DNA from: an uncultured Prevotellaceae bacterium
GTDB lineage: Bacteria > Bacteroidota > Bacteroidia > Bacteroidales > Bacteroidaceae
Reading direction: 5' to 3'
DNA length: 64,000 nucleotides
NCBI GenBank assembly: GCA_900315095.1
Contig: OMXS01000011.1
Coordinates: 1 to 64,000 of the forward strand
Both the position numbers and the translations under genes were made by a program. Below, in pieces: positions 1 through 64,000 of the stretch. Every line of letters starts with the position of its first letter. Position 1 is the stretch's first letter. The notes below the pieces were generated by a model, which worked only from the letters and a program-made list of their open reading frames with translations, had not been told where the DNA came from and ran no database searches.

Positions 1-1
1 G

Positions 2-193
2 ATGTCGCTCCGCACCTCGCCCGCGCCCACCGCCAAGGAGTTCTCCGCATCGAAGAACATCAAGAGCATGCGCGCCCTCTTCCAGGAGGATGTGACCGTA
101 GACAAGAACGGCATGCGCCACCGCTCCCTCTCCAGCGGAGCAACCGCTAAGGAGTTGCCGAAGAATGCCGTGGGCGAGGAGGAAGAGCCTTAA
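2..193 (+). CDS. C-terminal end of a probable HU-like DNA-binding protein (5' truncated by window)
   Basis: The open frame runs in from the left edge and stops at 191-193, so only the last 63 residues are visible and the true start lies outside. The stretch with NIKSMRALFQ resembles the C-terminal part of the long HU/IHF-like proteins of Bacteroidetes, and the tail is acidic (EEEEP). The main support is context: the tiny smalltalk gene that follows is usually found beside such HU-like genes. No catalytic motif is visible. The family call is an inference and could be wrong. Confidence 0.45.
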   Translation: MSLRTSPAPTAKEFSASKNIKSMRALFQEDVTVDKNGMRHRSLSSGATAKELPKNAVGEEEEP

Positions 194-369
194 ACCTCCA
201 CTCCTCCCCTAACAGGGGAGGTCGGGTGGGGTCTGAAACAACTCTATGTACAAGACAACTCTCCTGACCTCCCCTTTCTTGCTTAGGGTTATAAACCCTG
301 ACAAGGTGGTCCTCCTATCATCTCATCAACCAATTAGACTTAATTACTAACCACTAAAACCGAAACACT

Positions 370-471
370 ATGTTCAAACGAGAATCTTGGAAACTCATCA
401 TCCAAATGGTGATATCCGTCCTAACCGCCATCGCAACCACGCTCGGCGTGACCAGTTGCATGGGCTACTAA
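370..471 (+). CDS. Smalltalk protein (33 residues)
   Basis: This short frame begins with MFKRESWKLIIQMVISVLTA and ends in SCMGY. It matches the pattern of the Bacteroidetes smalltalk family: about 30-35 residues, a charged start with a Trp-Lys pair, one hydrophobic segment and a small Cys-containing tail. In Bacteroidales genomes it usually lies just downstream of an HU-like gene, as here, and often near an N-acetylmuramoyl-alanine amidase, which is not present. Its function is unknown. The segment could be a membrane anchor or a lipoprotein-like signal ending near the Cys. There is an ATG start about 175 bases after the upstream stop. Confidence 0.8.
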   Translation: MFKRESWKLIIQMVISVLTAIATTLGVTSCMGY

Positions 472-547
472 ATGTGCTATATATTTATCATATCTATCGT
501 TCTCCGTCAGCAGTTCTTTTTTTTAAAGATAATAGTATCATACGTCA

Positions 548-579
548 AGAATGGCAGCGCAGTGATGCGCTGCCATTCT
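548..579. terminator. Perfect 14-bp hairpin, probable terminator
   Basis: The arms 548-561 and 566-579 are perfectly complementary around the loop GTGA. The hairpin sits about 75 bases after the smalltalk stop and is the likely end of that transcript. No clear T-run follows on either strand, so rho-independent function is not certain. Confidence 0.5.
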
Positions 580-587
580 GCATTTAA

Positions 588-655
588 CCACCTTTCGCAC
601 CGCAAAACATATACAGGCAATATATTAAAAGGTATATCAAACAGGGTGCGAAAAG
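588..655. repeat. Dispersed intergenic repeat with inverted ends
   Basis: A 10-bp inverted pair (CTTTCGCACC near the left end, GGTGCGAAAG at the right) encloses about 45 bases containing AAAAGGTATATCAAAC. A related arrangement with the same phrase recurs near 28330-28410, so this is a repeated intergenic element and not unique sequence. Confidence 0.45.
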
Positions 656-686
656 ACTAGAAATAAGAAAAAAATCATTCCAATAT

Positions 687-718
687 TTTGTTATTGTGCC
701 CTTTTATTGTATTTTTGC
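687..718 (+). promoter_or_regulatory. Bacteroidetes promoter for the structured RNA
   Basis: TTTG at 687-690, exactly 19 bases, then TATTTTTGC at 710-718. This is an exact match to the Bacteroidetes -33/-7 pattern and predicts a start near 721. No convincing coding frame follows for almost 390 bases. Confidence 0.7.
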
Positions 719-720
719 AA

Positions 721-1030
721 ACGTCAATGCTCACACTATGGCTTGTGGGCGATGACAACGACATATTGAAAAGCGTCATTGATGCTTTGTTTTTGACAAC
801 TCAAAATTACCACAAGAGAAGACCAGTCAGGAACATTGCGGAGGTGGATGCTACGGGTGTAGTATATACTCCCGGAGTGTGCTGCGAGGGCTAACCATGT
901 CCTCACGCACACTTTTGGGGCGTACTATATACTTACTAGCGTGGGTATTCAAAAACTCTGTTCGTTCACTGGTCGGGCCGTGGTAAGCCTTGAGTTGTGG
1001 GACGTGGCAGGTGAGGATACCCCGCTTTTT
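721..1030 (+). ncRNA. Candidate structured noncoding RNA, family unknown
   Basis: A strong promoter lies directly upstream and no believable gene follows until 1107. Three structures are visible. A short hairpin at 770-788 is followed by a T-run, a possible early terminator. A rod-like fold is possible over 850-940, with 877-882 pairing to 907-912 and 886-889 pairing to 901-904. A 12-bp stem (938-950 with 1013-1026, one bulge) is followed by TTTTT, which fits an intrinsic terminator. The region is too short and lacks the motifs for tmRNA or RNase P RNA. A 6S-like rod was considered but cannot be confirmed. It may also act as a leader for the downstream mod gene. The ends are estimates. Confidence 0.5.
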
Positions 1031-1106
1031 ATATGTGGTTACTTAAATGTAATAACCCTCTGGCACATGGGTATCAGTCAGATTAGAGAATTAGTATTAT
1101 ATCTAA

Positions 1107-2795
1107 ATGGCTGATATTAGTGAAACAAAACAAAGTCTTCTTACCGAACTACAAGCACGCGTAGAAGATAAAATTTTGGAGCCGAGTAACGCTGCTCTCT
1201 TAAGTAAACTCATCACCAAAGCAGAAAGCGATGATGAAGCACTGGCGATAGCAGCTCTTGGCACAACATACAAACGCACAGGTTTCCATTTCGATAAGCG
1301 AATGGAAGAGCCGAGAATGTCTGACACGATAAAATACTTCAAAAAGAACGAAGCATTAAGTTTTGGCGAGGCAAAAGAGGGTGGCCCTATTCATAAGCTT
1401 ATTATTGGTGAAAATTATGACGCATTGCAGAACCTACTTATCCAATATAGAAGGAAAGTTGATGTTATTTATATAGATCCCCCTTATGCAAAAGACAATA
1501 TGGGTAATTTTGCAGAAACAAGTTATAAAAATTCCATAAGCAGAGACAATCTTCTATCTATGCTTTACTTCCGTTTACAGCTTGCAAAACAATTGTTGTC
1601 GGATGATGGCATTATATTTTGTAGCATAGACGACAAAAACCATGCATATGTAAAATGTCTTTTTGATGATGTATTTGGTGAAGCATCTTTTGTGTCATCT
1701 CTTACGATTGAATCTTCTGTTATTGCAGGCCCTAGAAGAGTGCCAGCTATGCAAGGAAGTATAGTTAAAACCGCAGAGTATTGTTTGGTATATTCTCGGA
1801 ATGGTAATAACAAAGTTATGAAAAAACTAAAATATGATTATATAGAAGGTTTTGATACTCACTATAGCAATTGGTTGGATGAAGTTAATGGATGCATAAT
1901 CTCATTTAATGATTTTATGAATAGTAATTTAACTATAAAAACACTTTTTGAATCATATAATCTTGAAGTGAGTATCCAAAATCTTTACAAATTGATTTCT
2001 TTGAATCAAACTGCAAAAGAATGGCTGTATAGCGAGGAGATTGCTTCGAAATTATATCGTTTAAGTGGGGAAGAGGAAATTGAAAATGCCCATGAATTTC
2101 CTTTGTATAAAATGTTCAAAATTAACAATAAATGGTATATAAGGACAGAGAATGAGGTGTTGAACGTATTTAGATATATCGATAGGATAGGGCCGTGTGA
2201 CGATTATTTTAACAGATATGGCGAGAGGGCTGTAAGAGGTAATTTATGGAAAGGGTTTTCGTCAGATGGAGGAAATCTAGACAAGGAAGGTTTCGTTTCA
2301 TATAAAGGTGGGAAAAAGCCACTACGACTTATAAAACAATTAGTAGATTCTGTATGTCAATCTGAAGATTCCATTATCTTAGATTTTTTTGCAGGATCAG
2401 GGACTACTGGCCATGCTGTTTTGGAATTAAATAAGGCAGATGGTGGGAGGAGGTCTTTCATTCTTTGTCAAAATAATGATCCAACGGAGACCGCCCCTAA
2501 TGGAATAGCTTATGATGTAACTAGCAAACGCCTAAAACGTATAATGACAGGCAAATGCTACGATGGAAGTAGAAATTTCCGAGGTGCAAATGGTTTTACT
2601 CCATACGGAGGAAAACTAGACGTTTATGAGATAGCGGAAGTGTCGAACGCAAGTGCCACATCTGGGCTGACGCCATTTGATGTGATTGACGAAACTTTGT
2701 ATGGACAAGAAAAGTTCAAGACAGCACGCGAGAAAATAGAATGGGTTTGCAGTAACTTTTCTCAGACTCAGATGACAGTTAATAACGAAGATTGA
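1107..2795 (+). CDS. mod: Type III restriction-modification methyltransferase subunit (Mod)
   Basis: This is a DNA N6-adenine methyltransferase of the beta type (DPPY before FxGxG). The catalytic motif DPPY is at residues 124-127 (VIYIDPPY) and the AdoMet-binding motif DFFAGSGTTG begins near residue 426. The sequence between them is the likely target-recognition region. At 562 residues it is within the usual range for Mod. The restriction subunit follows after 4 bases, so both are made from one message. The gene is visibly richer in A+T than the housekeeping genes in the window, which suggests horizontal acquisition. No simple-sequence tract of the kind that causes phase variation was seen inside it. 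In such systems Mod alone methylates one strand of an asymmetric site. Confidence 0.92.
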   Translation: MADISETKQSLLTELQARVEDKILEPSNAALLSKLITKAESDDEALAIAALGTTYKRTGFHFDKRMEEPRMSDTIKYFKKNEALSFGEAKEGGPIHKLIIGENYDALQNLLIQYRRKVDVIYIDPPYAKDNMGNFAETSYKNSISRDNLLSMLYFRLQLAKQLLSDDGIIFCSIDDKNHAYVKCLFDDVFGEASFVSSLTIESSVIAGPRRVPAMQGSIVKTAEYCLVYSRNGNNKVMKKLKYDYIEGFDTHYSNWLDEVNGCIISFNDFMNSNLTIKTLFESYNLEVSIQNLYKLISLNQTAKEWLYSEEIASKLYRLSGEEEIENAHEFPLYKMFKINNKWYIRTENEVLNVFRYIDRIGPCDDYFNRYGERAVRGNLWKGFSSDGGNLDKEGFVSYKGGKKPLRLIKQLVDSVCQSEDSIILDFFAGSGTTGHAVLELNKADGGRRSFILCQNNDPTETAPNGIAYDVTSKRLKRIMTGKCYDGSRNFRGANGFTPYGGKLDVYEIAEVSNASATSGLTPFDVIDETLYGQEKFKTAREKIEWVCSNFSQTQMTVNNED

Positions 2796-2799
2796 CATT

Positions 2800-4872
2800 A
2801 TGTTACAGGAAGCTAAGGATTTGCAAAATAGAGCTGTTACCGAACTTTTCAGCAAGGCGCACGGTCAGAAAAAAGAGCTTACTTTCCGCGCACCAACGGG
2901 GAGTGGAAAAACGCACATGATGGGAGATTTTATGAATCGTCTGCTTGCCGAACAGAAGAATGTAATATTTCTTGTGTCAACGCTTTCTAAAGGTAACCTG
3001 GCACAGCAGAACTACGACTCATTTCTAAAGTGTTGTCAGGATGGAACATACTCAGAATTGAAACCCTACCTCATTAATACAGAAATCAGCGGGGAGGAAG
3101 AACTGTTTATTCCTACTGATTATAACGTTTACGTGTTGCCCCGTGACTTGTTTAAGGCTGGCGGCATTTTGATGCGTGGTGCTATGGATCATTTCCTCCG
3201 AACTATGACCATAGGCGATTTTGGAATGGGATTGGGAATGAAAATATATCTTATCAAGGACGAATGTCATCAGGCTACAAATAATTTGGATGAAATCTCT
3301 GAAAAGTTTTTTGCACGTACCTTTAATTTTTCAGCAACCCCCAAACTATCAAGAGGACAAATGCCCGATGTTCAAATAAGTGATGAAGAGGCTGTCGCGG
3401 CAAAGTTGATAAAAAGAGTGGAATTGATAGAAGATGAGAACGCCACTGTTGATGATGCCATAGACAAATTCTTGGAAATAAAAACGCAATACAACAATCT
3501 CCTTGGGGTGCATCCTTGCCTCATCATCCAGATTTCTAATAAGGACAAGGCGGAAGAAGAATGGCAGAATAAAATAAAGCCAGCCTTAGAGAAACATCAA
3601 GCCTTGAAATGGATGGTAATTGTCAACACTTATAAAACTACAGGCGCAGAAGACAAGTCAAAAGAATTGCTTTGCGATACAAATGATGATGTTAAAAAGA
3701 AATTGCCTGTAGCAAAATGGAAAGACTACGCAAAAGGAAATCATTCTACCATCGACGTGATTGTATTTAAGATGGTAATCTCTGAAGGTTGGGATATACC
3801 ACGTGCTTGCATGCTATATCAGGTACGTGATACGCAAAGCAGACAATTAGACGAACAGGTTATGGGCAGAGTGCGCCGCAATCCCAGACTACTTGATTAT
3901 GAGATGCTTTCAGAAGAGGCTCAAGAGTTGGCTTCAACAGCATGGATATGGGGCATTAAGCCTGATAGCATGAATAAAATAATGCCCGTTAAGCTGTGGA
4001 GAAGGGGCGCTGTAGATGTTCAAGAACAAATAAGAGTGAAGACAACTAAATTGGTTGGGCTGACAGAAAGGGCTGATTTTAATATTAATGCTTTCATGGC
4101 CAGTCAACCGCCTTCAACCACCCATCAAGACATTTTCAGTCTTTTCAACAAATTAAAACAGGGCGATAATGCTTTAAGAGAAATGTCATTCGAGTATGCA
4201 AAAGACGATTATGTGAAATGGTGGGATTTCATGCAGCATTATGATAAAATAAAGCATAAGTATGATACCTACATAAACGATTATGAAAAGAGTATGGTAG
4301 AAGATAAAGAGGTTTCATTTCCTACTAGTTCTACCTATATGGACAGTGGTAACAGAATAGAAATAGAAGAATGGGTATGGTGCAGAAAGGAAACTGATAG
4401 CACTACATTTGCTTTTGACAGCGATGCGGAAAGAGAATGGGCGAACTATCTTTCCAAAATTGCCGCAAGAGAAGCAGCTGAAGTGGCACAACTTGGTGAT
4501 GATGACGAACGTTTTTTATGGGGTAAAAACTATCCATATAATTCGGAAATAAAATATGAATATTATAGTGATGGTATCCATAAATCTTATCCTGACTTCA
4601 TCATGAAGGATAAGCGAGGTAGGATACACATCTTTGAAGTGAAGAGTGTAAATGGTAATGGAGCTACGGGGTTTGATCCTGAAGAATATGAAGCTAAAAT
4701 ACGAGACTTGAAAGATTGTTATAAAGCTGCTTCAGCTAAATTGAAGAATCATCTATTTTACATTCCCGTTAAAGATGGTGAAGCATGGCAAATCTTCAGA
4801 TACGCCAATGGGGAAGAAATTATAATGACAAAACAAATGTTTAAGGCATCATTTTCAGAAAAACAATTATGA
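2800..4872 (+). CDS. res: Type III restriction enzyme subunit (Res)
   Basis: A superfamily 2 helicase fused to a nuclease. Walker A is APTGSGKT at residues 31-38, and the DEAD-like box is DECH at 154-157. A PD-(D/E)xK-type nuclease motif lies near the C-terminus: the Asp of YPDFI at residue 599 and EVK at 613-615. The protein is about 690 residues, shorter than the roughly 970 of well-known Res subunits, but all key motifs are present. It is predicted to translocate or slide after ATP hydrolysis and cut unmethylated DNA together with Mod. The stop codon overlaps the start of a tiny frame (ATGA). Confidence 0.92.
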   Translation: MLQEAKDLQNRAVTELFSKAHGQKKELTFRAPTGSGKTHMMGDFMNRLLAEQKNVIFLVSTLSKGNLAQQNYDSFLKCCQDGTYSELKPYLINTEISGEEELFIPTDYNVYVLPRDLFKAGGILMRGAMDHFLRTMTIGDFGMGLGMKIYLIKDECHQATNNLDEISEKFFARTFNFSATPKLSRGQMPDVQISDEEAVAAKLIKRVELIEDENATVDDAIDKFLEIKTQYNNLLGVHPCLIIQISNKDKAEEEWQNKIKPALEKHQALKWMVIVNTYKTTGAEDKSKELLCDTNDDVKKKLPVAKWKDYAKGNHSTIDVIVFKMVISEGWDIPRACMLYQVRDTQSRQLDEQVMGRVRRNPRLLDYEMLSEEAQELASTAWIWGIKPDSMNKIMPVKLWRRGAVDVQEQIRVKTTKLVGLTERADFNINAFMASQPPSTTHQDIFSLFNKLKQGDNALREMSFEYAKDDYVKWWDFMQHYDKIKHKYDTYINDYEKSMVEDKEVSFPTSSTYMDSGNRIEIEEWVWCRKETDSTTFAFDSDAEREWANYLSKIAAREAAEVAQLGDDDERFLWGKNYPYNSEIKYEYYSDGIHKSYPDFIMKDKRGRIHIFEVKSVNGNGATGFDPEEYEAKIRDLKDCYKAASAKLKNHLFYIPVKDGEAWQIFRYANGEEIIMTKQMFKASFSEKQL

Positions 4873-5009
4873 TTGAACACTGGTATGAGTATCTTCCTGC
4901 CGCATGGTTTATTCCTGAGGGAAGATGGTATGTTATCGGGAGCGTCTTACTGCTCATGTCTATCGCCTTTATTCTCGGCTATTTAGTTGGGAGAAGAAAG
5001 CGAAGATAA
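4869..5009 (+). CDS. Small single-span membrane protein coupled to res (46 residues)
   Basis: The ATG overlaps the TGA of res in an ATGA junction, the classic sign of translational coupling. The product starts MIEHWYEYLPAAWF, has one hydrophobic span of about 20 residues (around 22-42), and ends with a basic tail (GRRKRR), which suggests a membrane protein with the C-terminus in the cytoplasm. I do not recognise the family. It could be an accessory or anti-restriction partner of the type III system, or a separate small protein. Length, overlap and a clean hydrophobic profile support it being real. Confidence 0.6.
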   Translation: MIEHWYEYLPAAWFIPEGRWYVIGSVLLLMSIAFILGYLVGRRKRR

Positions 5010-5029
5010 ATGCAAAGGCTATTGAAAAA

Positions 5030-5061
5030 GTCAACAAGTCAACAAGTCATCAAGTCATCAA
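5030..5061 (+). repeat. Octamer array (two GTCAACAA, two GTCATCAA), single arm
   Basis: Four octamers in tandem, followed by ATGCCCTTTT. The same array and the same following phrase form the left arm of the paired element at 27447-27478. Here the complementary right arm is absent. Confidence 0.7.
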
Positions 5062-5160
5062 ATGCCCTTTTGGGAAAATGTTAAAATAAAGTTCTTAATA
5101 ATTTAGAACAAGAAAATATATACTGCGCCTACTGCAAGTATCGTAAGAGGTTCGGAACTT

Positions 5161-5325
5161 ATGCAAGACACTCCTCCAGTAAACTTTGGTTCGGGAACTC
5201 TTAATGGCGATAACGAGGGCGAGGTGCTGGGCAAGGAGAACGCTGATGATGTCGTAGAGGATGACGATGAAGGCTTCCCTGCAATGCACGATGCTTTCCA
5301 GACGCGGAAGGCGTGGAAGGACTAG
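5161..5325 (+). CDS. Possible small acidic protein (54 residues)
   Basis: An ATG frame beginning MQDTPPVNFGSG continues as a highly acidic stretch (VVEDDDEGF) and ends KAWKD. The composition is protein-like and no other gene occupies the region, but I recognise no family and found no clear promoter. It could be the remaining C-terminal end of a larger gene. The rest of the 5010-5477 gap holds the octamer array and the hairpin described separately. Confidence 0.35.
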   Translation: MQDTPPVNFGSGTLNGDNEGEVLGKENADDVVEDDDEGFPAMHDAFQTRKAWKD

Positions 5326-5418
5326 GGGATACCGTATATAGTAGTATAGCGGCTGCATCACATGGAGGTGCTCTCATCCCTCACCGCATGCGGCAGTCCT
5401 CGCCCGAGGGAGATAAAC

Positions 5419-5457
5419 GAGACTCCCCCGCTGGCGTAGTGCTGACGGAGGAGTCTC
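5419..5457 (-). terminator. Hairpin downstream of the 693-residue lipoprotein gene
   Basis: GAGACTCC at 5419-5426 pairs with GGAGTCTC at 5450-5457, 20 bases past the stop of the minus-strand gene. On the minus strand it is followed by GTTTA, a weak T-tract, so it is a probable terminator. Confidence 0.45.
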
Positions 5458-5477
5458 TGACTCAAACATGAAGGGTG

Positions 5478-7559
5478 TTATTTTATCTTCTCGAGCATCT
5501 TGATTGTCCTGCTGAGGAACATTTGGCTGTGCTTGTCGTAGACTTTGATGTTGCTATCGTTGGCGAGATGGTCTACAGGCATACCTTGGACGCACGTGTT
5601 GTAGTACTGCTTCAGTTGTGAGTACCAATAGCTGAGGTCGTTGTGACCGATGAGCTTGACCTTCGGGATGAATGTGTTGGAGAACATCATGCTTCCCTCG
5701 TCGCACTTGAAGGAGACGTTGACGGTGACAACGAAATCGGGTGTCAAGGGGTTGCTGATGGCTCCGTTCTTGACGAAGGGCACGAACACCTGCGGTACCA
5801 TGACTGCTTTCTTACCCATGATGTCGAGCTGGCGGCCATAGACGTTGATATTGCTGCCGGGGAGGTTGATGTAGTTGCATACATCGACGTCGAGGTACTC
5901 AAAATTTTTGGGTTTGGAGGTCTTGTCTCCCGGCTTCTCGTAGTCGTCTATGAGGATGTCGTTGATGCCCACCTGATGGATGTGCGGCACGGTGTTCTTG
6001 TTGAGTCTTACAACACCTGAGGTCTTTCCTCCGTTGATGCTGAACGTGGGGCGGTCGTCGAGCATAAGGAAGTGGCGGAACTGGTCGGAGTAGCCCAACT
6101 GACGGTCGGTATAAACGCCGTAGTTGGTGGTGACCACCACGTCATGGATGTTGTGGTACAGGTTGGTGTTGAGGTTCACCTTGACGCTGGCGGGGTCGAA
6201 GAAGCTTACGAGGCGCACGTCGTAGTCGTAGAACTCGGAGTTGTCGTATGTGTTGCCCTTCACGCCGTAGTTGATGTGGTCGTTGCTGCTCAGGAGGTCT
6301 TCCTTAGAGATGTATACCACGGGGTCGTCGGCGAGGCTCCAGCATCCCTTGCCGAGGTCTCCTTCGGTGTTGCCCTTGCGTATGAGCTCTGGCGTCATGG
6401 ACACGCCACCCTCGCCGTTGGAGGTGTAGCCTGAGATGACTCCCGAGAGGTTGATGGTGGCGTCGAGGCCGAGGTCTATCTTTCCGGGAATCACCTCTCT
6501 CTGCACCGGCTCGTCATCGCCGCACCATCCGATGATGGCTGATGCGATGTTAACTGCCATGCCGCCTATAGAGAAGACTGGCGCTGCGCCCTTTATGCCT
6601 TTTGGTACGTTATTGGTGTTCATGAGCGAGAAGAGGATGTTGGCGCTGGTGACGCTTCCCCCGAGTATGCTGCTGATGGTGTTCAGCGTGCTGCATACGC
6701 CGCTCATGGAGTTGCCGCCGCCTGTCTCTATCACCTCATAGTCGGTGAACGTGCCTGACATAGAGCCTATGAGTGAGCCGGTGAGAGTGACGTTTGAGGT
6801 GGTGCTTGTAACAGGGAATATGGTGAGGTGTCCCTGCTGTGCCATTCCCTCGCGCCAGTCGGTGCCTATGGTGGTGTAGCACGAGAGGTCGAGGTCGAAG
6901 CAGTGCCAGTTGACGGTGACGCCGCGGGTGTCCTTCTTGGCGTAGGGTGCCACATAACTGGTGAACACCTCCTGCTGACACTTGCCGACGCTCATCTTCG
7001 TCTTAGGCACGAGGGTCTTGCCGTACTGGTGGTTTGCTGGCACGGCGAACTCCATGGAATGGTAGAGCGGGTACTTGTTGTTGTCCACCGACTCGTTTGC
7101 CGAGACGAGATAAACGAGCTCGCTGCCGTAGCCTGTGGGGTTGTCGATGTAATGGAATATGCGCAGGATGCCGGTGTACTTGTTATAGAGTCCGAACATG
7201 CGTGTGCGCATGGCGTTGGGGTCATTGAGCTCGCAGAACGCCATCTCCCATCCGTTCTCCTTCTTTATGTCGAAGCGCACGTAGTCGGGGATGTTCTGTG
7301 CCGAAGCGCCGTACCATGGGCAGTTCACCTCGTCCTGTATGCCTGCTATTTTCACCGTCTGGCAGTTTTCCCAGTCGTACATAAACTCGTCTTTTGTCAT
7401 GTCGTCGCCGAGCATGGGCTTGTTTGCCGTCAGTGGTGCTGGCTCCTCTACGACGTCATCGTCGCTGCTGCATGCTGCGATACCTGATGTCAAAAGTGCT
7501 GCGAAAGCCATGGCTGCCATTGCCTTCATGCAGCTGATATTGTTTTGTCTTGTTTTCAT
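5478..7559 (-). CDS. Exported lipoprotein of unknown function (693 residues)
   Basis: The chosen start (ATG at 7557-7559) gives MKTRQNN, a hydrophobic segment, and the lipobox-like GIAACSSDDD; an in-frame start 12 codons upstream would add a non-signal extension. The run of Asp after the Cys is typical of Bacteroidetes lipoproteins, some of which are displayed on the surface. The remainder has no recognisable catalytic motif. It contains many aromatic and Asn/Gly segments, as seen in beta-rich surface proteins. It may form a unit with the smaller lipoprotein upstream on the same strand, separated by a repeat element. Function unknown. Confidence 0.8.
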   Translation of the reverse strand: MKTRQNNISCMKAMAAMAFAALLTSGIAACSSDDDVVEEPAPLTANKPMLGDDMTKDEFMYDWENCQTVKIAGIQDEVNCPWYGASAQNIPDYVRFDIKKENGWEMAFCELNDPNAMRTRMFGLYNKYTGILRIFHYIDNPTGYGSELVYLVSANESVDNNKYPLYHSMEFAVPANHQYGKTLVPKTKMSVGKCQQEVFTSYVAPYAKKDTRGVTVNWHCFDLDLSCYTTIGTDWREGMAQQGHLTIFPVTSTTSNVTLTGSLIGSMSGTFTDYEVIETGGGNSMSGVCSTLNTISSILGGSVTSANILFSLMNTNNVPKGIKGAAPVFSIGGMAVNIASAIIGWCGDDEPVQREVIPGKIDLGLDATINLSGVISGYTSNGEGGVSMTPELIRKGNTEGDLGKGCWSLADDPVVYISKEDLLSSNDHINYGVKGNTYDNSEFYDYDVRLVSFFDPASVKVNLNTNLYHNIHDVVVTTNYGVYTDRQLGYSDQFRHFLMLDDRPTFSINGGKTSGVVRLNKNTVPHIHQVGINDILIDDYEKPGDKTSKPKNFEYLDVDVCNYINLPGSNINVYGRQLDIMGKKAVMVPQVFVPFVKNGAISNPLTPDFVVTVNVSFKCDEGSMMFSNTFIPKVKLIGHNDLSYWYSQLKQYYNTCVQGMPVDHLANDSNIKVYDKHSQMFLSRTIKMLEKIK

Positions 7560-7620
7560 GATGTTTATTTTCTTTTCTTTCTCCGCTACGCTCACTGAGG
7601 AGACGGAAGGTTCAGAAATA

Positions 7621-7754
7621 TAACCTATAACCTTTAACCTATCGCTCGGCTTTGCCGCTTTTACAAAGGCTTTAGCCGACTAAAAGAACCTATAACCCTT
7701 CGCTCGACCCTGAAAGGGGCGCTTTTAAAAGCGGAGCGACTAAAAGAACCCTTA
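7621..7754. repeat. Modular intergenic repeat between two lipoprotein genes
   Basis: Short tandem words (ACCTATA/ACCTTTA types) alternate with two modules: one ends GCCGACTAAAAGAACC and the other contains CGCTCGACCC then GGGGCGCTTTT. The same modules appear in reverse orientation at 8985-9136 and in part at 12325-12408 and 23570-23696. Confidence 0.75.
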
Positions 7755-8804
7755 TCACAGACTTGCGCCGTCGTAAATCTCGCTGTCGTTATGTCCGAAG
7801 ATTCTGTAGAGGAAGCGGTACTTCTGACCGCAGTCCTTTTCGCCGTATGTGTATCCGCTATTATAGTCCACGACACCGTTATACTCGAAGATGAATGTGA
7901 AGTGTGTCTCGTCGTACCAGTAGTTTGGTCCTTTGACGAGCGGTCCGCATCCTGCCTCCTTGAAGGTCTCCACGAAAGAGTTCCAGTTGGCCTGCAGTAT
8001 CTTCTGAATGTTAAATGCCGTGGGTGAGCTGCATTCGCCTGGGCAGTACTTAGAGTCGCGCATGATGCCGAGGTACTTGTTTGAGAGCGGGTTCTTGTAC
8101 TCCGAGTTAGATATGGCGCAGAATATTGGCTTCACGCCGTTGCTGCTTCCCTGGATGCACACGAAGTTGAGGACCTTGTCGTTGCTGTAGAGGCAGTCCT
8201 GAATGTCCTTCATCTTGATGTTTTTCACGATGTCGAACTTATAGTACTTCTGTCCTGCCTTGAGCAGGTTTTTCTTAGGCCATGCGCTGTTCTTGAGGAA
8301 TGTGATCTTGCGGAATCCCTTGAGTTGCGTTTTAGGCGACATGGTCACCTCTGCCACATGATTCTCCTCGGTGCCGGGACAGAAGAACACTGTGCCCTGT
8401 GGCTTGCCCTCTCTGCTGGTGAGCAATACTGCCAGTCCGCCGTTACTTGTTGGTGATGTCACCACGTCGTTAACAAACCAGAGGTCGAACATCTCCTTTG
8501 CCTCATGGATGTTTTCCACTCCGATGTAGAGGTGCTCGGGGTCTTTGCTGTCGATAGGCTCGCCGTAGATGTAACTAGTCACCACTCCCAGGTCGTTGGT
8601 CTCTACGATGGTGTTCTGGAACGCCTCGAGGTCGTCGTAAGAGACAATGTCGATGCGGTTCACCTTTTCCATCTCAGAGACAACCTTTTTCTCGATGCCA
8701 TTGTCATCATCGCTGCACGCGGCGAAAGCAACAGACAGGGTCACAGTGAGCAGCATCGCTGCCGTCTTGTAAATGTTCATTGCAAAAAAGCTTTTTGTAT
8801 TCAT
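7755..8804 (-). CDS. Exported lipoprotein of unknown function
   Basis: The frame is open much further upstream, but a promoter -7 box at 8849-8857 excludes the longest start. ATG at 8802-8804 (MNTKSFFA) or 8778-8780 (MNIYKTAAM) would give a normal signal followed by the lipobox VAFAACSDDD. The mature protein is about 320 residues with no recognised domain. It has several Cys residues in the second half (CPGECSS and CGPL), which could form disulfides after export. The gene lies upstream of the larger lipoprotein gene on the same strand, and inverted copies of a modular repeat flank it. Confidence 0.75.
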   Translation of the reverse strand: MNTKSFFAMNIYKTAAMLLTVTLSVAFAACSDDDNGIEKKVVSEMEKVNRIDIVSYDDLEAFQNTIVETNDLGVVTSYIYGEPIDSKDPEHLYIGVENIHEAKEMFDLWFVNDVVTSPTSNGGLAVLLTSREGKPQGTVFFCPGTEENHVAEVTMSPKTQLKGFRKITFLKNSAWPKKNLLKAGQKYYKFDIVKNIKMKDIQDCLYSNDKVLNFVCIQGSSNGVKPIFCAISNSEYKNPLSNKYLGIMRDSKYCPGECSSPTAFNIQKILQANWNSFVETFKEAGCGPLVKGPNYWYDETHFTFIFEYNGVVDYNSGYTYGEKDCGQKYRFLYRIFGHNDSEIYDGASL

Positions 8805-8848
8805 ACCGTATATTATTATGTTGTTTTCATGTTCGTTTGAATTCGCAT

Positions 8849-8857
8849 GCAAAAGTA
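8849..8857 (-). promoter_or_regulatory. -7 promoter box for the lipoprotein gene
   Basis: TACTTTTGC on the minus strand, about 45 bases before the chosen ATG. It decides against the longer upstream starts. No clear -33 box. Confidence 0.55.
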
Positions 8858-8984
8858 TAACCAATAAATACATTCTTAAATGTTTACATTTCATTTTCTT
8901 CTTGTATTGTTGCGACAACTGTATAAATTTGCGACAAATATGGGGGAAGGGTCTCTTTTTTGTCGCATCGAAAGGGGAGGGGAA

Positions 8985-9136
8985 GAGTTAGGAGTTAGAA
9001 GTTAGGAGTTAGGAGTTCTTTGTGAGCAAAGCGCCCCTACGGGTCGAGCGAGGAGTTCTTTTAGTCGGCTGTGGCCTTTGTAAAAGCGGCGAAGCCGAGC
9101 GAGGAATTAGGAGGTAGGAGGTAGGGGGTATAGGGT
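8985..9136. repeat. Modular intergenic repeat, inverted relative to 7621-7754
   Basis: A tandem GTTAGGA heptamer array is followed by modules containing AAAGCGCCCC, GGTCGAGCG, TTCTTTTAGTCGGCT and GCCGAGCGAG, then an array of TAGGAGG-like words. Module order and sequence are the reverse complement of the element at 7621-7754. Confidence 0.75.
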
Positions 9137-9178
9137 AAAAAAGAATCCGCAACACCTTTTGTCGGTATTGCGGACTCT
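9137..9178 (-). terminator. Intrinsic terminator of aroB
   Basis: On the minus strand the arms 9164-9176 and 9144-9156 form a roughly 12-bp stem followed directly by a run of T (9137-9143). It lies about 30 bases past the aroB stop. Confidence 0.8.
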
Positions 9179-9208
9179 TTGTATAGTCTTATTAATAATA
9201 TGCTGCCT

Positions 9209-10255
9209 TTATCCTTCACGGTAGAAGTCGAGGGCTTCTTTTATCTCCTCTTCTGTTGCTGTCTGGTTGATGCGTATGTCACCGATGTCGGCGAGGAGAG
9301 TGAAGTTTATTGTGCCTGCTGTGTTCTTCTTGTCGTGGCGCATGAGGGCGAGCAGCTCGGGGTAGTCGTCGCATGTGATGTCCATCTGCCCGTAGTTCTC
9401 GCGGATGAAGGCCACTGTCTGCCGCATCTTCTCTGTGGGGAATGCTGTCTTGACGGCACTGAGGTACAGTTCGCAGACAATGCCGTAGGCCACAGCATAA
9501 CCGTGGAGTATGGGGCTGCCTTTCTTCATGGCGAACGACTCGAAGGCATGTCCTATGGTGTGCCCGAGGTTTAGCGCCTTGCGTATGCCGTGTTCATGAG
9601 GGTCTTGTTCCACGATATCGCGCTTCACGGCGACTGACTCGTCGACCATACGCTGCAACTGAGTGAGGTCGGGCTGGGTGAGGTCGTAATTGACGAGCTC
9701 TGCCCACCGTTCCGTGGTGCTTATGAGTCCGTGCTTGAGCATCTCGGCATAGCCTGAGCGCAGGTTCTCCTGGTCGAGAGTCTTGAGGAAGGCGGTGCTG
9801 AGCAGCACGTAGCGTGCGTCGCAGAATGCCCCTATCTCGTTCTTCAGTCCACAGAAGTTGATGCCTGTCTTTCCTCCCACGCTGGCGTCGACCATGGCGA
9901 GCAGTGTGGTGGGGATGTTGATGAAGTCGATGCCGCGCTTGAATGTGGCAGCAGCGAATCCCCCGAGGTCGGTAATCATGCCTCCTCCGAGGTTTATCAG
10001 TAGTGAGTGGCGTGTGGCGCCGTTCTGGCTCAGGAACTGCCATATGTCAGCCAGAGCCTCAATGTCCTTATGCGTGTCGCCCTGCTTCACCGTGATGTTC
10101 CTCGCGTTACGGAGACTCCTGTAGCGCTGTATCACCGGCAGGCACGCCACGGCAGTCTTCTCGTCCGTAAGGATGAAGATGCGGTCGTGCTCACACTCGG
10201 AGATGGCGGTGGTGAGGTCACTGTTGAGTGACTGGGATGATATTATTTTTTGCAT
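9209..10255 (-). CDS. aroB: 3-dehydroquinate synthase
   Basis: Converts DAHP to 3-dehydroquinate, the second step of the shikimate pathway for aromatic amino acids, in the cytoplasm. The frame shows the family signatures: an NAD-binding GGG segment (INLGGGMITDLGGFAAATF), the IPTTLLAMVDASVGGKTGIN stretch, NEIGAF, the lysine-bearing AEMLKHG, and the zinc-ligand region with LGHTIGHAFE. At 348 residues it has normal length. It follows the TlpA-like gene by 38 bases on the same strand, so they are probably co-transcribed, with a terminator after aroB. Confidence 0.96.
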   Translation of the reverse strand: MQKIISSQSLNSDLTTAISECEHDRIFILTDEKTAVACLPVIQRYRSLRNARNITVKQGDTHKDIEALADIWQFLSQNGATRHSLLINLGGGMITDLGGFAAATFKRGIDFINIPTTLLAMVDASVGGKTGINFCGLKNEIGAFCDARYVLLSTAFLKTLDQENLRSGYAEMLKHGLISTTERWAELVNYDLTQPDLTQLQRMVDESVAVKRDIVEQDPHEHGIRKALNLGHTIGHAFESFAMKKGSPILHGYAVAYGIVCELYLSAVKTAFPTEKMRQTVAFIRENYGQMDITCDDYPELLALMRHDKKNTAGTINFTLLADIGDIRINQTATEEEIKEALDFYREG

Positions 10256-10293
10256 TATCCCCTCCTTCCTCCCGCATGGGGAGGTGTTATCGT

Positions 10294-11115
10294 TTATTTA
10301 TATATTTCTGCGAGTTTGTCGAGTAGTTTCTCTTCGCGGAGGTCGGAGGCTATGATGGTGCCGTCGGGACCCACGAGGATGTTCGATGGAATGCTCATGA
10401 TGCCATATACGGGACTGGCGGCGCACTCCCATCCCTTGAGGTCGCTGATCTGGTGCCAGGGGAGGTTGAGCTTCTTCACTGCCGCTGCCCATGCGTCCTT
10501 GTTACTGTCGAAGGACACGCCGACAACATCGAAGCCCTTGGCATTGTAGAGGTTGTATGCCTTCACCACGTTGGGCATCTCCTTGACGCAAGGTCCGCAC
10601 CAGCTAGCCCAGAAATCGACGAGGATGTAGTTGCCCTTGGCGCACCACTCGGAGAGTGAGCGCTGCTTGCCGTCGAGGTCTGCCATGGTGAGGTCGGTGT
10701 ACTTGATGCCCGGCGCACGGAGTGCCATGAGGTTCATTTTCTCGCGTACGGCCTCCAGCTCGGATGCGTCATACCACGGTGCATCCTTCGGCATGAGCAC
10801 CTGCAAGTCTTCATAGGTGGCGAGCTCTCCCAACTCGGCGATGTACTTCTTTGCCAGTTCGGGGTCGCTGCCGTCTGCTGCCACCTCCTTGGCTACTTCT
10901 ATCATATTGTCAATTTCCGCATACATGCTCTTTAGCAGAGCCTCTGCTGCTTCATTGTCGCCAGCCTTAGCCTTCTCCGCATATTTATCGGCGATGTCGT
11001 TGGCACGCTTTGAAATCTCGTCATACTTGCTTTGCCAAGCCTCTGACTTGGTCGTTTGCGCCATTGCGATGGTTGCAATAAGCACTGTAATCAATGATAA
11101 TAATGTTCGTTTCAT
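10294..11115 (-). CDS. TlpA-like thiol-disulfide oxidoreductase, exported
   Basis: A signal peptide (MKRTLLSLITVLIATIAMAQ) precedes an alpha-helical region (about 25-130, like the DUF4369-type or linker regions seen in such proteins) and a thioredoxin-like AhpC/TSA-TlpA domain from about 135. The active-site pair is WCGPC with Cys173 and Cys176, and the cis-Pro loop is in SIPSNILV. It is predicted to act in the periplasm as a reductant or isomerase of disulfides. The gene lies 90 bases after the exchanger gene and 38 bases before aroB. Confidence 0.9.
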   Translation of the reverse strand: MKRTLLSLITVLIATIAMAQTTKSEAWQSKYDEISKRANDIADKYAEKAKAGDNEAAEALLKSMYAEIDNMIEVAKEVAADGSDPELAKKYIAELGELATYEDLQVLMPKDAPWYDASELEAVREKMNLMALRAPGIKYTDLTMADLDGKQRSLSEWCAKGNYILVDFWASWCGPCVKEMPNVVKAYNLYNAKGFDVVGVSFDSNKDAWAAAVKKLNLPWHQISDLKGWECAASPVYGIMSIPSNILVGPDGTIIASDLREEKLLDKLAEIYK

Positions 11116-11205
11116 GTTATTCTTCTATTTTTATTAAACCTTTCTCCACTATGCTCTGAAAGCACAGAGAAAAACTATCAATTATAAATTATCAACTGTC
11201 AATTG

Positions 11206-12135
11206 TCAAATTGCCTGTATCACCAGCCATGTCATGTAGGCGAGGAAGAGAATTACGAGCACAGCACCTTCCCATCGCGCCACGGTGTACTTGGTGAACG
11301 AGAAGAGCCACAGGAGCAGCACGCTGACAAGCATCACCGAGAGGTCGAGCCATGTTATGCCCTGAATGGCCATGGGGTGTATAAGTCCGGTGGCACCGAG
11401 AATCATAAGGATATTCATGACGTTGCTGCCGATGACATTGCCCATTGCAATGGCACTCTGTCCCTTGCGCGCCGCCACCACACTTGTAGCCAGTTCGGGC
11501 AGCGATGTGCCGCCAGCCACGATGGTGAGACCGATTACCGCCTCGCTCACTCCCAGCAGCGATGCCACGGCTGTGGCGCCGTCGACAAAGAGGTTACTGC
11601 CCACGATGAGACATGCCAGACCGAGGAAGAAGAACGCTATGGCCTGCCACACGGGCATCTGCTTCGCCTCTGCCTCGCCGCCCTCAGCCGTGCCGTTCTT
11701 TGCCGAGCGCACGGTATATACCATGAAAACAATGAACACCAGGAAGAGCAATGCCGCATCGAAGCGCGAGATGTCGCCGTCGAGAGTCATGGGGATGAGC
11801 ATCGCCGAGGCGAGGATGGTGAAGGGGATGTCCTTCTTCACCGTAGAGCGCAGTATCGTCATAGGTGCCACCAGCGCCGCCGTTCCCACGATGAGCATGG
11901 TGTTGAAGATATTGCTTCCCACCACGTTACCCACGGCGAGGTCGGTTGTTCCCTTCAGAGCGGAGATGAAACTTATGAAGAATTCAGGCATCGACGTGCC
12001 CATAGCCACCACCGTGAGGCCGATGACGATGGGCGGTATGTTCATCCTTGCTGCCAGTGATGTGGCGCCGTCGGTGAGTTTCCCTGCTCCCCAGAGCACC
12101 ATTATTATTCCAAATACAATAAATATAATATTCAT
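11206..12135 (-). CDS. Calcium/sodium antiporter (CaCA family, YrbG type)
   Basis: An inner-membrane cation exchanger with two inverted halves. Both alpha-repeats are visible: GLTVVAMGTSMPEFFIS in the first half with VGNVVGSNIFN, and GLTIVAGGTSLPELATS in the second with MGNVIGSNVMN. About ten hydrophobic spans are predicted. Start choice: ATG at 12133-12135 (or 12136-12138) lies only a few bases after a -7 box at 12146-12154, so a start further upstream is excluded and the message is nearly leaderless. It opens the probable unit exchanger-TlpA-aroB. Confidence 0.93.
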   Translation of the reverse strand: MNIIFIVFGIIMVLWGAGKLTDGATSLAARMNIPPIVIGLTVVAMGTSMPEFFISFISALKGTTDLAVGNVVGSNIFNTMLIVGTAALVAPMTILRSTVKKDIPFTILASAMLIPMTLDGDISRFDAALLFLVFIVFMVYTVRSAKNGTAEGGEAEAKQMPVWQAIAFFFLGLACLIVGSNLFVDGATAVASLLGVSEAVIGLTIVAGGTSLPELATSVVAARKGQSAIAMGNVIGSNVMNILMILGATGLIHPMAIQGITWLDLSVMLVSVLLLWLFSFTKYTVARWEGAVLVILFLAYMTWLVIQAI

Positions 12136-12145
12136 CATAACGGCT

Positions 12146-12154
12146 GCAAAGTTA
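12146..12154 (-). promoter_or_regulatory. -7 promoter box for the exchanger gene
   Basis: TAACTTTGC on the minus strand. The predicted transcription start is only about 5 bases before the ATG. Confidence 0.6.
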
Positions 12155-12263
12155 TGAATAATAGATGAAAAAACGAAACTTTTCGTTTCATTTTTCCAAA
12201 ACACGCATTTCGGCGATAATGTCTGAAGGCTATTATCATAAAGGTATGATAGCGCACAATAGC

Positions 12264-12300
12264 AAAAAAAGGAGCTGACTGCTGTTGTGCAATCAACTCC
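12264..12300 (-). terminator. Intrinsic terminator of pepD
   Basis: On the minus strand, GGAGTTGA (12293-12300) pairs with TCAGCTCC (12271-12278) with one mismatch, followed by seven T (12264-12270). It stands between pepD and the exchanger promoter. Confidence 0.7.
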
Positions 12301-12324
12301 TGTTTCTCTTTAAGACGTTCAGCG

Positions 12325-12408
12325 TTGCGAAAAATAACGCTCCGCTCGACCAAAGGCCGCTTGCTGCCGAAGGGACGCAAGAAGGGGCGCTTTGTTTGCA
12401 AAGAACGC
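12325..12408. repeat. Partial modular intergenic repeat
   Basis: Contains CGCTCGACC, then GGGGCGCTTTG and CAAAGAAC, the same module seen at 7621-7754 and 8985-9136, here with a different middle. It abuts the 3' end of pepD. Confidence 0.6.
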
Positions 12409-13872
12409 TTATCCCTTAACCGGGATTTCCTCGAGTGCTTTCTTCAGCAATGCCCAGAACGGCTCGGTGGTTGCCCACAGTGCGCGCTCGGTGGTGGTGT
12501 GCGGGCTGCGAAGTGTAGGACCGAGACTCACCACATCGAGGTGAGGATACTTGCCCAGGATGACAGAGCACTCCAGTCCGGCATGGTCCACCTGCACTAT
12601 GCCGTCCTCGCCGTTCAGTTCCTTGTAAACGCGGAGCAGGAGGTTGAGAATCTCTGAGTCGGGGTTGGGGTCCCATCCGCCATAGCTGCCGGCGGTCTCC
12701 ACCTTCATGCCAGCCATGTTGAAGCAGCTCTCAAGGGTCTTCACAACATAGTCTTTCATGTCCTCGCGGCTCGAGCGTGCGAGAATCTTCAGCGCAGCCT
12801 TGCCGCCCTCGATGTCGATGATGGCGAGGTTTGAACTTGTCTCCACCACGTCGGGATAAGACGGTATCATGCGGATGACGCCGTCGTGGCATGCGTAGAT
12901 GGCATTCACGAGATTGTCCTGCACCTCCACAGGCACTTCCTTTGCCGGTGTCTCCACATCTTCTGCATAGAACTCTATGCCGTTGGTCTCTATGGTCTTG
13001 AACTCGTCGATGAAGTCTTCTTTCCAGTCGTCAACAAGCTCTTTCAGTGCCTCGATGTTCTCCTTGGGCAGCGTGAGCACCACCTCAGCCTTGAACGGGA
13101 TGGCGTTGCGCATGTTGCCGCCGTGCCATGATGCCAGTCGGGCGTCGCACTCCTCGATGGCCTCGCGCACGAAGCGCACCATCTGCTTGTTGGCGTTTGC
13201 CCTGCCCTCGTGAATCTCCAGTCCCGAGTGGCCGCCGCGCAGTCCTTTCAGCGTTACGCGTACAGCAGCATCCTCAGCGTCGGTCTCCACCTCCTGGTAG
13301 TCGAGTGTTGCGGTAACGTCGATGCCGCCAGCACTTCCGATGACAAACTTTCCCCATGTCTCAGAGTCGAGGTTCAGCAGGATGTCGCCCTGCAGCTCGC
13401 CCTCAGGCAGGTCGTTGGCACCGAACATTCCCGTCTCCTCGTCGGCGGTGATGAGAGCGTCGATAGGACCGTGCTTCAGCGTCTTGTCCTCCATGACAGC
13501 CATGATAGCGGCAACGCCCAGACCGTCGTCGGCTCCCAGTGTGGTGCCCTTTGCCTTCACCCACTCACCGTCTATCCACGGCTCGATGGGGTCGGTCACG
13601 AAGTTATGCTGGCTCTCGGGAGTCTTCTGCGGCACCATATCCATGTGCGCCTGCAGTATAACGCCCTTGCGGTTTTCCATTCCTGCCGATGCTGGCTTGC
13701 GCATCACGATGTTGCCTGCGGGGTCTTTGAAAGCCTCCACTCCAGCCTTCTTGGCGAAGTCGAGCAAGAACTGCTGTATTTTCTCGAGATGTCCTGACGG
13801 ACGTGGCACTTGTGTCAATGCATAGAAGTTTTTCCAGATGCACTGCGGATTAAGATTCAAGATTTCGTTCAT
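12409..13872 (-). CDS. pepD: Aminoacyl-histidine dipeptidase (cytosolic Xaa-His / beta-Ala-His peptidase)
   Basis: An M20-family zinc metallopeptidase that cleaves dipeptides such as Xaa-His. The conserved metal-site segments are present in order: LQAHMDMV near residue 90, LGADDGLGVA, ADEETGMFGA with the catalytic Glu pair, LNLDSE, and a C-terminal HAGLECS segment plus SPHTTTERA. At 487 residues the length is standard, and there is no signal peptide. It has its own promoter (13905-13913) and terminator, so it is probably monocistronic. Confidence 0.95.
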   Translation of the reverse strand: MNEILNLNPQCIWKNFYALTQVPRPSGHLEKIQQFLLDFAKKAGVEAFKDPAGNIVMRKPASAGMENRKGVILQAHMDMVPQKTPESQHNFVTDPIEPWIDGEWVKAKGTTLGADDGLGVAAIMAVMEDKTLKHGPIDALITADEETGMFGANDLPEGELQGDILLNLDSETWGKFVIGSAGGIDVTATLDYQEVETDAEDAAVRVTLKGLRGGHSGLEIHEGRANANKQMVRFVREAIEECDARLASWHGGNMRNAIPFKAEVVLTLPKENIEALKELVDDWKEDFIDEFKTIETNGIEFYAEDVETPAKEVPVEVQDNLVNAIYACHDGVIRMIPSYPDVVETSSNLAIIDIEGGKAALKILARSSREDMKDYVVKTLESCFNMAGMKVETAGSYGGWDPNPDSEILNLLLRVYKELNGEDGIVQVDHAGLECSVILGKYPHLDVVSLGPTLRSPHTTTERALWATTEPFWALLKKALEEIPVKG

Positions 13873-13904
13873 AGTTATGTTTGTTTAATTTAAAGTTTCC
13901 GACG

Positions 13905-13913
13905 GCAAAGTTA
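13905..13913 (-). promoter_or_regulatory. -7 promoter box for pepD
   Basis: TAACTTTGC on the minus strand, about 33 bases before the pepD ATG. Between here and 14142 I see no gene, only AT-rich sequence and a weak copy of a module containing GGGCGACTAAAA. Confidence 0.6.
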
Positions 13914-14142
13914 CAAAAAAACGAGAGAAATACAAAAGAAAATTTTCTATTTGTTTCCGAGATGCAAAAAGTTCGGCAATGCCAAAGTTCTTTCTCCGTA
14001 AACTACGAAAGCGTAAACCGGGCGACTAAAATAGAGAAATGCATATAGTATTCTTAATAAGGCAACGGCATGAACTCTGAATCGCAACTGTTAAATATGC
14101 ACAATTTCTTTCTCCTTTTATCGTTGTATTATAAATAATGTG

Positions 14143-14150
14143 TACATTTG
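14143..14150 (+). promoter_or_regulatory. Probable -7 box of the cysteine-module operon
   Basis: TACATTTG followed by the word array that leads to the first gene. No good -33 box; a GTTG lies about 17 bases upstream. Confidence 0.4.
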
Positions 14151-14154
14151 TAGC

Positions 14155-14228
14155 ACCCAATCCCCCTAAACGACCAAACGGTCAACCCCCTAAACGACCA
14201 AACACCTAACCCCCTAAACGACCAATAT
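14155..14228 (+). repeat. Tandem CCCCCTAAACGACCAA-type array before the first cysteine-module gene
   Basis: Three imperfect copies of a unit containing CCCCTAAACGACCAA run right up to the start codon, so they form the whole 5' leader. A longer version lies before the second gene. Confidence 0.75.
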
Positions 14229-14888
14229 ATGAAACAGGGAAAGAAAATCTGCAAGACTCTCAAAGAGATACGCCTTCAGGTGGCACGTGCGAACGACATA
14301 CCGTACGAGCCAACGGAGTGCAACCACAAGGGCGACTGCCTCGGCACATGCCCCAAGTGTGAGGAGGAGGTGCGCTACATCGAGAATCAGCTGAACATCC
14401 GACGCATGCTGGGCAAGGTGGCCACCGTGGCCGGCGTGGCAATGGGAGTAAGCATGGCCATGCAGCCCGTGGAGGCAATGGCACAGAAGAAAAACTCTGT
14501 CGCCACACCTACAAACACCATCGTTATCGACTCGCTGCGGACATTGAAGGTGAAGAGCCTGCTCAACGAGGGCGAGACGGGAATAGTGGTGAGAGGACGC
14601 ATCATTGACGAAGAAGGCAGTCCAATTATAGGTGCCACCATTCTCCGCAAGGGAACAAATAAAGGCGAGGTGAGCAACCCCGACGGCATGTTCGCCATCG
14701 AGGCTCCCGAGGACTGTACTTTAGAAGTGGCCTACATAGGATATAAGAGCTGTTCTTTCGTTGCCGCCAAAGAGAGCCCGACAGTGGAAATCACTATGGC
14801 AGAAAGCGAAGCCCTTATGGGTGATGTTGTGGTCGTCGGTGCCGTATGCGCAAAAAACACAGACGACGTATATGGTCACGGAAGATAA
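14229..14888 (+). CDS. Cysteine-module protein with carboxypeptidase-regulatory-like domain
   Basis: Residues 1-55 form a module nearly identical in all three neighbouring genes, with Cys8 and a cluster Cys31, Cys37, Cys41, Cys44 (C-x5-C-x3-C-x2-C) in a GDCLGTCPKCEEEVRYIE context. A twin-Arg segment (IRRMLGK, 57-63) leads into a hydrophobic span (64-78) ending near MAQ, so the rest is probably exported. From about 118 there is a CarboxypepD_reg-like beta domain (VVRGRIIDEEGSPIIGATI...) like the N-terminal domain of SusC proteins. The cysteine cluster looks like a metal or Fe-S site and is on the cytoplasmic side by topology. It is the first gene of a set with two TonB-like paralogues and a radical SAM gene. 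Function unknown. Confidence 0.8.
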   Translation: MKQGKKICKTLKEIRLQVARANDIPYEPTECNHKGDCLGTCPKCEEEVRYIENQLNIRRMLGKVATVAGVAMGVSMAMQPVEAMAQKKNSVATPTNTIVIDSLRTLKVKSLLNEGETGIVVRGRIIDEEGSPIIGATILRKGTNKGEVSNPDGMFAIEAPEDCTLEVAYIGYKSCSFVAAKESPTVEITMAESEALMGDVVVVGAVCAKNTDDVYGHGR

Positions 14889-14899
14889 TTAAGGAGACC

Positions 14900-15047
14900 C
14901 CAATCCCCTAAACGGCCAAACACCTAACCCCTAAACGACCAATCTCCCAACCCCCTAAACGACCAATCTCCCAACCCCCTAAACGACCAATCTCCCAAAC
15001 GACCAAACAACCAAACAACTAAACAACCAAACAATTAAACGACCAAT
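14900..15047 (+). repeat. 24-base tandem array before the second cysteine-module gene
   Basis: About four copies of a 24-base unit built on CCCCCTAAACGACCAATCTC, then shorter ACCAAACA words, ending just before the ATG at 15050. It is related to 14155-14228. Confidence 0.8.
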
Positions 15048-15049
15048 AT

Positions 15050-15751
15050 ATGAAACGAGGAAAGACAATATGCAAGACACTGAAGGAAATACGCCTTCAG
15101 GTGGCACGTGCCAACGACATACCATACGAGCCAACGAAGTGTAACCACAAGGGCGACTGCCTCGGCACATGCCCCGCATGTGAGGAGGAGGTGCGCTACA
15201 TCGAGCGGCAACTCGACATACGACGCCTGCTGGGCAAGGTGGTGACGGTGGCTGGCATCAGCGCCGGACTTACCGCGCTCACAGCATGCAGTTCTTCCAC
15301 ACGCAATTTCCTGCGCCCTGACGTAAGGGGCAAGATGCCGGCACACGACTATGTTGACTCCACCCTTCAGAAAGAGGGTGAGACAAGTGCAGGGCATAAG
15401 TCGATGGTGGTGAGGACCGACACCATCAGCGAGGAAGTGCTGTTGGGCGAAGTGGTCGAGACACCGCCGGAGTTCCCTGGTGGACCGCAGAAGATGAAGG
15501 AGTTTATAGACAACAATCTCCGCTATCCGGACGAACTGGAGTCTGATGTTCAAGGACGTGTGATAGTGCAGTTCATGATAGAACGCGACGGCACCGTCAG
15601 CAGTCCCGCAGTCGTTGAGTCTCTCCATCCTTTGCTCGACAAGGAGGCGCTGCGCGTAATCAGCCTGATGCCCAAATGGACTCCTGCAAAGGTGGGCGGA
15701 AACATAGTGGAGACGAGATACACCGTCCCTGTAAACTTCAAGTTGAAATAG
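15050..15751 (+). CDS. Cysteine-module lipoprotein with TonB C-terminal domain
   Basis: The N-terminal module matches the previous gene: Cys8, Cys31, Cys37, Cys41, Cys44. It is followed by IRRLLGK (57-63) and a hydrophobic segment ending in LTAC with Cys80, a good lipobox, so the mature part is probably an outer-facing lipoprotein. The last ~95 residues form a TonB-type C-terminal domain: EFPGGPQKMKEFI, LRYP, QGRVIVQFMIERDGTV, DKEALRVISLMPKWTPA, YTVPVNFKLK. No ExbB/ExbD is nearby, so a classical energy-transduction role is doubtful. The next paralogue starts 18 bases downstream. Confidence 0.85.
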   Translation: MKRGKTICKTLKEIRLQVARANDIPYEPTKCNHKGDCLGTCPACEEEVRYIERQLDIRRLLGKVVTVAGISAGLTALTACSSSTRNFLRPDVRGKMPAHDYVDSTLQKEGETSAGHKSMVVRTDTISEEVLLGEVVETPPEFPGGPQKMKEFIDNNLRYPDELESDVQGRVIVQFMIERDGTVSSPAVVESLHPLLDKEALRVISLMPKWTPAKVGGNIVETRYTVPVNFKLK

Positions 15752-15769
15752 TCTTATACATAGTGAACG

Positions 15770-16516
15770 ATGAAGCAAGGAAAGAAAATCTGCAAGACAC
15801 TCAAGGAGATACGCCTTCAGGTGGCACGTGCCAACGACATACCGTACGAGCCAACGGAGTGCAAGCACAAGGGCGACTGCCTCGGCACATGCCCCAAGTG
15901 CGAGGAGGAGGTGCGTTACATCGAGCAGCAACTCGACGTGCGGTGCATGCTCGGCAAGGCCGTCAAGGTGGCTGGCGTGAGCGTAGGCATCGCCGCCCTC
16001 GCCGCATGTCACACACATAAGAACGTGCAGACAGACAATAACGCGCTGCAGGGCGACGTCGTGGCTCCTGAGCCCGACAAGCACAAGCCACAGATAATGG
16101 GAATACCGCCGGCACGGTATGCAAGTCCCGACAAGGAGCAGGACAACTGCAGCGAGCCAAAGTCGATGGTGGTGAGGACCGATACCATCAGCGAGAATGT
16201 AATTTTCGGGGATGTTCCGGAACAGACGGCGTCATTCCCTGGAGGAATACAAAAATTACAGGAATTCATAAATGAGAATATCCAATATACAGATGAGATG
16301 AACCAGACATGCGCCCAGGGACGCGTGGTAGTGCGGTTCGTGATAGAGAAAGACGGCACCGTGACCAGTCCTAAGGTCGTCAAGTCTGTCGACCCCGTGT
16401 TCGACAAAGAGGCTTTACGCATTGTAAGCATCATGCCTAAATGGATGCCGGCAAAGATGAACGGCAAAGCAATACGCACGACATACACCGTTCCTGTTAA
16501 TTTCAGATTGAAATAG
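15770..16516 (+). CDS. Cysteine-module lipoprotein with TonB C-terminal domain, second copy
   Basis: Same architecture as the gene before it: shared N-terminal module with the five Cys residues, hydrophobic segment with lipobox LAAC (Cys80), then a variable linker and the TonB C-terminal domain (ASFPGGIQKLQEFI through TVPVNFRLK). It differs at the twin-Arg position, where the second Arg is Cys (VRCMLGK, residues 57-63). The first ~55 codons are almost identical in DNA to the two upstream genes, while the C-terminal domains have diverged, which suggests recent duplication or gene conversion of the module. The radical SAM gene starts 4 bases after its stop. Confidence 0.85.
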   Translation: MKQGKKICKTLKEIRLQVARANDIPYEPTECKHKGDCLGTCPKCEEEVRYIEQQLDVRCMLGKAVKVAGVSVGIAALAACHTHKNVQTDNNALQGDVVAPEPDKHKPQIMGIPPARYASPDKEQDNCSEPKSMVVRTDTISENVIFGDVPEQTASFPGGIQKLQEFINENIQYTDEMNQTCAQGRVVVRFVIEKDGTVTSPKVVKSVDPVFDKEALRIVSIMPKWMPAKMNGKAIRTTYTVPVNFRLK

Positions 16517-16520
16517 CCCG

Positions 16521-17138
16521 ATGCAGAGCGCACCGATAATAGGGATAGGACGCCACCGACTGGCTGTCGACGGCAAGGGCGTCACCACACTCGTGGCATT
16601 CCACGGCTGCACACTCCGTTGCCACTACTGCCTCAACTCCTCATGCCTCGTACCTGAAGGGGTGTGGCGTGAGGTCACCACTGGCGACCTTCTCGACGAG
16701 GTGCGCATAGACAACCTCTACTTCATGGCCACCGGCGGCGGTGTCACCTTCGGCGGCGGCGAGCCCTGTCTGCGCAGCATGTTCATAGAGGAGTTTGCAC
16801 AGGCGATGCCCAAGGAGTGGAACATCACCATAGAGACATCCCTCAACGTGGAGCAGAGCCATGTGGAGCGCCTGCTGCCCATAGTGAGCCAGTGGATCAT
16901 CGACATCAAGGACACCAACCCCGACATCTACAAGGCATACACAGGGCGCGACAGCAGCCGTGCCATCAGTAACCTGCGGTGGCTGCTCTCCCACGACGGC
17001 ATGGCAGAGCGCATCATCGTCCGCCTTCCCCATATCCCCGACTTCAATACCCAGGAAGATGTGGACAAGAGCCGTCAGCAACTAACCTTATTGGGAATCA
17101 AGAACTTCGACGAGTTCAACTACATCATCGAACGCTAA
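16521..17138 (+). CDS. Radical SAM enzyme of the activating-enzyme (PflA/NrdG-like) type
   Basis: 205 residues with the [4Fe-4S]/AdoMet motif CTLRCHYC: Cys30, Cys34, Cys37. The glycine-rich GGGVTFGGGEP is the AdoMet-binding GGE segment. There are no extra ferredoxin-like Cys clusters, so it is a minimal form, as in NrdG or small pyruvate formate-lyase activases. No glycyl-radical enzyme gene is in the window. Its position 4 bases after three genes that share a cysteine-rich N-terminal module suggests it may act on those products. That link is inference; it could also serve a distant partner. It ends near a word array. Confidence 0.85.
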   Translation: MQSAPIIGIGRHRLAVDGKGVTTLVAFHGCTLRCHYCLNSSCLVPEGVWREVTTGDLLDEVRIDNLYFMATGGGVTFGGGEPCLRSMFIEEFAQAMPKEWNITIETSLNVEQSHVERLLPIVSQWIIDIKDTNPDIYKAYTGRDSSRAISNLRWLLSHDGMAERIIVRLPHIPDFNTQEDVDKSRQQLTLLGIKNFDEFNYIIER

Positions 17139-17143
17139 CATCC

Positions 17144-17206
17144 ATCACCTATCACCTATCACCTACCACCTATCAATTATCAATTATCAATTATCAATTA
17201 TCAATT
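17144..17206 (+). repeat. Heptamer word array (CCTATCA, then CAATTAT)
   Basis: About four CCTATCA-like words, then five CAATTAT-type words in tandem, directly after the radical SAM gene. Confidence 0.7.
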
Positions 17207-17209
17207 CCC

Positions 17210-17242
17210 TTGACCCACGTCAAAGGCATTGACTCACGTCAA
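17210..17242. promoter_or_regulatory. Two palindromic TTGACnCACGTCAA boxes
   Basis: TTGACCCACGTCAA at 17210-17223 and TTGACTCACGTCAA at 17229-17242, repeating with a 19-base period, about 60 bases before a promoter. They may be paired operator sites for a dimeric regulator, or another unit of the intergenic repeat families seen here. Confidence 0.4.
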
Positions 17243-17303
17243 AAAAAGACGGTCTCTTTCCCCAAAAACGCACCGGAACTGTATGTCATACCGAAAAACT
17301 ATA

Positions 17304-17312
17304 TACCTTTGC
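17304..17312 (+). promoter_or_regulatory. -7 promoter box for the small peptide gene
   Basis: TACCTTTGC, about 80 bases before the 26-residue frame. A 10-codon frame (ATG at 17341) lies between. Confidence 0.6.
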
Positions 17313-17391
17313 ACCGGTAAAAAGAAATAAAGGATAACAAATGCTGCAGTGGCAGCAATTAAAAAACAATTAAAAAGAAAGGATAAAGATT

Positions 17392-17472
17392 ATGACAATT
17401 ATCAGTTTATTTGGAGCTTTGGCAGTAGTAGTACTCGTAGTAGCAGCACACTTCGGTCTCACTGCAAAATAA
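17392..17472 (+). CDS. Small hydrophobic peptide (26 residues)
   Basis: ATG frame MTIISLFGALAVVVLVVAAH then FGLTAK, preceded by AAAGAAAGGATAAAG. Almost the whole product is one membrane span. It has its own promoter upstream (17304-17312), a structured stretch after its stop (a hairpin around 17482-17517) and a strong terminator at 17559-17598, so it is a discrete transcript of about 290 bases. I do not recognise the family. It could be a small membrane regulator or a type I toxin-like peptide; no antisense RNA promoter was identified. Confidence 0.55.
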   Translation: MTIISLFGALAVVVLVVAAHFGLTAK

Positions 17473-17558
17473 GACAAAGCGGGACGTAAGGCTCATCAGA
17501 TGTGCCGAGACGTACCTTGATTTTAGAATCATCATTAGTTTTTAGATAACTATCGCCT

Positions 17559-17598
17559 CGGGCGCCCAGTGTTCACACATTGCGGTGCCCGTTTTTTT
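17559..17598 (+). terminator. Intrinsic terminator of the small peptide gene
   Basis: CGGGCGCC (from 17559) pairs with GGTGCCCG (ending 17591), with one G-T pair, followed by seven T. Confidence 0.85.
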
Positions 17599-17704
17599 AT
17601 ATACTATGGTAATATCACGGTCATGACATAATATAAAATTGCTATTTTAATTTCGCGAAGAGTAAAAAAAATGCGAGAATTGTTCGTTTAATTAAAAAAA
17701 ATTG

Positions 17705-17713
17705 TACCTTTGC
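17705..17713 (+). promoter_or_regulatory. -7 promoter box for corA
   Basis: TACCTTTGC. The predicted start near 17717 leaves a 5' leader of about 175 bases, unusually long for this window. The leader first holds a 7-bp hairpin (17724-17730 with 17752-17758). Confidence 0.65.
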
Positions 17714-17785
17714 AGCGATAATTTTGCATATACCTTAATTTATATACGGTCTATGCAAGCAGTATTAATCTAACGAAACAACAGT

Positions 17786-17827
17786 ATGGACGACTACCCG
17801 GCGGAAAACAACGAGAACTTATCGTAG
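17786..17827 (+). CDS. Leader peptide upstream of corA (13 residues)
   Basis: ATG frame reading MDDYPAENNENLS and stopping at 17825-17827. It is acidic with an early Pro, the composition known from the E. coli mgtA leader MgtL, whose acidic/proline-rich start destabilises ribosomes when magnesium is low. The stop lies 4 bases before the first arm of the RNA switch described next. The functional link is inference. Confidence 0.5.
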   Translation: MDDYPAENNENLS

Positions 17828-17830
17828 GCA

Positions 17831-17892
17831 GAGGATTACCACTTCCGCAGGGCTAATCCTTCGCCACAGGAATCATAGAAGGATTAGAAAAC
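17831..17892 (+). promoter_or_regulatory. Two mutually exclusive hairpins in the corA leader (candidate translational switch)
   Basis: Arm 1 GAGGATTA (17831-17838) can pair with arm 2 (17854-17861) through 8 bp including one G-T. Arm 2 CTAATCCTT (17853-17861) can instead pair perfectly over 9 bp with arm 3 AAGGATTAG (17879-17887). Arm 3 ends 5 bases before the corA ATG and contains the only purine-rich ribosome-binding candidate (AAGGA). Thus 2:3 pairing should hide the initiation region and 1:2 pairing should free it. The leader peptide ends just before arm 1, so ribosome progress could decide the fold. Confidence 0.6.
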
Positions 17893-18819
17893 ATGAAGAA
17901 ATACTGGAACACTACCGGTTGCCTGAAGCAATTGACTGAATGGCAGCCAAACTGTTGGATACAGGTGACGTGTCCGACAGACGACGACCAGCGCGAGCTG
18001 GAGGAGAGATTTGGAATACCCGACTATTTCATCAGTGACATCAGCGATACCGACGAGCGTGCGCGTTATGAGTACGACGACGGATGGATGCTCATCATCT
18101 TGCGTATACCGTACGTCAAGGAGGTGCGCTCTCGCACGCCGTACACCACCGTGCCACTGGGTATAATACACAAGCGCGACGTGACGATAACCGTTTGTTT
18201 CTATGAAACCAATATGATGCTCGACTTCCTTAGCTTCCATCAGAAGCGCGGCGTGGGCTTCACCGACTATGTGGACATGATTTTCAGATTGTTCCTCTCC
18301 TCGGCAGTATGGTATCTGAAACGACTGAAACAGATAAACACCATCATAGAGAAGGCAAAACGCGACCTCGACAAGGGCGTGAACAACGAGTCGCTGATAG
18401 GACTGAGCCGACTGCAGGACTCGCTGACATATTTCATCACCTCTATCCGAGGCAACGAGAATTTGCTGCAGAAACTGAAGTTCAAGCTGCAGGTGGACGA
18501 GCTCGACGCCGACCTCATCGAGGACGTGAGCATTGAGATGAGCCAGGCACGAGAACTGACGAACATCTACTCCGACATTCTAGAATCTACGATGGACACT
18601 TACTCGAGCATCATCAACAATAACATGAACACCGTGATGCGTACGCTCACCGTGGTTACCATCGTTATGATGTTCCCAACGCTCGTGGCGTCGCTCTTCG
18701 GAATGAACCTCGTAAACGGCATGGAGACAAGCCCCTTCGGCTTCGCCATAGCACTCATCATTTCTGTGCTCGTTTCCTTTGGTTCGTGGGCGGTTTTGCG
18801 CTGGAAAAGGCTTGTTTAA
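17893..18819 (+). CDS. corA: CorA-family magnesium transporter
   Basis: Inner-membrane divalent cation channel. The long cytoplasmic N-terminal domain (about 1-250, alpha/beta then a long helical region) is followed by two membrane spans. The signature GMN is at residues 270-272 (LFGMNLVNGME) at the end of the first span. At 308 residues it has normal length for the family. It stands alone between its own promoter and a terminator (18822-18851), with the unusual leader peptide and alternative hairpins upstream. Magnesium is the usual substrate; cobalt or nickel transport is possible in the family. Confidence 0.95.
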   Translation: MKKYWNTTGCLKQLTEWQPNCWIQVTCPTDDDQRELEERFGIPDYFISDISDTDERARYEYDDGWMLIILRIPYVKEVRSRTPYTTVPLGIIHKRDVTITVCFYETNMMLDFLSFHQKRGVGFTDYVDMIFRLFLSSAVWYLKRLKQINTIIEKAKRDLDKGVNNESLIGLSRLQDSLTYFITSIRGNENLLQKLKFKLQVDELDADLIEDVSIEMSQARELTNIYSDILESTMDTYSSIINNNMNTVMRTLTVVTIVMMFPTLVASLFGMNLVNGMETSPFGFAIALIISVLVSFGSWAVLRWKRLV

Positions 18820-18821
18820 CC

Positions 18822-18851
18822 CGCGAAAAGTAAAAAAAGTCGCGTTTTTTT
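18822..18851 (+). terminator. Intrinsic terminator of corA
   Basis: CGCGA pairs with TCGCG and is followed by seven T, three bases after the stop. Confidence 0.7.
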
Positions 18852-18937
18852 AGGATATTTGAAATAAAATAGCTAATTTCGCACTTTGAATCTTTGAATA
18901 ATAGTAAAAAACCTCGAATCATCAACTAAAAAGTTAC

Positions 18938-20944
18938 ATGATGGACTCTCAAGAAAATGCCTTCGACAAGGCAAAAATGGAAGAAATGGCAGCAGACAAC
19001 GCTGCTGAAGTAGTAAACAACGAGCCTATGACTGAAAATGCAGAGACAACAGCAGAAGCAGTAGAGGAAGCAACAGAGGCGACAGCTGAAGTTGTGGAGA
19101 CACCAGCTGAAGCAGCAGAGGCACCTGCAGAGGTGGCCGAGGAGGCTGCCGAGGCTGAGGTGACCGCAGAGGCTGCAGCAGAAGAAACTGCTGAGGATGC
19201 AAAAGAAGTCAAGGATGCCGAACCCGCTCCGAAGACCTATGAAACGAAGAAAGACGTCATAGAGAGACTGAAGGAACTGGCTCACGGTGAGGAAGTGCCC
19301 ACGAAGGAAGAGGTGGAGACACTGAAGACCGCATTCTACAAGCTGCACATCGCAGAGCGTGAGGCAAGGCTTAAGGAATATATCGACGGCGGAGGCGACC
19401 CAGAGAAGTACCAGATTGTGCCCGATGAGGACGAGGAGGTTTACAAGAGCGAGATGACTCTCATCAAGGAGAAGCGCTCAAAGCTTTTCTTGCAGCAGGA
19501 GGAGGAGAAGCAGGAGAACCTGAAGAAGAAACTCGAGATAATTGAGAAGGTGAAGTCGATGGCAACATCGCCAGAGGAGGCCAACCGCTCATACCAGCAG
19601 TTCAAGCAACTGCAGCAGGAGTGGAGGGAGATAAAACTGGTGCCTGCTGACAAAGCCAACGAGCTATGGCGCAGTTACCAACTCTATGTGGAGCAGTTCT
19701 ACGACCTTCTGAAACTTAACAGCGAGGCACGCGAGTACGATTTCAAGAAGAATCTTGAGATAAAGACACGCCTGTGCGAGTCGGCAGAGAAACTGGCTGG
19801 CGAGGAAGACGTTATCAGCGCTTTCCACCAGTTGCAGAAACTGCATCAGGAGTTCCGCGAGACAGGTCCTGTGGCAAAGGAACTGCGCGAGGAGGTATGG
19901 GCACGTTTCAAGGCTGCCTCTACTGTAATCAACAAGAAACACCAGCAGCACTTCGATGACCTGCGCGCCAAGGAGGAAGAGAACCTCACACGCAAGACCG
20001 CTCTCTGCGAGAAGGTTGAGGAAATTGCTCAACGTGAGAACAAGGGCGCTTCCGACTGGGAGAAGAACACCAAGGAGATAATGGAAATCCAGAAAGAATG
20101 GAAGACCATAGGTTTCGCACCGCAGAAGATGAACGTGAAGATTTTCGAGCGTTTCCGCGCTGCATGCGACGACTTCTTTGGAAAAAAAGCACAGTACTTT
20201 AAGGACCTGAAACAACGCTTCAGCGAGAACGCAGAGAAGAAACGCGCACTCGTAGAGCAGGCTCAGGCACTGCAAGACAGCACCGACTGGAAATCTACCG
20301 GCGACAAGCTGATAGCACTACAGAAGGAATGGAAGACCATAGGCATGGTGCCAAAGAAACTGGGCGACCAGCTATGGAACGACTTCCTCGCTGCATGCAA
20401 CAAGTTCTTCGAGGCACGCAATGCTGCCACATCAGGCACACGCCACGCCGAGAAGGAGAACCTGGAGAAGAAGCGCAGCATCATCGAGAAACTGAAGGCG
20501 CTGCTGGAAGAGGCTGGCGACGACGTTCAGGAGAAGGTGCAGCAGCTCACCGACGAGTATAACGGCATAGGCCATGTACCTTTCAAGGAGAAAGACAAGC
20601 TCTACAAGGAGTATCATGAGGTGCTCGACAAGATTTACAAGGAACTGAACATCAGCGTGAACCGCCGTCGTCTCGACAACTTCCGCAGTTCGCTGCGCAG
20701 CGTGGCAGAGCGTGGAAGCGGTGCCCTCGACACAGAGCGCGCACGACTGATGCGCCGCTACGAGAGCCTGAAGCAGGAGATTCAGACATACGAGAACAAC
20801 CTCGGGTTCCTCAACGCCTCTTCAAAGAAAGGCAACTCACTCATCGACGAGATGAACCGCAAGGTGCAGAAACTGAAAGACGATTGCGAACTTGTGCGCC
20901 AAAAGATTAAGGCCATCGACGCTGAGAACAGCGAACAGGAATAA
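18938..20944 (+). CDS. DUF349 repeat protein
   Basis: 668 residues, cytoplasmic and highly charged. Residues 1-100 are a low-complexity Ala/Glu/Thr region. After that come several DUF349 repeats, visible as recurring phrases such as LQQEWREIKLVP, LHQEFRETGPV, IQKEWKTIGFAP and LQKEWKTIGMVP, about 70 residues apart, and a C-terminal coiled coil. Bacteroidetes carry one such protein; its biochemical role is not established. It has its own terminator, and the weak upstream promoter has the form TAATTTCG. The acidic N-terminus could be flexible; no enzyme motif is present. Confidence 0.85.
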   Translation: MMDSQENAFDKAKMEEMAADNAAEVVNNEPMTENAETTAEAVEEATEATAEVVETPAEAAEAPAEVAEEAAEAEVTAEAAAEETAEDAKEVKDAEPAPKTYETKKDVIERLKELAHGEEVPTKEEVETLKTAFYKLHIAEREARLKEYIDGGGDPEKYQIVPDEDEEVYKSEMTLIKEKRSKLFLQQEEEKQENLKKKLEIIEKVKSMATSPEEANRSYQQFKQLQQEWREIKLVPADKANELWRSYQLYVEQFYDLLKLNSEAREYDFKKNLEIKTRLCESAEKLAGEEDVISAFHQLQKLHQEFRETGPVAKELREEVWARFKAASTVINKKHQQHFDDLRAKEEENLTRKTALCEKVEEIAQRENKGASDWEKNTKEIMEIQKEWKTIGFAPQKMNVKIFERFRAACDDFFGKKAQYFKDLKQRFSENAEKKRALVEQAQALQDSTDWKSTGDKLIALQKEWKTIGMVPKKLGDQLWNDFLAACNKFFEARNAATSGTRHAEKENLEKKRSIIEKLKALLEEAGDDVQEKVQQLTDEYNGIGHVPFKEKDKLYKEYHEVLDKIYKELNISVNRRRLDNFRSSLRSVAERGSGALDTERARLMRRYESLKQEIQTYENNLGFLNASSKKGNSLIDEMNRKVQKLKDDCELVRQKIKAIDAENSEQE

Positions 20945-20967
20945 ATAGCAACGCCAAGAATAACATA

Positions 20968-21002
20968 ATCCCCGCAATCTATAACGTTTGTGGGGATTTT
21001 TT
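20968..21002 (+). terminator. Intrinsic terminator between the DUF349 gene and clpS
   Basis: ATCCCC and GGGGAT arms with a GCA/TGT extension, followed by six T. Confidence 0.8.
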
Positions 21003-21024
21003 CTTAACAACATAATTTCTCACA

Positions 21025-21327
21025 ATGTCTAAGTCATCTACCGCTGTAAAACAGCACAACACCATCGAACTGAAAGAGCCACACCTCTATAAAGTGATAT
21101 TCTTCAACGATGATGTCACCACAATGGAATTTGTGGTGCGGGTGCTCACGCAGGTGTTCCGTAAAGACGAGGCGTCGGCAAACAAACTGATGCTTAAGGT
21201 GCACAACGAGGGACAGGCAGTGATAGGCATATACACTCTGGACATCGCTATGACACGGGTGGAGAAAGTGAGGAAGATGGCGCGGGAAGAGGGATTCCCG
21301 CTGAGACTTGAATACGAAAAGGAATAA
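21025..21327 (+). CDS. clpS: ClpS adaptor of the N-degron pathway
   Basis: 100 residues with the ClpS core: LYKVIFFNDDVTTMEFVVRVL (the N-degron binding strand with Asn-Asp-Asp) and later KLMLKVHNEGQAVIGIYTLDIAM. It binds proteins with bulky N-terminal residues (Leu, Phe, Trp, Tyr) and hands them to ClpA. The gene directly precedes clpA (18 bases) and is two genes from aat, giving a complete adaptor-unfoldase-tagging set. The short N-terminal extension is expected to engage ClpA. Confidence 0.95.
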   Translation: MSKSSTAVKQHNTIELKEPHLYKVIFFNDDVTTMEFVVRVLTQVFRKDEASANKLMLKVHNEGQAVIGIYTLDIAMTRVEKVRKMAREEGFPLRLEYEKE

Positions 21328-21345
21328 CAGAAAGGAGAACAAATA

Positions 21346-23583
21346 ATGGAGATTAAACTGAACACCGAAATAGAAAGAGCCATGAGCGATGCCATAAACA
21401 TCGCAGAGCATAGCCATCACGAGTATCTCACTCCAGAGCACTTGCTGCTGTCCATGCTGCGCACCACATCGCTCTCGCAAAGCATGGAGCCTTACGGCAA
21501 TGTCAAGCAACTGGAGAAGGAACTCAAGACATACGTCCGCAACCTTGAGAAAGTGGAAAACGAGGAAGACCTCATGCCCGACTTCTCGGCACAGATGCAC
21601 TCGGTGATACTCTATGTCACACACGTCTGCGAGGAGGACGGCATTCAGCACATCAACGTCCCGTTGGTGTTGCGGGGCATACTGCGCCTCGAAGACTCGT
21701 GGGCGGCTTATCTGCTGAAGAAGACTCTCGGCAAGAATCTCGATGCCTTGCTTTGGGAGATGGAGATGATGACGCCCGAAGAACAAGAGGAGACCGACGA
21801 TGACTTCGACCAGAAGGATGGCGAGCAGAGGCAGGAGGAGGAATGGCTGAAATATGTGACATGTCTTAACGATATCGTTGACCGCCACAACCCGCTCATA
21901 GGCAGGGAGCGCGAACTGGAGCGCACCATACAGGTGTTGTGCCGCAAGGACAAAAACAACCCTCTGCACGTGGGCGAGGCTGGCGTGGGCAAGACCGCTC
22001 TCGTCTATGGCCTGGCGGCGCGCATCAACAGCGGCGACGTTCCCGAAAGACTGCGCGACAGCAAAATATTCATGATGGACATGGGCACCATGGTGGCAGG
22101 AACACAGTATCGCGGCGACTTCGAGAAACGCCTCAAGGACGTGATGGAGGGTGCCTCAAAGTTTTCTGCGCCTATCATATACATCGACGAGATACACAAC
22201 ATTGTGGGTGCGGGAAAGATTGAAGGCTCGCTCGATGCCTCGAACATCCTAAAGCCGTACATGGAGAAGGGCGACATTCGCTTCATCGGAAGCACCACAT
22301 ACGAGGAGTTCAACAAGTACTTCTCAAAGTCGCAGGGTATAATGCGAAGGTTCCAGCAGATAGACATCGAAGAGCCATCTACAGAGGAGACGGTGAAGAT
22401 AATACGCGGTCTGCTGCCGCGATACGAGGCGTTCCACAACGTGACATACACCGACGAGGCTGTGGAATATGCCGTCACGGCAAGCGCGAAGTACATCAAC
22501 GACCGCTTCCTGCCCGACAAGGCCATCGACGTTATCGATGAGTCGGGTGCCTACCGCGAACTGCACCCTGAGAAAGGCCGCCGCAAGAAGCAGACCGTAT
22601 CAAAGGCGCTAGTGGCAGAAATCATAGCCAAGATGTGCAAGGTGGACACCATGGCGGTGCAGAACAACGACGACAACGACCGCATGGCAACCCTGCGCGA
22701 GCGCATAGAGAGTCAGATATACGGTCAGCAAGAGGCGGTGACACAAGTGGTGGAGGCGGTGCAGATGGCACGCGCAGGACTGCTTGACGACAACAAACCT
22801 CTCGCCTCGCTGCTCTTCGTTGGTCCAACAGGTGTCGGCAAGACCGAGGTGTCGCGTGTTCTCGCAAAGGAGATGGGCATCGAACTGGTGCGCTTTGACA
22901 TGAGCGAATACACCGAGAAGCACACCGTGGCAAAGCTCATAGGCTCGCCTGCAGGATATGTGGGCTATGAGGACGGCGGACTGCTCACCGACGCCATACG
23001 CAAGAGCCCCAACTGTGTGTTGCTGCTCGACGAGATAGAGAAGGCTCACCCCGACATCTATAACATTCTGCTGCAGGTGATGGACTATGCACGCCTCACC
23101 GACAACCGAGGGCGCAAGGCCGACTTCCGCAACGTGGTGGTAATAATGACCAGCAATGCAGGGGCGCAGTATGCTGCACAGGCAGCGATAGGCTTCGGCG
23201 GCGGCATCACAGCAGGACAGGCGATGCTGAAGCAGGTGAAAAAGACCTTCAAGCCCGAGTTCATCAACCGCCTCTCAGGCATCGTGGTGTTCAACGAGAT
23301 GGACCGCCACATGGCAGAACTCATCCTCGACAAGAAACTGCGACAGTTGCAGGAGAAACTCACGGCGCGCGGCGTGACGATGAGCCTCAGCAGCGCTGCC
23401 CGCGACTTGCTTCTGCAGCAGGGATTCACTCGCGACCATGGTGCACGTGAGATGGACCGCGTGATAGCCACCACCCTGAAACCTCTCCTTAGCCGCGAGA
23501 TTCTGTACGGCAAGTTGAAGAAGGGCGGCAATGTCACGGTGGACGCAAAAGAAGGAGAAATTTTGTTGAGCGTTGAGGGCTGA
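21346..23583 (+). CDS. clpA: ClpA ATP-dependent unfoldase
   Basis: 745 residues with a Clp N-domain (about 1-145), a first AAA+ module with Walker A GEAGVGKT and IYIDEIHNIVGAG as Walker B region, and a second module with GPTGVGKTEVSRVLAKEMG and LLLDEIEKAHPD. It belongs to the ClpA branch, without the long ClpB middle coil. It unfolds substrates, including those brought by ClpS, for the ClpP protease; clpP is not in the window. The last codons (ILLSVEG) lie inside the beginning of a GTTGAGC tandem array, so the natural C-terminus may have been altered by the repeat. Confidence 0.95.
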   Translation: MEIKLNTEIERAMSDAINIAEHSHHEYLTPEHLLLSMLRTTSLSQSMEPYGNVKQLEKELKTYVRNLEKVENEEDLMPDFSAQMHSVILYVTHVCEEDGIQHINVPLVLRGILRLEDSWAAYLLKKTLGKNLDALLWEMEMMTPEEQEETDDDFDQKDGEQRQEEEWLKYVTCLNDIVDRHNPLIGRERELERTIQVLCRKDKNNPLHVGEAGVGKTALVYGLAARINSGDVPERLRDSKIFMMDMGTMVAGTQYRGDFEKRLKDVMEGASKFSAPIIYIDEIHNIVGAGKIEGSLDASNILKPYMEKGDIRFIGSTTYEEFNKYFSKSQGIMRRFQQIDIEEPSTEETVKIIRGLLPRYEAFHNVTYTDEAVEYAVTASAKYINDRFLPDKAIDVIDESGAYRELHPEKGRRKKQTVSKALVAEIIAKMCKVDTMAVQNNDDNDRMATLRERIESQIYGQQEAVTQVVEAVQMARAGLLDDNKPLASLLFVGPTGVGKTEVSRVLAKEMGIELVRFDMSEYTEKHTVAKLIGSPAGYVGYEDGGLLTDAIRKSPNCVLLLDEIEKAHPDIYNILLQVMDYARLTDNRGRKADFRNVVVIMTSNAGAQYAAQAAIGFGGGITAGQAMLKQVKKTFKPEFINRLSGIVVFNEMDRHMAELILDKKLRQLQEKLTARGVTMSLSSAARDLLLQQGFTRDHGAREMDRVIATTLKPLLSREILYGKLKKGGNVTVDAKEGEILLSVEG

Positions 23584-23696
23584 GTGTTGAGCGTTGAGCG
23601 AAGCGAGTCTTAAGAAAGGCTTTAGTCGACTAAAAGAACCATCAACTTTCAACCTTCAACCTTCAACCATCAACCTTCAACCATCAACCTTAAAAA
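23570..23696. repeat. Two word arrays around a shared module, between clpA and aat
   Basis: GTTGAGC-type heptamers start inside the clpA 3' end. A module with GGCTTTAGTCGACTAAAAG follows, as at 7621-7754. Then six CAACCTT/CAACCAT heptamers run up to the aat start codon. Confidence 0.8.
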
Positions 23697-24344
23697 ATGG
23701 TATTTCAACTAGATAACGACATATGGTTTCCGCCTCCCGAACTGGCGGAGGATAGTGGACTGTTGGCAGTGGGCGGTGACCTGAACATCGACCGCCTGCT
23801 GCTTGCCTACAGCCACGGCATCTTCCCGTGGTTCGACTTTCGCAACAGCAAGCAGCCAGCATGGTACTGTCCGCACCAGCGCTTTGTAATATTCCCCGAC
23901 GAGATACACATCTCCCACTCCATGCGCCAGTTGCTGCGCAGAGGCACTTACCGGATGACTATCAACGAGGACTTCGACGGCGTGATATCCAACTGTTCGG
24001 AGTTGCGCATCGAAGAGCCTGGGGCATGGCTGGGACCAGACATGATATCCGCCTACACACAACTGCACGACCAGGGCTTTGCTTTCAGCGTGGAGACATG
24101 GCAGGACGACCGTCTTGTGGGAGGTCTATACGGTGTGAACATCGGCAAGGTGTTCATCGGCGAGAGCATGTTCTCTCTTGCCCCAAGCGCCAGCAAGGCG
24201 GCACTCATTCACCTTGCGCACTTTATGAAAGAGCATGGCGGCACGATGATTGACTGTCAACTGGAGACTCCACACCTCCGTTCTATGGGAGGCCGTTTCA
24301 TCAGTTATAAGGAGTACATGGACATTTTGAACGATACGGAATAA
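23697..24344 (+). CDS. aat: Leucyl/phenylalanyl-tRNA-protein transferase
   Basis: Adds Leu or Phe from aminoacyl-tRNA to the N-terminus of proteins with Arg or Lys starts, creating N-degrons for ClpS. Diagnostic segments are present: WFPPPELA near the start, GLLAVGGDL, AYSHGIFPWF, the Trp-rich WYCPHQRFVI, and later GGLYGVNIGKVFIGESMFS. At 215 residues it is standard. It follows clpS-clpA on the same strand, with only a word-array spacer, so the three probably work together in N-end-rule proteolysis. Confidence 0.96.
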   Translation: MVFQLDNDIWFPPPELAEDSGLLAVGGDLNIDRLLLAYSHGIFPWFDFRNSKQPAWYCPHQRFVIFPDEIHISHSMRQLLRRGTYRMTINEDFDGVISNCSELRIEEPGAWLGPDMISAYTQLHDQGFAFSVETWQDDRLVGGLYGVNIGKVFIGESMFSLAPSASKAALIHLAHFMKEHGGTMIDCQLETPHLRSMGGRFISYKEYMDILNDTE

Positions 24345-24419
24345 CGTTCGTCTACCTCTTAAACGTCACATGCGTTCCCTTTTTATGACATTCTTCTTGT
24401 ATTGTTCAGAAAGAATGAC

Positions 24420-24428
24420 TATCTTTGC
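24420..24428 (+). promoter_or_regulatory. -7 promoter box for the GH2 gene
   Basis: TATCTTTGC, with a TTG about 20 bases upstream. It overlaps a possible TTG start, so translation must begin downstream, at 24476. Confidence 0.65.
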
Positions 24429-24475
24429 AGCACGAAAAGAATAACCTAACTGTTTTAATAACACGACTGCTAACA

Positions 24476-26935
24476 ATGAATGACATTATTAAAAGAAGCA
24501 TGAAGACCGTCATTGGCCTATGTGCCGTGATGCTTGCCATCGTGGCAATGCCCGCCAAGGGACAGAACGCGAGACAAACAACACGACTCAACGAGGGATG
24601 GCGTTTCGCCTTCGGAAACGCTGCCGACCCACAGAAGGACTTCGGATGCGGAACAGAGTATTTCAATTATCTCACAAAGGCAAACTCCATTCATAACGAA
24701 GGACCTTACTCCCTAAAGTTTAACGACTCCGACTGGCAAGAAGTGAACGTGCCGCACGACTGGGTTACCACCCTGCCCTACGCCCGCGAGGCAAGCCACT
24801 CTCACGGCTACAAGACCGTAGGATTTAAATACCCCGCGACAAGTGTGGGATGGTATCGCAAGACTATCAACATTCCCGAGGAGGACCTTGGCAAACGCAT
24901 CATGCTGCAGTTCGACGGCATCTTCCGCAACGCCCGCGTGTGGTTCAACGGCTTCTACATGGGCACCGAGCCCAGCGGCTATGCCACTCAGGTGTACGAT
25001 GTGACGGAATATGTGAACTACGGCGGCGACAACCTCATCTGCGTGCGCGCTGACGCCACTCTCGAGGAGGGATGGTTCTACGAGGGTGCAGGCATCTACC
25101 GTGATGCATGGCTGGTGAAGACCGCTGCCGTCGGCGTGGCGCCCTTTGGCACCTTCGTATATGCCGACATTGAAGAGCCATACACCACCGTCACCATAGA
25201 AACCGAGGTGTGCAACAGCAGCCTCGAGACAAAAGAGTGCAGCGTGCACCAGCGACTGCTGGATGCCGATGGCGAACTATTAGCCGCCTCACAGCCCGAC
25301 GCTCCCAGAATCACCATTCTTCCTAAGCAGACCATCAAGTGCAAGCAGCAGTTGGTAGTCGAAAAACCGCACCTGTGGAGCCCCGACAACCCTTATCTGT
25401 ATAAGGTGGTGACAAGGGTGTCCTCGGGCAAAGAAGAATATGATGTGTATGAGACCACATTAGGCATACGCAAGGTGGAGTTCGATGCCGAGCGCGGTTT
25501 CCTGCTCAACGGCGAGCCGTTGAAACTGAAGGGTGTCAACATACATCAAGACCATGCTGGCGTGGGCTCAGCAATACCCGAGGCCCTCATGGCATGGCGC
25601 ATAAAGCAACTGAAAAAACTTGGTTGCAACGCCTACCGCTCGTCACACAACCCTATGACTCCCGCCCTGCTCGACATCTGCGACCGCGAGGGAATACTCG
25701 TAATCGACGAGAACCGTCTCTCGGGCATCAACGACGAGCACCTGCGACTGCTGGAGAACATGATACGCCGCGACCGCAACCACCCCTCGGTGATACTGTG
25801 GAGCGACGGCAACGAGGAATGGGGAATGGAGAACAGCGTGCAGGGCACACGCATAGCAGCGGCAATGCGCGAACATACCCGTCTGCTCGACCCCACACGC
25901 CACTCCACCATAGCCAATGCCGGCGGCTCGGAGATGATAAAAGGACTCGATGTAGTGGGATTCAACTATATCATGCAGAACGATGTGGACAATCGCAAGG
26001 CGGCAAACCCCACATGGAAAATAGTGGGAACAGAAGAGACCACCGGTTGCGGCACACGAGGAGTCTATTTCAACGACCCCGCACAGCCAGGACGCATGGC
26101 GTCGATGAACCTCACAGCCGACAAGGACGGCACAGAGAACCGCATAGAGCGAGGATGGAAGTTCTATGCCGAACGGCCATGGGCGGCAGGAGTGTTCTAC
26201 TGGACGGGCATCGACTACCGCGGCGAACCTAACCCTCTGAGTTATCCCGCCACCGACTCAGAGTTCGGAATACTAGACTACTGCGGTTTCCCGAAGGACG
26301 AGGCATGGTATCTGAAATCGTGGTGGACCGACGAGCCAACGCTGCACATATTCCCCCACTGGAACCTGCAAGGACACGAGGGTGAGGAGATAGAGTTGTG
26401 GGCATACAGCAACTGCGACGAGGTGGAACTGACGGTTAACGGCAAGAACCTCGGCAGACAGAAGATGCCACGTAACGGTCACCTGAAGTGGAAAGCCACA
26501 TACCAGCCTGGCAAGGTGGTGGCTGTGGGATATAAGAACGGCAAGCGCATCCTTACCAAGACTATCGCAACCACAAAGCCTGCTGCGAAAATAGTGCTGA
26601 AAACTGACCGCCAGCAGATAACGCCCGACAACCGCGACGTGGCGGTGGTTACAGTAGAGATACAAGACAAGAACGGCAACATAGTGCCTGATGCATGCCC
26701 TATGCTCTCAATACGCCTCGACGGCAACGGCCGCATACTGGGTGTGGGCAACGGCGACCCCTCGTATCTCGGTGCCGACAGTCCGAAGGAGAAGGACTGC
26801 AGAACGTTCCAGATTCCAGCCTTCAACGGTCTCGCTCAGATTCTCGTGCAGAGCAGCAACAGCGCCTCAACGCTCAACCTCTCATGCTCGTCAGAAGAAC
26901 TGAAGACTGGCAGCATCGCTATTGAGGCAAAGTAA
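24476..26935 (+). CDS. Exported glycoside hydrolase family 2 enzyme (beta-galactosidase-like)
   Basis: Start chosen at ATG 24476 (MNDIIKRSMK), after the promoter box; a Met eight codons later is an alternative. A signal peptide ends near AKGQ. Domain order follows GH2: N-terminal jelly-roll (NEGWRFAFG ... VPHDWVTT, GWFYEGAGIYRDAW), an immunoglobulin-like domain, then the TIM barrel. The likely acid/base Glu is in SDGNEEW and the nucleophile Glu probably in VGTEETT. C-terminal beta domains follow (DUF4982-like and an Ig-like GH2 C-terminal region). It is predicted to act in the periplasm on beta-galactosides of plant or host glycans. Specificity cannot be read from sequence alone. Confidence 0.88.
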   Translation: MNDIIKRSMKTVIGLCAVMLAIVAMPAKGQNARQTTRLNEGWRFAFGNAADPQKDFGCGTEYFNYLTKANSIHNEGPYSLKFNDSDWQEVNVPHDWVTTLPYAREASHSHGYKTVGFKYPATSVGWYRKTINIPEEDLGKRIMLQFDGIFRNARVWFNGFYMGTEPSGYATQVYDVTEYVNYGGDNLICVRADATLEEGWFYEGAGIYRDAWLVKTAAVGVAPFGTFVYADIEEPYTTVTIETEVCNSSLETKECSVHQRLLDADGELLAASQPDAPRITILPKQTIKCKQQLVVEKPHLWSPDNPYLYKVVTRVSSGKEEYDVYETTLGIRKVEFDAERGFLLNGEPLKLKGVNIHQDHAGVGSAIPEALMAWRIKQLKKLGCNAYRSSHNPMTPALLDICDREGILVIDENRLSGINDEHLRLLENMIRRDRNHPSVILWSDGNEEWGMENSVQGTRIAAAMREHTRLLDPTRHSTIANAGGSEMIKGLDVVGFNYIMQNDVDNRKAANPTWKIVGTEETTGCGTRGVYFNDPAQPGRMASMNLTADKDGTENRIERGWKFYAERPWAAGVFYWTGIDYRGEPNPLSYPATDSEFGILDYCGFPKDEAWYLKSWWTDEPTLHIFPHWNLQGHEGEEIELWAYSNCDEVELTVNGKNLGRQKMPRNGHLKWKATYQPGKVVAVGYKNGKRILTKTIATTKPAAKIVLKTDRQQITPDNRDVAVVTVEIQDKNGNIVPDACPMLSIRLDGNGRILGVGNGDPSYLGADSPKEKDCRTFQIPAFNGLAQILVQSSNSASTLNLSCSSEELKTGSIAIEAK

Positions 26936-27187
26936 AGGACTCACTTCACTCTCACCTCCCTGACAGGTGCCTATGACACGCTCCACATCGTCTGCCAGCA
27001 TGCCTGCCGCGATGCCCACCACCTTATAGTCGTCGCCGTCGGTGAATATCGTGGCTGCCCTGCCGTTAGCACACAGGGCGAAACTGCCGTCTGCAGATGT
27101 CTCGGTCACCTCCACCATGCCTCCTGCCTTAGCCGTGAGAGCAACCGCGATACAAATGAGAGATATTAGCAATCTTGTCTTGAACAT
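26891..27187 (-). pseudogene. Probable 5' remnant of a GH115-type alpha-glucuronidase gene
   Basis: Starting at ATG 27185-27187 there is a signal peptide (MFKTRLLISLICIAVALTAKA). About 55 residues then resemble the beginning of GH115 enzymes (DGSFALCANGRAATIF, DDYKVVGIAAGMLADDVERV). The match stops after VERVIG and the frame runs into the 3' end of the GH2 gene on the other strand. GH115 enzymes are normally over 800 residues, so this is a stump. The promoter (27206-27214) is intact. The family assignment is by eye and moderate. Confidence 0.5.
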
Positions 27188-27205
27188 AGCAATTAGTTTT
27201 ATAAT

Positions 27206-27214
27206 GCAAAGATA
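27206..27214 (-). promoter_or_regulatory. Outward promoter box at the left end of the element
   Basis: TATCTTTGC on the minus strand, about 20 bases before the GH115-like remnant start. A TTG lies about 19 bases upstream. Confidence 0.55.
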
Positions 27215-27446
27215 CAAAATAAAACGTCTTTTTGCAAGAAAAAAGTTAAAAAACTTCCGACCATTTTAGGGTCGGAAACGACATCCAAAATGTGCCGCAA
27301 ACGCCTTGCCACAAAGGGTTTGCTTAAAGGTCGGAAATAGGTCGGAAAAAAGTTGGGTGATGGGTGACAGTTTATAGTTCTGGCCGCCCCCTTCGGTTCT
27401 GCCACTTTGCTTACATAAAACCGAAATCAGGGAAAGCACAGAAAAA

Positions 27447-27676
27447 GTCAACAAGTCAACAAGTCAACAAGTCAACAAATGCCCTTCTCCGAACTTGCGA
27501 TTTTCAGGTGTCTTATTTCTTATATTTTATATATATTATAATATATATAAAATATAAATTATATATACATATATTTTTGCACATCACAGCACAGCATCTC
27601 GCCTCTATCATCTGTCTGCCATCATGAAAATCTCAAAACCCCTTTTGTTGACTTGTTGACTTGTTGACTTGTTGAC
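27447..27676. repeat. Paired octamer arrays, unit A (GTCAACAA x4 and its complement x4)
   Basis: Four perfect GTCAACAA copies at 27447-27478 and four perfect TTGTTGAC copies at 27645-27676 are exact complements over 32 bases. Between them lies a perfect 36-bp AT palindrome at 27521-27556. The unit could form a very long hairpin or cruciform. Confidence 0.9.
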
Positions 27677-27795
27677 TTTTGGGTGTTAGATACTGGGGCG
27701 AACGGGGTGTCGGGTGGCAGTTTATAGTTCCGGTCGCCCCTTCGGCTCTGCCACTTTGCTTACATAAAACCAAAATCAGGAAAAGCACAGAAAAA

Positions 27796-28013
27796 TTCGA
27801 CAATTCGACAATTCGACAATTCGACAAATGCCCTTTTCGGAATTCAGGATTTTAGGTGTCTCATTTCTTATATTATATATATATTATAATATATATAATA
27901 TAAAATATATATACATATATTTTTGTCTCTTCTCATTGTCTTTTCGCCCGTCATCTCTCTCGCACATCTTCAAAAACCCTTTTGTCGAATTGTCGAATTG
28001 TCGAATTGTCGAA
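27796..28013. repeat. Paired octamer arrays, unit B (TTCGACAA x4 and its complement x4)
   Basis: Four TTCGACAA copies at 27796-27827 and four TTGTCGAA copies at 27982-28013 are exact complements. An AT-rich near-palindrome lies around 27876-27897. The layout is identical to unit A but the octamer differs at its first three or so positions, in both arms. Confidence 0.9.
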
Positions 28014-28232
28014 AAGTCGAATTCGTCAAAAGCGTAAAAAGGAACGTTTTTTGATGCTTGTCAATATAAAATGAGCATTTTTCAAAAATCTTCCGACCTA
28101 TTTCCGACCATTTCCGACCTTTGATGAAATGCCCTGAGACAAAGGGTTTCGCCACTTTTAGGGCAAAATTTTCCGACCTAAAATGGTCGGAAGAAATTCG
28201 TGTTTTTTCTTGCAAAACGCTCTTCCATTTTG

Positions 28233-28241
28233 TATCTTTGC
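28233..28241 (+). promoter_or_regulatory. Outward promoter box at the right end of the element
   Basis: TATCTTTGC facing right. No gene follows for over 400 bases, only repeats, so any transcript would be noncoding or would read into the CHASE2 operon. Confidence 0.45.
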
Positions 28242-28411
28242 ATTAGTAACACGCCCGCCTGCATTCCTTCCCATAGAGAGAGCCAAACACCAACAAGTCG
28301 CCGCCTGACAGAACATAAGAACTCGCCGCCCGCCAAGCACCTCACGCACCGCGAAACGCGTGCATCAGCGCCCTCACTGGTATACTGTCCCCCTGCCAAA
28401 AGGTATATCAA

Positions 28412-28580
28412 ACTCAACTTTCGCAAGTTGAAGGAGTTAAGGAGTTAAAGGAGTTAAGGAGTTAAGACAACACCCTAATATCCAACAACTCCAAATGGAA
28501 AAGGAGAAGATAACTAATGTCATAACTCCTTAACTCCATAACTCCTTAACTCCAAAGAAGTTGAGTTTGCGAAACTTCAG
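28412..28580. repeat. Third paired word array (GGAGTTAA x4 and complement)
   Basis: Four GGAGTTAA-type words after CGCAAGTTGAA on the left, and their complement (CTCCTTAACTCCATAACTCC...) on the right, enclosing about 60 bases. The flanking GTTGAGTTTGCGAAACTTC relates to the left flank. The 28246-28411 stretch before it contains a copy of the AAAAGGTATATCAAAC repeat and no gene. Confidence 0.75.
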
Positions 28581-28627
28581 TCAAACAGCGTGCAGAAACA
28601 CATAATTGTCAATTTTTCATGATATAT

Positions 28628-28660
28628 TTTTGTGTTATTGCACATTTATAGTATCTTTGC
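28628..28660 (+). promoter_or_regulatory. Promoter of the CHASE2-CHAT operon
   Basis: TTTTG ending at 28632, exactly 19 bases, then TATCTTTGC at 28652-28660. The ATG follows at 28671, so the leader is only a few bases long. Confidence 0.75.
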
Positions 28661-28670
28661 CAATACATTA

Positions 28671-29888
28671 ATGATGAAACGGAAGAAGACTACAAGGAAA
28701 GGGAAGAATGCTATAACGAGGTGGGTATTAGACAGGAAGACGCCTATACTCGTCTCCGTCGGCAATGTCATCGCATTGCTCGTCCTGACGTATGTGCTGA
28801 ACAACCAGCCTTTGTTCACGGGCGAGAACCTGAATATGTTCGCATGGGCGGAACTGCTCAAGAACAAGACAGGACTTTCTGAAAAGACCGATTATAAAGA
28901 TGCGCTGTTCATCAACGTGTCCTACGACAAGCAACTCATAGACAAGAACGACGACATGGGAATGCCCGTAGGGAATACTGACATTACCGACCGCAGCAAG
29001 TTGCTGAACATTCTCAGCAGGCTGGACAGCATAGGGCAGCACAGGTACATCATCCTGGATGTGAGATTCGAAAAGGGATACGACAGCGAGGCCGACTCGG
29101 CGCTGTTCGCCAAACTGAAGGGCATGAACAACATCACCATCGCCAGTCACAAGGACATAGAACTGGCAGACTCTGCCCTGAAGAAGAAGGCTGCCATCAG
29201 CGACTATGCTTCAACCATCGTAGCCACTAACTTCACACGCTACAAATACCTTTACGACAGCCAGCCGTCGATGCCGCTGTACGCATACAGGGAGATGACG
29301 GGGAAGACCATCACGCGTCACGGATTCCTTTACACCTGCGACGGCAGACTGTGCCACAACAGCGCGTTCCTGAACTTTCCAGCAAAAGCCTTCTCGGAGT
29401 ATGACGAGAGCGGAAACAAGACTTACTACAACCTGGGGAGCGACATCCTGGAGAGTTACTCCGACTCCGACCTCGCCGTGCTTACAAAGGACAAGATGGT
29501 GTTTATCGGCGACATGACTGAAGACGTGCACGACACCTACTCGGGACTGAAGCCCGGCAGCGTCATAACCTATCACGCCCTGCACTCCCTGCTCAACGGC
29601 AAGCACCTCGTGTCGCGCGTCATGACGGCGCTGCTGGCGCTGCTGTTCTTCATCATCTCGCTCTCGCTGTTCAGCCACAGGTCGCTGGCAGACCGCATTC
29701 CGCTGTTCAGGAACTCGCGTTCGCGGGCAGTGCGCTTCCTACTCTCGTTCGCCGGCTATGCCTTAGTGCTGTATATCGTGGTGGCCGTGCTCTACTTTTT
29801 CTTTGACACCACCATCAGCATCATTATCCCATCACTTTATTTCGCCATTCAGAAAACGATTATAAACTATAAACGAACGAAGATATGA
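28671..29888 (+). CDS. CHASE2-domain membrane protein
   Basis: Start at ATG 28671, after the promoter. About 405 residues: a basic N-terminus, one membrane span (about 26-43), a large extracytoplasmic CHASE2-like domain (about 45-310, with VILDVRFEKGYDSEADSAL-type and VFIGDMTEDVHDTY segments), and three C-terminal spans (around 318-335 and 355-393). CHASE2 domains normally sense unknown signals and sit on kinases or cyclases. Here no output domain follows the last span. It is first in an operon with an exported protein (4-base overlap) and a secreted CHAT protease, so it may be the sensor or anchor for them. Confidence 0.8.
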   Translation: MMKRKKTTRKGKNAITRWVLDRKTPILVSVGNVIALLVLTYVLNNQPLFTGENLNMFAWAELLKNKTGLSEKTDYKDALFINVSYDKQLIDKNDDMGMPVGNTDITDRSKLLNILSRLDSIGQHRYIILDVRFEKGYDSEADSALFAKLKGMNNITIASHKDIELADSALKKKAAISDYASTIVATNFTRYKYLYDSQPSMPLYAYREMTGKTITRHGFLYTCDGRLCHNSAFLNFPAKAFSEYDESGNKTYYNLGSDILESYSDSDLAVLTKDKMVFIGDMTEDVHDTYSGLKPGSVITYHALHSLLNGKHLVSRVMTALLALLFFIISLSLFSHRSLADRIPLFRNSRSRAVRFLLSFAGYALVLYIVVAVLYFFFDTTISIIIPSLYFAIQKTIINYKRTKI

Positions 29889-30502
29889 GAAAGTCAATCA
29901 TAGCATTTCTTGCACTTCTCGTTACAGCAACGATATGGGCCGACGACTACAAGATACTGAAGATGAACACGCCGTCGATAAAAATAGGCAAGCACATCTG
30001 CAAGTCTGGTGATGTGTTTTCCGACCAAGACAAGATTCTCTGGTCGGCAGACAAACAGGCCATAAAAGTGCAAAACCTTAAGACAAAGGAGATACGGCTG
30101 TTCGTGGGCAACGATTTCTTCACTAAAAAAAGCACGTCGATAAAAGACTATTATGTGAAGACGAACCACCTCTCTACAAGGGGAAACATGATGACACTTG
30201 ACGAGTTCGCAGAGCAACTGCCAGACACCTTGTATCTGTGGGATGACATCACGATGGAACTGCCTTTCGCACCCGAGGACTCGTCGTTCTTCTTCATCGA
30301 ATATAAAGACAAGAACGGCAGCGACAGGAAAAGCATGCTGGAGACCACGGACGACAGCATTACCGTCAGTCGACAGTCGTTCGGCGCTGATGAGGACAGA
30401 GACGAGATAGCAGTCTCCTTCCACTTTCACGACGGTCTTTACGGGGAAGACAGCGTGCTGAAAGACACCGTTCGCATCATTATGATTCCCGACATCCAAT
30501 AG
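29885..30502 (+). CDS. Exported protein of unknown function in the CHASE2-CHAT operon
   Basis: Its ATG overlaps the stop of the CHASE2 gene (ATGA), so translation is probably coupled. It is 205 residues with a cleavable signal peptide (MRKSIIAFLALLVTATIWAD). The rest is beta-rich and charged, with phrases such as LFVGNDFFTKK and FFFIEYKDKNG; there are no conserved enzyme motifs and no lipobox. I do not recognise the family. Position between a CHASE2 sensor and a CHAT protease suggests a periplasmic adaptor or a substrate. Confidence 0.75.
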   Translation: MRKSIIAFLALLVTATIWADDYKILKMNTPSIKIGKHICKSGDVFSDQDKILWSADKQAIKVQNLKTKEIRLFVGNDFFTKKSTSIKDYYVKTNHLSTRGNMMTLDEFAEQLPDTLYLWDDITMELPFAPEDSSFFFIEYKDKNGSDRKSMLETTDDSITVSRQSFGADEDRDEIAVSFHFHDGLYGEDSVLKDTVRIIMIPDIQ

Positions 30503-30529
30503 GTTTTTATAATTTACTAGGAGAACATT

Positions 30530-33517
30530 ATGAGGAGGTTTCTGTTGATATCCGTTTTGTTGCTTGGCACAGTCTCTTTGTTTGCCCAGGCAAAGGACGG
30601 CATGTCTAACATAGAAGACTCCATCTCCGTCTATTACGACTCGTTTTTCAAGTATTTCCGAGAGGAGGACTACGAACGGGCGATTTACTATGGCAGCAGG
30701 CTAAAAGACAAATGGGAAGAGGCGAAATGGGAGAAAGACTCCATATATTGCGGAATAGCCTATGCCCTTGCAAATCTTTATAATGTAGAAGGACGTCCCG
30801 AACTATCTGCTTCTATCCTGACGGAACTGGCACCTACGGCAAAGACCGTTTTCGGGGATAACAGCCTCGATTACGTGGAGATAATCAGCGACCTCGCCCA
30901 CTATCATTCCGCCTTTGCCAACTACACGGAAGCCATGCGGCTGGGAACGGAGGTGTTGAACATAAGGAAGAAAGTGCTGGGAACGGAGCATCCAGAATAT
31001 GCCATAGCACTCGGAAACCTTGCCCACTACAAGTCGGCACTCGGGAACTACGCAGAGGCAATAAGGCTGGGAACGGAGGCGATGGAGATAAGAAAGAGAA
31101 CCGTAGGCACAGAACATCCCGACTATGCCGCGGCACTAAGCAATCTCGCGCACTACTATTCGGAAACAGGAAACAACTCGGAGGCTGCTGTTTTAGGAAC
31201 AGAGGCACTGGAAATATACAAAAAGGCATATGGCACAGAGCATCCTGACTATGCAATGGCTCTTGGCAACCTCGGCAATTATTACTCCGACCTCGGCAAC
31301 TATGAAGAGGCAATACGGTTGGGAATAGAGGCGATAGAGATAAAAAAGAGAGTGCTCGGCACCGAGCATCCCGACTATGCCACAGCGCTAAGCAACCTCG
31401 CGCACGACTTGGCTGCTCTCGGTGACTATACCGAGGCAATAAGATTGGGAACGAAGGCAATCGAGATAAGGAAGGAGGTGCTCGGAACGGAACATCCCGC
31501 CTATGCCACAGCACTCAGCAATCTCGCCACCTATTTGTCTGAAACAGGAGATTATGCCGAGGCAATAAAGTTAGGAACGGAGGCGATGGAAATAAGGAAG
31601 AAGACGCTCGGCACAGAGCATCCCGACTATGCCATGTCGCTAAACAACATCGCTGCCGACTATTCTGACATTGGCAACTTCACAGAGGCGATAAGACTGG
31701 GAAAGGAGGCAAACGAGATATACAAGAGAATGCTCGGAACGGAGCATCCCGACTATGCTGCAGTACTAAGCAACCTCGCCAGTTACTACTCTTCATTAGG
31801 CAACCACGCTGAGGAGTTTTCTTGCATCAACCAGTCGTTGGAATCTTCACGGCAATACGTTCTCGGCAGTTTCTCGGAACTTTCACCAGAATTGCAGGAG
31901 ACGCTATGGAACGAGAACTACGAGTATATGTTCAATATCGCCTTGCCGATGACAGTTTTCAGATATCAGACCGACGAGTCGGTAGCCGCACTCTACGACA
32001 AGACAGCGCTGTTCTCAAAGGGTATTCTGCTGAACACAGGCATCGCCATGAGACAGTTGATTATTGAAAGCGGCAACCCTGCCATAATAGCGAAATATGA
32101 CGCGCTCTCCGCTAATGTAGGCATCTATGAGGAGCAAATGGAGATGCCCGTTCAGGAGAGGAGCATCGACACGGACTCGCTGCACGCGGTAATACAGAGG
32201 CAGGAGATGGAACTGGCACGGGAGTCGAAGGCCTTCGGCGACTACTCGCGCAACATACGGCTGAACTGGAGGGACATTCAAAAAAGGCTCGATAAAGACG
32301 ACATCGCCATAGAGTTCATCGCGTTTCCTTTATTTGAAACAGACAGTACGATGTACGTAGCGCTAACGGTGAGAAAGGGGTATAAAGCACCGCACATGAC
32401 AACGCTTTTCGAGAAGAATGAACTCAGCGATATAAACACCAGCCTCTACAAACGACCGGAACTGAGCAGAATGGTATGGGGACGGCTGGCAAGTGAACTG
32501 GAAGGGGTGAAGGACATCTTTTTCTCGCCAAGCGGAGAACTATATAACATCGCCATAGAGTCGGTGCCTCATTGGGAGAAGGACTGCATGATGAGCGACA
32601 TGTTCAACCTCTACCGCCTCTCTTCAACACGAGAACTGGCAATGGCGCATGACAAGACGAAGTCGGATGGTGCCGTGGTGTACGGAGGAATAAATTACGA
32701 CACCGAAGTGAGTGCAATGGGGACTCCGAGAACAGACGCAGGCAATCTCCTCGCACAACGCGGATTTGTTGCTGACTCCACGACATACCGAGGAGGGGGA
32801 TGGCCTTACCTTAAAGGCACCCTGGAGGAGGCTGACGAGGTGTGCGAAATACTGAAACACTCGAAAACGAAAGTCAGCAAGATAACAGGAACTGACGCTA
32901 CCGAGACCACGCTGAAGGACCTCTCGGGAAAGAGGAAGAGGATGCTGCACATCGCCACACACGGTTTCTACTGGAGCGAGACGGATGCCAGAAGGCAGAA
33001 GAGGCGCGAAGGAATGCGGTTCCTTAATATGGGAGACGCGCAGGCGAATTATGTGGAGGACAAGGCGATGACACGCTCGGGACTCTTGTTCTCTGGGGCT
33101 GAGAACACATTCAGCGGTGTGGAGATACCTGCAGGAGTTGACGACGGAGTGCTAACGGCACAAGAGATATCAAGACTTGACCTGAGAGGACTCGACCTGC
33201 TGGTGCTTTCGGCATGTCAGACAGGACTGGGAGAGATTACCGGCGACGGAGTGTTCGGACTGCAGCGAGGCTTCAAGAAGGCTGGCGCACGCACCATAGT
33301 GATGAGCCTGTGGAGTGTCAGCGACAACGCCACAAAAGACCTGATGACGCAGTTCTACACAGCATTGGCGGCAGGGAAAAACAAACGACAGGCGTTCGCA
33401 GAAGCACAAAGGTACCTGAAAGAGCATGACAGCGACTATGGTTACTTCCCCAGCAGTCTGCGTCTAAGACGTCCGCACTGGGCTGCCTTCATAATGCTTG
33501 ACGGCACCGACCGCTAA
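30530..33517 (+). CDS. Secreted TPR-CHAT caspase-like protease
   Basis: 995 residues. A signal peptide (MRRFLLISVLLLGTVSLFAQ) precedes about eight or nine 42-residue tetratricopeptide repeats of the kinesin-light-chain type (about 90-440; recurring LGTEHPDYA). A linker follows, then a CHAT domain from about 690. The caspase-like dyad is intact: His811 in HIATHGFYW and Cys896 in LVLSACQTGLG. CHAT proteases in bacteria often cut a partner protein when triggered; here the signal peptide places it outside the cytoplasm. It is the last gene of the CHASE2 operon, 27 bases after the middle gene. Confidence 0.9.
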   Translation: MRRFLLISVLLLGTVSLFAQAKDGMSNIEDSISVYYDSFFKYFREEDYERAIYYGSRLKDKWEEAKWEKDSIYCGIAYALANLYNVEGRPELSASILTELAPTAKTVFGDNSLDYVEIISDLAHYHSAFANYTEAMRLGTEVLNIRKKVLGTEHPEYAIALGNLAHYKSALGNYAEAIRLGTEAMEIRKRTVGTEHPDYAAALSNLAHYYSETGNNSEAAVLGTEALEIYKKAYGTEHPDYAMALGNLGNYYSDLGNYEEAIRLGIEAIEIKKRVLGTEHPDYATALSNLAHDLAALGDYTEAIRLGTKAIEIRKEVLGTEHPAYATALSNLATYLSETGDYAEAIKLGTEAMEIRKKTLGTEHPDYAMSLNNIAADYSDIGNFTEAIRLGKEANEIYKRMLGTEHPDYAAVLSNLASYYSSLGNHAEEFSCINQSLESSRQYVLGSFSELSPELQETLWNENYEYMFNIALPMTVFRYQTDESVAALYDKTALFSKGILLNTGIAMRQLIIESGNPAIIAKYDALSANVGIYEEQMEMPVQERSIDTDSLHAVIQRQEMELARESKAFGDYSRNIRLNWRDIQKRLDKDDIAIEFIAFPLFETDSTMYVALTVRKGYKAPHMTTLFEKNELSDINTSLYKRPELSRMVWGRLASELEGVKDIFFSPSGELYNIAIESVPHWEKDCMMSDMFNLYRLSSTRELAMAHDKTKSDGAVVYGGINYDTEVSAMGTPRTDAGNLLAQRGFVADSTTYRGGGWPYLKGTLEEADEVCEILKHSKTKVSKITGTDATETTLKDLSGKRKRMLHIATHGFYWSETDARRQKRREGMRFLNMGDAQANYVEDKAMTRSGLLFSGAENTFSGVEIPAGVDDGVLTAQEISRLDLRGLDLLVLSACQTGLGEITGDGVFGLQRGFKKAGARTIVMSLWSVSDNATKDLMTQFYTALAAGKNKRQAFAEAQRYLKEHDSDYGYFPSSLRLRRPHWAAFIMLDGTDR

Positions 33518-33527
33518 CGGCAGGGCA

Positions 33528-33563
33528 CAAAAAAATCGCCAAGTGCCGAAAGGCAGCTTAGCG
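33528..33563 (-). terminator. Intrinsic terminator after tRNA-Gln
   Basis: On the minus strand the stem closes with GCTGCC-TTTC-GGCA, CGC/GCG outer pairs, and is followed by seven T. It may also help end the CHAT operon from the other side. Confidence 0.75.
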
Positions 33564-33576
33564 AATCAAAAGGTGT

Positions 33577-33646
33577 TGGGGTACTCGGACTCGAACCAAG
33601 AATGACAGGACCAGAATCTGTAGTGTTACCATTACACCATACCCCA
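33577..33646 (-). tRNA. tRNA-Gln (anticodon CTG)
   Basis: 70 bases on the minus strand. The acceptor arms TGGGGTA and TACCCCA pair perfectly. The D stem is GTGT/ACAC, the anticodon loop TTCTGGT gives CTG, and the T arm is CTTGG-TTCGAGT-CCGAG. The last anticodon-stem pair is an A-C mismatch. The sequence strongly resembles known tRNA-Gln. CCA is not encoded. Confidence 0.93.
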
Positions 33647-33712
33647 ATCACAAGGCAACTCGATGACGGCATTGCCGCTTGCTCTCCCACGAGCATCATC
33701 TGAATTGCGGGT

Positions 33713-33721
33713 GCAAAGGTA
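33713..33721 (-). promoter_or_regulatory. Promoter box for tRNA-Gln
   Basis: TACCTTTGC on the minus strand, with TTTG about 18 bases upstream. The tRNA begins about 65 bases downstream. Confidence 0.65.
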
Positions 33722-33815
33722 CTTATTTTTTTTGAACTACAAACATTTTTACCCACTTTTTTCTAAAAAATCTCAAATTAATGCACTTTTTTAGTGGTTT
33801 TCCGATAATTCAGTG

Positions 33816-33824
33816 TACCTTTGC
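33816..33824 (+). promoter_or_regulatory. Promoter box for rsfS-ftsH-cdsA
   Basis: TACCTTTGC, 56 bases before the rsfS start. Confidence 0.6.
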
Positions 33825-33879
33825 ATGACTATTGTGCGCGTATGAAGATGCACTGTATTAAACACCATTAATTTTTTAG

Positions 33880-34239
33880 ATGACAAAGACAAAACAACTT
33901 GTAGAGGTTATAACCGAAGGTATTCAGGAAAAGAAAGGTCACGACATCGTGATTGTTGACATGCAAGGCATAGACGGTGCCATTTGCAACTATTTCGTGA
34001 TATGCTCTGGCAACTCGCCCACTCAGGTGGAGGCGATTATGGACTCCGTGGAGGAGCAGGCGCGCGAGAAGGCTGGCGAGAAACCCATCCGCGTGGTGGG
34101 AGAGCAGCAGGCGCAGTGGATTGCGATGGACTATGTGGATGTGATGGTGCATATCTTCCTTCCCGAGACACGCGAGTTCTACAACATAGAGAAACTATGG
34201 GAGGACGCCGGCGTGACTGTGGTGCCTAATCTTGATTAA
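33880..34239 (+). CDS. rsfS: Ribosomal silencing factor RsfS
   Basis: 119 residues of the Iojap/RsfS family, which binds ribosomal protein uL14 and blocks subunit joining under starvation. Typical features: GHDIVIVDMQGIDGAICNYFVICSG, then SPTQVEAI, GEQQAQWIAMDYVDVMVHIF and a C-terminal REFYNIEKLWEDA. First gene of a run with ftsH (57 bases later) and cdsA, an order found widely in Bacteroidales. Confidence 0.95.
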   Translation: MTKTKQLVEVITEGIQEKKGHDIVIVDMQGIDGAICNYFVICSGNSPTQVEAIMDSVEEQAREKAGEKPIRVVGEQQAQWIAMDYVDVMVHIFLPETREFYNIEKLWEDAGVTVVPNLD

Positions 34240-34296
34240 TTACGAATAGCACGAGATAGGTCGTAATTTTAAAACTTAAAACTTGTAATTCTATAT

Positions 34297-36324
34297 ATGG
34301 AACAAAACAATAATAACCGTCCTAAGATGCCTAAGTTCAACATGAGTTGGATTTACATCATGGTGTTAATTGCTCTTGTGGCTTTCTATTTCTCCGGCGG
34401 CGACTCCATCGGCGGCGGCATGAACAAGAAGGCCACCTACACCGAGTTCAAGGCTTACGTTGACAGCGGCTATGCTCAGAAGGTGGAGGTGAACAAGGGC
34501 GACAACCAACTGAAGATGTATGTCAAGGGCGAGTATATCCGCAAGATCTTCAAGTCGGGCACCGACAAGGTGGGCAAAAACCCTTACCTGGAGGTGGAAT
34601 ACGGCAGCGTGGACAAGGTGGAGGAGTTTCTCGACTCTGCACACGCCAACGGAAAGTTCAACGGCGAGATAGACTACAAGAACCAGAACGGCAACGACTT
34701 CCTGAACATCCTCATCAACTTTGCGCCATTCATCATCCTCATCGTTATATGGATATTGATTATGAGGCGCATGGGTGGCGGTGCCGGCTCGTCGGGAGTG
34801 TTCTCGGTGGGCAAGAGCAAGGCCAAAATGTATGAGAACGGAGGCGAGATAAACGTGACATTCAAGGATGTTGCGGGACAGGAAGGCGCAAAACAGGAGG
34901 TGCAGGAGATTGTGGAGTTCCTGAAGAACCCTAAAAAATATACCGACCTGGGAGGAAAGATTCCTAAGGGCGCATTGCTCGTGGGACCTCCGGGAACGGG
35001 AAAGACACTGCTTGCCAAGGCTGTTGCAGGCGAGGCGGGAGTGCCGTTCTTCTCAATGTCAGGCTCTGATTTCGTCGAGATGTTCGTGGGTGTGGGTGCC
35101 AGCCGTGTGCGCGACCTCTTCCGCCAGGCTAAGGAGAAAGCACCGTGCATCATCTTCATCGATGAGATTGACGCAGTGGGACGAGCACGCTCGAAGAATC
35201 CTGCAATGGGAGGCAACGACGAGCGTGAGAACACTCTTAACGCCCTGCTCACAGAGATGGATGGTTTCGGCACAAACAGCGGTGTGATAATACTGGCTGC
35301 TACCAACCGTGTTGATATGCTCGACTCGGCGCTGCTGCGCGCAGGACGCTTCGACCGCCAGATAAGCGTTGACCTTCCTGACCTCAATGAGCGCCGCGCG
35401 ATATTCATGGTGCATCTGAAACCTATCAAGATAGACAAGAGTCTTGACGTTGACCAGCTAGCACGCCAGACACCGGGATTCTCGGGTGCAGATATCGCCA
35501 ACGTGTGCAACGAGGCGGCTCTTATCGCTGCACGACACGACAAGAAAACCGTGGAGAAGCAGGACTTCCTGGATGCTGTAGACCGTATCATCGGAGGACT
35601 GGAGAAGAAGACAAAGGTGCTCACAGCACAGGAGAAGCGTTCCATCGCAATACACGAGGCTGGCCATGCCACCATATCATGGTTCTGCGAGCATGCCAAC
35701 CCGCTGGTGAAGGTGACCATAGTGCCGCGCGGACGTGCACTCGGTGCTGCATGGTACATGCCTGAGGAGCGACAGATAACGACCAAGGAACAGATGCTCG
35801 ACGAGATATGCGCCCTGCTGGGAGGCCGCGCTGCCGAGGAACTCTTCATAGGGCAGATTTCGACAGGTGCGATGAACGACCTCGAGCGCGTTACCAAGAC
35901 CTCTTACTCGATGATTGCATACGCGGGAATGAGCGACAAACTGCCAAACGTATGCTATTACAACAATCAGGAGTATAACTTCCAGAAGCCTTACTCTGAG
36001 ACAACAGCAAAGGTGATGGACGAGGAGGTGATGAAACTCATTGCCGAGCAATATGACCGCGCAAAGAAGATACTCACAGAGCACAAGGAAGGCCACAACC
36101 AACTGGCACAACTGCTCATCGACCGCGAGGTTATCTTCGCAGAGGATGTGGAACGCATCTTCGGCAAACGCCCATGGGCAAGCCGCTCAACGGAAATCAT
36201 GGGAGAGCAGGATAAGGAATCAGAGCCGTCAGAAGCCCCGGAAACCTCAGAATCTTCTGACTATACCGAAATATCCGATACCTCCGACTCTTCCGACAAC
36301 AACAATAACAACACTAACGAATGA
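34297..36324 (+). CDS. ftsH: ATP-dependent zinc metalloprotease FtsH
   Basis: 675 residues. Two membrane spans (about 14-32 and 143-160) flank a periplasmic domain. The AAA+ module has Walker [20 protein letters not shown] and Walker [16 protein letters not shown]. The M41 peptidase carries the zinc motif HEAGH. The C-terminal tail is low-complexity Ser/Asp/Asn. It is a hexameric inner-membrane protease that degrades membrane and regulatory proteins. Its stop overlaps the cdsA start by 4 bases. Confidence 0.96.
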
Positions 36325-37175
36325 AGAATCTGATAGTAAGAGCCATCACTGGCGTGTTTTTCGTCGCTGCCATAGTGGTTAGTTTTCTTAACCCGATGGC
36401 AATGGTTTTCCTGTTTGCCATTGTGACAGGACTGACGATATGGGAGTTTACAGGACTGGTTAACGACGGCATCGAGGATGTGAGCATCAACCGCTTCATC
36501 TGCACCGTTGCGGGAGTGTATTTCTTCCTGGCCATGGCGGGATATGTCAGCGGTTTCACCAATACCAGCGCGGTGTTCGTGCCTTACCTGCTCACCATTA
36601 TCTATCTCTTCATCAGCGAACTGTACCTGCGTGCTGAGAATCCCATAAACAACTGGGCTTACTCAATGCTCTCGCAGATGTACATCGCACTACCCTTCTC
36701 CACCATCAACGCTCTTGCGTTTATGCAGCAAGGAGACGGTACTGTGGCGTTCACATCCATTCTGCCACTGAGTGTTTTCATCTTCCTGTGGGTTAGCGAC
36801 ACTGGCGCTTACTGCTGCGGCTCGCTGCTCGGAAAGCACAAACTATTCCCGCGCGTGTCTCCAGGCAAGAGCTGGGAAGGCAGCATCGGAGGCGGCATCT
36901 TTGTTTTCATCGCTGCTGCGCTGGTGTGGTATCTCACTGGCGGCAACGGCGAAGGCAGCGTGCTTTCGCTTCCAGCATGGCTTGGTTTAGGACTTGTAGT
37001 TGTTGTGTTCGGCACATGGGGCGACCTCGTAGAGAGTCTTTTCAAGCGCCACCTCGGCATCAAGGACAGCGGTAACATCCTTCCTGGTCACGGTGGAATG
37101 CTCGACCGCTTCGACTCTTCGCTGATGGCATTCCCTGCATCCCTCGTTTACATTCTTTCGCTAAACATATACTGA
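36321..37175 (+). CDS. cdsA: Phosphatidate cytidylyltransferase
   Basis: Makes CDP-diacylglycerol from phosphatidate and CTP in the inner membrane, the branch point for phospholipids. 284 residues with about eight spans. The family signature is clear: SDTGAYCCGSLLGKHKLFPR, SPGKSWEGSIGG, and the C-terminal GDLVESLFKRHLGIKDSG ... PGHGGMLDRFDS. Its ATG overlaps the ftsH stop. After its stop the strand is quiet, with word arrays and a hairpin before the convergent DUF6935 gene. Confidence 0.95.
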   Translation: MKNLIVRAITGVFFVAAIVVSFLNPMAMVFLFAIVTGLTIWEFTGLVNDGIEDVSINRFICTVAGVYFFLAMAGYVSGFTNTSAVFVPYLLTIIYLFISELYLRAENPINNWAYSMLSQMYIALPFSTINALAFMQQGDGTVAFTSILPLSVFIFLWVSDTGAYCCGSLLGKHKLFPRVSPGKSWEGSIGGGIFVFIAAALVWYLTGGNGEGSVLSLPAWLGLGLVVVVFGTWGDLVESLFKRHLGIKDSGNILPGHGGMLDRFDSSLMAFPASLVYILSLNIY

Positions 37176-37184
37176 TTACGAATC

Positions 37185-37285
37185 AAAAATTACGAATGTT
37201 AAGTTGTTCTCGCTTCGCTGCGATTAAGAATAATTCTAAATTCTCAATTGCCGAAGCCAACAATTCAACATTCGTAATTCTAATT
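37185..37285. repeat. Inverted word-array pair (ATTACGAATGTT ... AACATTCGTAAT)
   Basis: ATTACGAATGTTAAGTTG on the left is nearly complementary to CAACAATTCAACATTCGTAAT on the right, enclosing a stretch with CTCGCTTCGCTGCG. The layout is the same as the larger paired arrays. Confidence 0.6.
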
Positions 37286-37292
37286 TTATAAC

Positions 37293-37328
37293 TTACGAAG
37301 GTTGCCACTCATAAGTCAACCTTCGTAA
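37293..37328. terminator. 12-bp hairpin between convergent genes
   Basis: TTACGAAGGTTG (37293-37304) and CAACCTTCGTAA (37317-37328) pair perfectly around 12 bases. It lies between cdsA and the DUF6935 gene and could end both transcripts; there is no strong T-run. Confidence 0.55.
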
Positions 37329-37340
37329 TTCTGAATTCCC

Positions 37341-37862
37341 CTACGCCCACGGATCTTCTGAAACAGGAACACGGATATCGGCAAGGAATCCGAACTGCGT
37401 CACAAACCACTGGCCCGTACTAGGCTTCTTGCGAAGGCTGATAGGACGCGCATTGTCTGCACCACCCGACTTAATATATAATGTAGCGAGAGTCTCCACA
37501 TAAGAATGGGGATTGCTTGTCACGGTGATAGTGAAGGGTGCCGATGGTTTGTAACCATTCTGCGGTGTTGCGCCAGCGAAGAAAGAACGTGGCTTGTATG
37601 TCTTGCCTCCAAGACGGTCGCGAAGGAACTGAACATCCATAGTGCTCAGCGGACTCGGGCCTTTGAGGAAGTTTATCATCTCCAGCGAGTCCTCGATGTT
37701 CTCCTCATAGCGGCACAACGCAGCAACGACAAGCGCAGCAGCCTCATACTCGTCGGTAAGCGCTGCCTGTGGCATCGCCTTCAACTCTTCAATGTTTTTT
37801 GGCAGTGTCGTGAATGTGATGGTCTTCGACTTGTTGCCATTAAGAAAATCTAAAAATCCCAT
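37341..37862 (-). CDS. DUF6935-like protein
   Basis: 173 residues, cytoplasmic, no signal peptide. Beginning MGFLDFLNG with LPKNIEELKAMP, AALVVAALCRYEEN, EMINFLKGPSPLS, then PRSFFAGATPQNGY and an ending SEDPWA. This matches a Bacteroidales family that I know as DUF6935; the function is not known. It follows lpxB on the minus strand after 61 bases and may be its last operon partner. Confidence 0.7.
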   Translation of the reverse strand: MGFLDFLNGNKSKTITFTTLPKNIEELKAMPQAALTDEYEAAALVVAALCRYEENIEDSLEMINFLKGPSPLSTMDVQFLRDRLGGKTYKPRSFFAGATPQNGYKPSAPFTITVTSNPHSYVETLATLYIKSGGADNARPISLRKKPSTGQWFVTQFGFLADIRVPVSEDPWA

Positions 37863-37923
37863 GATTCAATGTTTTTAGTTTAGTGTTTAGTATTAAGTGA
37901 TTATTGTTTAAGATAAGTCATTG

Positions 37924-39066
37924 TTATTCTTTACGCAGCAGCGAGAGCATTATGCGGGCTGCCTCGTCGGGCGCATTGTTATGACCAAGAATATTAGCCA
38001 TGCGCTCATAACCGCTGAGCATTTTCTCTCGGCCATCTCCTCCGGGGAGTATCGAACTGAGATTTGAGCGCAGGTTCTCCTTAGTGAAGGTGTTTGCAAC
38101 CAGTTCTGGCACCACCTCTTCATTGGCGATGAGGTTGACAAGCGAGATATACGGCACCTTGATAACCTTCTTGCGCATATAACCGATAAACGCTGGCAAT
38201 GGGGTCTCGTAACACACCACCTGAGGCACACGGAAGAGCGCTGTCTCGAGTGTTGCCGTGCCACTAGTAACTAATGCCGCAGTTGAGTTCATTAAAAGTG
38301 CGAACGTCTCATTTTCCACTATTCGCACAGGGTAGTCGCTAATAAAATCATCGTAATAGCGACGGTCAATGCCAGGAGCACCTGCCAGCACCAGTTGATA
38401 GTCGCGAGAATTCTCATCGGCAGCACTCAACATAGTGGGGAGATTGTCCTTAATCTCCTGCTTGCGACTTCCTGCCAACAAGGCGATTATTGGGCGTTCG
38501 TCAAGATTGTGACGCTCGCGGAACTGCTCTGGCGTTTCCTCGTAGTTGTTGCGGAAATCCTCCACCTCGGTGGCTGTGGGATTGCCCACGTAATGTATAG
38601 GATAGTTGTGCTTATTCTCGTAAAAGTCCTTCTCAAAAGGCAAGATGGAGAACATCTCGTCTACATCGCGCTTGATATTCTTGATGCGATACTCCTTCCA
38701 CGCCCATATCTTTGGCGAGATATAGTAGTAAACAGGTATGTCCGAATGACGGTGAACATACTTGGCAATATCGAGGTTGAACCCTGGATAATCTACAAGA
38801 ATCAAGGCATCGGGATTCCATCTGAGCACGTCGCGCTTGCACATCTTCATGTTCTTCGAGATAGTGCGCAGGTGCAGCAGCACAGGGATGAACCCCATAT
38901 AGGCAAGGTCGCGATAATGACGCACGCGTGTACCGCCCACTCCCGTCATCAGGTCGCCGCCAAAGAAACGGAAGTCAGCATCAGGGTCACGATCGCTGAG
39001 CGCCTGCATCAGATGGGATGCATGCAGGTCGCCACTTGCTTCGCCTACGATAATATAGTATTTCAT
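37924..39066 (-). CDS. lpxB: Lipid-A-disaccharide synthase
   Basis: A GT19 glycosyltransferase that joins lipid X to UDP-diacylglucosamine in lipid A synthesis at the inner membrane. 380 residues with VGEASGDLHASHLM at the start, FFGGDLMTGVGG, YISPKIWAWKEYRIKNIKR, LAGSRKQEI and the late SGTATLETALFRVPQVVCYE. The order surE, lpxB on the minus strand is typical for the phylum; 34 bases separate them. Confidence 0.96.
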   Translation of the reverse strand: MKYYIIVGEASGDLHASHLMQALSDRDPDADFRFFGGDLMTGVGGTRVRHYRDLAYMGFIPVLLHLRTISKNMKMCKRDVLRWNPDALILVDYPGFNLDIAKYVHRHSDIPVYYYISPKIWAWKEYRIKNIKRDVDEMFSILPFEKDFYENKHNYPIHYVGNPTATEVEDFRNNYEETPEQFRERHNLDERPIIALLAGSRKQEIKDNLPTMLSAADENSRDYQLVLAGAPGIDRRYYDDFISDYPVRIVENETFALLMNSTAALVTSGTATLETALFRVPQVVCYETPLPAFIGYMRKKVIKVPYISLVNLIANEEVVPELVANTFTKENLRSNLSSILPGGDGREKMLSGYERMANILGHNNAPDEAARIMLSLLRKE

Positions 39067-39100
39067 GGTTTAGGAGTATAAGAGTATTAGGTTTGGAGTT

Positions 39101-39874
39101 CTATTCAGGGAATTGCCACGACTTCATTTGCTCTATCATGGGATAGTTGGTAACATCTATCTGCGTGGGGGTTATTGCCACATAGCCATGCTGCAACGCC
39201 CAGTTGTCGGTGTCCTCCGCCGCGGGCTCGTCATTGGTGTAACTGCCCACCATCCAGTAATAGTCATAACCACGCGGATGAGCGCAGCGAACGGTCTCGT
39301 TTCCCCACGTCCCTTTGGCCATTCGACACACCTTTACACCACTATATTTCTCCACTACAGGGAAGTTGATGTTCAGGCAAACACCAAGTGGCAATCCCTC
39401 TTTCAGCACGCGCTGGGTGACATATCTCACAATGGGAGTCATCAACGAGAAGTCGGCATCGGGGTTATGGTCGCACAGCGAGAACGCCACAGAGGGGATA
39501 TATTTCATGCATCCTTCAAAGGTAACGCCCATAGTGCCCGAATAATGGACATTCACCGAAGCATTGTCTCCATGGTTGATGCCGCCTATTATCATGTCGG
39601 GACGGCGTGTGAGTATATTGTCAAGCGCCATCTTAACGCAGTCGACAGGAGTGCCGTTGCATGACCACACCTGCAGTCCCTCCTCTTCATGCTGTTTCTC
39701 CAAGACAAGCGGTAGTGTTGCCGAGAAGGCACAGGAGTACCCAGAGCGCGCAGAATCAGGCGCACATACAAGGATGTCGGCAAAGTCGCGAATCATATCT
39801 ATGAGGCTTGCCAAACCCTTTGAACTGTAGCCGTCATCATTCGAAATAAGTATTAACGGTCTGTTATTTTTCAT
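39101..39874 (-). CDS. surE: 5'/3'-nucleotidase SurE
   Basis: A metal-dependent nucleoside monophosphate phosphatase. The start is placed at ATG 39872-39874 (MKNNRPLILISNDDGYSSKG), which puts the DD metal motif near residue 13 as in the family and lies after the promoter box; the frame is open further upstream. Other motifs are APDSARSGYSCAFS, SGINHG-type GGINHGDNASVNVHYSGTMG, and a C-terminal AITPTQIDVT. About 257 residues. Confidence 0.95.
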   Translation of the reverse strand: MKNNRPLILISNDDGYSSKGLASLIDMIRDFADILVCAPDSARSGYSCAFSATLPLVLEKQHEEEGLQVWSCNGTPVDCVKMALDNILTRRPDMIIGGINHGDNASVNVHYSGTMGVTFEGCMKYIPSVAFSLCDHNPDADFSLMTPIVRYVTQRVLKEGLPLGVCLNINFPVVEKYSGVKVCRMAKGTWGNETVRCAHPRGYDYYWMVGSYTNDEPAAEDTDNWALQHGYVAITPTQIDVTNYPMIEQMKSWQFPE

Positions 39875-39894
39875 AAAAAACTTAATCTTTCGGT

Positions 39895-39944
39895 GCAAAA
39901 GTAGTAAAAAATCGCCATTTTTCAAATTATTTATGTAACTTTGC
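39895..39944. promoter_or_regulatory. Divergent promoters of surE and parA
   Basis: TACTTTTGC on the minus strand at 39895-39903 drives surE-lpxB, and TAACTTTGC on the plus strand at 39936-39944 drives parA. The boxes are 32 bases apart. Confidence 0.6.
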
Positions 39945-40059
39945 AAGATAATTTAGGACTTTATGTTCCTAAATGGTCGAAAAAGACTGTATTACGTAGG
40001 GATAAATGGCTCATGGTATGCAAATACCAAAGGGCAAAGTAACAAAGAACAAGAAAGAA

Positions 40060-40824
40060 ATGGGAAAAATCATTGCATTAGCCAACCAGAAAGGTGGCGT
40101 GGGCAAGACTACAACGAGCATTAACCTGGCAGCATCGCTTGCCACACTTGAGAAGAAGGTGCTTATCGTTGACGCGGACCCTCAGGCGAACGCGTCAAGC
40201 GGATTAGGCGTCGACCTCAACGAGGTGGAATGCTCACTATACGAATGTATCATCGACGGAGCAGATGTTCGCGACGCGATGTACACCACAGATATTGAGA
40301 CTCTGGACATCATCCCAAGTCATATAGACCTCGTGGGAGCAGAGATTGAGATGCTCAACCTTCAGCAACGAGAGCGTGTGATAAAGAAAATCCTTGACCC
40401 GATAAAGGACGAGTACGACTATATTCTTATCGACTGCTCGCCGTCACTGGGACTTATCACGGTGAATGCCCTTACGGCTGCCGACTCGGTGATAATACCT
40501 GTGCAGTGCGAGTATTTCGCTTTGGAAGGCATCAGCAAACTCCTTAACACAATAAGGATTATCAAGAGCAAACTGAACCCGCAACTCGAGATTGAGGGAT
40601 TCCTGCTCACGATGTACGACAGTCGTCTGCGTCTGGCACGCCAGATATACGACGAGGTGAAACGCCACTTCCAGGAACTGGTATTTAAAACGGTCATCCA
40701 GCGCAACGTGAAGTTGTCTGAGGCTCCCAGTCATGGTCTTCCTGTAATTCTTTACGATGCTGAATCGACGGGAACAAAGAACCATCTGGCACTGGCAAAG
40801 GAGATTATCAATAAGAACAAATAA
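40060..40824 (+). CDS. parA: Chromosome-partitioning ATPase ParA/Soj
   Basis: 254 residues from ATG 40060 (MGKIIALANQKGGVGKTT), the usual family start. The frame extends 18 codons upstream to another ATG, which is less likely. Deviant Walker A KGGVGKTT, Walker A' DADPQANASSG and DCSPSLGL are present. It forms dynamic gradients with ParB to segregate origins. parB follows after 82 bases that contain a TGTTGGGTGACAGG word pair. Confidence 0.95.
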   Translation: MGKIIALANQKGGVGKTTTSINLAASLATLEKKVLIVDADPQANASSGLGVDLNEVECSLYECIIDGADVRDAMYTTDIETLDIIPSHIDLVGAEIEMLNLQQRERVIKKILDPIKDEYDYILIDCSPSLGLITVNALTAADSVIIPVQCEYFALEGISKLLNTIRIIKSKLNPQLEIEGFLLTMYDSRLRLARQIYDEVKRHFQELVFKTVIQRNVKLSEAPSHGLPVILYDAESTGTKNHLALAKEIINKNK

Positions 40825-40828
40825 AGAT

Positions 40829-40870
40829 GTTGGGTGACAGGTGTTGGGTGACGGTTATCGCCCAAGCCAT
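40829..40870 (+). repeat. Short word array between parA and parB
   Basis: TGTTGGGTGACAGG followed by TGTTGGGTGACGG, a tandem pair of the kind seen in other gaps; a related phrase lies at 27352-27370. Confidence 0.5.
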
Positions 40871-40906
40871 GTTTTTCGCCCAACAAAAAGCATATAATAA
40901 TAGAAA

Positions 40907-41806
40907 ATGGCAGTTAGAAAGAAATATGGCGCATCAAGCCACAACGCGCTTGGCAGAGGACTCGATGCACTGATCTCTACCGACGAGGTGAAAACTCAGG
41001 GATCGTCAACGATAAACGAGATTCCTATATCACAAATTGAGGCTAACCCCAACCAGCCGCGCCGCGATTTCGACCAGGAGGCGCTGCAGGAACTGGCGCA
41101 AAGCATCAAGGAGATAGGTATCGTGAGCCCTATCACGCTGAGACAGATAAGCGAAAACCGCTTCCAGATAATAGCAGGCGAGCGCCGCTGGAGAGCCTCG
41201 CAAATAGTTGGCTTGCAGGCAATTCCAGCATACATACGCACCACCAACGACGAGAATGTCATGGAAATGGCTCTCGTGGAGAACATTCAGCGCGAGGACT
41301 TGAACGCCATCGAGATAGCGCTGGCATACCAGCACCTGCTGGAGAACACCGGAATGACACAGGAGAAAGTGGCGGAGCGCGTGGGCAAGAGCCGCACGGC
41401 AGTCACCAACCACCTGCGTCTGCTGAAACTACCTGCACAAGTGCAGATGGCGCTTCAGAAGAAAGAGATAGACATGGGGCACGCCCGCGCATTGCTCGCC
41501 ATCGACAGTCCGTCGCAGCAATTGCGCGTGTTCCGCGACATACAGAAGAACGGTTACTCGGTGAGACAGGTGGAAACGCTCGTCAAGAAGATTAACGAGG
41601 GCGAGGAAGACGGTGAGAAACGTCCTGTGAAAAAGCAGCCCGCTATGCCCAAGGGTATTGCTTCGCTCCGAGACAAACTGTCGGAGATGTTCAGCAGCAA
41701 GGTGGAAATGACATGCTCTGCCAAAGGAAAAGGCAAGATTACCATACCTTTCGGCAACGAGAAAGAACTGGAACGCATCATGGGTGTGTTCGAGAAACTG
41801 AAATAG
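40907..41806 (+). CDS. parB: Chromosome-partitioning protein ParB/Spo0J
   Basis: 299 residues. The N-terminal CTP-binding ParB fold has ISQIEANPNQPRRDFD and the catalytic-type GERRWRAS box. The central helix-turn-helix (MTQEKVAERVGKSRTAVTNHLRLL) binds parS. A C-terminal dimer domain follows a basic linker. No parS-like palindrome was noticed in the window, though a mismatch-tolerant search would be needed. It is followed 9 bases later by the DUF5683 gene. Confidence 0.95.
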   Translation: MAVRKKYGASSHNALGRGLDALISTDEVKTQGSSTINEIPISQIEANPNQPRRDFDQEALQELAQSIKEIGIVSPITLRQISENRFQIIAGERRWRASQIVGLQAIPAYIRTTNDENVMEMALVENIQREDLNAIEIALAYQHLLENTGMTQEKVAERVGKSRTAVTNHLRLLKLPAQVQMALQKKEIDMGHARALLAIDSPSQQLRVFRDIQKNGYSVRQVETLVKKINEGEEDGEKRPVKKQPAMPKGIASLRDKLSEMFSSKVEMTCSAKGKGKITIPFGNEKELERIMGVFEKLK

Positions 41807-41815
41807 AAAACGGTC

Positions 41816-42586
41816 GTGAGAATACTGCTGAACCATATAACAAGGATTGTGGCAGTGGCATTCGTTGCCATTGCGGGATTCGCCATCGATGCCAAAGCAC
41901 AGGTGGAGACCGACAGCACGTTCATCTTCAACTACAATCCAGAATGGAATGCTTCCGACGCTAATGTCGATCCTAACATCGACATCATAGACTTCGACTC
42001 CACAGATGTGGAAGAAAAGACACCACTTGCAGCAGACAGGCGCAACCACAAAAATAAACGCGAGAAAAGAGACTGGAGCACTTGGCGCCCAGACACGAAA
42101 AAAGCCTTGTGGCTCGCCATCGTTCTGCCTGGTGCAGGCCAGATATACAACCGCAAATACTGGAAACTGCCAATAGTATATGGAGGTTTCATTGGCTGTA
42201 TCTACGCCATGCGCTGGAACAACATGATGTATAACGACTACTCGCAGGCATATATCGACATCATGGACAACGACCCTCAGACGCAGAGCTACAACCAGTT
42301 CCTGCACCTCGGGGCGCAAATAACCGAAAGCAACAAGACGAGATACCAAGACCTGTTCAGACGCAGGAAGGACTACTACCGCCGCTATCGCGACCTGAGT
42401 TTCTTCATCCTTATAGGTGTCTACGCGCTCTCGGTAATCGATGCATATGTCGATGCCTCGCTGTCCGACTTTGATATCTCGCCCGACCTTAGCATGAGGA
42501 TAGAGCCAGCGGTGATAAACAGCGGAATATATCAAAATCCGTTGAAGTCGGCAGCGATAGGACTCAACTGCTCGCTCACGTTCTGA
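41816..42586 (+). CDS. DUF5683 membrane protein
   Basis: 256 residues starting at a GTG (41816-41818), 9 bases after parB. A signal-like segment ends near DAKAQ. A variable acidic region then leads to the core PDTKKALWLAIVLPGAGQIYNRKYWKLPIVYGGF, with hydrophobic spans and a C-terminal NPLKSAAIGLNCSLTF. This matches DUF5683, a Bacteroidetes envelope family of unknown role that often follows parB. It is probably in one operon with parAB. Confidence 0.85.
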   Translation: MRILLNHITRIVAVAFVAIAGFAIDAKAQVETDSTFIFNYNPEWNASDANVDPNIDIIDFDSTDVEEKTPLAADRRNHKNKREKRDWSTWRPDTKKALWLAIVLPGAGQIYNRKYWKLPIVYGGFIGCIYAMRWNNMMYNDYSQAYIDIMDNDPQTQSYNQFLHLGAQITESNKTRYQDLFRRRKDYYRRYRDLSFFILIGVYALSVIDAYVDASLSDFDISPDLSMRIEPAVINSGIYQNPLKSAAIGLNCSLTF

Positions 42587-42664
42587 CAAATCACATCATG
42601 CCTTTTCATAGGCACGATATTAACCCTTTGATAAAAGAAGAAAACAATAATACAAACGACAGAT

Positions 42665-44221
42665 ATGAAGAAAAGACTTTTTTTAATTATTGCCGCAATG
42701 TTTACCGTCAGTTTCTCTGCCTTCGCGCAGTATGACGACGAGTACGAAATCGTGGTGACAGATGCCAACGGTCGCCAGCAAGAGATAGACATCCCGGAAG
42801 CAATGACGCTCGAGGTGGACAGTCTTCTCAATCTTTATTATTCGAAAAATTTCATCGAAGACGATGGAAGCTGCACCACAAGCAGCAGCGACCCAGAGTT
42901 CAGCGACCAGGAATACATCGACAGGCTCAACCGTCTGCCATACGTTGTTCCAATGCCTTACAACGAGATAGTAAGGAAATTTATCGACCGCTACACTAAA
43001 ACCGGCCGCCGCTCGGTGGGTTATATGATTGCAGCGATGAACTTCTACACCCCGATTTTCGAGCAAGCGCTCGAGACTTTTGGCGTGCCACTCGAGATGA
43101 AGTACCTCCCTGTAATCGAGTCAGGTCTTAATCCTTCTGCTCGTTCTAGTGCAGGAGCAGCTGGCTTGTGGCAGTTTATGCTGCAGTCGGGCAAGCGATA
43201 TGGTCTGAGAGTGAACTCTCTCGTTGACGACCGTTGCGACCCCATCAAGTCTTCTTACGCCGCTGCCGAGTTGCTTAGCGACCTCTATCGCGTCTTTGGC
43301 GACTGGCATCTAGCACTGGCTGCTTACAACTGCGGTCCAGAGAACGTGAACCGCGCCATCCACCGCGCTGGTGGCAGCAAGGACTACTGGACCATCTACC
43401 AGTACTTGCCACGCGAGACTCGCGGTTATGTACCTGCATTCATCGCAGCAAACTACGTGATGAACTACTACTGCGAGCACAACATCTGCCCTATGCGCTC
43501 TACTCTGCCTGAGAAAGCAGACACCGTTATGGTTGACCGTGACATCACCTTCAAGACCATCTCTGATGTTTGCGGCATCTCGATAGAACAACTGCGCGCG
43601 CTGAACCCTCAGTACCGTCGCGACGTGGTGAACGGAAGCAGCGAACCATCGGCAATCAGTCTGCCGCCATCTAAGGTGCTCACATTCATCGACAACCAGC
43701 AGAAGATTTACGACCAGTCGTCGAGCGTGACTTTCACCGACTATGCCGACGCCACGAACTACACCAGTTTCTCGGATTACCAGAAACCGCGCTCAAGTTA
43801 CAATTATTCTGAATCGTCATATACAGCACCGCGACGCACTTACACTCAGCCACGACAGAGTTACAGCGCACCGCGACACAGTTACTCAAGCAGAGGAAGC
43901 CGCGCCTACACTGCAGGCAAACGCAGTTACTACAGCGGTAGAGGAAGGGCTGCAAAGAGCCGTCGCCATGCAGTAACAAAACGCGGAAGGGCACAGGCTT
44001 CGACAAGTGTCAAGAGTTCAAGAAGACATCGCGGAGCAGCAGCAAGTAGCAGTAAGAAATCTACACGCCGCAAGCAGACGACGCAGAGCGTGACCATCAA
44101 GAAGGGCGAAACACTTTCTGGAATAGCACGCAAGCACGGAACATCCGTGAAGAAACTGCAGCAGCTGAACGGCATCAAGGGTTCGAACATCCGCGCCGGA
44201 AAGCAAATCAGGGTGAAATAA
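42665..44221 (+). CDS. Membrane-bound lytic murein transglycosylase with LysM domain (MltD-like)
   Basis: 518 residues with a signal peptide (MKKRLFLIIAAMFTVSFSAFAQ). The SLT (GH23) domain spans about 100-250, with the catalytic Glu in VIESGLNPSARSS and the AYNCGPENVNRAI motif. A Ser/Tyr/Arg-rich low-complexity linker (about 355-470) follows. One C-terminal LysM (VTIKKGETLSGIARKHG) binds peptidoglycan. It cleaves glycan strands with anhydro-muramyl products. It follows DUF5683 by 78 bases and has its own terminator. Confidence 0.93.
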   Translation: MKKRLFLIIAAMFTVSFSAFAQYDDEYEIVVTDANGRQQEIDIPEAMTLEVDSLLNLYYSKNFIEDDGSCTTSSSDPEFSDQEYIDRLNRLPYVVPMPYNEIVRKFIDRYTKTGRRSVGYMIAAMNFYTPIFEQALETFGVPLEMKYLPVIESGLNPSARSSAGAAGLWQFMLQSGKRYGLRVNSLVDDRCDPIKSSYAAAELLSDLYRVFGDWHLALAAYNCGPENVNRAIHRAGGSKDYWTIYQYLPRETRGYVPAFIAANYVMNYYCEHNICPMRSTLPEKADTVMVDRDITFKTISDVCGISIEQLRALNPQYRRDVVNGSSEPSAISLPPSKVLTFIDNQQKIYDQSSSVTFTDYADATNYTSFSDYQKPRSSYNYSESSYTAPRRTYTQPRQSYSAPRHSYSSRGSRAYTAGKRSYYSGRGRAAKSRRHAVTKRGRAQASTSVKSSRRHRGAAASSSKKSTRRKQTTQSVTIKKGETLSGIARKHGTSVKKLQQLNGIKGSNIRAGKQIRVK

Positions 44222-44231
44222 AATCCAAGAC

Positions 44232-44281
44232 ATTTAAGGTATGGACATGCGCTCTTGAGCATGCTCATACCTTAAATTGTT
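44232..44281 (+). terminator. Terminator after the transglycosylase gene
   Basis: ATTTAAGGTATG at 44232-44243 pairs with CATACCTTAAAT at 44266-44277 (12 bp), with an inner GCATGC-like stem, then TGTTTT. Confidence 0.75.
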
Positions 44282-44388
44282 TTATACACCACCCCACAAC
44301 TATCATTCACACCTTATTAATATATACGCGCGCGAAAAGCGGCGCGCCGATACACACTAACTAACTTGAAGAAGAAAGGGACACATCT

Positions 44389-46674
44389 ATGGAAGAGCAG
44401 ATAAACATTGACATTACACGCGAAGAGGCAGAAGAGAAACTGGTGAACGACGCTTTCCAACACTTGCTGGAAAGTTATCTGGCATCACGCCACCGCAAGA
44501 AAGTTGATATCATCACCAAGGCTTTCAACTTCGCTAAGCAGGCACACAAGGGAGTGAAAAGACTCTCGGGCGAGCCTTACATCATGCACCCCATTGCCGT
44601 AGCACAAATAGCATGCGAGGAAATGGGACTCGGCTCTACGAGTATCTGCTCTTCACTATTGCACGATGTGGTGGAAGACACCGACTACACCGTGGAGGAC
44701 ATAGAGAACATCTTCGGAAAGAAAATTGCGCAAATCGTTGACGGCCTGACAAAAATCTCTGGCGGAATCTTCGGAGAACAAGCATCAGCACAGGCAGAGA
44801 ACTTCAAAAAACTGCTGCTAACGATGAGCGATGACATACGCGTCATCTTAATAAAGATTTGCGACCGACTCCACAACATGCGTACTCTGGAAAGCCAGCC
44901 GGCAAACAAGCAGTACAAGATTGCTGGTGAGACGCTATACATCTACGCACCGCTCGCTAACCGCCTGGGACTCAACAAGATAAAGACCGAGCTTGAGAAC
45001 CTCAGTTTTAAGTTCGAGCATCCCGAAGAATACAGTTCAATCGTTAGGAAGTTGCAGTCTACCAGCAGCAAGCGCGATGACCTCTTCGAGAAATTCACAG
45101 CACCTATTCGCGAGGAACTCGATGCAATGGGCATCAAGTATGAGATAAAGGCGCGAGTGAAAAGTCCCTATTCCATCTGGAACAAGATGCAGAGCAAGCA
45201 TGTCACCTTCGATGAAATATATGACATCCTCGCTGTGCGCATCATATTCAGTCCAAACAAGCGGGAGAACGAAATCAACGAGTGTTTCAACATTTACGTT
45301 GCCATAAGCAAACTCTACAAGGCCCATCCAGGGCGTCTGCGCGACTGGCTCAGTCACCCGAAAGCCAATGGTTATCAGGCACTTCACGTCACTCTTATGT
45401 CCAAACAAGGACGATGGATAGAAGTGCAGATACGAAGCGACCGCATGAACGAGATTGCCGAGCAGGGTTTTGCAGCACATTGGAAATACAAAGACGGCGG
45501 CGGCGAGTACACCGAAGACGAGACCGACCTCAACGACTTGCTGCGCACGATAAAGGAAATCCTCGACGACCCGCAGCCAAACGCTATGGACTTCCTCGAC
45601 GCCATCAAGATGAACCTCTTCGCAACGGAGATTTTCGTCTTCACGCCAAAGGGCGAGATAAAGACCATGCCCACAGGATGCACAGCACTCGACTTCGCGT
45701 TCCAGATACACACCTTCCTCGGAAGCCACTGCATAGGGGCAAAGGTGAACCACAAACTGGTGCCGCTGAGCCATAAACTGCAAAGTGGAGACCAGGTGGA
45801 GATACTTACAAGTAACTCGCAGCATGTAAGCCCCGAGTGGGTGAACTTCGTGGAAACAGCAAAGGCAAAGAACAAGATTCTCGCCATACTGCGCCGCGAC
45901 GGACGTGAGATACAGAAGAAGGGAGAGGCTGTGCTCAAAGAGTTCCTGAAGCGTTACGACATGGAACCAACGCTATCGGTGCTCGACAAACTCTGCGAAC
46001 TGCACGAGGTGAGAAAGCACGAGACGCTGTTCCAGGACCTCGGTAGCAAGAAGATAATCCTTGGCGACCGCGACATCGACGAACTGCGGGGTAAGAACAA
46101 GAAGCAGAGCAACGGCGGTTGGCGACGCTATGTGCCGTTCCTGAACAGCAAGGACAAGACGGTGGTAAAGCCTGAAAAGGTGGAACACGCTGGCGGACTC
46201 TTCGTGGTACCGAAAGACATGAACCGCAAAAAGCCCATATTCCTCACCGACGAGAACATCGGGCAATACATTTTCAAAGATTGCTGTCATGCTATTCCTG
46301 GCGACGACATACTGGGTTTCATCACCAGCGATAACCACATAGAGATTCACAAACGCTCGTGCAACATAGCATCGAAACTGAAATCGAGCTACGGCAACCG
46401 CATCCTCGACGCCAAGTGGCGCATGGGCAAGCGCTTGTTCTTCGACGCCACCATCCAGATAAGAGGCATCGACCGCATCGGAATGCTCAGCGACATCTCG
46501 CAGGTGATTTCCGCACAGCACGGCATCAACATCCGCAAAATCGTCATCAGTTGCGAAGAGAGCATCTTCGACGGTTCACTTGAGATGCGCATTCACGACC
46601 GCGACGACGTGCAGACCATTATTAAGGCTCTGAAGAAAATCAACGGCATATCAGAAGTTAACGAGATAATATAG
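44389..46674 (+). CDS. Bifunctional (p)ppGpp synthetase/hydrolase, RelA/SpoT family
   Basis: 761 residues. The N-terminal HD hydrolase domain has intact metal residues in LLHDVVEDTDYT. The synthetase domain follows (RVKSPYSIWNKMQSK, YDILAVRIIF, ANGYQALHVTLM), then TGS (VFTPKGEIKTMPTG), a helical region and a C-terminal ACT domain (QIRGIDRIGMLSDISQVIS). Both activities look possible, so it is probably the Rel/SpoT-type enzyme controlling the stringent response. The pectinesterase gene starts 3 bases after its stop. Confidence 0.95.
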   Translation: MEEQINIDITREEAEEKLVNDAFQHLLESYLASRHRKKVDIITKAFNFAKQAHKGVKRLSGEPYIMHPIAVAQIACEEMGLGSTSICSSLLHDVVEDTDYTVEDIENIFGKKIAQIVDGLTKISGGIFGEQASAQAENFKKLLLTMSDDIRVILIKICDRLHNMRTLESQPANKQYKIAGETLYIYAPLANRLGLNKIKTELENLSFKFEHPEEYSSIVRKLQSTSSKRDDLFEKFTAPIREELDAMGIKYEIKARVKSPYSIWNKMQSKHVTFDEIYDILAVRIIFSPNKRENEINECFNIYVAISKLYKAHPGRLRDWLSHPKANGYQALHVTLMSKQGRWIEVQIRSDRMNEIAEQGFAAHWKYKDGGGEYTEDETDLNDLLRTIKEILDDPQPNAMDFLDAIKMNLFATEIFVFTPKGEIKTMPTGCTALDFAFQIHTFLGSHCIGAKVNHKLVPLSHKLQSGDQVEILTSNSQHVSPEWVNFVETAKAKNKILAILRRDGREIQKKGEAVLKEFLKRYDMEPTLSVLDKLCELHEVRKHETLFQDLGSKKIILGDRDIDELRGKNKKQSNGGWRRYVPFLNSKDKTVVKPEKVEHAGGLFVVPKDMNRKKPIFLTDENIGQYIFKDCCHAIPGDDILGFITSDNHIEIHKRSCNIASKLKSSYGNRILDAKWRMGKRLFFDATIQIRGIDRIGMLSDISQVISAQHGINIRKIVISCEESIFDGSLEMRIHDRDDVQTIIKALKKINGISEVNEII

Positions 46675-46677
46675 AAA

Positions 46678-47691
46678 ATGAAAAAACTACTAACTGCACT
46701 TTTTGCCATCGCCTTGTCTGCTACAGCAGCAATGGCTGCCAACAAATATGACAACCCCGACACCATAGTGGTGGCACGCGACGGCACGGGAGAGTTCCGC
46801 AACATCAGCGAGGCCATCGAGGTGTGCCGCGCATTCATGGACTACCACAAGGTAATATACGTGAAACGAGGCACTTACAAGGAAAAACTGGAAATTCCGA
46901 CGCACCTCACCAATATAGAGATTTGCGGCGAGGACGCCCTCACGACCATCATCACATGGGACGACCATGCTAACATCATGATGCCGTCGGCATACGACCC
47001 CATTGCAATTGAGCGACATCCAACTGCCGACAACCAACACCCAACACCCAGTAACTACCACCCCATCGGCACCTTCCGGACATTCACTTTGAGAGTGTGC
47101 GGCTCTGACATTACACTTAAGAACATAACAATAGAGAACAACTCTGCAAGACTCGGGCAGGCAGTGGCCCTGCACACCGAGGGCGACCGTCTGCGCTTCA
47201 TCGGATGCCGGTTCCTGGGACATCAAGACACCGTATATACAGGGCGCGGCGGCACACGACTGCTCTTCCGCGACTGTTACATCGAGGGCACCACCGACTT
47301 CATCTTCGGACCATCCACAGCATGGTTCGAGAATTGCACTATAAAAAGCAAGGCCAACTCTTATATCACCGCAGCCTCAACACCTGCCGATGTAGAGTAC
47401 GGCTACGTCTTCAACCGCTGCTGCCTTATTGCCGACGAGGGGGTAAGTAAGGTTTATCTTGGACGTCCGTGGCGCCCGTATGCTTACACTCTGTTCATGA
47501 ACTGCACCCTTGGCAGCCACATCGTGCCGGCAGGATGGGAAAACTGGCGCAACCCCGACAACGAGAAGACAGCCCGCTATGCCGAATATAACAACAGCGG
47601 CGAGGGCGCAAACACAAAGCAACGCGTGGCATGGAGCCGCCAACTTACGAAGAAAGAGGTAGAGAAAATCCCGCAGTTCTTCGGTCTTTAG
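46678..47691 (+). CDS. Exported pectinesterase (carbohydrate esterase family 8)
   Basis: 337 residues with a signal peptide (MKKLLTALFAIALSATAAMA). The beta-helix core carries the family residues: GQAVALHTEGDR, the acid Asp in GHQDTVYTG, the nucleophile Asp in GTTDFIFGPS, and the substrate Arg in YLGRPWRPYA. It removes methyl groups from homogalacturonan in the periplasm or outside. The first codon is only 3 bases from the relA/spoT stop, so it is probably read from the same message. Near residue 115-130 there is a Pro/Asn/His-rich insertion (PTADNQHPTPSNYHP) whose DNA looks like one of the intergenic word arrays. Confidence 0.93.
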   Translation: MKKLLTALFAIALSATAAMAANKYDNPDTIVVARDGTGEFRNISEAIEVCRAFMDYHKVIYVKRGTYKEKLEIPTHLTNIEICGEDALTTIITWDDHANIMMPSAYDPIAIERHPTADNQHPTPSNYHPIGTFRTFTLRVCGSDITLKNITIENNSARLGQAVALHTEGDRLRFIGCRFLGHQDTVYTGRGGTRLLFRDCYIEGTTDFIFGPSTAWFENCTIKSKANSYITAASTPADVEYGYVFNRCCLIADEGVSKVYLGRPWRPYAYTLFMNCTLGSHIVPAGWENWRNPDNEKTARYAEYNNSGEGANTKQRVAWSRQLTKKEVEKIPQFFGL

Positions 47692-47761
47692 AATAAGGTT
47701 TCAAGACAAAACCACACGTTTCTTTCTATCACCAACGACAACTGACGTTGCCGTTTATATC

Positions 47762-47812
47762 TAATGGCATTGCAAAAGATGCCTAACGGCATTGCGAAAG
47801 GTGCCTAATGGC
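47762..47812. repeat. 22-base periodic repeat (GGCATTGCRAAAGRTGCCTAA)
   Basis: Two and a half copies of TGGCATTGCAAAAGATGCCTA-like units. A diverged, longer array of the same family in the other orientation lies at 62205-62310. Confidence 0.65.
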
Positions 47813-47853
47813 GAGACTATGTTATTAACTTTGTTACCTCACTTGTATATATT

Positions 47854-48003
47854 TTGAAGCCGGCAAGTTATCATAGAGAAAAAGAAGTAGCCATTTGGCG
47901 TTTTTCCAATATTTATGTACCCATTGATGATGTGGTAGAAGATGAAGATGGCATTAACCCAACGGAATGGCATGAAGACGTGACAAATGCTATAGAGGAC
48001 TAA
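47854..48003 (+). pseudogene. Possible gene fragment (about 49 residues)
   Basis: The frame is open from just after a stop at 47806 to TAA at 48001-48003 and has no ATG, only a TTG at 47854. The product (VAIWRFSNIYVPIDDVVEDE ... WHEDVTNAIED) reads like real protein and not like random sequence. It may be the 3' end of a lost gene. A TAACTTTG box lies about 20 bases upstream. I do not recognise it. The rest of 47692-48087 holds the 22-base repeat and a terminator. Confidence 0.3.
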
Positions 48004-48028
48004 AACTCCATAGCATATTGATAATAAA

Positions 48029-48062
48029 ATTAGGGAAGGCACATGATTGTTCCTTCCCTAAT
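48029..48062 (-). terminator. Perfect 11-bp hairpin, terminator of the MerR-family gene
   Basis: ATTAGGGAAGG and CCTTCCCTAAT pair perfectly; on the minus strand TTTTATT follows. It may work in both directions. Confidence 0.75.
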
Positions 48063-48087
48063 TCATTTATTTAGCAGTCTCGATTGT

Positions 48088-48435
48088 TCAAGTTAGATAA
48101 TCGAGTTGTTTCTTAAGGTCTTTCAGGTCATCGCGCACACGGATGAGGCGCTCCATCACCTGTGTATTGCTGTCTACGTTCTTCTTACTATGATGCAGCA
48201 TCTTGCGGGCGGCAGCAATTTTAAAGCCACGAACCTTCACAAGGTTATATACATTGCGTATCTCGTTGATGTCGTTCTCGGTATATTGGCGCACGCGGTT
48301 ACCTGTTGTCTTCGGCTTTATCTGCGGAAACTCCGTCTCCCAATAGCGAAGAAGACTCTCGGTGACGTCGAACATCTGCGCCACCTCCTTTATGGAGTAA
48401 TACAATTTCTTTGGTTTCTCGGTCCTTAATGCCAT
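48088..48435 (-). CDS. MerR-family transcriptional regulator
   Basis: 115 residues. The winged helix-turn-helix is at the N-terminus (YYSIKEVAQMFDVTESLLRYWETEFPQI), with NRVRQYTENDINEIRNVYNLV as the wing, then a dimerisation coil (ERLIRVRDDLKDLKKQLDYL). There is no Cys-rich effector domain, so it is unlikely to sense metals. It is divergent from alaS, with promoter boxes about 45 bases apart. Target genes are unknown. Confidence 0.9.
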   Translation of the reverse strand: MALRTEKPKKLYYSIKEVAQMFDVTESLLRYWETEFPQIKPKTTGNRVRQYTENDINEIRNVYNLVKVRGFKIAAARKMLHHSKKNVDSNTQVMERLIRVRDDLKDLKKQLDYLT

Positions 48436-48467
48436 ATTGTAACTTGCTGTAGGTTTGATTATTTCTG

Positions 48468-48527
48468 CAAAAATACAAAATAATTCGGAATAAGAAATGA
48501 TTACCGCGATTTTTTTATTAATTTTGC
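48468..48527. promoter_or_regulatory. Divergent promoters of the merR-type gene and alaS
   Basis: TATTTTTGC on the minus strand at 48468-48476 and TAATTTTGC on the plus strand at 48519-48527. Confidence 0.6.
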
Positions 48528-48561
48528 ACGCAAATTTGAAATTATAAAAGAAAAAACAAAG

Positions 48562-51195
48562 ATGATGACAGCAAACGAAATCCGCGACTCATTCAAGAAA
48601 TTCTTCGAGTCTAAAGGTCATGCAGTCGTTGCGTCGGCTCCAATGGTTATTAAGGACGACCCAACGCTGATGTTCACTAACGCAGGTATGAACCAATGGA
48701 AGGATATTATCCTTGGCACACGTGAACCAGAGCCACGTCGCCGAGCGAACTCTCAGAAGTGCCTGCGCGTGAGCGGAAAGCATAACGACCTGGAGGAAGT
48801 TGGTCACGACACATATCACCACACCATGTTCGAGATGCTTGGCAACTGGTCGTTTGGAGACTATTTCAAGGAGGGCGCCATCGATATGGCATGGGAATAC
48901 CTCGTTGACGTGCTGCATCTCGACCCTAAAGACCTTTACGTCACGGTGTTCGAAGGTTCACCCGAGGAGAATATCCCGCGTGACGACGAGGCTGCATCGT
49001 ACTGGGCTAAGCACGTGCCTGCCGACCATATCATCAACGGCAACAAGCACGATAACTTCTGGGAGATGGGCGACACAGGCCCTTGCGGTCCTTGTTCGGA
49101 AATCCATCTCGACTCACGCACCGCAGAGGAGAAGGCAAAAGTGCCTGGCCGCGAGCTGGTGAACAAAGACGACCCACAGGTAATCGAGATATGGAACCTC
49201 GTGTTCATGCAGTTCAACCGCAAGGCTGACGGTTCGCTGGAGAAGCTCTCGATGAATGTTATCGACACTGGTATGGGCTTCGAGCGTCTGGTACGTGCTT
49301 TGCAAGGCAAGCACTCTAACTACGACACCGATGTCTTCCAACCGATGATAAAAGAGATTGAGAGACTTACGGAGTTGAAATATGGAAGTGCTGACGGGGA
49401 ACAAGTGGATGTCGCCATGCGTGTTATCGCCGACCACATCCGTGCTGTCAGCTTCTCAATTGCCGACGGACAGCTGCCTGGAAACGCAAAGGCAGGCTAT
49501 GTAATCCGCCGTATCCTGCGCCGTGCTGTGCGCTATGCATATACATTCCTTGGACAGAAGGAGGCGTTCCTCTTCAAACTTGTTCCAATGCTCGTGCATG
49601 AAATGGGCGACGCTTATCCCGAACTTAAGGCACAGCGCGAGCTTATCACTCGCGTGATAAAGGAGGAAGAAGACTCGTTCCTGCGCACACTCGACCGCGG
49701 TATTCGCATGCTCGACGGCAGCATGGCTGAGTTGAAGGCAGAAGGAAAGGCACAACTCAATGGAGCAGATGCTTTCAAACTGTTCGACACTTATGGTTTC
49801 CCGCTCGACCTTACAGAACTTATCTGCCGCGAGAACGGCTATACCGTTGACGAGGAAGGCTTCAACATCGAGATGCAGAAGCAAAAAGAGCGCGCCCGCA
49901 ACGCTGCTGCGGTGGAGAATGGCGACTGGATTATTGTTAACGAGTCGTCTGCTGAGCAGCAGTTTGTAGGCTATGACTACACAGAATATGAGTGCCACAT
50001 CACCCGCTATCGCCAAGTGACACAGAAGAAGAGCACTTTCTATGAGCTAGTTCTTGACTACACACCGTTCTATGGGGAAATGGGTGGTCAGGTAGGCGAC
50101 CAGGGTGTGCTCGTAAGCGAGGATGAGACAGTAGACATCATCGATACAAAACGTGAGAACGGACAGAGCATTCACATTGTGAAGAAGTTGCCTAAAAACA
50201 TCGAGGCAGACTTCATGGCTTGCGTTGACACCGACAAGCGCGACGCATGTGCCGCTAACCATACCGCCACTCACCTGCTCGACTATGCGCTGAAGCAAGT
50301 GCTGGGCGACCATGTGGAGCAGAAGGGTTCTTTCGTAAGCCCCGACACGCTGCGCTTCGACTTCTCTCATTTCCAGAAAGTTACCGATGAGGAACTGCGC
50401 CAGGTGGAACGTTTGGTGAACTCTATGGTCCGTGAGGACATCTGTCTTGAGGAGTTCCGTGATACTCCAATTGAGGAGGCACGCAAACTGGGAGCAATAG
50501 CACTCTTCGGTGAGAAGTACGGCGACAAGGTCCGTGTTGTAAAGTTCGGCCCAAGTGTGGAGTTCTGCGGTGGTATTCATGCCCACAGCACCGGTCACAT
50601 CGGTATGTTCAAGATTGTAAGTGAGGCAAGTGTTGCTGCCGGTATTCGCCGTATTGAGGCAAAGACAGGCAAAGAGACTGAAGACCTCATGTATAACATG
50701 GAGGACGGCATTCGCGTTCTGAGGGCATTGTTCAACAATGCTAAGGACCTTGAAGGTACAATCCAGAGATATATCAACGAGCACGACGAACTGAAGAAGC
50801 AAGTTGAGAAATACGCTGTAGAGGCAGAGGAGCGCATGAAAGAGAAGATTCTCAGCAAGGTGCGCATCGTTAACGGCGTGAAGGTTTTCGCTGCTGTGCT
50901 GCCCATCAAGCCAGAAATGGCGAAAAACCTTGTGTTCAAGGTGCGTGCAGCAGAGCCAGAAAGTTCTATCTGCGTTGTAGGAAGTGTTTCTGAAAACCGC
51001 CCGATGCTGAATGTAATCATCAGCGAAGACCTTGTGAAGAACCACAACATGAACGCAGGACAACTAGTGCGCGAGGCTGCAAAACTGATTCAAGGCGGCG
51101 GTGGCGGTCAGCCCCACTTCGCTTCTGCAGGTGGCAAGAACCCCGACGGCATCAGCGCCGCTGTGGATAAGGTGATTGAACTGGCTAATCTCTAA
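48562..51195 (+). CDS. alaS: Alanyl-tRNA synthetase
   Basis: 877 residues, class II synthetase. Catalytic core: [29 protein letters not shown], motif 2 region with [13 protein letters not shown], and [13 protein letters not shown]. The editing domain has the zinc residues in [12 protein letters not shown] (HxxxH) and [10 protein letters not shown] (CxxxH). The C-terminal DHHA1/C-Ala domain ends in [20 protein letters not shown]. Two adjacent ATG codons (48562 and 48565) are equally possible starts. A strong terminator follows. Confidence 0.97.
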
Positions 51196-51217
51196 GGATT
51201 ATCTTCATAGAAACAAC

Positions 51218-51253
51218 CATCCCCCGTGCTGCGACAATGCAGCACGGGGGATG
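51218..51253. terminator. Strong hairpin between convergent alaS and recA
   Basis: A perfect 15-bp stem (51218-51232 with 51239-51253) around a six-base loop, followed by ATTCTTT. It probably stops transcription from both sides. Confidence 0.85.
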
Positions 51254-51286
51254 ATTCTTTATATCTCCTTTAAGAGAGAAACGGGA

Positions 51287-52312
51287 TTACTTTCCAGTCA
51301 ACTCTGCCATAATTTTTGCCTCTAGCTGCTCGCAAAGTTCGGGGTTGTCTTTCAGCAGTTTCTTCACGGCATCGCGACCCTGAGCCAGTTTCGTTCCGTC
51401 GTAAGAGAACCAGCTGCCGCTCTTCTGAATGATGCCATATTCAACGCCGAGGTCAACAATCTCGCCAATCTTAGAGATGCCCTCGCCAAAGGTAATCTCA
51501 AACTCTGCCTTGCGGAAAGGAGGTGCCACCTTGTTCTTTACAATCTTTACGCGCACCTGGTTGCCAATAACTTCGTCACCGTCCTTAATGCTCGTTACAC
51601 GGCGGATGTCAAGACGCACCGAAGCATAGAATTTCAAAGCATTTCCACCCGTTGTTGTCTCAGGATTGCCAAACATTACACCTATCTTCTCACGCAACTG
51701 GTTGATGAAAATACATGTGGTATTAGTCTTCGAGATGGTGCTTGTCAGTTTGCGCAGAGCCTGACTCATAAGCCTTGCCTGCAGTCCAACCACGTTATCG
51801 CCCATATCTCCCTCGATTTCTTTCTTCGGAGTGAGCGCAGCCACAGAGTCAATCACTACGATGTCAACAGCAGCAGATGAGATAAGCTGGTCGGCAATCT
51901 GAAGAGCCTGCTCGCCGTTATCAGGCTGTGAAATCCACAGGTTATCTACATCAACGCCCAGTTTCTGCGCATAGAAACGGTCAAAGGCATGTTCTGCATC
52001 GATAAATGCAGCTATACCACCCTGCTTCTGTGCCTCTGCTATTGCATGAATAGCGAGCGTTGTCTTACCAGATGACTCTGGACCATATATCTCGATGATG
52101 CGTCCACGAGGATAACCGCCCACGCCGAGTGCAGCGTTCAGACTGATACTTCCTGTAGGAATAACCTCCACATTCTCTATATGCTCGTCTCCGAGTTTCA
52201 TTATCGAGCCTTTGCCGAAGTCCTTCTCTATCTTCGACATCGCTGCCTGCAGCGCCTTCAGTTTCTCGCTCTGAGGGTTTTGTGCCCCCTCTTCTATTTC
52301 TTTCTTTGCCAT
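51287..52312 (-). CDS. recA: Recombinase RecA
   Basis: 341 residues of standard RecA. Walker [15 protein letters not shown], Walker [11 protein letters not shown], the L1/L2 region with [21 protein letters not shown] and [23 protein letters not shown] are all present. It catalyses strand exchange and LexA-type cleavage in DNA repair. Promoter box at 52338-52346; no obvious SOS palindrome was noticed upstream. Confidence 0.97.
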
Positions 52313-52337
52313 AGTATTGTTGTTTGAATTATTTCAT

Positions 52338-52346
52338 GCAAAAATA
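52338..52346 (-). promoter_or_regulatory. -7 promoter box for recA
   Basis: TATTTTTGC on the minus strand, about 26 bases before the ATG. Between here and 52572 there is no gene; a GATAATTATC palindrome and a TGGCAA/TTGCCA hairpin lie near 52540-52580. Confidence 0.55.
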
Positions 52347-52572
52347 CAACAAATTCAACGATATGCAAAATAATAATCCAATATTTTTTTTCGAGGGCAA
52401 GAAAACGTATTATAGAAATTCGTACCGTACTTGTTCGTAATCCTTTATTTCCTGCTCAAACATAAATATTCGCTGCTAATTGTTTGGAAAAAATACATAA
52501 TTATCTTGAACTTTACGTGATTTCTACTTTTTTTTCACGATAATTATCACTTATGGCTTATGGCAATTCTTG

Positions 52573-53421
52573 TCACTTGCCATTATTCTTCTGCTTTAGG
52601 TATTCCACATATTCGTTACCTGTTGGTTTGAGCAGGTTCTTGATTGCTTGCTCTTTGTTGTATTTCATTTTTACAGAGACTTTCAGTGAACTGTACTCGT
52701 AGTCATAAGTCCCAGGAACGGGACACTTCTCTGTACTTTTTGCCTTTACCATTACACCATCAAGAGTTTTTGTTCCGACGGGGACATCGACCAATCGTTC
52801 AATGTCAAATCCCCATTCCGTAAGTACCAAACTATAGGCATCGGCAGGGATGTCAAAATCGTTGTCGTTCTTAACTGTAATCGACCAAACAGATGTGCCA
52901 GCATGGAAGTTGATGGAAGATGTCATACAAGAAGCCTTCAGTTTCGATTTCATTTCGTCCATCAGTTTGCCTGCAAGGTCGTTAATGAACAACGTGTCGG
53001 CAAAACGCTCTTGTTTTTGAATGTCGTTCAATTCTTTTGTTATCCATCCTGTAGCCAGAGCCATTCTTACTTTATCTTCCGGCCATGCGAAGAGCCCTTT
53101 TGCCTCTCCTACTGTCATTTTGCCATCTTCGGCAACGGTCACTATCATGTCGGCATTACCGAAATTCACTTTGAACTGACCTTCTGTCTGTGTAGGTTCA
53201 ACCGCTATGCTGTCAGCATTGAATGTCAGAGCCAACGAGTCCGCCTTTGCCACGTCTGGCCAAACCTCCAGAAGCGAGTTTTTCTGGTTCTTGCTAACTT
53301 TCGTGGCGAAATCAGCAGCAAATTTCGCCACTTCCTTCTCTATACTACTACATGATACCATTAATGCGGTCAACACAATAATTACTGCGTAGCACCCCTT
53401 TCTTAAATTATTATTATTCAT
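52573..53421 (-). CDS. Lipoprotein of the TGNEYxEYL cluster, member 1
   Basis: About 282 residues from ATG 53419-53421 (MNNNNLRKGCYAV), with a hydrophobic signal and lipobox MVSCSS. The mature protein begins with VAKFAADFATKVSKNQKNSL, parallel to the two other members, and carries WPDVAKADSLALTFN and a late NDFDIPADAYSLVL strand shared with the third. It ends with KPTGNEYVEYLKQK. The family is not recognised. It is the last gene of a minus-strand AT-rich cluster. Confidence 0.8.
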   Translation of the reverse strand: MNNNNLRKGCYAVIIVLTALMVSCSSIEKEVAKFAADFATKVSKNQKNSLLEVWPDVAKADSLALTFNADSIAVEPTQTEGQFKVNFGNADMIVTVAEDGKMTVGEAKGLFAWPEDKVRMALATGWITKELNDIQKQERFADTLFINDLAGKLMDEMKSKLKASCMTSSINFHAGTSVWSITVKNDNDFDIPADAYSLVLTEWGFDIERLVDVPVGTKTLDGVMVKAKSTEKCPVPGTYDYEYSSLKVSVKMKYNKEQAIKNLLKPTGNEYVEYLKQKNNGK

Positions 53422-53483
53422 CCTTATAATATTTAAGATTAATGAGGGCATGTCAAAATAGGCACATCCTCCTAATTACAGAA

Positions 53484-54329
53484 TCAATGTTTTGCTTTTA
53501 GGTATTCCTCGTATTCATTACCTGTAGATGAAAAATACTTGTTGAAAAGGGCTTTACCCTTTAATTTCAACACTATAGCATGACCATCAAACACAGGACC
53601 AGAACGGGAGAAGTCACCTCTCTCAATCACTATATATTCTACATAAGATACTGAACCATTAGGTGAAATCGTTTTTCCTTCTCTGGTTTCATTCCAGCGT
53701 TTAGGATTAGGGTCGAACATATAGCTTTCTTTACAGAAAGGTATGCTAATCTCATAGTCAGAACCATCAATCTGACTTGAAGAATTGTTTTTCACAATAT
53801 AGATGGATTGACGTTCGCTGGCATCGAAATTGCTATCTGGCACTTTGTGTACAATTGAGAACCTTTTAGAAAAATCTTTCTCAAATTTCTCTATGAGAGA
53901 CTTTTCAAAATCCTTGTCATTCATCCGCTTCGCGAGTTCTTCGTCAGTAATTCCATCTTTCCATTGTCCCGTTTTCTTCGCAAAGTCGAGATGGTCGGCA
54001 GAATAAGCAAATACTCCGTGTGACTCCTTTACTTTAAAACCTTCACCATTCTCGTTCTCCACAATAGTCACGTCTTTGCCTTCACCCAAGACAATTTTTA
54101 TGTTGCCATTTTCCTGAGTTTCTATTTGTGATTTCTCTACATCGAAAGCAAAAGTCAGTGAGTCTGCAGCGACAGCACCAGGGTACATCTTTGTGATTTC
54201 AGACTTGTTGCCACTCTGGACAGCGGCAGCAAAATCAGTCGCAAACTGTTTGATTTCCTTGTTCTTGTCACAAGAGACAAATAGTAAACCAACGAATAAC
54301 ACTATCAATAATTGTTTAACTTGTTTCAT
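53484..54329 (-). CDS. Lipoprotein of the TGNEYxEYL cluster, member 2
   Basis: 281 residues. Signal MKQVKQLLIVLFVGLLFVSC with the lipobox Cys, then DKNKEIKQFATDFAAAVQSG and NKSEITKMYPGAVAADSLTF. A middle region with VKESHGVFAYSADHLDF is also found in member 3. It ends STGNEYEEYLKAKH. The first ~60 codons are nearly identical in DNA to member 3, while the middle differs, which suggests duplication or recent conversion. It may bind an envelope ligand; no enzyme motif. Confidence 0.82.
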   Translation of the reverse strand: MKQVKQLLIVLFVGLLFVSCDKNKEIKQFATDFAAAVQSGNKSEITKMYPGAVAADSLTFAFDVEKSQIETQENGNIKIVLGEGKDVTIVENENGEGFKVKESHGVFAYSADHLDFAKKTGQWKDGITDEELAKRMNDKDFEKSLIEKFEKDFSKRFSIVHKVPDSNFDASERQSIYIVKNNSSSQIDGSDYEISIPFCKESYMFDPNPKRWNETREGKTISPNGSVSYVEYIVIERGDFSRSGPVFDGHAIVLKLKGKALFNKYFSSTGNEYEEYLKAKH

Positions 54330-54389
54330 TGTAATCTTGCATTATTACATACCTACTCTTCTAAGGATTTTCGGCTTACTCCTTTCTGT

Positions 54390-55556
54390 TTACTTCCATT
54401 TGCGGAATGATGTTACTTTGCCTCCGCTAACCCACACGGTCATGAGAAGATGGTCGTTAGAAATAATTATTTCATCAGAATACTCTCTGGCGCCATAACC
54501 GTATATCCTGTAAGTCTTTCTTGAACCAGACTGCCCATAAAGTTGTGCTTTGAATGTGGCTACCATAAGATTTTCCGGCATACCGACGAGAATCTGCCCA
54601 TTTACTGCTGCATCTACGTATCTCTTGCCAAATTTCTTACATAAGGTGTTGTATGCATCTTTTTCTTTCTGTTGCTCTTTCTGTTGTAACCCTTTCTCTG
54701 ATTTGCCCCATACTAGATTATCCGTTCTTCCATCAGGATACTTAATTTCACCATTCCATGGAGTTAATTCGGGAAAATTAGCGATACGGCGTTCTGCCAC
54801 TTCATCATAAGAATTATTTCTTACTTGTTCCTTAAAGTAACCAGTAAAAATCGTTCCATCGTTCATGGTAAATACCATTTTTCCGCCTATCACTTTAAGT
54901 ACACCATTTTTTTTATGTAATATAGTACCATTACCCAAACAGTCGTTATTCCCCCAATCCACTCCATAAAAAATCCTGTCTCCGTTAGGGAAGCCCGGCC
55001 TATATCCTCTGCTCTCTAAAGATGCATAATACAAAGAAGCCACACTATTCCCCTGATCTGCTATTTCCTTTATTGCTAACAATGCCTTGGATTCATCTAC
55101 CTCTTTCCCATAAAGAAAATTCATAGCAGGAACCACTTTTACTGCATCAATCGAGTCTTGTATAGTTAATTCTCTATCTTCATGGAGTTGCAATGTACTC
55201 AACAATACTTTAAAACTTTTTTCCGATGTTTCGTCTTCTAATAATTTAGAGTTTTGTAGAGTGAATTGTTCTCTTAATTCTGCCTTTTTTCTTTCTTCCT
55301 CGGCTTTCAATTCTGCCTCTTTCTTCTCTTGTTCTGCAATCAATTTGGCTATTTCTTTCTTTTGTTCTGCAATCAACTTGGCAATTTCTTTATCTTGTTT
55401 TGCAATCAATTTGGCAATTTTCTTTTGCTTTTTTCTTTCTTTAATTCCGTCAGAGATTTCCTTTATAATTTCAGAAAGTTTGTTTTGAGAATATGCGTGC
55501 TGAGGTGTCCCTAATGCCAATAAAAGTGGTAGCCATAATAACTTAAGTTGTTTCAT
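54390..55556 (-). CDS. Exported coiled-coil protein
   Basis: 388 residues with a signal peptide (MKQLKLLWLPLLLALGTPQHAYS). From about 25 to 105 there is a striking Lys/Glu/Ala coiled coil made of repeated IAKLIAEQKKE units (about 11 residues). The C-terminal part has LESRGYRPGFPNGDRIFYG, GGKMVFTMNDGTIFTGYF and YPDGRTDNLVWG, which recall MORN-like or surface-lipid-binding beta motifs. It is embedded between the lipoprotein paralogues and probably transcribed with them. Function unknown. Confidence 0.75.
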   Translation of the reverse strand: MKQLKLLWLPLLLALGTPQHAYSQNKLSEIIKEISDGIKERKKQKKIAKLIAKQDKEIAKLIAEQKKEIAKLIAEQEKKEAELKAEEERKKAELREQFTLQNSKLLEDETSEKSFKVLLSTLQLHEDRELTIQDSIDAVKVVPAMNFLYGKEVDESKALLAIKEIADQGNSVASLYYASLESRGYRPGFPNGDRIFYGVDWGNNDCLGNGTILHKKNGVLKVIGGKMVFTMNDGTIFTGYFKEQVRNNSYDEVAERRIANFPELTPWNGEIKYPDGRTDNLVWGKSEKGLQQKEQQKEKDAYNTLCKKFGKRYVDAAVNGQILVGMPENLMVATFKAQLYGQSGSRKTYRIYGYGAREYSDEIIISNDHLLMTVWVSGGKVTSFRKWK

Positions 55557-55652
55557 AACAATTAAATATTTAAGTAATTTGAAAGGATATTCTTTTGTTC
55601 GTTCCTCTTTTTACCTTTCTTTTGAATTATTTAGAGGACACACTATTATACA

Positions 55653-56459
55653 CTAAAGCCTCTTCTTTCCCTCTAGGTATTCATTATACTCGTTGCCCGT
55701 AGGTTTGTAGAGTTTCATTAAAGCTTCTACATCATCAATCTTAACATCGAGAGCATAACAATAATAGTCATCATCACTTTCAAATCCAGGAAAGGTATAG
55801 GTAACAGATGAGTTTTTTGGTATTACCTTGTCGGAATAATTTCTACTATATTTTACATAAATCCCGGGTGGTATATCAGTATTTGCACACACTTGTGCTT
55901 TCAAATTATACGCACCTGCTGGAATGTCGAAGTCATTACCGTTTATTATTGAAACACTGAATGGCTTATATTCGTTTATATTTCTACTCAACCTCAAATT
56001 CTTCTTGATATTAGATATTTGTTTTTCTGTGAAGCTCTTCACAAATAACGTATCGGCTACACGTTCAGCATTTTCTTTGTCTGTTAATACAGGGTCATAA
56101 CAACCGAGAGATTTTAAGAAATCGGTTTTCCCTCTGTCATAAGCAAACACCCCGTGCGACTCTTTGATAGACAATGCTCCGTCGGCCTCATTCTTTGTAA
56201 CAATGACATACTGGTTGTCGGCAAGGCTTACCTTATATCCACCCTCCAATTCTTCTATCTCCGCTTTTTCTGCATCAAAAACAAAAGTCAGTGAGTCTGC
56301 ATCGGCAGCACCAGGGTACATCTTTGTGATTTCAGACTTGTTGCCACTCTGGACAGCAGCAGCGAAATCGGTTGCAAACTGCTTAACTTCCTTGTTCTTA
56401 TCACATGATGCAAATAGCACCAATGACAAAATTGCGATTGTTGATAATACTTTTTTCAT
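55653..56459 (-). CDS. Lipoprotein of the TGNEYxEYL cluster, member 3
   Basis: About 268 residues from ATG 56457-56459 (MKKVLSTIAILSLVLFASCD), a clean lipoprotein signal; an in-frame start 12 codons upstream is less likely. The mature start DKNKEVKQFATDFAAAVQSG and ADADSLTFVFDAEKAEIEE parallel member 2. NDFDIPAGAYNLKAQV parallels member 1. It ends KPTGNEYNEYLEGKKRL. It thus joins features of both relatives, consistent with a duplicated family. Confidence 0.82.
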   Translation of the reverse strand: MKKVLSTIAILSLVLFASCDKNKEVKQFATDFAAAVQSGNKSEITKMYPGAADADSLTFVFDAEKAEIEELEGGYKVSLADNQYVIVTKNEADGALSIKESHGVFAYDRGKTDFLKSLGCYDPVLTDKENAERVADTLFVKSFTEKQISNIKKNLRLSRNINEYKPFSVSIINGNDFDIPAGAYNLKAQVCANTDIPPGIYVKYSRNYSDKVIPKNSSVTYTFPGFESDDDYYCYALDVKIDDVEALMKLYKPTGNEYNEYLEGKKRL

Positions 56460-56517
56460 TCGTCCTACATTTTTCGTTATGTAAAAAAATAACAATGCAA
56501 AAAAGAATAGTACGGGG

Positions 56518-57348
56518 TTAATATTTTGACATTTTATCGCAGACTATTTCTGTGATGTAGAATACGTCCTTACCATAATCATCTTTTCCGCCATACTTTA
56601 CTTTAAAAATTATGCCTCTTTGCTCGCCTTTAGGGATTAAGCTCTGAAGTTTTCTGGCTATCGGGCTGTTTTTCTTTATATAAAAATACTCATCCCACGG
56701 ACCAAAATATTGAAGCCAATAGTTGTTTTCATAATTATCTTGGCAGTCTATTAAATAATGTCTAACTTCAAATTCCTTATTGCGATTATTTTTGACTTCC
56801 TCCTTGGTAGCACCGTGGAATCTATTCCATACCCTTGTGGCCTCTAAGTCAATTTTATAACCGTTATCAGTCTTCACAATCCAGTTTCTATCAACCTCAT
56901 AGAGAACATGGCTCTTGCCTTGATGTTTTGTAATGTCAACATCTTCATTGTCAACTAAGGTAATGGAATAGGGATTGTTCTTGTAATACTTTTCCATCAA
57001 TGGTTTCACACGCTCGGGTTCCATCACATACTGTAACTGGTCCTGCCATGTCTCACAGGTATAGAACTTGCTTCTCAGGTCGAGCAACGAGTCGCGGTAG
57101 GTCATTGGCTTGTTGTTCTGAGCCTGTGCGCTCTCCAGTTCCCTCTTCAGCGAGGCAATCTCTTCTTGCAGTTTGGCAATGGTGCCCTTGGCTTCTTGCA
57201 ACTGCTGTTCTGTAGCGGAAATCTTCCCCTTCAACTCACCAATGGTCTGGCTCTGCTCCGTGATGGTCTGCAGCATCTCTTTCTTGCTTTGTGCAGAGAC
57301 AGACACAATAACCATCAGCATCGATAAAACAATAATTGTCTTTTTCAT
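56518..57348 (-). CDS. Exported coiled-coil protein at the head of the lipoprotein cluster
   Basis: About 276 residues from ATG 57346-57348 (MKKTIIVLSMLMVIVSVSAQ), a type I signal peptide. Residues about 25-80 form a coiled coil (ISATEQQLQEAKGTIAKLQE). The C-terminal domain is rich in Tyr, Trp and Lys, with YVMEPERVKPLMEKYYKNNP and a terminal IFKVKYGGKDDYGKDVFYITE. It is not recognised as a family. Promoter box at 57406-57414. It probably begins the minus-strand cluster down to 52573. Confidence 0.75.
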   Translation of the reverse strand: MKKTIIVLSMLMVIVSVSAQSKKEMLQTITEQSQTIGELKGKISATEQQLQEAKGTIAKLQEEIASLKRELESAQAQNNKPMTYRDSLLDLRSKFYTCETWQDQLQYVMEPERVKPLMEKYYKNNPYSITLVDNEDVDITKHQGKSHVLYEVDRNWIVKTDNGYKIDLEATRVWNRFHGATKEEVKNNRNKEFEVRHYLIDCQDNYENNYWLQYFGPWDEYFYIKKNSPIARKLQSLIPKGEQRGIIFKVKYGGKDDYGKDVFYITEIVCDKMSKY

Positions 57349-57405
57349 AATGATATTGTTTTTGAATATCCACCGAACGACATTATGCGTATCGGAATTA
57401 CCTGT

Positions 57406-57414
57406 GCAAAGATA
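57406..57414 (-). promoter_or_regulatory. -7 promoter box of the lipoprotein cluster
   Basis: TATCTTTGC on the minus strand, about 57 bases before the ATG. It is divergent from the regulator gene at 57717. Confidence 0.6.
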
Positions 57415-57446
57415 ATACATTTAATATTAGGATGCCTCGTTCGTTC

Positions 57447-57552
57447 CAGTCCTTATGTTAGTCCTTTTTAGTATCTTTAGCCCGTTTGTTAGTCCATTTG
57501 GTCCATTATTTGGTCCATTCAGTCCATTTTTTAGTCCATTTAGTCCATTTCC
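57447..57552. repeat. Word array (AGTCCATTT / GGTCCATT, about 8 copies)
   Basis: Irregularly spaced AGTCC- and GGTCC-based nonamers. It accounts for an apparent Asn-Gly-Leu-rich frame on the minus strand, which is not a gene. It lies in the shared upstream region of the lipoprotein cluster and the regulator. Confidence 0.7.
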
Positions 57553-57597
57553 CGAAATTTGAGCATTTAATATTATAGAGGTATGCAGAAAAATTTT

Positions 57598-57605
57598 TAT
57601 CTTTG
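57598..57605 (+). promoter_or_regulatory. -7 promoter box for the membrane regulator
   Basis: TATCTTTG about 110 bases before the ATG at 57717. Confidence 0.45.
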
Positions 57606-57716
57606 TGCCGCCAAACGGAAAGATCTTGCCAACGAGCGCAAAAGAAGTTGCTTCATTTTGCCGAGTGCAGCTAAATCTTATGCAATGGCAAGCAGACAGA
57701 TGCATATATTGCTATC

Positions 57717-58625
57717 ATGAATCAAATACAACAAGAGCAGGCTTTAGCCAAACTCCGCGAACTGATTGAAGGAGTTATAGAAAGGAAGATGAAGACCCCC
57801 AAGGACTTCGAGTACCTTTCTGAATGTATATTCGATAAATTCCATGAGAAAATATCTCCAACAACCCTGAAACGCCTTTGGGGCTATCTGTCCGAAACAA
57901 CCACCCCGAGAAAAACTACGCTTGACATTTTATCCATGTTTGTCGGGTATGTCAATTGGAAAGACTTCTGTAAGAAAAATCCAATTGAGAAAAAACCTAT
58001 AGTGGAAAAGACAATTGAGGAAGAGACTATCGAGGAAGAGCCCATTGGGAAAGAAGAAAAAATTCAGAAAAAACGATTGAGCCCTTCCTTACTTTACTCC
58101 GCCATAGCTTTTTTGCTGATAGGTATCATAGCTGGCGTTACATATCATGTGTTTAGTAAATCACCTGAAAAAAGCAGTACATACACGTTAAAAATTGGTG
58201 ATTCTTTTAGTTCACCTCACGAATACCTCAAATTGTTTGGTATTCATGCAAAGGAAAAGCTTTGGGGGCAGATTCTTCCCCACCATCCCAACATTTCCGT
58301 ATGGGGACCAGATTATCACAATAAAGAATGGCATAATGAAGGTGACAAATCGAAGATGATGCCAACCATTACCGAGTATTGGAAGCCAGAAGGGGCAGAT
58401 AGCGCAAGAATCGTTGAACGAAATATCGATCAGTTTAATCACTGTTCTCGTCTGAATGAGATTCGGGTCACATTCATGAAAAACCTTATAGACACCAACT
58501 ATGTGTACCTTGGTGTCTATCGATTGTCGCTGGATTTATCTGACAGTACCAAAGTTGTATGGGAACGCGTTGCCAATGAATGCGATCTCAACAATCTGGA
58601 TTATCTGGAGGAGCTGCGCAATTAA
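57717..58625 (+). CDS. Single-pass membrane protein with a cytoplasmic helical regulator-like domain
   Basis: 302 residues. The N-terminal ~85 residues include KISPTTLKRLWGYLSE and TLDILSMFVGYVNWKDFC, a pattern I know from Bacteroidetes proteins thought to bind DNA or partners in the cytoplasm. An acidic linker with repeated TIEEE/IEEEP follows. One membrane span is at about 125-146, and a ~155-residue extracytoplasmic domain carries WGQILPHHPNISVWGP. Topology suggests a transmembrane sensor-regulator. It is divergent from the lipoprotein cluster and may control it; that is inference. Confidence 0.75.
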   Translation: MNQIQQEQALAKLRELIEGVIERKMKTPKDFEYLSECIFDKFHEKISPTTLKRLWGYLSETTTPRKTTLDILSMFVGYVNWKDFCKKNPIEKKPIVEKTIEEETIEEEPIGKEEKIQKKRLSPSLLYSAIAFLLIGIIAGVTYHVFSKSPEKSSTYTLKIGDSFSSPHEYLKLFGIHAKEKLWGQILPHHPNISVWGPDYHNKEWHNEGDKSKMMPTITEYWKPEGADSARIVERNIDQFNHCSRLNEIRVTFMKNLIDTNYVYLGVYRLSLDLSDSTKVVWERVANECDLNNLDYLEELRN

Positions 58626-58629
58626 GTGG

Positions 58630-58668
58630 TAAGAGGTAAGTGGTTTCCATACCACTTACCTCTTACTT
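58630..58668. terminator. Perfect 14-bp hairpin between convergent genes
   Basis: TAAGAGGTAAGTGG (58630-58643) and CCACTTACCTCTTA (58652-58665). The arms are themselves short words (AAGTGGT, AAGAGGT), a small form of the paired word arrays seen elsewhere. Confidence 0.7.
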
Positions 58669-58669
58669 C

Positions 58670-59905
58670 TTATAATTCCAGGTCACCATCGTGAATTTCA
58701 TGCCACGGCAGGCCTTGCTTGTTGAGTTGCTCGAGGAATGGATCGGGGTCGAATTCCTCCACGTTGAAGACACCGGGCTTGCGCCAAAGTCCTTTGAAGA
58801 ACATCATGGCACCTATCATGGCGGGTACACCGGTGGTGTAGCTCACGCCCTGCATACCTGTCTCTTCGTAAGCGGCACGATGAGAGCAATTATTATATAT
58901 ATAATAGGTGTGCTCCTTGCCGTCCTTCAGTCCACGGATGCGACAGCCGATGGAGGTCTCTCCCTCGTAGTTTTCGCCGAGGTCTTGCGGGTTAGGCAAT
59001 ACTGCCTTGAGGAACTGCAACGGAACAATCTTCACCTTTACGGAACCTGTACCGTCGGCCAGCGGAGCCTCGTATTCCACTTCATCAATGCGACTCATAC
59101 CGATGTTTTGTATCACCTCGAGGTGCTTCAGATACTGCTGACCGAACGTCATCCAGAAACGGGCGCGCTTGATAGTGGGATAATTGATTACCAGCGACTC
59201 TATCTCCTCGTGGTGAAGCAGATAACTGTCACGCGGACCAATGCCGGGATATGTCAGGTCTTTATGTATCTCCAGCGGTTCCGTCTCCACCCATTGTCCG
59301 TTCTCCCAGTAAAGACCTTTCTGAGTTATCTCGCGGATATTGATTTCAGGGTTGAAATTGGTTGCGAAAGCCTTGTGATGGTCGCCGGCATTGCAGTCAA
59401 CGATGTCGAGATATTGTATTTCGTCGAAGTGATGCTTTGCTGCATAAGCGGTGAAAATGCTTGTAACGCCCGGGTCAAAACCGCACCCGAGGATAGCCGT
59501 CAGTCCAGCTTCACGGAAACGGTCGCGATAGGCCCATTGCCAAGAGTACTCGAAGTGTGCCTCGTCTTTCGGCTCATAGTTGGCTGTGTCGAGATAGTTG
59601 CATCCGCACGCCAGGCAAGCATCCATAATGGTGAGGTCCTGATAAGGCAACGCGAGGTTAACAACCAACTCTGGCTTGTAATCGCTGAACAAAGCCTTCA
59701 ACTGCTCCACATCGTCAGCATCTACCTGCGCCGTGCGTATCGGCATGTCATAGCCTTTCTGGTGAATAGCCTCCACCAGTTTGTCGCACTTCTCCTTTCG
59801 GCGGCTTGCTATCATAAACTCGGTGAACACGTCTGCGTTCTGCACAATCTTAAAAGCGGCGACAGTGGCAACACCACCTGCACCAATCATCAGTATTCTA
59901 CTCAT
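58670..59905 (-). CDS. Saccharopine dehydrogenase family, probable carboxynorspermidine synthase
   Basis: 411 residues, cytoplasmic. The Rossmann start is MSRILMIGAGGVATVAAFKI, with PELVVNLALPYQDLTIMDACL, NYLDTANYEP, LGCGFDPGVTSIFTAY and the late TTGVPAMIGAMMF. This matches the carboxynorspermidine dehydrogenase branch of the family, which makes carboxy(nor)spermidine from putrescine or diaminopropane with aspartate semialdehyde. The decarboxylase partner is not in the window. Lysine metabolism is an alternative for the wider family. Promoter box at 59951-59959. Confidence 0.88.
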   Translation of the reverse strand: MSRILMIGAGGVATVAAFKIVQNADVFTEFMIASRRKEKCDKLVEAIHQKGYDMPIRTAQVDADDVEQLKALFSDYKPELVVNLALPYQDLTIMDACLACGCNYLDTANYEPKDEAHFEYSWQWAYRDRFREAGLTAILGCGFDPGVTSIFTAYAAKHHFDEIQYLDIVDCNAGDHHKAFATNFNPEINIREITQKGLYWENGQWVETEPLEIHKDLTYPGIGPRDSYLLHHEEIESLVINYPTIKRARFWMTFGQQYLKHLEVIQNIGMSRIDEVEYEAPLADGTGSVKVKIVPLQFLKAVLPNPQDLGENYEGETSIGCRIRGLKDGKEHTYYIYNNCSHRAAYEETGMQGVSYTTGVPAMIGAMMFFKGLWRKPGVFNVEEFDPDPFLEQLNKQGLPWHEIHDGDLEL

Positions 59906-59950
59906 TTTTAGCTATTATTTGTTTTTCAGTTGTCTATTATTAATGTCTTT

Positions 59951-59959
59951 GCAAAGATA
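59951..59959 (-). promoter_or_regulatory. -7 promoter box for the saccharopine dehydrogenase family gene
   Basis: TATCTTTGC on the minus strand, inside a near-palindrome TCTTTGCAAAGA. Confidence 0.55.
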
Positions 59960-60001
59960 TTACAAAAAGGCGAGAATACAAAATAAAAGCATCGATTTTT
60001 C

Positions 60002-60598
60002 TTAGCCAAGTTCCTCGCCCTTAATGCCCAATGCATTCATCAGCGAATAACCAAGAATCTCCTGTCGGAACTGTCCTCCCGGCATCGGCTGCATGGCGAA
60101 CAGCGTCACCCTTTTCTCGTCATCGGCACCAGCAAGTGCTCGACGCATGCACGCATAGAGGTCGCCGTCCTCGGCATTAGGCACCGCCATGATGCGCTTC
60201 ACCTCTGGTTGGCTCAGCGCTATCTTCAATATCTCGAGCATAAGGCTATCCTTGTCTGTCATCTGAGGCACTTCCACAGCGGTAATTGCGAACTCACCAA
60301 GATTGTCTTTGAACGCCTTGCCGTTCATCTCCTCGCTGAAAGAAGAGGGAATGAAATTCTCCATCTCCTTCGTCTCTGCCTCATGCACCATGATGACATG
60401 CGTCTCGTGGTCGCCCTCTCGCACTCCACCGTCGAGTGCAACGCAATCAATCCAGCGCGCAAGGTCAGCCTTCGGCACGCGCCTCATCAGCATGCGCTCG
60501 AAATTAACACTCAGATTGAACGCCACGCGGTCGACATAATCAGCGTCAACGATGATTACATTCTCGCTCCATTTAGCCTGATTGAAATCTACATTCAT
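60002..60598 (-). CDS. DUF6621-like protein
   Basis: 198 residues, cytoplasmic, no signal. It begins MNVDFNQAKWSENVIIVDAD and carries LARWIDCVALDGGVREGDHETHVIMVHE and KRIMAVPNAEDGDLY. I believe it belongs to a Bacteroidetes family annotated as DUF6621, of unknown function. The start codon lies only about 2-3 bases after the predicted transcription start (box at 60603-60611), so the message is close to leaderless. Confidence 0.7.
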   Translation of the reverse strand: MNVDFNQAKWSENVIIVDADYVDRVAFNLSVNFERMLMRRVPKADLARWIDCVALDGGVREGDHETHVIMVHEAETKEMENFIPSSFSEEMNGKAFKDNLGEFAITAVEVPQMTDKDSLMLEILKIALSQPEVKRIMAVPNAEDGDLYACMRRALAGADDEKRVTLFAMQPMPGGQFRQEILGYSLMNALGIKGEELG

Positions 60599-60602
60599 AA
60601 CT

Positions 60603-60661
60603 GCAAAGGTAATTTTTTTGTTTCAAACAACAAAATATTCATACTTAATTTGTAACTTTGC
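60603..60661. promoter_or_regulatory. Divergent promoters of DUF6621 and the esterase gene
   Basis: TACCTTTGC on the minus strand (60603-60611) and TAACTTTGC on the plus strand (60653-60661). Confidence 0.6.
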
Positions 60662-60675
60662 ATCAAAATGAGAAT

Positions 60676-61506
60676 ATGAAAACCATTATAAGACACTTCC
60701 TGCTGCTGACTATCGTGCTGCTGTCTTCTATAGAAGCAACGGCGCAGAAGGGACAAATGGCGGCAATAAAGAACCGCGTTCAGGACGGATATAACTTCTG
60801 GCTCTACGTTCCGCACAACTATTCGGAGACGCTGGAGCGCACGCCTGTGATTATATTTCTGCATGGTGCCAGCCTTTGCGGCAACGACATGAGACGCTCG
60901 CTACGCTACGGCCCGATGCACGCGCTGAACCTCGGGCGCGAGATTCCTGCGATGATAATCACTCCGCAGAACCCAGGAGGCTCCTGGAAGCCTGAAAAGA
61001 TAAACAACATCCTTGAATGGGTGCTCGACAACTACCCCAGCGACTGGACTCGCGTCTATGTCCTGGGAATGAGTCTTGGCGGCTACGGCACGATGGACTT
61101 CTGCGGCACCTACCCCGAGAAGATTGCTGCGGGGATGGCACTTTGCGGCGGTTGCTCGCTAAGAGACGTGCAAGGACTGGGTTATCTGCCGTTCTGGATT
61201 CTTCATGGAACAGGCGACCGCGCTGTAGGCGTTGACCAATCGAAGAAGGTGGTGCGCGCCTTACAGGAGGCAGACAACGACAAGATGCTGCGCTTCGACT
61301 GGCTTCCAGGCGCCAGTCACGGTGCACTAGCCCGCATATTCTACCTTGAGAAAACCTACCAATGGCTCTTCTCACATGGTCTTCAGGACAAACATCGCCG
61401 ACCCAATATGGCCATCGACATCAACAACAGCGACCTGAAAACAGCATATGGCGACATGCGCAAAGGACAAACGGGATATGTAGAGGTTGACGAAATAACT
61501 TACTGA
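60676..61506 (+). CDS. Exported alpha/beta hydrolase, esterase-like
   Basis: About 276 residues from ATG 60676; an ATG 18 bases upstream would place extra residues before the signal and is less likely. Signal peptide MKTIIRHFLLLTIVLLSSIEATAQ. The oxyanion/nucleophile features of the fold are visible: VIIFLHGASLCGND, the nucleophile Ser in GMSLGGYGTMDF, Asp region in ILHGTGDRAVGVDQ, and His in GASHGALAR. It resembles PHB-depolymerase or feruloyl-esterase-like carbohydrate esterases. It is followed by the LolA-like gene after 31 bases. Confidence 0.85.
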   Translation: MKTIIRHFLLLTIVLLSSIEATAQKGQMAAIKNRVQDGYNFWLYVPHNYSETLERTPVIIFLHGASLCGNDMRRSLRYGPMHALNLGREIPAMIITPQNPGGSWKPEKINNILEWVLDNYPSDWTRVYVLGMSLGGYGTMDFCGTYPEKIAAGMALCGGCSLRDVQGLGYLPFWILHGTGDRAVGVDQSKKVVRALQEADNDKMLRFDWLPGASHGALARIFYLEKTYQWLFSHGLQDKHRRPNMAIDINNSDLKTAYGDMRKGQTGYVEVDEITY

Positions 61507-61537
61507 TTAGCAAAACATTACATCCGAAAGAACAGAA

Positions 61538-62176
61538 ATGACACAAACAATAATAAAGTCAAGGTGGGCAGCGGTGATTATTGCCCTTATGCTGTGTCTC
61601 TCCAACGTTTCAGCACAGGAGAACGCCAACACCCGTCAAGCAAGAAAAATCTTCGACCAAGCCTACAATCTGGTGTTCGGCCCGCAAGGGTGCTCGCTGA
61701 AGTATGATGTTAACATCGTTAGTCTTTACAAGACATCAGGAACAATATGGTATAAGGGGAAGAAACAGAAATTCATAGAGCCGAGATACAGCGTCTGGTG
61801 CGACGGAAAGGACTTCTACCGCGTTGACAAGAAGAAAAAGACGGTAGAGATACTGGACCCCAACTCGCCTAATCGCGATAAATACGCGTCGAAGTTTAAG
61901 TTCGAACCTAACAACTACAACTATCACATTGCAGCAAAAGGCAGCGACCTCATCATCACTCTCGACGCCAAGAAAGGCGTGGACGGCGTGAAGCATGCCA
62001 AAGTAATCATCGACAACAAGACGCGAGTGCCTAAGAGCATTAAGGTGAAAGTGTTGTTCTTCTGGGCAAACATCAAGGTGACAGATTTCCATAAAGGCGT
62101 TGCCGACGACAACATCTTCAACTTCCCCCACAAGCAATACAGCACCTACAAGACTTTGGACAAACGCAACGAATAA
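61538..62176 (+). CDS. LolA-like exported protein
   Basis: 212 residues with a signal peptide ending near SNVSAQ. The fold is LolA-like: a half-barrel carrying SGTIWYKGKKQKFIEPRYSVWCDGKDFYRVDKKKKTVEIL and VPKSIKVKVLFFWANIKVTDF. Many Bacteroidetes have such outer-membrane lipoprotein carrier-like proteins; whether it carries lipoproteins is not shown. It is probably co-transcribed with the esterase. After it comes a repeat array. Confidence 0.75.
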   Translation: MTQTIIKSRWAAVIIALMLCLSNVSAQENANTRQARKIFDQAYNLVFGPQGCSLKYDVNIVSLYKTSGTIWYKGKKQKFIEPRYSVWCDGKDFYRVDKKKKTVEILDPNSPNRDKYASKFKFEPNNYNYHIAAKGSDLIITLDAKKGVDGVKHAKVIIDNKTRVPKSIKVKVLFFWANIKVTDFHKGVADDNIFNFPHKQYSTYKTLDKRNE

Positions 62177-62204
62177 GCAACAGGAAGTCAAAGATATATG
62201 TTTC

Positions 62205-62310
62205 GCCCTTCCAAAGGTATATCTTTCGCATGCTCAAAAGGCATCTCTGAGGATGCAAGAAGCCATCTTTCGCAATGTCAAAGGACACCTTTCGGCATTT
62301 CACCGATAAC
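62205..62310. repeat. Diverged 22-24-base periodic repeat
   Basis: Four uneven copies built on CAAAGGYATCTTTCGCAATG, the reverse orientation of the family at 47762-47812. It fills most of the gap before nhaD. Confidence 0.6.
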
Positions 62311-62360
62311 GTTTTCAATAAAAAACGGCATAACATCGGACAGGTTACGAAACTTTTTAG

Positions 62361-62369
62361 TACCTTTGC
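62361..62369 (+). promoter_or_regulatory. -7 promoter box for nhaD
   Basis: TACCTTTGC, 32 bases before the ATG. Confidence 0.6.
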
Positions 62370-62401
62370 ACCTATAAAACAATAGTCAACCCAATAATAT
62401 T

Positions 62402-63748
62402 ATGACAACTTTAACTTTAGCGATAGTAATCGTTTTTATCATCGGTTATTTCTTCATTGCCATTGAGAGCATCACAAAAGTCAACAAGGCAGCCATTGCC
62501 CTGCTGATGTTTGTTGCGTGCTGGACGCTTTTCATGATTGACCCCTGGCAATACTTGCCCGAAGCAAAAGTCGCACAGATAGGCAATTTGGTGGGAGGCA
62601 CCATAGAGCATCACCTCGGAAGCACCGCCACAACGCTGTTCTTCCTGATGGGCGCAATGACGATTGTCGAACTTGTTGACCAGAACGGAGGTTTCAACTT
62701 CGTGCGCGACTGGGTCAAGACACGCCATAAGAAACTGTTGCTCTGGCGCGTTGCGTTCCTCACATTCTTCCTCTCGGCAATTCTCGACAACCTTACCACG
62801 AGTATTGTGATGATAATGATTCTGAGGAAACTTATCCCCGACCAGACCGACCGCTTCAAATATGCAGCGCTTGTGATTATAGCAGCCAACTCGGGAGGTG
62901 CGTTCTCGCCCATCGGCGACGTCACTACCATCATGCTGTGGAACAAGGGCGTAATCACGGCAGCAGGCGTTATAATGGAGATTTTCGTTCCTTCGCTTGT
63001 GTCAATGGTCGTTCCTGCCTATATCATCTCGCTCTCGCTGAAGGGCACGATGGACATCTCGGAGATTCGCAAGGAGAACACCGATGTTGAAGACCTTACC
63101 GACGGACAACGCAAGGCGGTGTTCTATCTCGGCGTAGGAGGCCTCATCTTCGTGCCGATATTCAAGACTATCACCCATCTGCCGCCGTTTGTGGGCATCC
63201 TGCTGGTGCTCGGTATTCTGTGGACTGTTACCGAAGTGTTCTACAGCAAGTTGCCAGACACCAACGTAAACAAGAAAGGCACGATGAAGCGTGTCACCAA
63301 TATGCTCACCCGCATAGACATGTCGACCATTCTCTTCTTCCTCGGCATCCTCATGGCTGTGGCTTGTTTGGAGACCATCGGCGTGCTGACACAGCTGGGA
63401 CAGGGACTCAACGAGACATTCAACGGCAACCACTACCTCGTGACAGGTATCATCGGTGTGCTCTCGTCGATTGTTGATAACGTTCCTCTGGTGGCAGGAT
63501 GTATGGGAATGTACCCTGTAGAGGCTGCTGGCGATATGGCTGTTGATGGCATCTTCTGGCAACTCCTTGCCTACTGTGCCGGTGTCGGCGGTTCGATACT
63601 CATCATCGGTAGTGCCGCAGGTGTGGTGGTAATGGGCCTGGAGAAGATTTCTTTCGGCTGGTATATGAAGCACATCTCGTGGATTGCGCTCGCTGGCTAT
63701 CTCGCAGGAATGTTATGCTACTGGGTTGAACGCATGATATTTTTCTAA
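62402..63748 (+). CDS. nhaD: Sodium/proton antiporter, NhaD type
   Basis: 448 residues, about 12 membrane spans, ion transporter superfamily. Landmarks: FFLMGAMTIVELVDQNGGFN, the charged FFLSAILDNLTTSIVMIMIL, ANSGGAFSPIGDVTTIMLWNKG and the repeated inverted half IIGVLSSIVDNVPLVAGCMGM. These fit NhaD antiporters, which expel Na+ for protons. It has its own promoter and a terminator at 63764. Confidence 0.92.
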   Translation: MTTLTLAIVIVFIIGYFFIAIESITKVNKAAIALLMFVACWTLFMIDPWQYLPEAKVAQIGNLVGGTIEHHLGSTATTLFFLMGAMTIVELVDQNGGFNFVRDWVKTRHKKLLLWRVAFLTFFLSAILDNLTTSIVMIMILRKLIPDQTDRFKYAALVIIAANSGGAFSPIGDVTTIMLWNKGVITAAGVIMEIFVPSLVSMVVPAYIISLSLKGTMDISEIRKENTDVEDLTDGQRKAVFYLGVGGLIFVPIFKTITHLPPFVGILLVLGILWTVTEVFYSKLPDTNVNKKGTMKRVTNMLTRIDMSTILFFLGILMAVACLETIGVLTQLGQGLNETFNGNHYLVTGIIGVLSSIVDNVPLVAGCMGMYPVEAAGDMAVDGIFWQLLAYCAGVGGSILIIGSAAGVVVMGLEKISFGWYMKHISWIALAGYLAGMLCYWVERMIFF

Positions 63749-63763
63749 ATTAATATAAGAAAG

Positions 63764-63786
63764 ACTTGCCACATCGGCAGGTTTTT
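63764..63786 (+). terminator. Intrinsic terminator of nhaD
   Basis: ACTTGCC pairs with GGCAGGT (one G-T pair) around ACATC, followed by T residues. The next promoter starts within 5 bases. Confidence 0.75.
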
Positions 63787-63788
63787 CT

Positions 63789-63797
63789 TATATTTGC
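63789..63797 (+). promoter_or_regulatory. -7 promoter box for the GH3 gene
   Basis: TATATTTGC, about 24 bases before the ATG. Confidence 0.6.
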
Positions 63798-63820
63798 ATT
63801 TAAATATAACACTAGTGATA

Positions 63821-64000
63821 ATGAAAAACCTTAAACTATTATTTGTCGCTACAATGACAACCATAGCCTCAACAGCATCGGCTCAGCCAAAGCTGACGCC
63901 CAACAACATCGACCAAGTATTGAAAGCAATGACCGTAGAAGAGAAAGCGGAACTCCTCGTGGGTTACACTTTCGGCAGTTCTTACTTCGGATTGCCAACA
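63821..64000 (+). CDS. Exported glycoside hydrolase family 3 enzyme, 5' part only
   Basis: Starts MKNLKLLFVATMTTIASTASAQ, a signal peptide, then VLKAMTVEEKAELLVGYTFG, the typical first helix of GH3 beta-glucosidases/xylosidases. Only 60 codons are inside the window, so the catalytic Asp cannot be seen. It would act in the periplasm on oligosaccharides. Confidence 0.75.
   Translation, partial: MKNLKLLFVATMTTIASTASAQPKLTPNNIDQVLKAMTVEEKAELLVGYTFGSSYFGLPT

Follow-up and report, generated by a model that had tools for sequence, protein, structure and literature searches.

An acidic leader peptide and competing hairpins suggest translational attenuation of corA in Prevotella and its relatives

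The window analyzed here is a 64,000-nucleotide stretch of DNA from an uncultured Prevotellaceae bacterium. It contains a corA gene preceded, in its own leader, by a short upstream open reading frame (uORF) and by RNA arms with alternative pairing partners. The features of this locus are as follows, with the evidence for each in brackets.

17680-17682, + strand: TTG, a possible -33 element (sequence)
17705..17712, + strand: promoter box TACCTTTG, which we take to be of the Bacteroidetes -7 type (sequence)
17786..17827, + strand: leader uORF MDDYPAENNENLS, 13 codons, with stop codon TAG at 17825-17827 (sequence, conservation)
17797..17806, + strand: arm 0 CCCGGCGGAA, uORF codons 4-7; partner 17843-17852, competing with hairpin 1:2 (MFE fold)
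17827..17838, + strand: arm 1, GGC.GAGGATTA, whose first base is the last base of the stop codon (pairing, covariation)
17853..17865, + strand: arm 2 CTAATCCTTCGCC, partner of arm 1 or arm 3 (pairing, covariation)
17878..17887, + strand: arm 3 GAAGGATTAG, 5 nt upstream of the corA ATG, sequestered by arm 2 (RNAalifold, covariation)
17893..18819, + strand: corA, magnesium transporter, 308 aa (PF01544; GMN motif in the translation)

The encoded protein matches PF01544 with an E-value of 2.9e-46; the genome, which is 99.98% complete, contains no other CorA match. It also has no MgtE match, and the MgtA model hits it twice, at 308 and 38 bits, in both cases below the curated cut-off of 610.75. The closest named record, at 94% by CorA, is Prevotella koreensis, although records very near the window's genome were possibly excluded; the genus, order and class names used here derive from that record and from general knowledge.

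Transcription likely starts near 17720, upstream of the uORF, to judge from the promoter box. In 128 of 134 non-redundant loci a TAnnTTTG box is found no more than 110 nt before the uORF; only three of the 134 have one between the uORF and corA. An initial annotation of this DNA had proposed a leader-peptide switch, to be given up if transcription began downstream of 17831; as far as the sequence tells, the promoter box lies upstream of the whole frame.

Every element of that proposal (the 13-codon frame, three arms and corA) is present, with some dimensions to be corrected. The core of hairpin 1:2 indeed comprises 8 bp, formed by 17831-17838 (GAGGATTA) and 17854-17861 and including one G-U pair, and it begins 3 rather than 4 bases after the stop codon. 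Beyond one mismatch the stem continues with three pairs (GGC at 17827-17829 with GCC at 17863-17865), so that arm 1 takes in the final base of the stop codon. Hairpin 2:3 is perfect, as annotated, and is 10 bp long rather than 9 (17853-17862 with 17878-17887). It is followed by 5 bases, again as annotated, before the corA ATG at 17893. Only one of 200 dinucleotide shuffles matches or exceeds the stability predicted for 17740-17920 (z -2.76). The MFE structure of this region combines hairpin 2:3 with a stem between 17797-17806, inside the uORF, and 17843-17852; because this stem excludes hairpin 1:2, the latter is absent from the MFE structure.

To be counted as a uORF, a frame had to be closed, start with MD[DE], span at most 25 codons and end at least 20 nt before corA, all within a 330-nt search interval. 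The genus search matched CorA in 177 of 201 genomes, from which 30 loci were taken, plus the best 80 named matches. For the family, order and phylum, each search usually contributed its 30 best-scoring loci, and further stretches were chosen from the listings. Of 238 loci fetched, 234 gave a CorA match; the four dropped were L219, L236, L237 and L238, the first of which nonetheless shows MDDYYPENFNH. When the 200 nt immediately upstream of corA are compared, 216 of the 234 are distinct.

The uORF is present in all 102 distinct close loci (CorA identity of at least 81%), which bears out the conservation of the short frame that the initial annotation had asked for. These comprise 39 loci from genus genomes and 63 named records placed by CorA identity, some of them titled Hoylesella, Segatella or Xylanibacter. 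The frame is also found in 46 of 56 distinct loci fetched from other genera of the family and in 22 of 29 that belong to further families within the order. In the phylum sample it occurs in seven of 29 loci, all seven from one listed genus (g166) of the same class. Among the misses are a leader cut by a contig end (L210, 118 nt present), one with a longer MDDSLPP frame (L154), and L168 (MDGVPDNLENNPA). By comparison, control windows of equal size from the same loci contain a frame of this description in only 10 of 3,092 cases. Likewise, it precedes none of 20 CorA paralogs drawn from weak matches of the family and order searches (stretches of 431-471 nt, in which the exact paralog starts are approximate).

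A class-level sample adds L266 MDDYYPKNLIITE, L274 MDDYPADGNQRVKP and L267 MEDYYPKNIIVSE, the last of which (MEDYY...) carries Glu at codon 2 and was missed by the search pattern. The raw count for that sample, 11 of 23, was rejected as inflated because in seven of the 11 the frame is cut by the search window and continues into corA; a further two, L264 and L265, had already been counted. Separately, in the class-level loci L280, L281, L282, L284, L287, L289 and L290 the corA start reads ATGGACGATGAT... and an out-of-frame MDDD overlaps it. Across 177 loci the distance from uORF to corA is 78-253 nt and that from uORF stop to corA start 43 to 209 nt. Frame length ranges from 8 to 25 codons and the frame is closed throughout, where closure and the upper length limit are themselves search criteria. 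Re-initiation or coupling from the uORF to corA was rejected as an explanation on the basis of this variable stop-to-start distance.

In the genomes searched, the element is tied to corA. A 20-base pattern representing the start of the uORF occurs in 74 of 121 genus genomes and never twice in one genome, while its reversed control gives zero matches in the same 121. In all 68 genomes that could be checked the match lies 95-203 nt upstream of corA, a corA position being lacking for the other six. We also built a covariance model, R1, from 56 such leaders; its filters lose weak matches. R1 matched 53 of 61 genus genomes at E-values up to 1, with 72 matches listed. Strong matches (E at most 1.1e-6) occur once each in 51 of the 61 genomes, and most of these are to be expected because the model was built from such leaders. 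Seven of these 51 have no listed corA position; of the others, 43 run up to the start of corA and one (G022) stops 29 nt short of it. The 21 weaker matches have E-values of at least 0.001. In the four of these that were read there is no CorA nearby and they are not corA leaders; two weak matches, L259 and L260, look like coding sequence. Within what was searched, the distribution thus indicates a real element that is bound to one CorA lineage.

Conservation of the peptide is concentrated at its N-terminus. In the 134 non-redundant loci residues 2 and 3 are acidic by search criterion, and residue 4, which lies outside the search pattern, is Tyr in 112. Residue 5 is Pro in 65 loci and His in 47, residue 6 is Ala in 94, and residue 7 is Glu or Asp in 93, through four different codons. 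In 125 of the 134, D, E or P account for three or more of residues 1-7, and Pro is among these residues in 84. Glu replaces Asp at codon 3 in four loci. The positional entropy is 0-1.0 bits for residues 2-4 (of which 2 and 3 are fixed by the search pattern and 4 is not) and rises to 3.1-3.9 bits for the last six residues, among which a conserved C-terminal arrest sequence is absent in the 134 loci. All three stop codons are used (TAA 62, TAG 51, TGA 21). Because the N-terminus is conserved and the C-terminus variable, an early translation event, such as abortion or pausing, is favored.

Synonymous sites are constrained as well. Codon 2 is GAC in 133 of 134 loci, and codon 6 is GCG in 93 of the 94 loci with Ala at this position. 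Part of the conservation of the uORF therefore resides at the RNA or codon level, and the peptide alone is no explanation for the near-fixed codons 2 and 6.

The competing hairpins were examined in an alignment, A1, of 56 close leaders with at most 122 nt between uORF and corA, thinned at 93% likeness and aligned by sequence only. RNAalifold finds hairpin 2:3 de novo in A1, with double changes in eight of nine pairs. In this alignment 88.9% of the cells of hairpin 2:3 are paired, a value that falls to at most 52% when the pairing is slid by one column. It contains 54 double-change cells, in 9 of 10 pairs, compared with 14.8 in shuffles (0 of 500 as high). Hairpin 1:2 is not proposed by RNAalifold on A1. 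Its cells are 68.5% paired and hold 60 double changes versus 44.7 in shuffles (6 of 500 as high), on an alignment in which arm 1 is poorly placed. Two other measures for 1:2 do not rise above the shuffles, namely how many pairs contain a double change (210 of 500 shuffles) and how many further pair types occur (80 of 500). Covariation of the arms, also proposed as a check in the initial annotation, is thus strong for 2:3 and moderate for 1:2. Apart from the uORF start, A1 shows no prominent motif that is both conserved and unpaired.

An alignment-free test used 131 leaders less than 85% alike, drawn from 177 of which a length filter had retained 174. The arm-1 region pairs with its own arm 2 at -15.7 kcal/mol on average, compared with -11.2 kcal/mol for the arm 2 of other species; arm 3 pairs with its own leader at -14.8, compared with -10.2 for those of other species. 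For either helix, the fit to the own partner was reached by none of 10,000 permutations. The two alternatives are near balance, with 1:2 being the better duplex in 73 of the 131. When strict, unbulged arms were demanded (5 of 177 leaders being excluded by length), both hairpins sharing arm 2 were found in 98 of 172 leaders versus 12.6% of shuffles, and 79 leaders beat all 20 of their own shuffles, compared with an expected 8. Among the 98 resolved loci, most have 0-9 nt separating the end of hairpin 2:3 from the corA start, and in most arm 1 begins at most 12 nt from the first base of the stop codon. Distant genera have unrelated arm sequences and retain the pairing, as exemplified by GTTCTGTTCTTTG with CAAAGAACAGAAC in L224. 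Taken with the conservation of the frame, these comparisons indicate that the frame and the competing helices are both under selection. In several close leaders (L058, L090, L070, L023 and others) short repeats such as CTCGTACCACGTACCTCGTACC or TCAATTGTCAATTATCAATTG make up the region between arms 2 and 3, the length of which therefore varies while the arms persist.

A fourth arm may lie inside the uORF. Codons 4-9 pair with the arm-1 region of their own leader at a mean of -8.07 kcal/mol versus -7.48 for permuted partners (0 of 5,000 permutations as low; 129 loci), a small gain and weaker evidence because relatedness among the loci was uncontrolled. For the 72 close loci the corresponding values are -10.12 and -8.86. 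Pairing of codons 4-9 with arm 2 and its flank is no better than permuted (513 and 759 of 5,000 as low). His-type frames contain CACGC. Its complement, GCGTG, is present in the arm-1 region in 10 of the 27 close loci with His-type leaders and in none of the 45 with Pro-type leaders. Pairing between arm 0 and the arm-1 region may thus explain the fixed CCGGCG or CACGCG codons.

The consequences of ribosome position were explored by imposing a 30-nt footprint on each of the 131 leaders and computing the openness of the corA start. These folds represent equilibrium and ignore the earlier formation of 1:2 during transcription. Mean openness is 0.398 for the free leader, 0.440-0.449 with codons 1-6 in the P site (0.444 at codon 3), and 0.358 with the last codon there. 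The end of the uORF is the minimum of the scan, with openness reaching 0.48 and more further downstream. Shuffled leaders give 0.468 free, 0.487 early and 0.480 late, and their own small early opening has a p value of 0.019. The difference between early and late positions is 0.085 for real leaders, compared with 0.007 for shuffled ones (p 1.8e-7); early exceeds late by more than 0.02 in 76 of 131 loci, with the reverse in 19. These predicted effects are modest averages. The leader in the window, whose ribosome-free fold is already 2:3, gives 0.466 free, 0.617 early and 0.466 late. Early ribosomes are thus predicted to open its corA start, and late ones would add no closure beyond the free state.

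Among known systems, the sequence features of this leader most closely resemble those of Salmonella mgtQ, with mgtL and corL less close. As described in PMC8092293, mgtQ is 8 codons long and carries Asp2, Pro4 and Glu5. Replacement of both acidic residues by Ala raises mgtQ translation and lowers that of mgtB, and these residues are reported to be required for making the transporter in low Mg2+. Stem-loops 1:2 and 3:4 compete with 2:3, and the Pro codon matters by pairing, not by encoding proline. The authors state there that destabilization of the ribosome by the acidic residues was not demonstrated (PMC8092293). The likeness to mgtQ as so described extends to a very short uORF with acidic residues near its N-terminus, a Mg2+ transporter gene downstream, a probable translational output, and predicted competing stem-loops of which the last lies over the transporter start. 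In mgtQ the codons of the uORF itself supply the first arm, and codons 4-9 of the present uORF may do so as well. The corA leader accordingly shares with mgtQ-like leaders a short, acidic-start uORF upstream of a Mg2+ transporter gene, and its predicted competing stem-loops, one of them positioned to occlude the corA start, are likewise those of that class. There are also differences. The two systems belong to different phyla; the downstream gene is corA here and mgtB in mgtQ; the uORF lies in a 5' leader here, whereas mgtQ lies inside an operon; the acidic pair occupies codons 2-3, unlike in mgtQ; and mgtQ has a strong Shine-Dalgarno sequence, AGGAGG, whereas none is seen ahead of the window's uORF, whose ATG is preceded by AACAACAGT.

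Control of corA by a leader peptide is not new, as corL is described in E. coli and Salmonella (PMC11552253). In E. coli, translation of corL runs inversely to expression of corA, and Rho is involved. The present leader resembles corL in having a short uORF in the corA 5' leader, a predicted inverse relationship between its translation and corA expression, and two mutually exclusive predicted RNA structures. However, corL acts through Rho-dependent transcription termination, starts with UUG in E. coli, has a different RNA architecture, and encodes fewer acidic or Pro residues (PMC11552253). The mgtL leader of mgtA in E. coli and Salmonella, compared here by its description in the same source, shares prolines and acidic residues, the inefficient translation of which in mgtL at low Mg2+ raises transporter expression, but it is Rho-dependent, folds differently and serves MgtA (PMC11552253). 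The initial annotation had suggested an MgtL-like logic. Control by a leader peptide is strongly supported, whereas the closest experimental parallel is Salmonella mgtQ, since mgtL acts via Rho-dependent termination.

In attenuators of the erm and trp types, leader translation chooses between competing stems, which requires ribosomes to stall at a particular codon close to arm 1 and depends on a conserved peptide end or regulatory codons. Arrest-peptide attenuators of the erm, SecM and TnaC type carry a conserved C-terminal arrest sequence. The peptide end is variable here. Accordingly, where the initial annotation had allowed for stalling or drop-off on the leader, early abortion or pausing fits better, and stalling at the peptide end fits less well, as conservation is strongest at MDD.

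Searches of an open-access library brought up no description of this leader element in Bacteroidia. A paper on a uORF tool, PMC10219788, does not mention corA; text matches to corA in PMC8040213 and PMC7324362 include the surname Coray, and none of them discusses the gene. A Bacteroides thetaiotaomicron transcriptome study reports sORFs in long 5' UTRs, with corA unmentioned in its main text (PMC7366714). In Mycobacterium tuberculosis an M-box riboswitch controls a uORF, according to a 2026 report (PMC12810186). In the literature consulted for comparison, leader-peptide control of corA has been shown in enterobacteria only.

The leader very likely functions as a translational attenuator; conservation, covariation and genomic specificity lend strong support to the switch on corA that the initial annotation had proposed. 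More specifically, we think it probable that this cis-acting element of the corA 5' leader responds to abortion or pausing at the acidic start, such that low Mg2+ turns corA on. When Mg2+ is ample, ribosomes would finish the leader and cover arm 1 at the stop codon, whereupon arm 2 would pair with arm 3 and corA translation would be low. In low Mg2+, ribosomes would pause or fall off after the acidic MDD by intrinsic ribosome destabilization, on codons 1-8. Such early ribosomes would prevent arm 0 from pairing without advancing as far as arm 1; 1:2 could then form, arm 3 would be free and CorA would be made. The signal would thus be the stability of the ribosome on an acidic nascent N-terminus, and the output a magnesium importer. 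The model needs repeated early ribosomes.

Intrinsic ribosome destabilization by acidic nascent chains is a subject of PMC9718836. Mg2+ sensing by early abortion on the acidic start is the best-supported candidate mechanism for the corA leader, with the sensing step resting on analogy to mgtQ, mgtL and corL and on the conserved acidic N-terminus. The Mg2+ response, translation of the uORF and an effect of the acidic residues are our inferences. In addition, Bacteroidia ribosomes fail to recognize Shine-Dalgarno sequences (PMC9976891), and arm 3 may for this reason act by structure and not as an RBS.

Other readings of the same leader must be weighed against translational attenuation by Mg2+. 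The uORF and arms could have a transcriptional output, leader translation exposing or hiding a Rho loading site as in mgtL and corL. Both of these precedents work through Rho (PMC11552253), and the distances between uORF and corA noted above (78-253 nt in 177 loci) leave room for such a site; the location of hairpin 2:3 directly before the corA start is nonetheless suited to translational control, and we consider a Rho-based output unlikely. An intrinsic terminator is also unlikely, because runs of six or more T between the uORF stop and arm 3 occur in only 10 of 134 loci. It is improbable that the leader senses a cue other than Mg2+, such as charged tRNA-Asp, an EF-P or proline delay, translation stress, or a ribosome-targeting compound. 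Two consecutive Asp codons that are near invariant, and the Pro found among the first seven residues of 84 of 134 peptides, would suit such a cue. A classical tRNA attenuator, though, requires a stall beside arm 1, from which codons 2-3 are too distant; Glu at codon 3 (4 of 134) and at codon 2 (L267) is incompatible with a strict tRNA-Asp sensor; and codon 5 alternates between Pro and His. A tRNA-Asp attenuator is therefore disfavored by the position of the Asp codons and by the Glu substitutions.

A switch made of RNA alone, either a metal-binding riboswitch or a thermosensor, with an incidental frame, would account for the ATGGACGA letters, which do not vary among the 56 aligned leaders, and for the constrained third positions. 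It is a very improbable reading, since acidic residues are preserved through different codons, the frame stays closed at lengths varying from 8 to 25 codons with arm 1 near the stop in most of the 98 resolved loci, and A1 offers no conspicuous unpaired motif beyond the uORF start. A search of the whole window with Rfam at gathering scores gives nothing in the leader, and a search of 17600-17960 at E-values up to 10 gives three matches far below gathering scores, the best with an E-value of 6.9. With no worthwhile match in this region, the leader is neither an M-box nor a Mg_sensor, which we take to be the Rfam names of those families. Elsewhere in the window, at 54350-54384 (- strand), Rfam places a DUF805b RNA (RF02914; 46.6 bits), listed as a cis-regulatory RNA. 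Finally, short frames and hairpins are common, but a chance frame beside chance hairpins is refuted by conservation and has a vanishingly small probability, given 102 of 102 close loci versus 10 of 3,092 control windows, 0 of 20 paralogs, and 0 of 10,000 permutations.

Translational attenuation by Mg2+ would have implications beyond this locus. We see an even balance for and against the broader proposal that ribosome, acidic leader peptide and four-arm RNA together form a sensor present across the order, which we infer to be Bacteroidales, and in part of the class, with an origin independent of the enterobacterial mgtQ, mgtL and corL leaders. If this is true, acidic nascent N-termini would be a recurrent bacterial means of metering Mg2+, also in ribosomes that do not use Shine-Dalgarno pairing, and RNA pairing, instead of the peptide, would in part determine whether codon 5 encodes Pro or His. 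A conserved version in an order with many dominant gut bacteria would make destabilization of the ribosome by acidic chains a more general principle of Mg2+ sensing. The 134 non-redundant variants would provide a natural test bed. The element would also bear on the control of Mg2+ uptake in a genome such as that of the window, with one CorA, no MgtE match, and MgtA matches below the cut-off.

Two further observations concern the DNA upstream of the leader. Beside it, at 17392-17472 (+ strand), lies a 26-codon frame, MTIISLFGALAVVVLVVAAHFGLTAK, a possible small membrane peptide that is accompanied by a terminator-like hairpin and T run near 17560-17598. Relatives of this frame are absent from the other fetched loci and appear only in loci of the window's own genome. 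Farther upstream, three adjacent paralogous frames (14229-14888, 15050-15751 and 15770-16516, all on the + strand) have a common N-terminus, MK.GK.ICKTLKEIRLQVARANDIPYEPT, and differing C-terminal parts.
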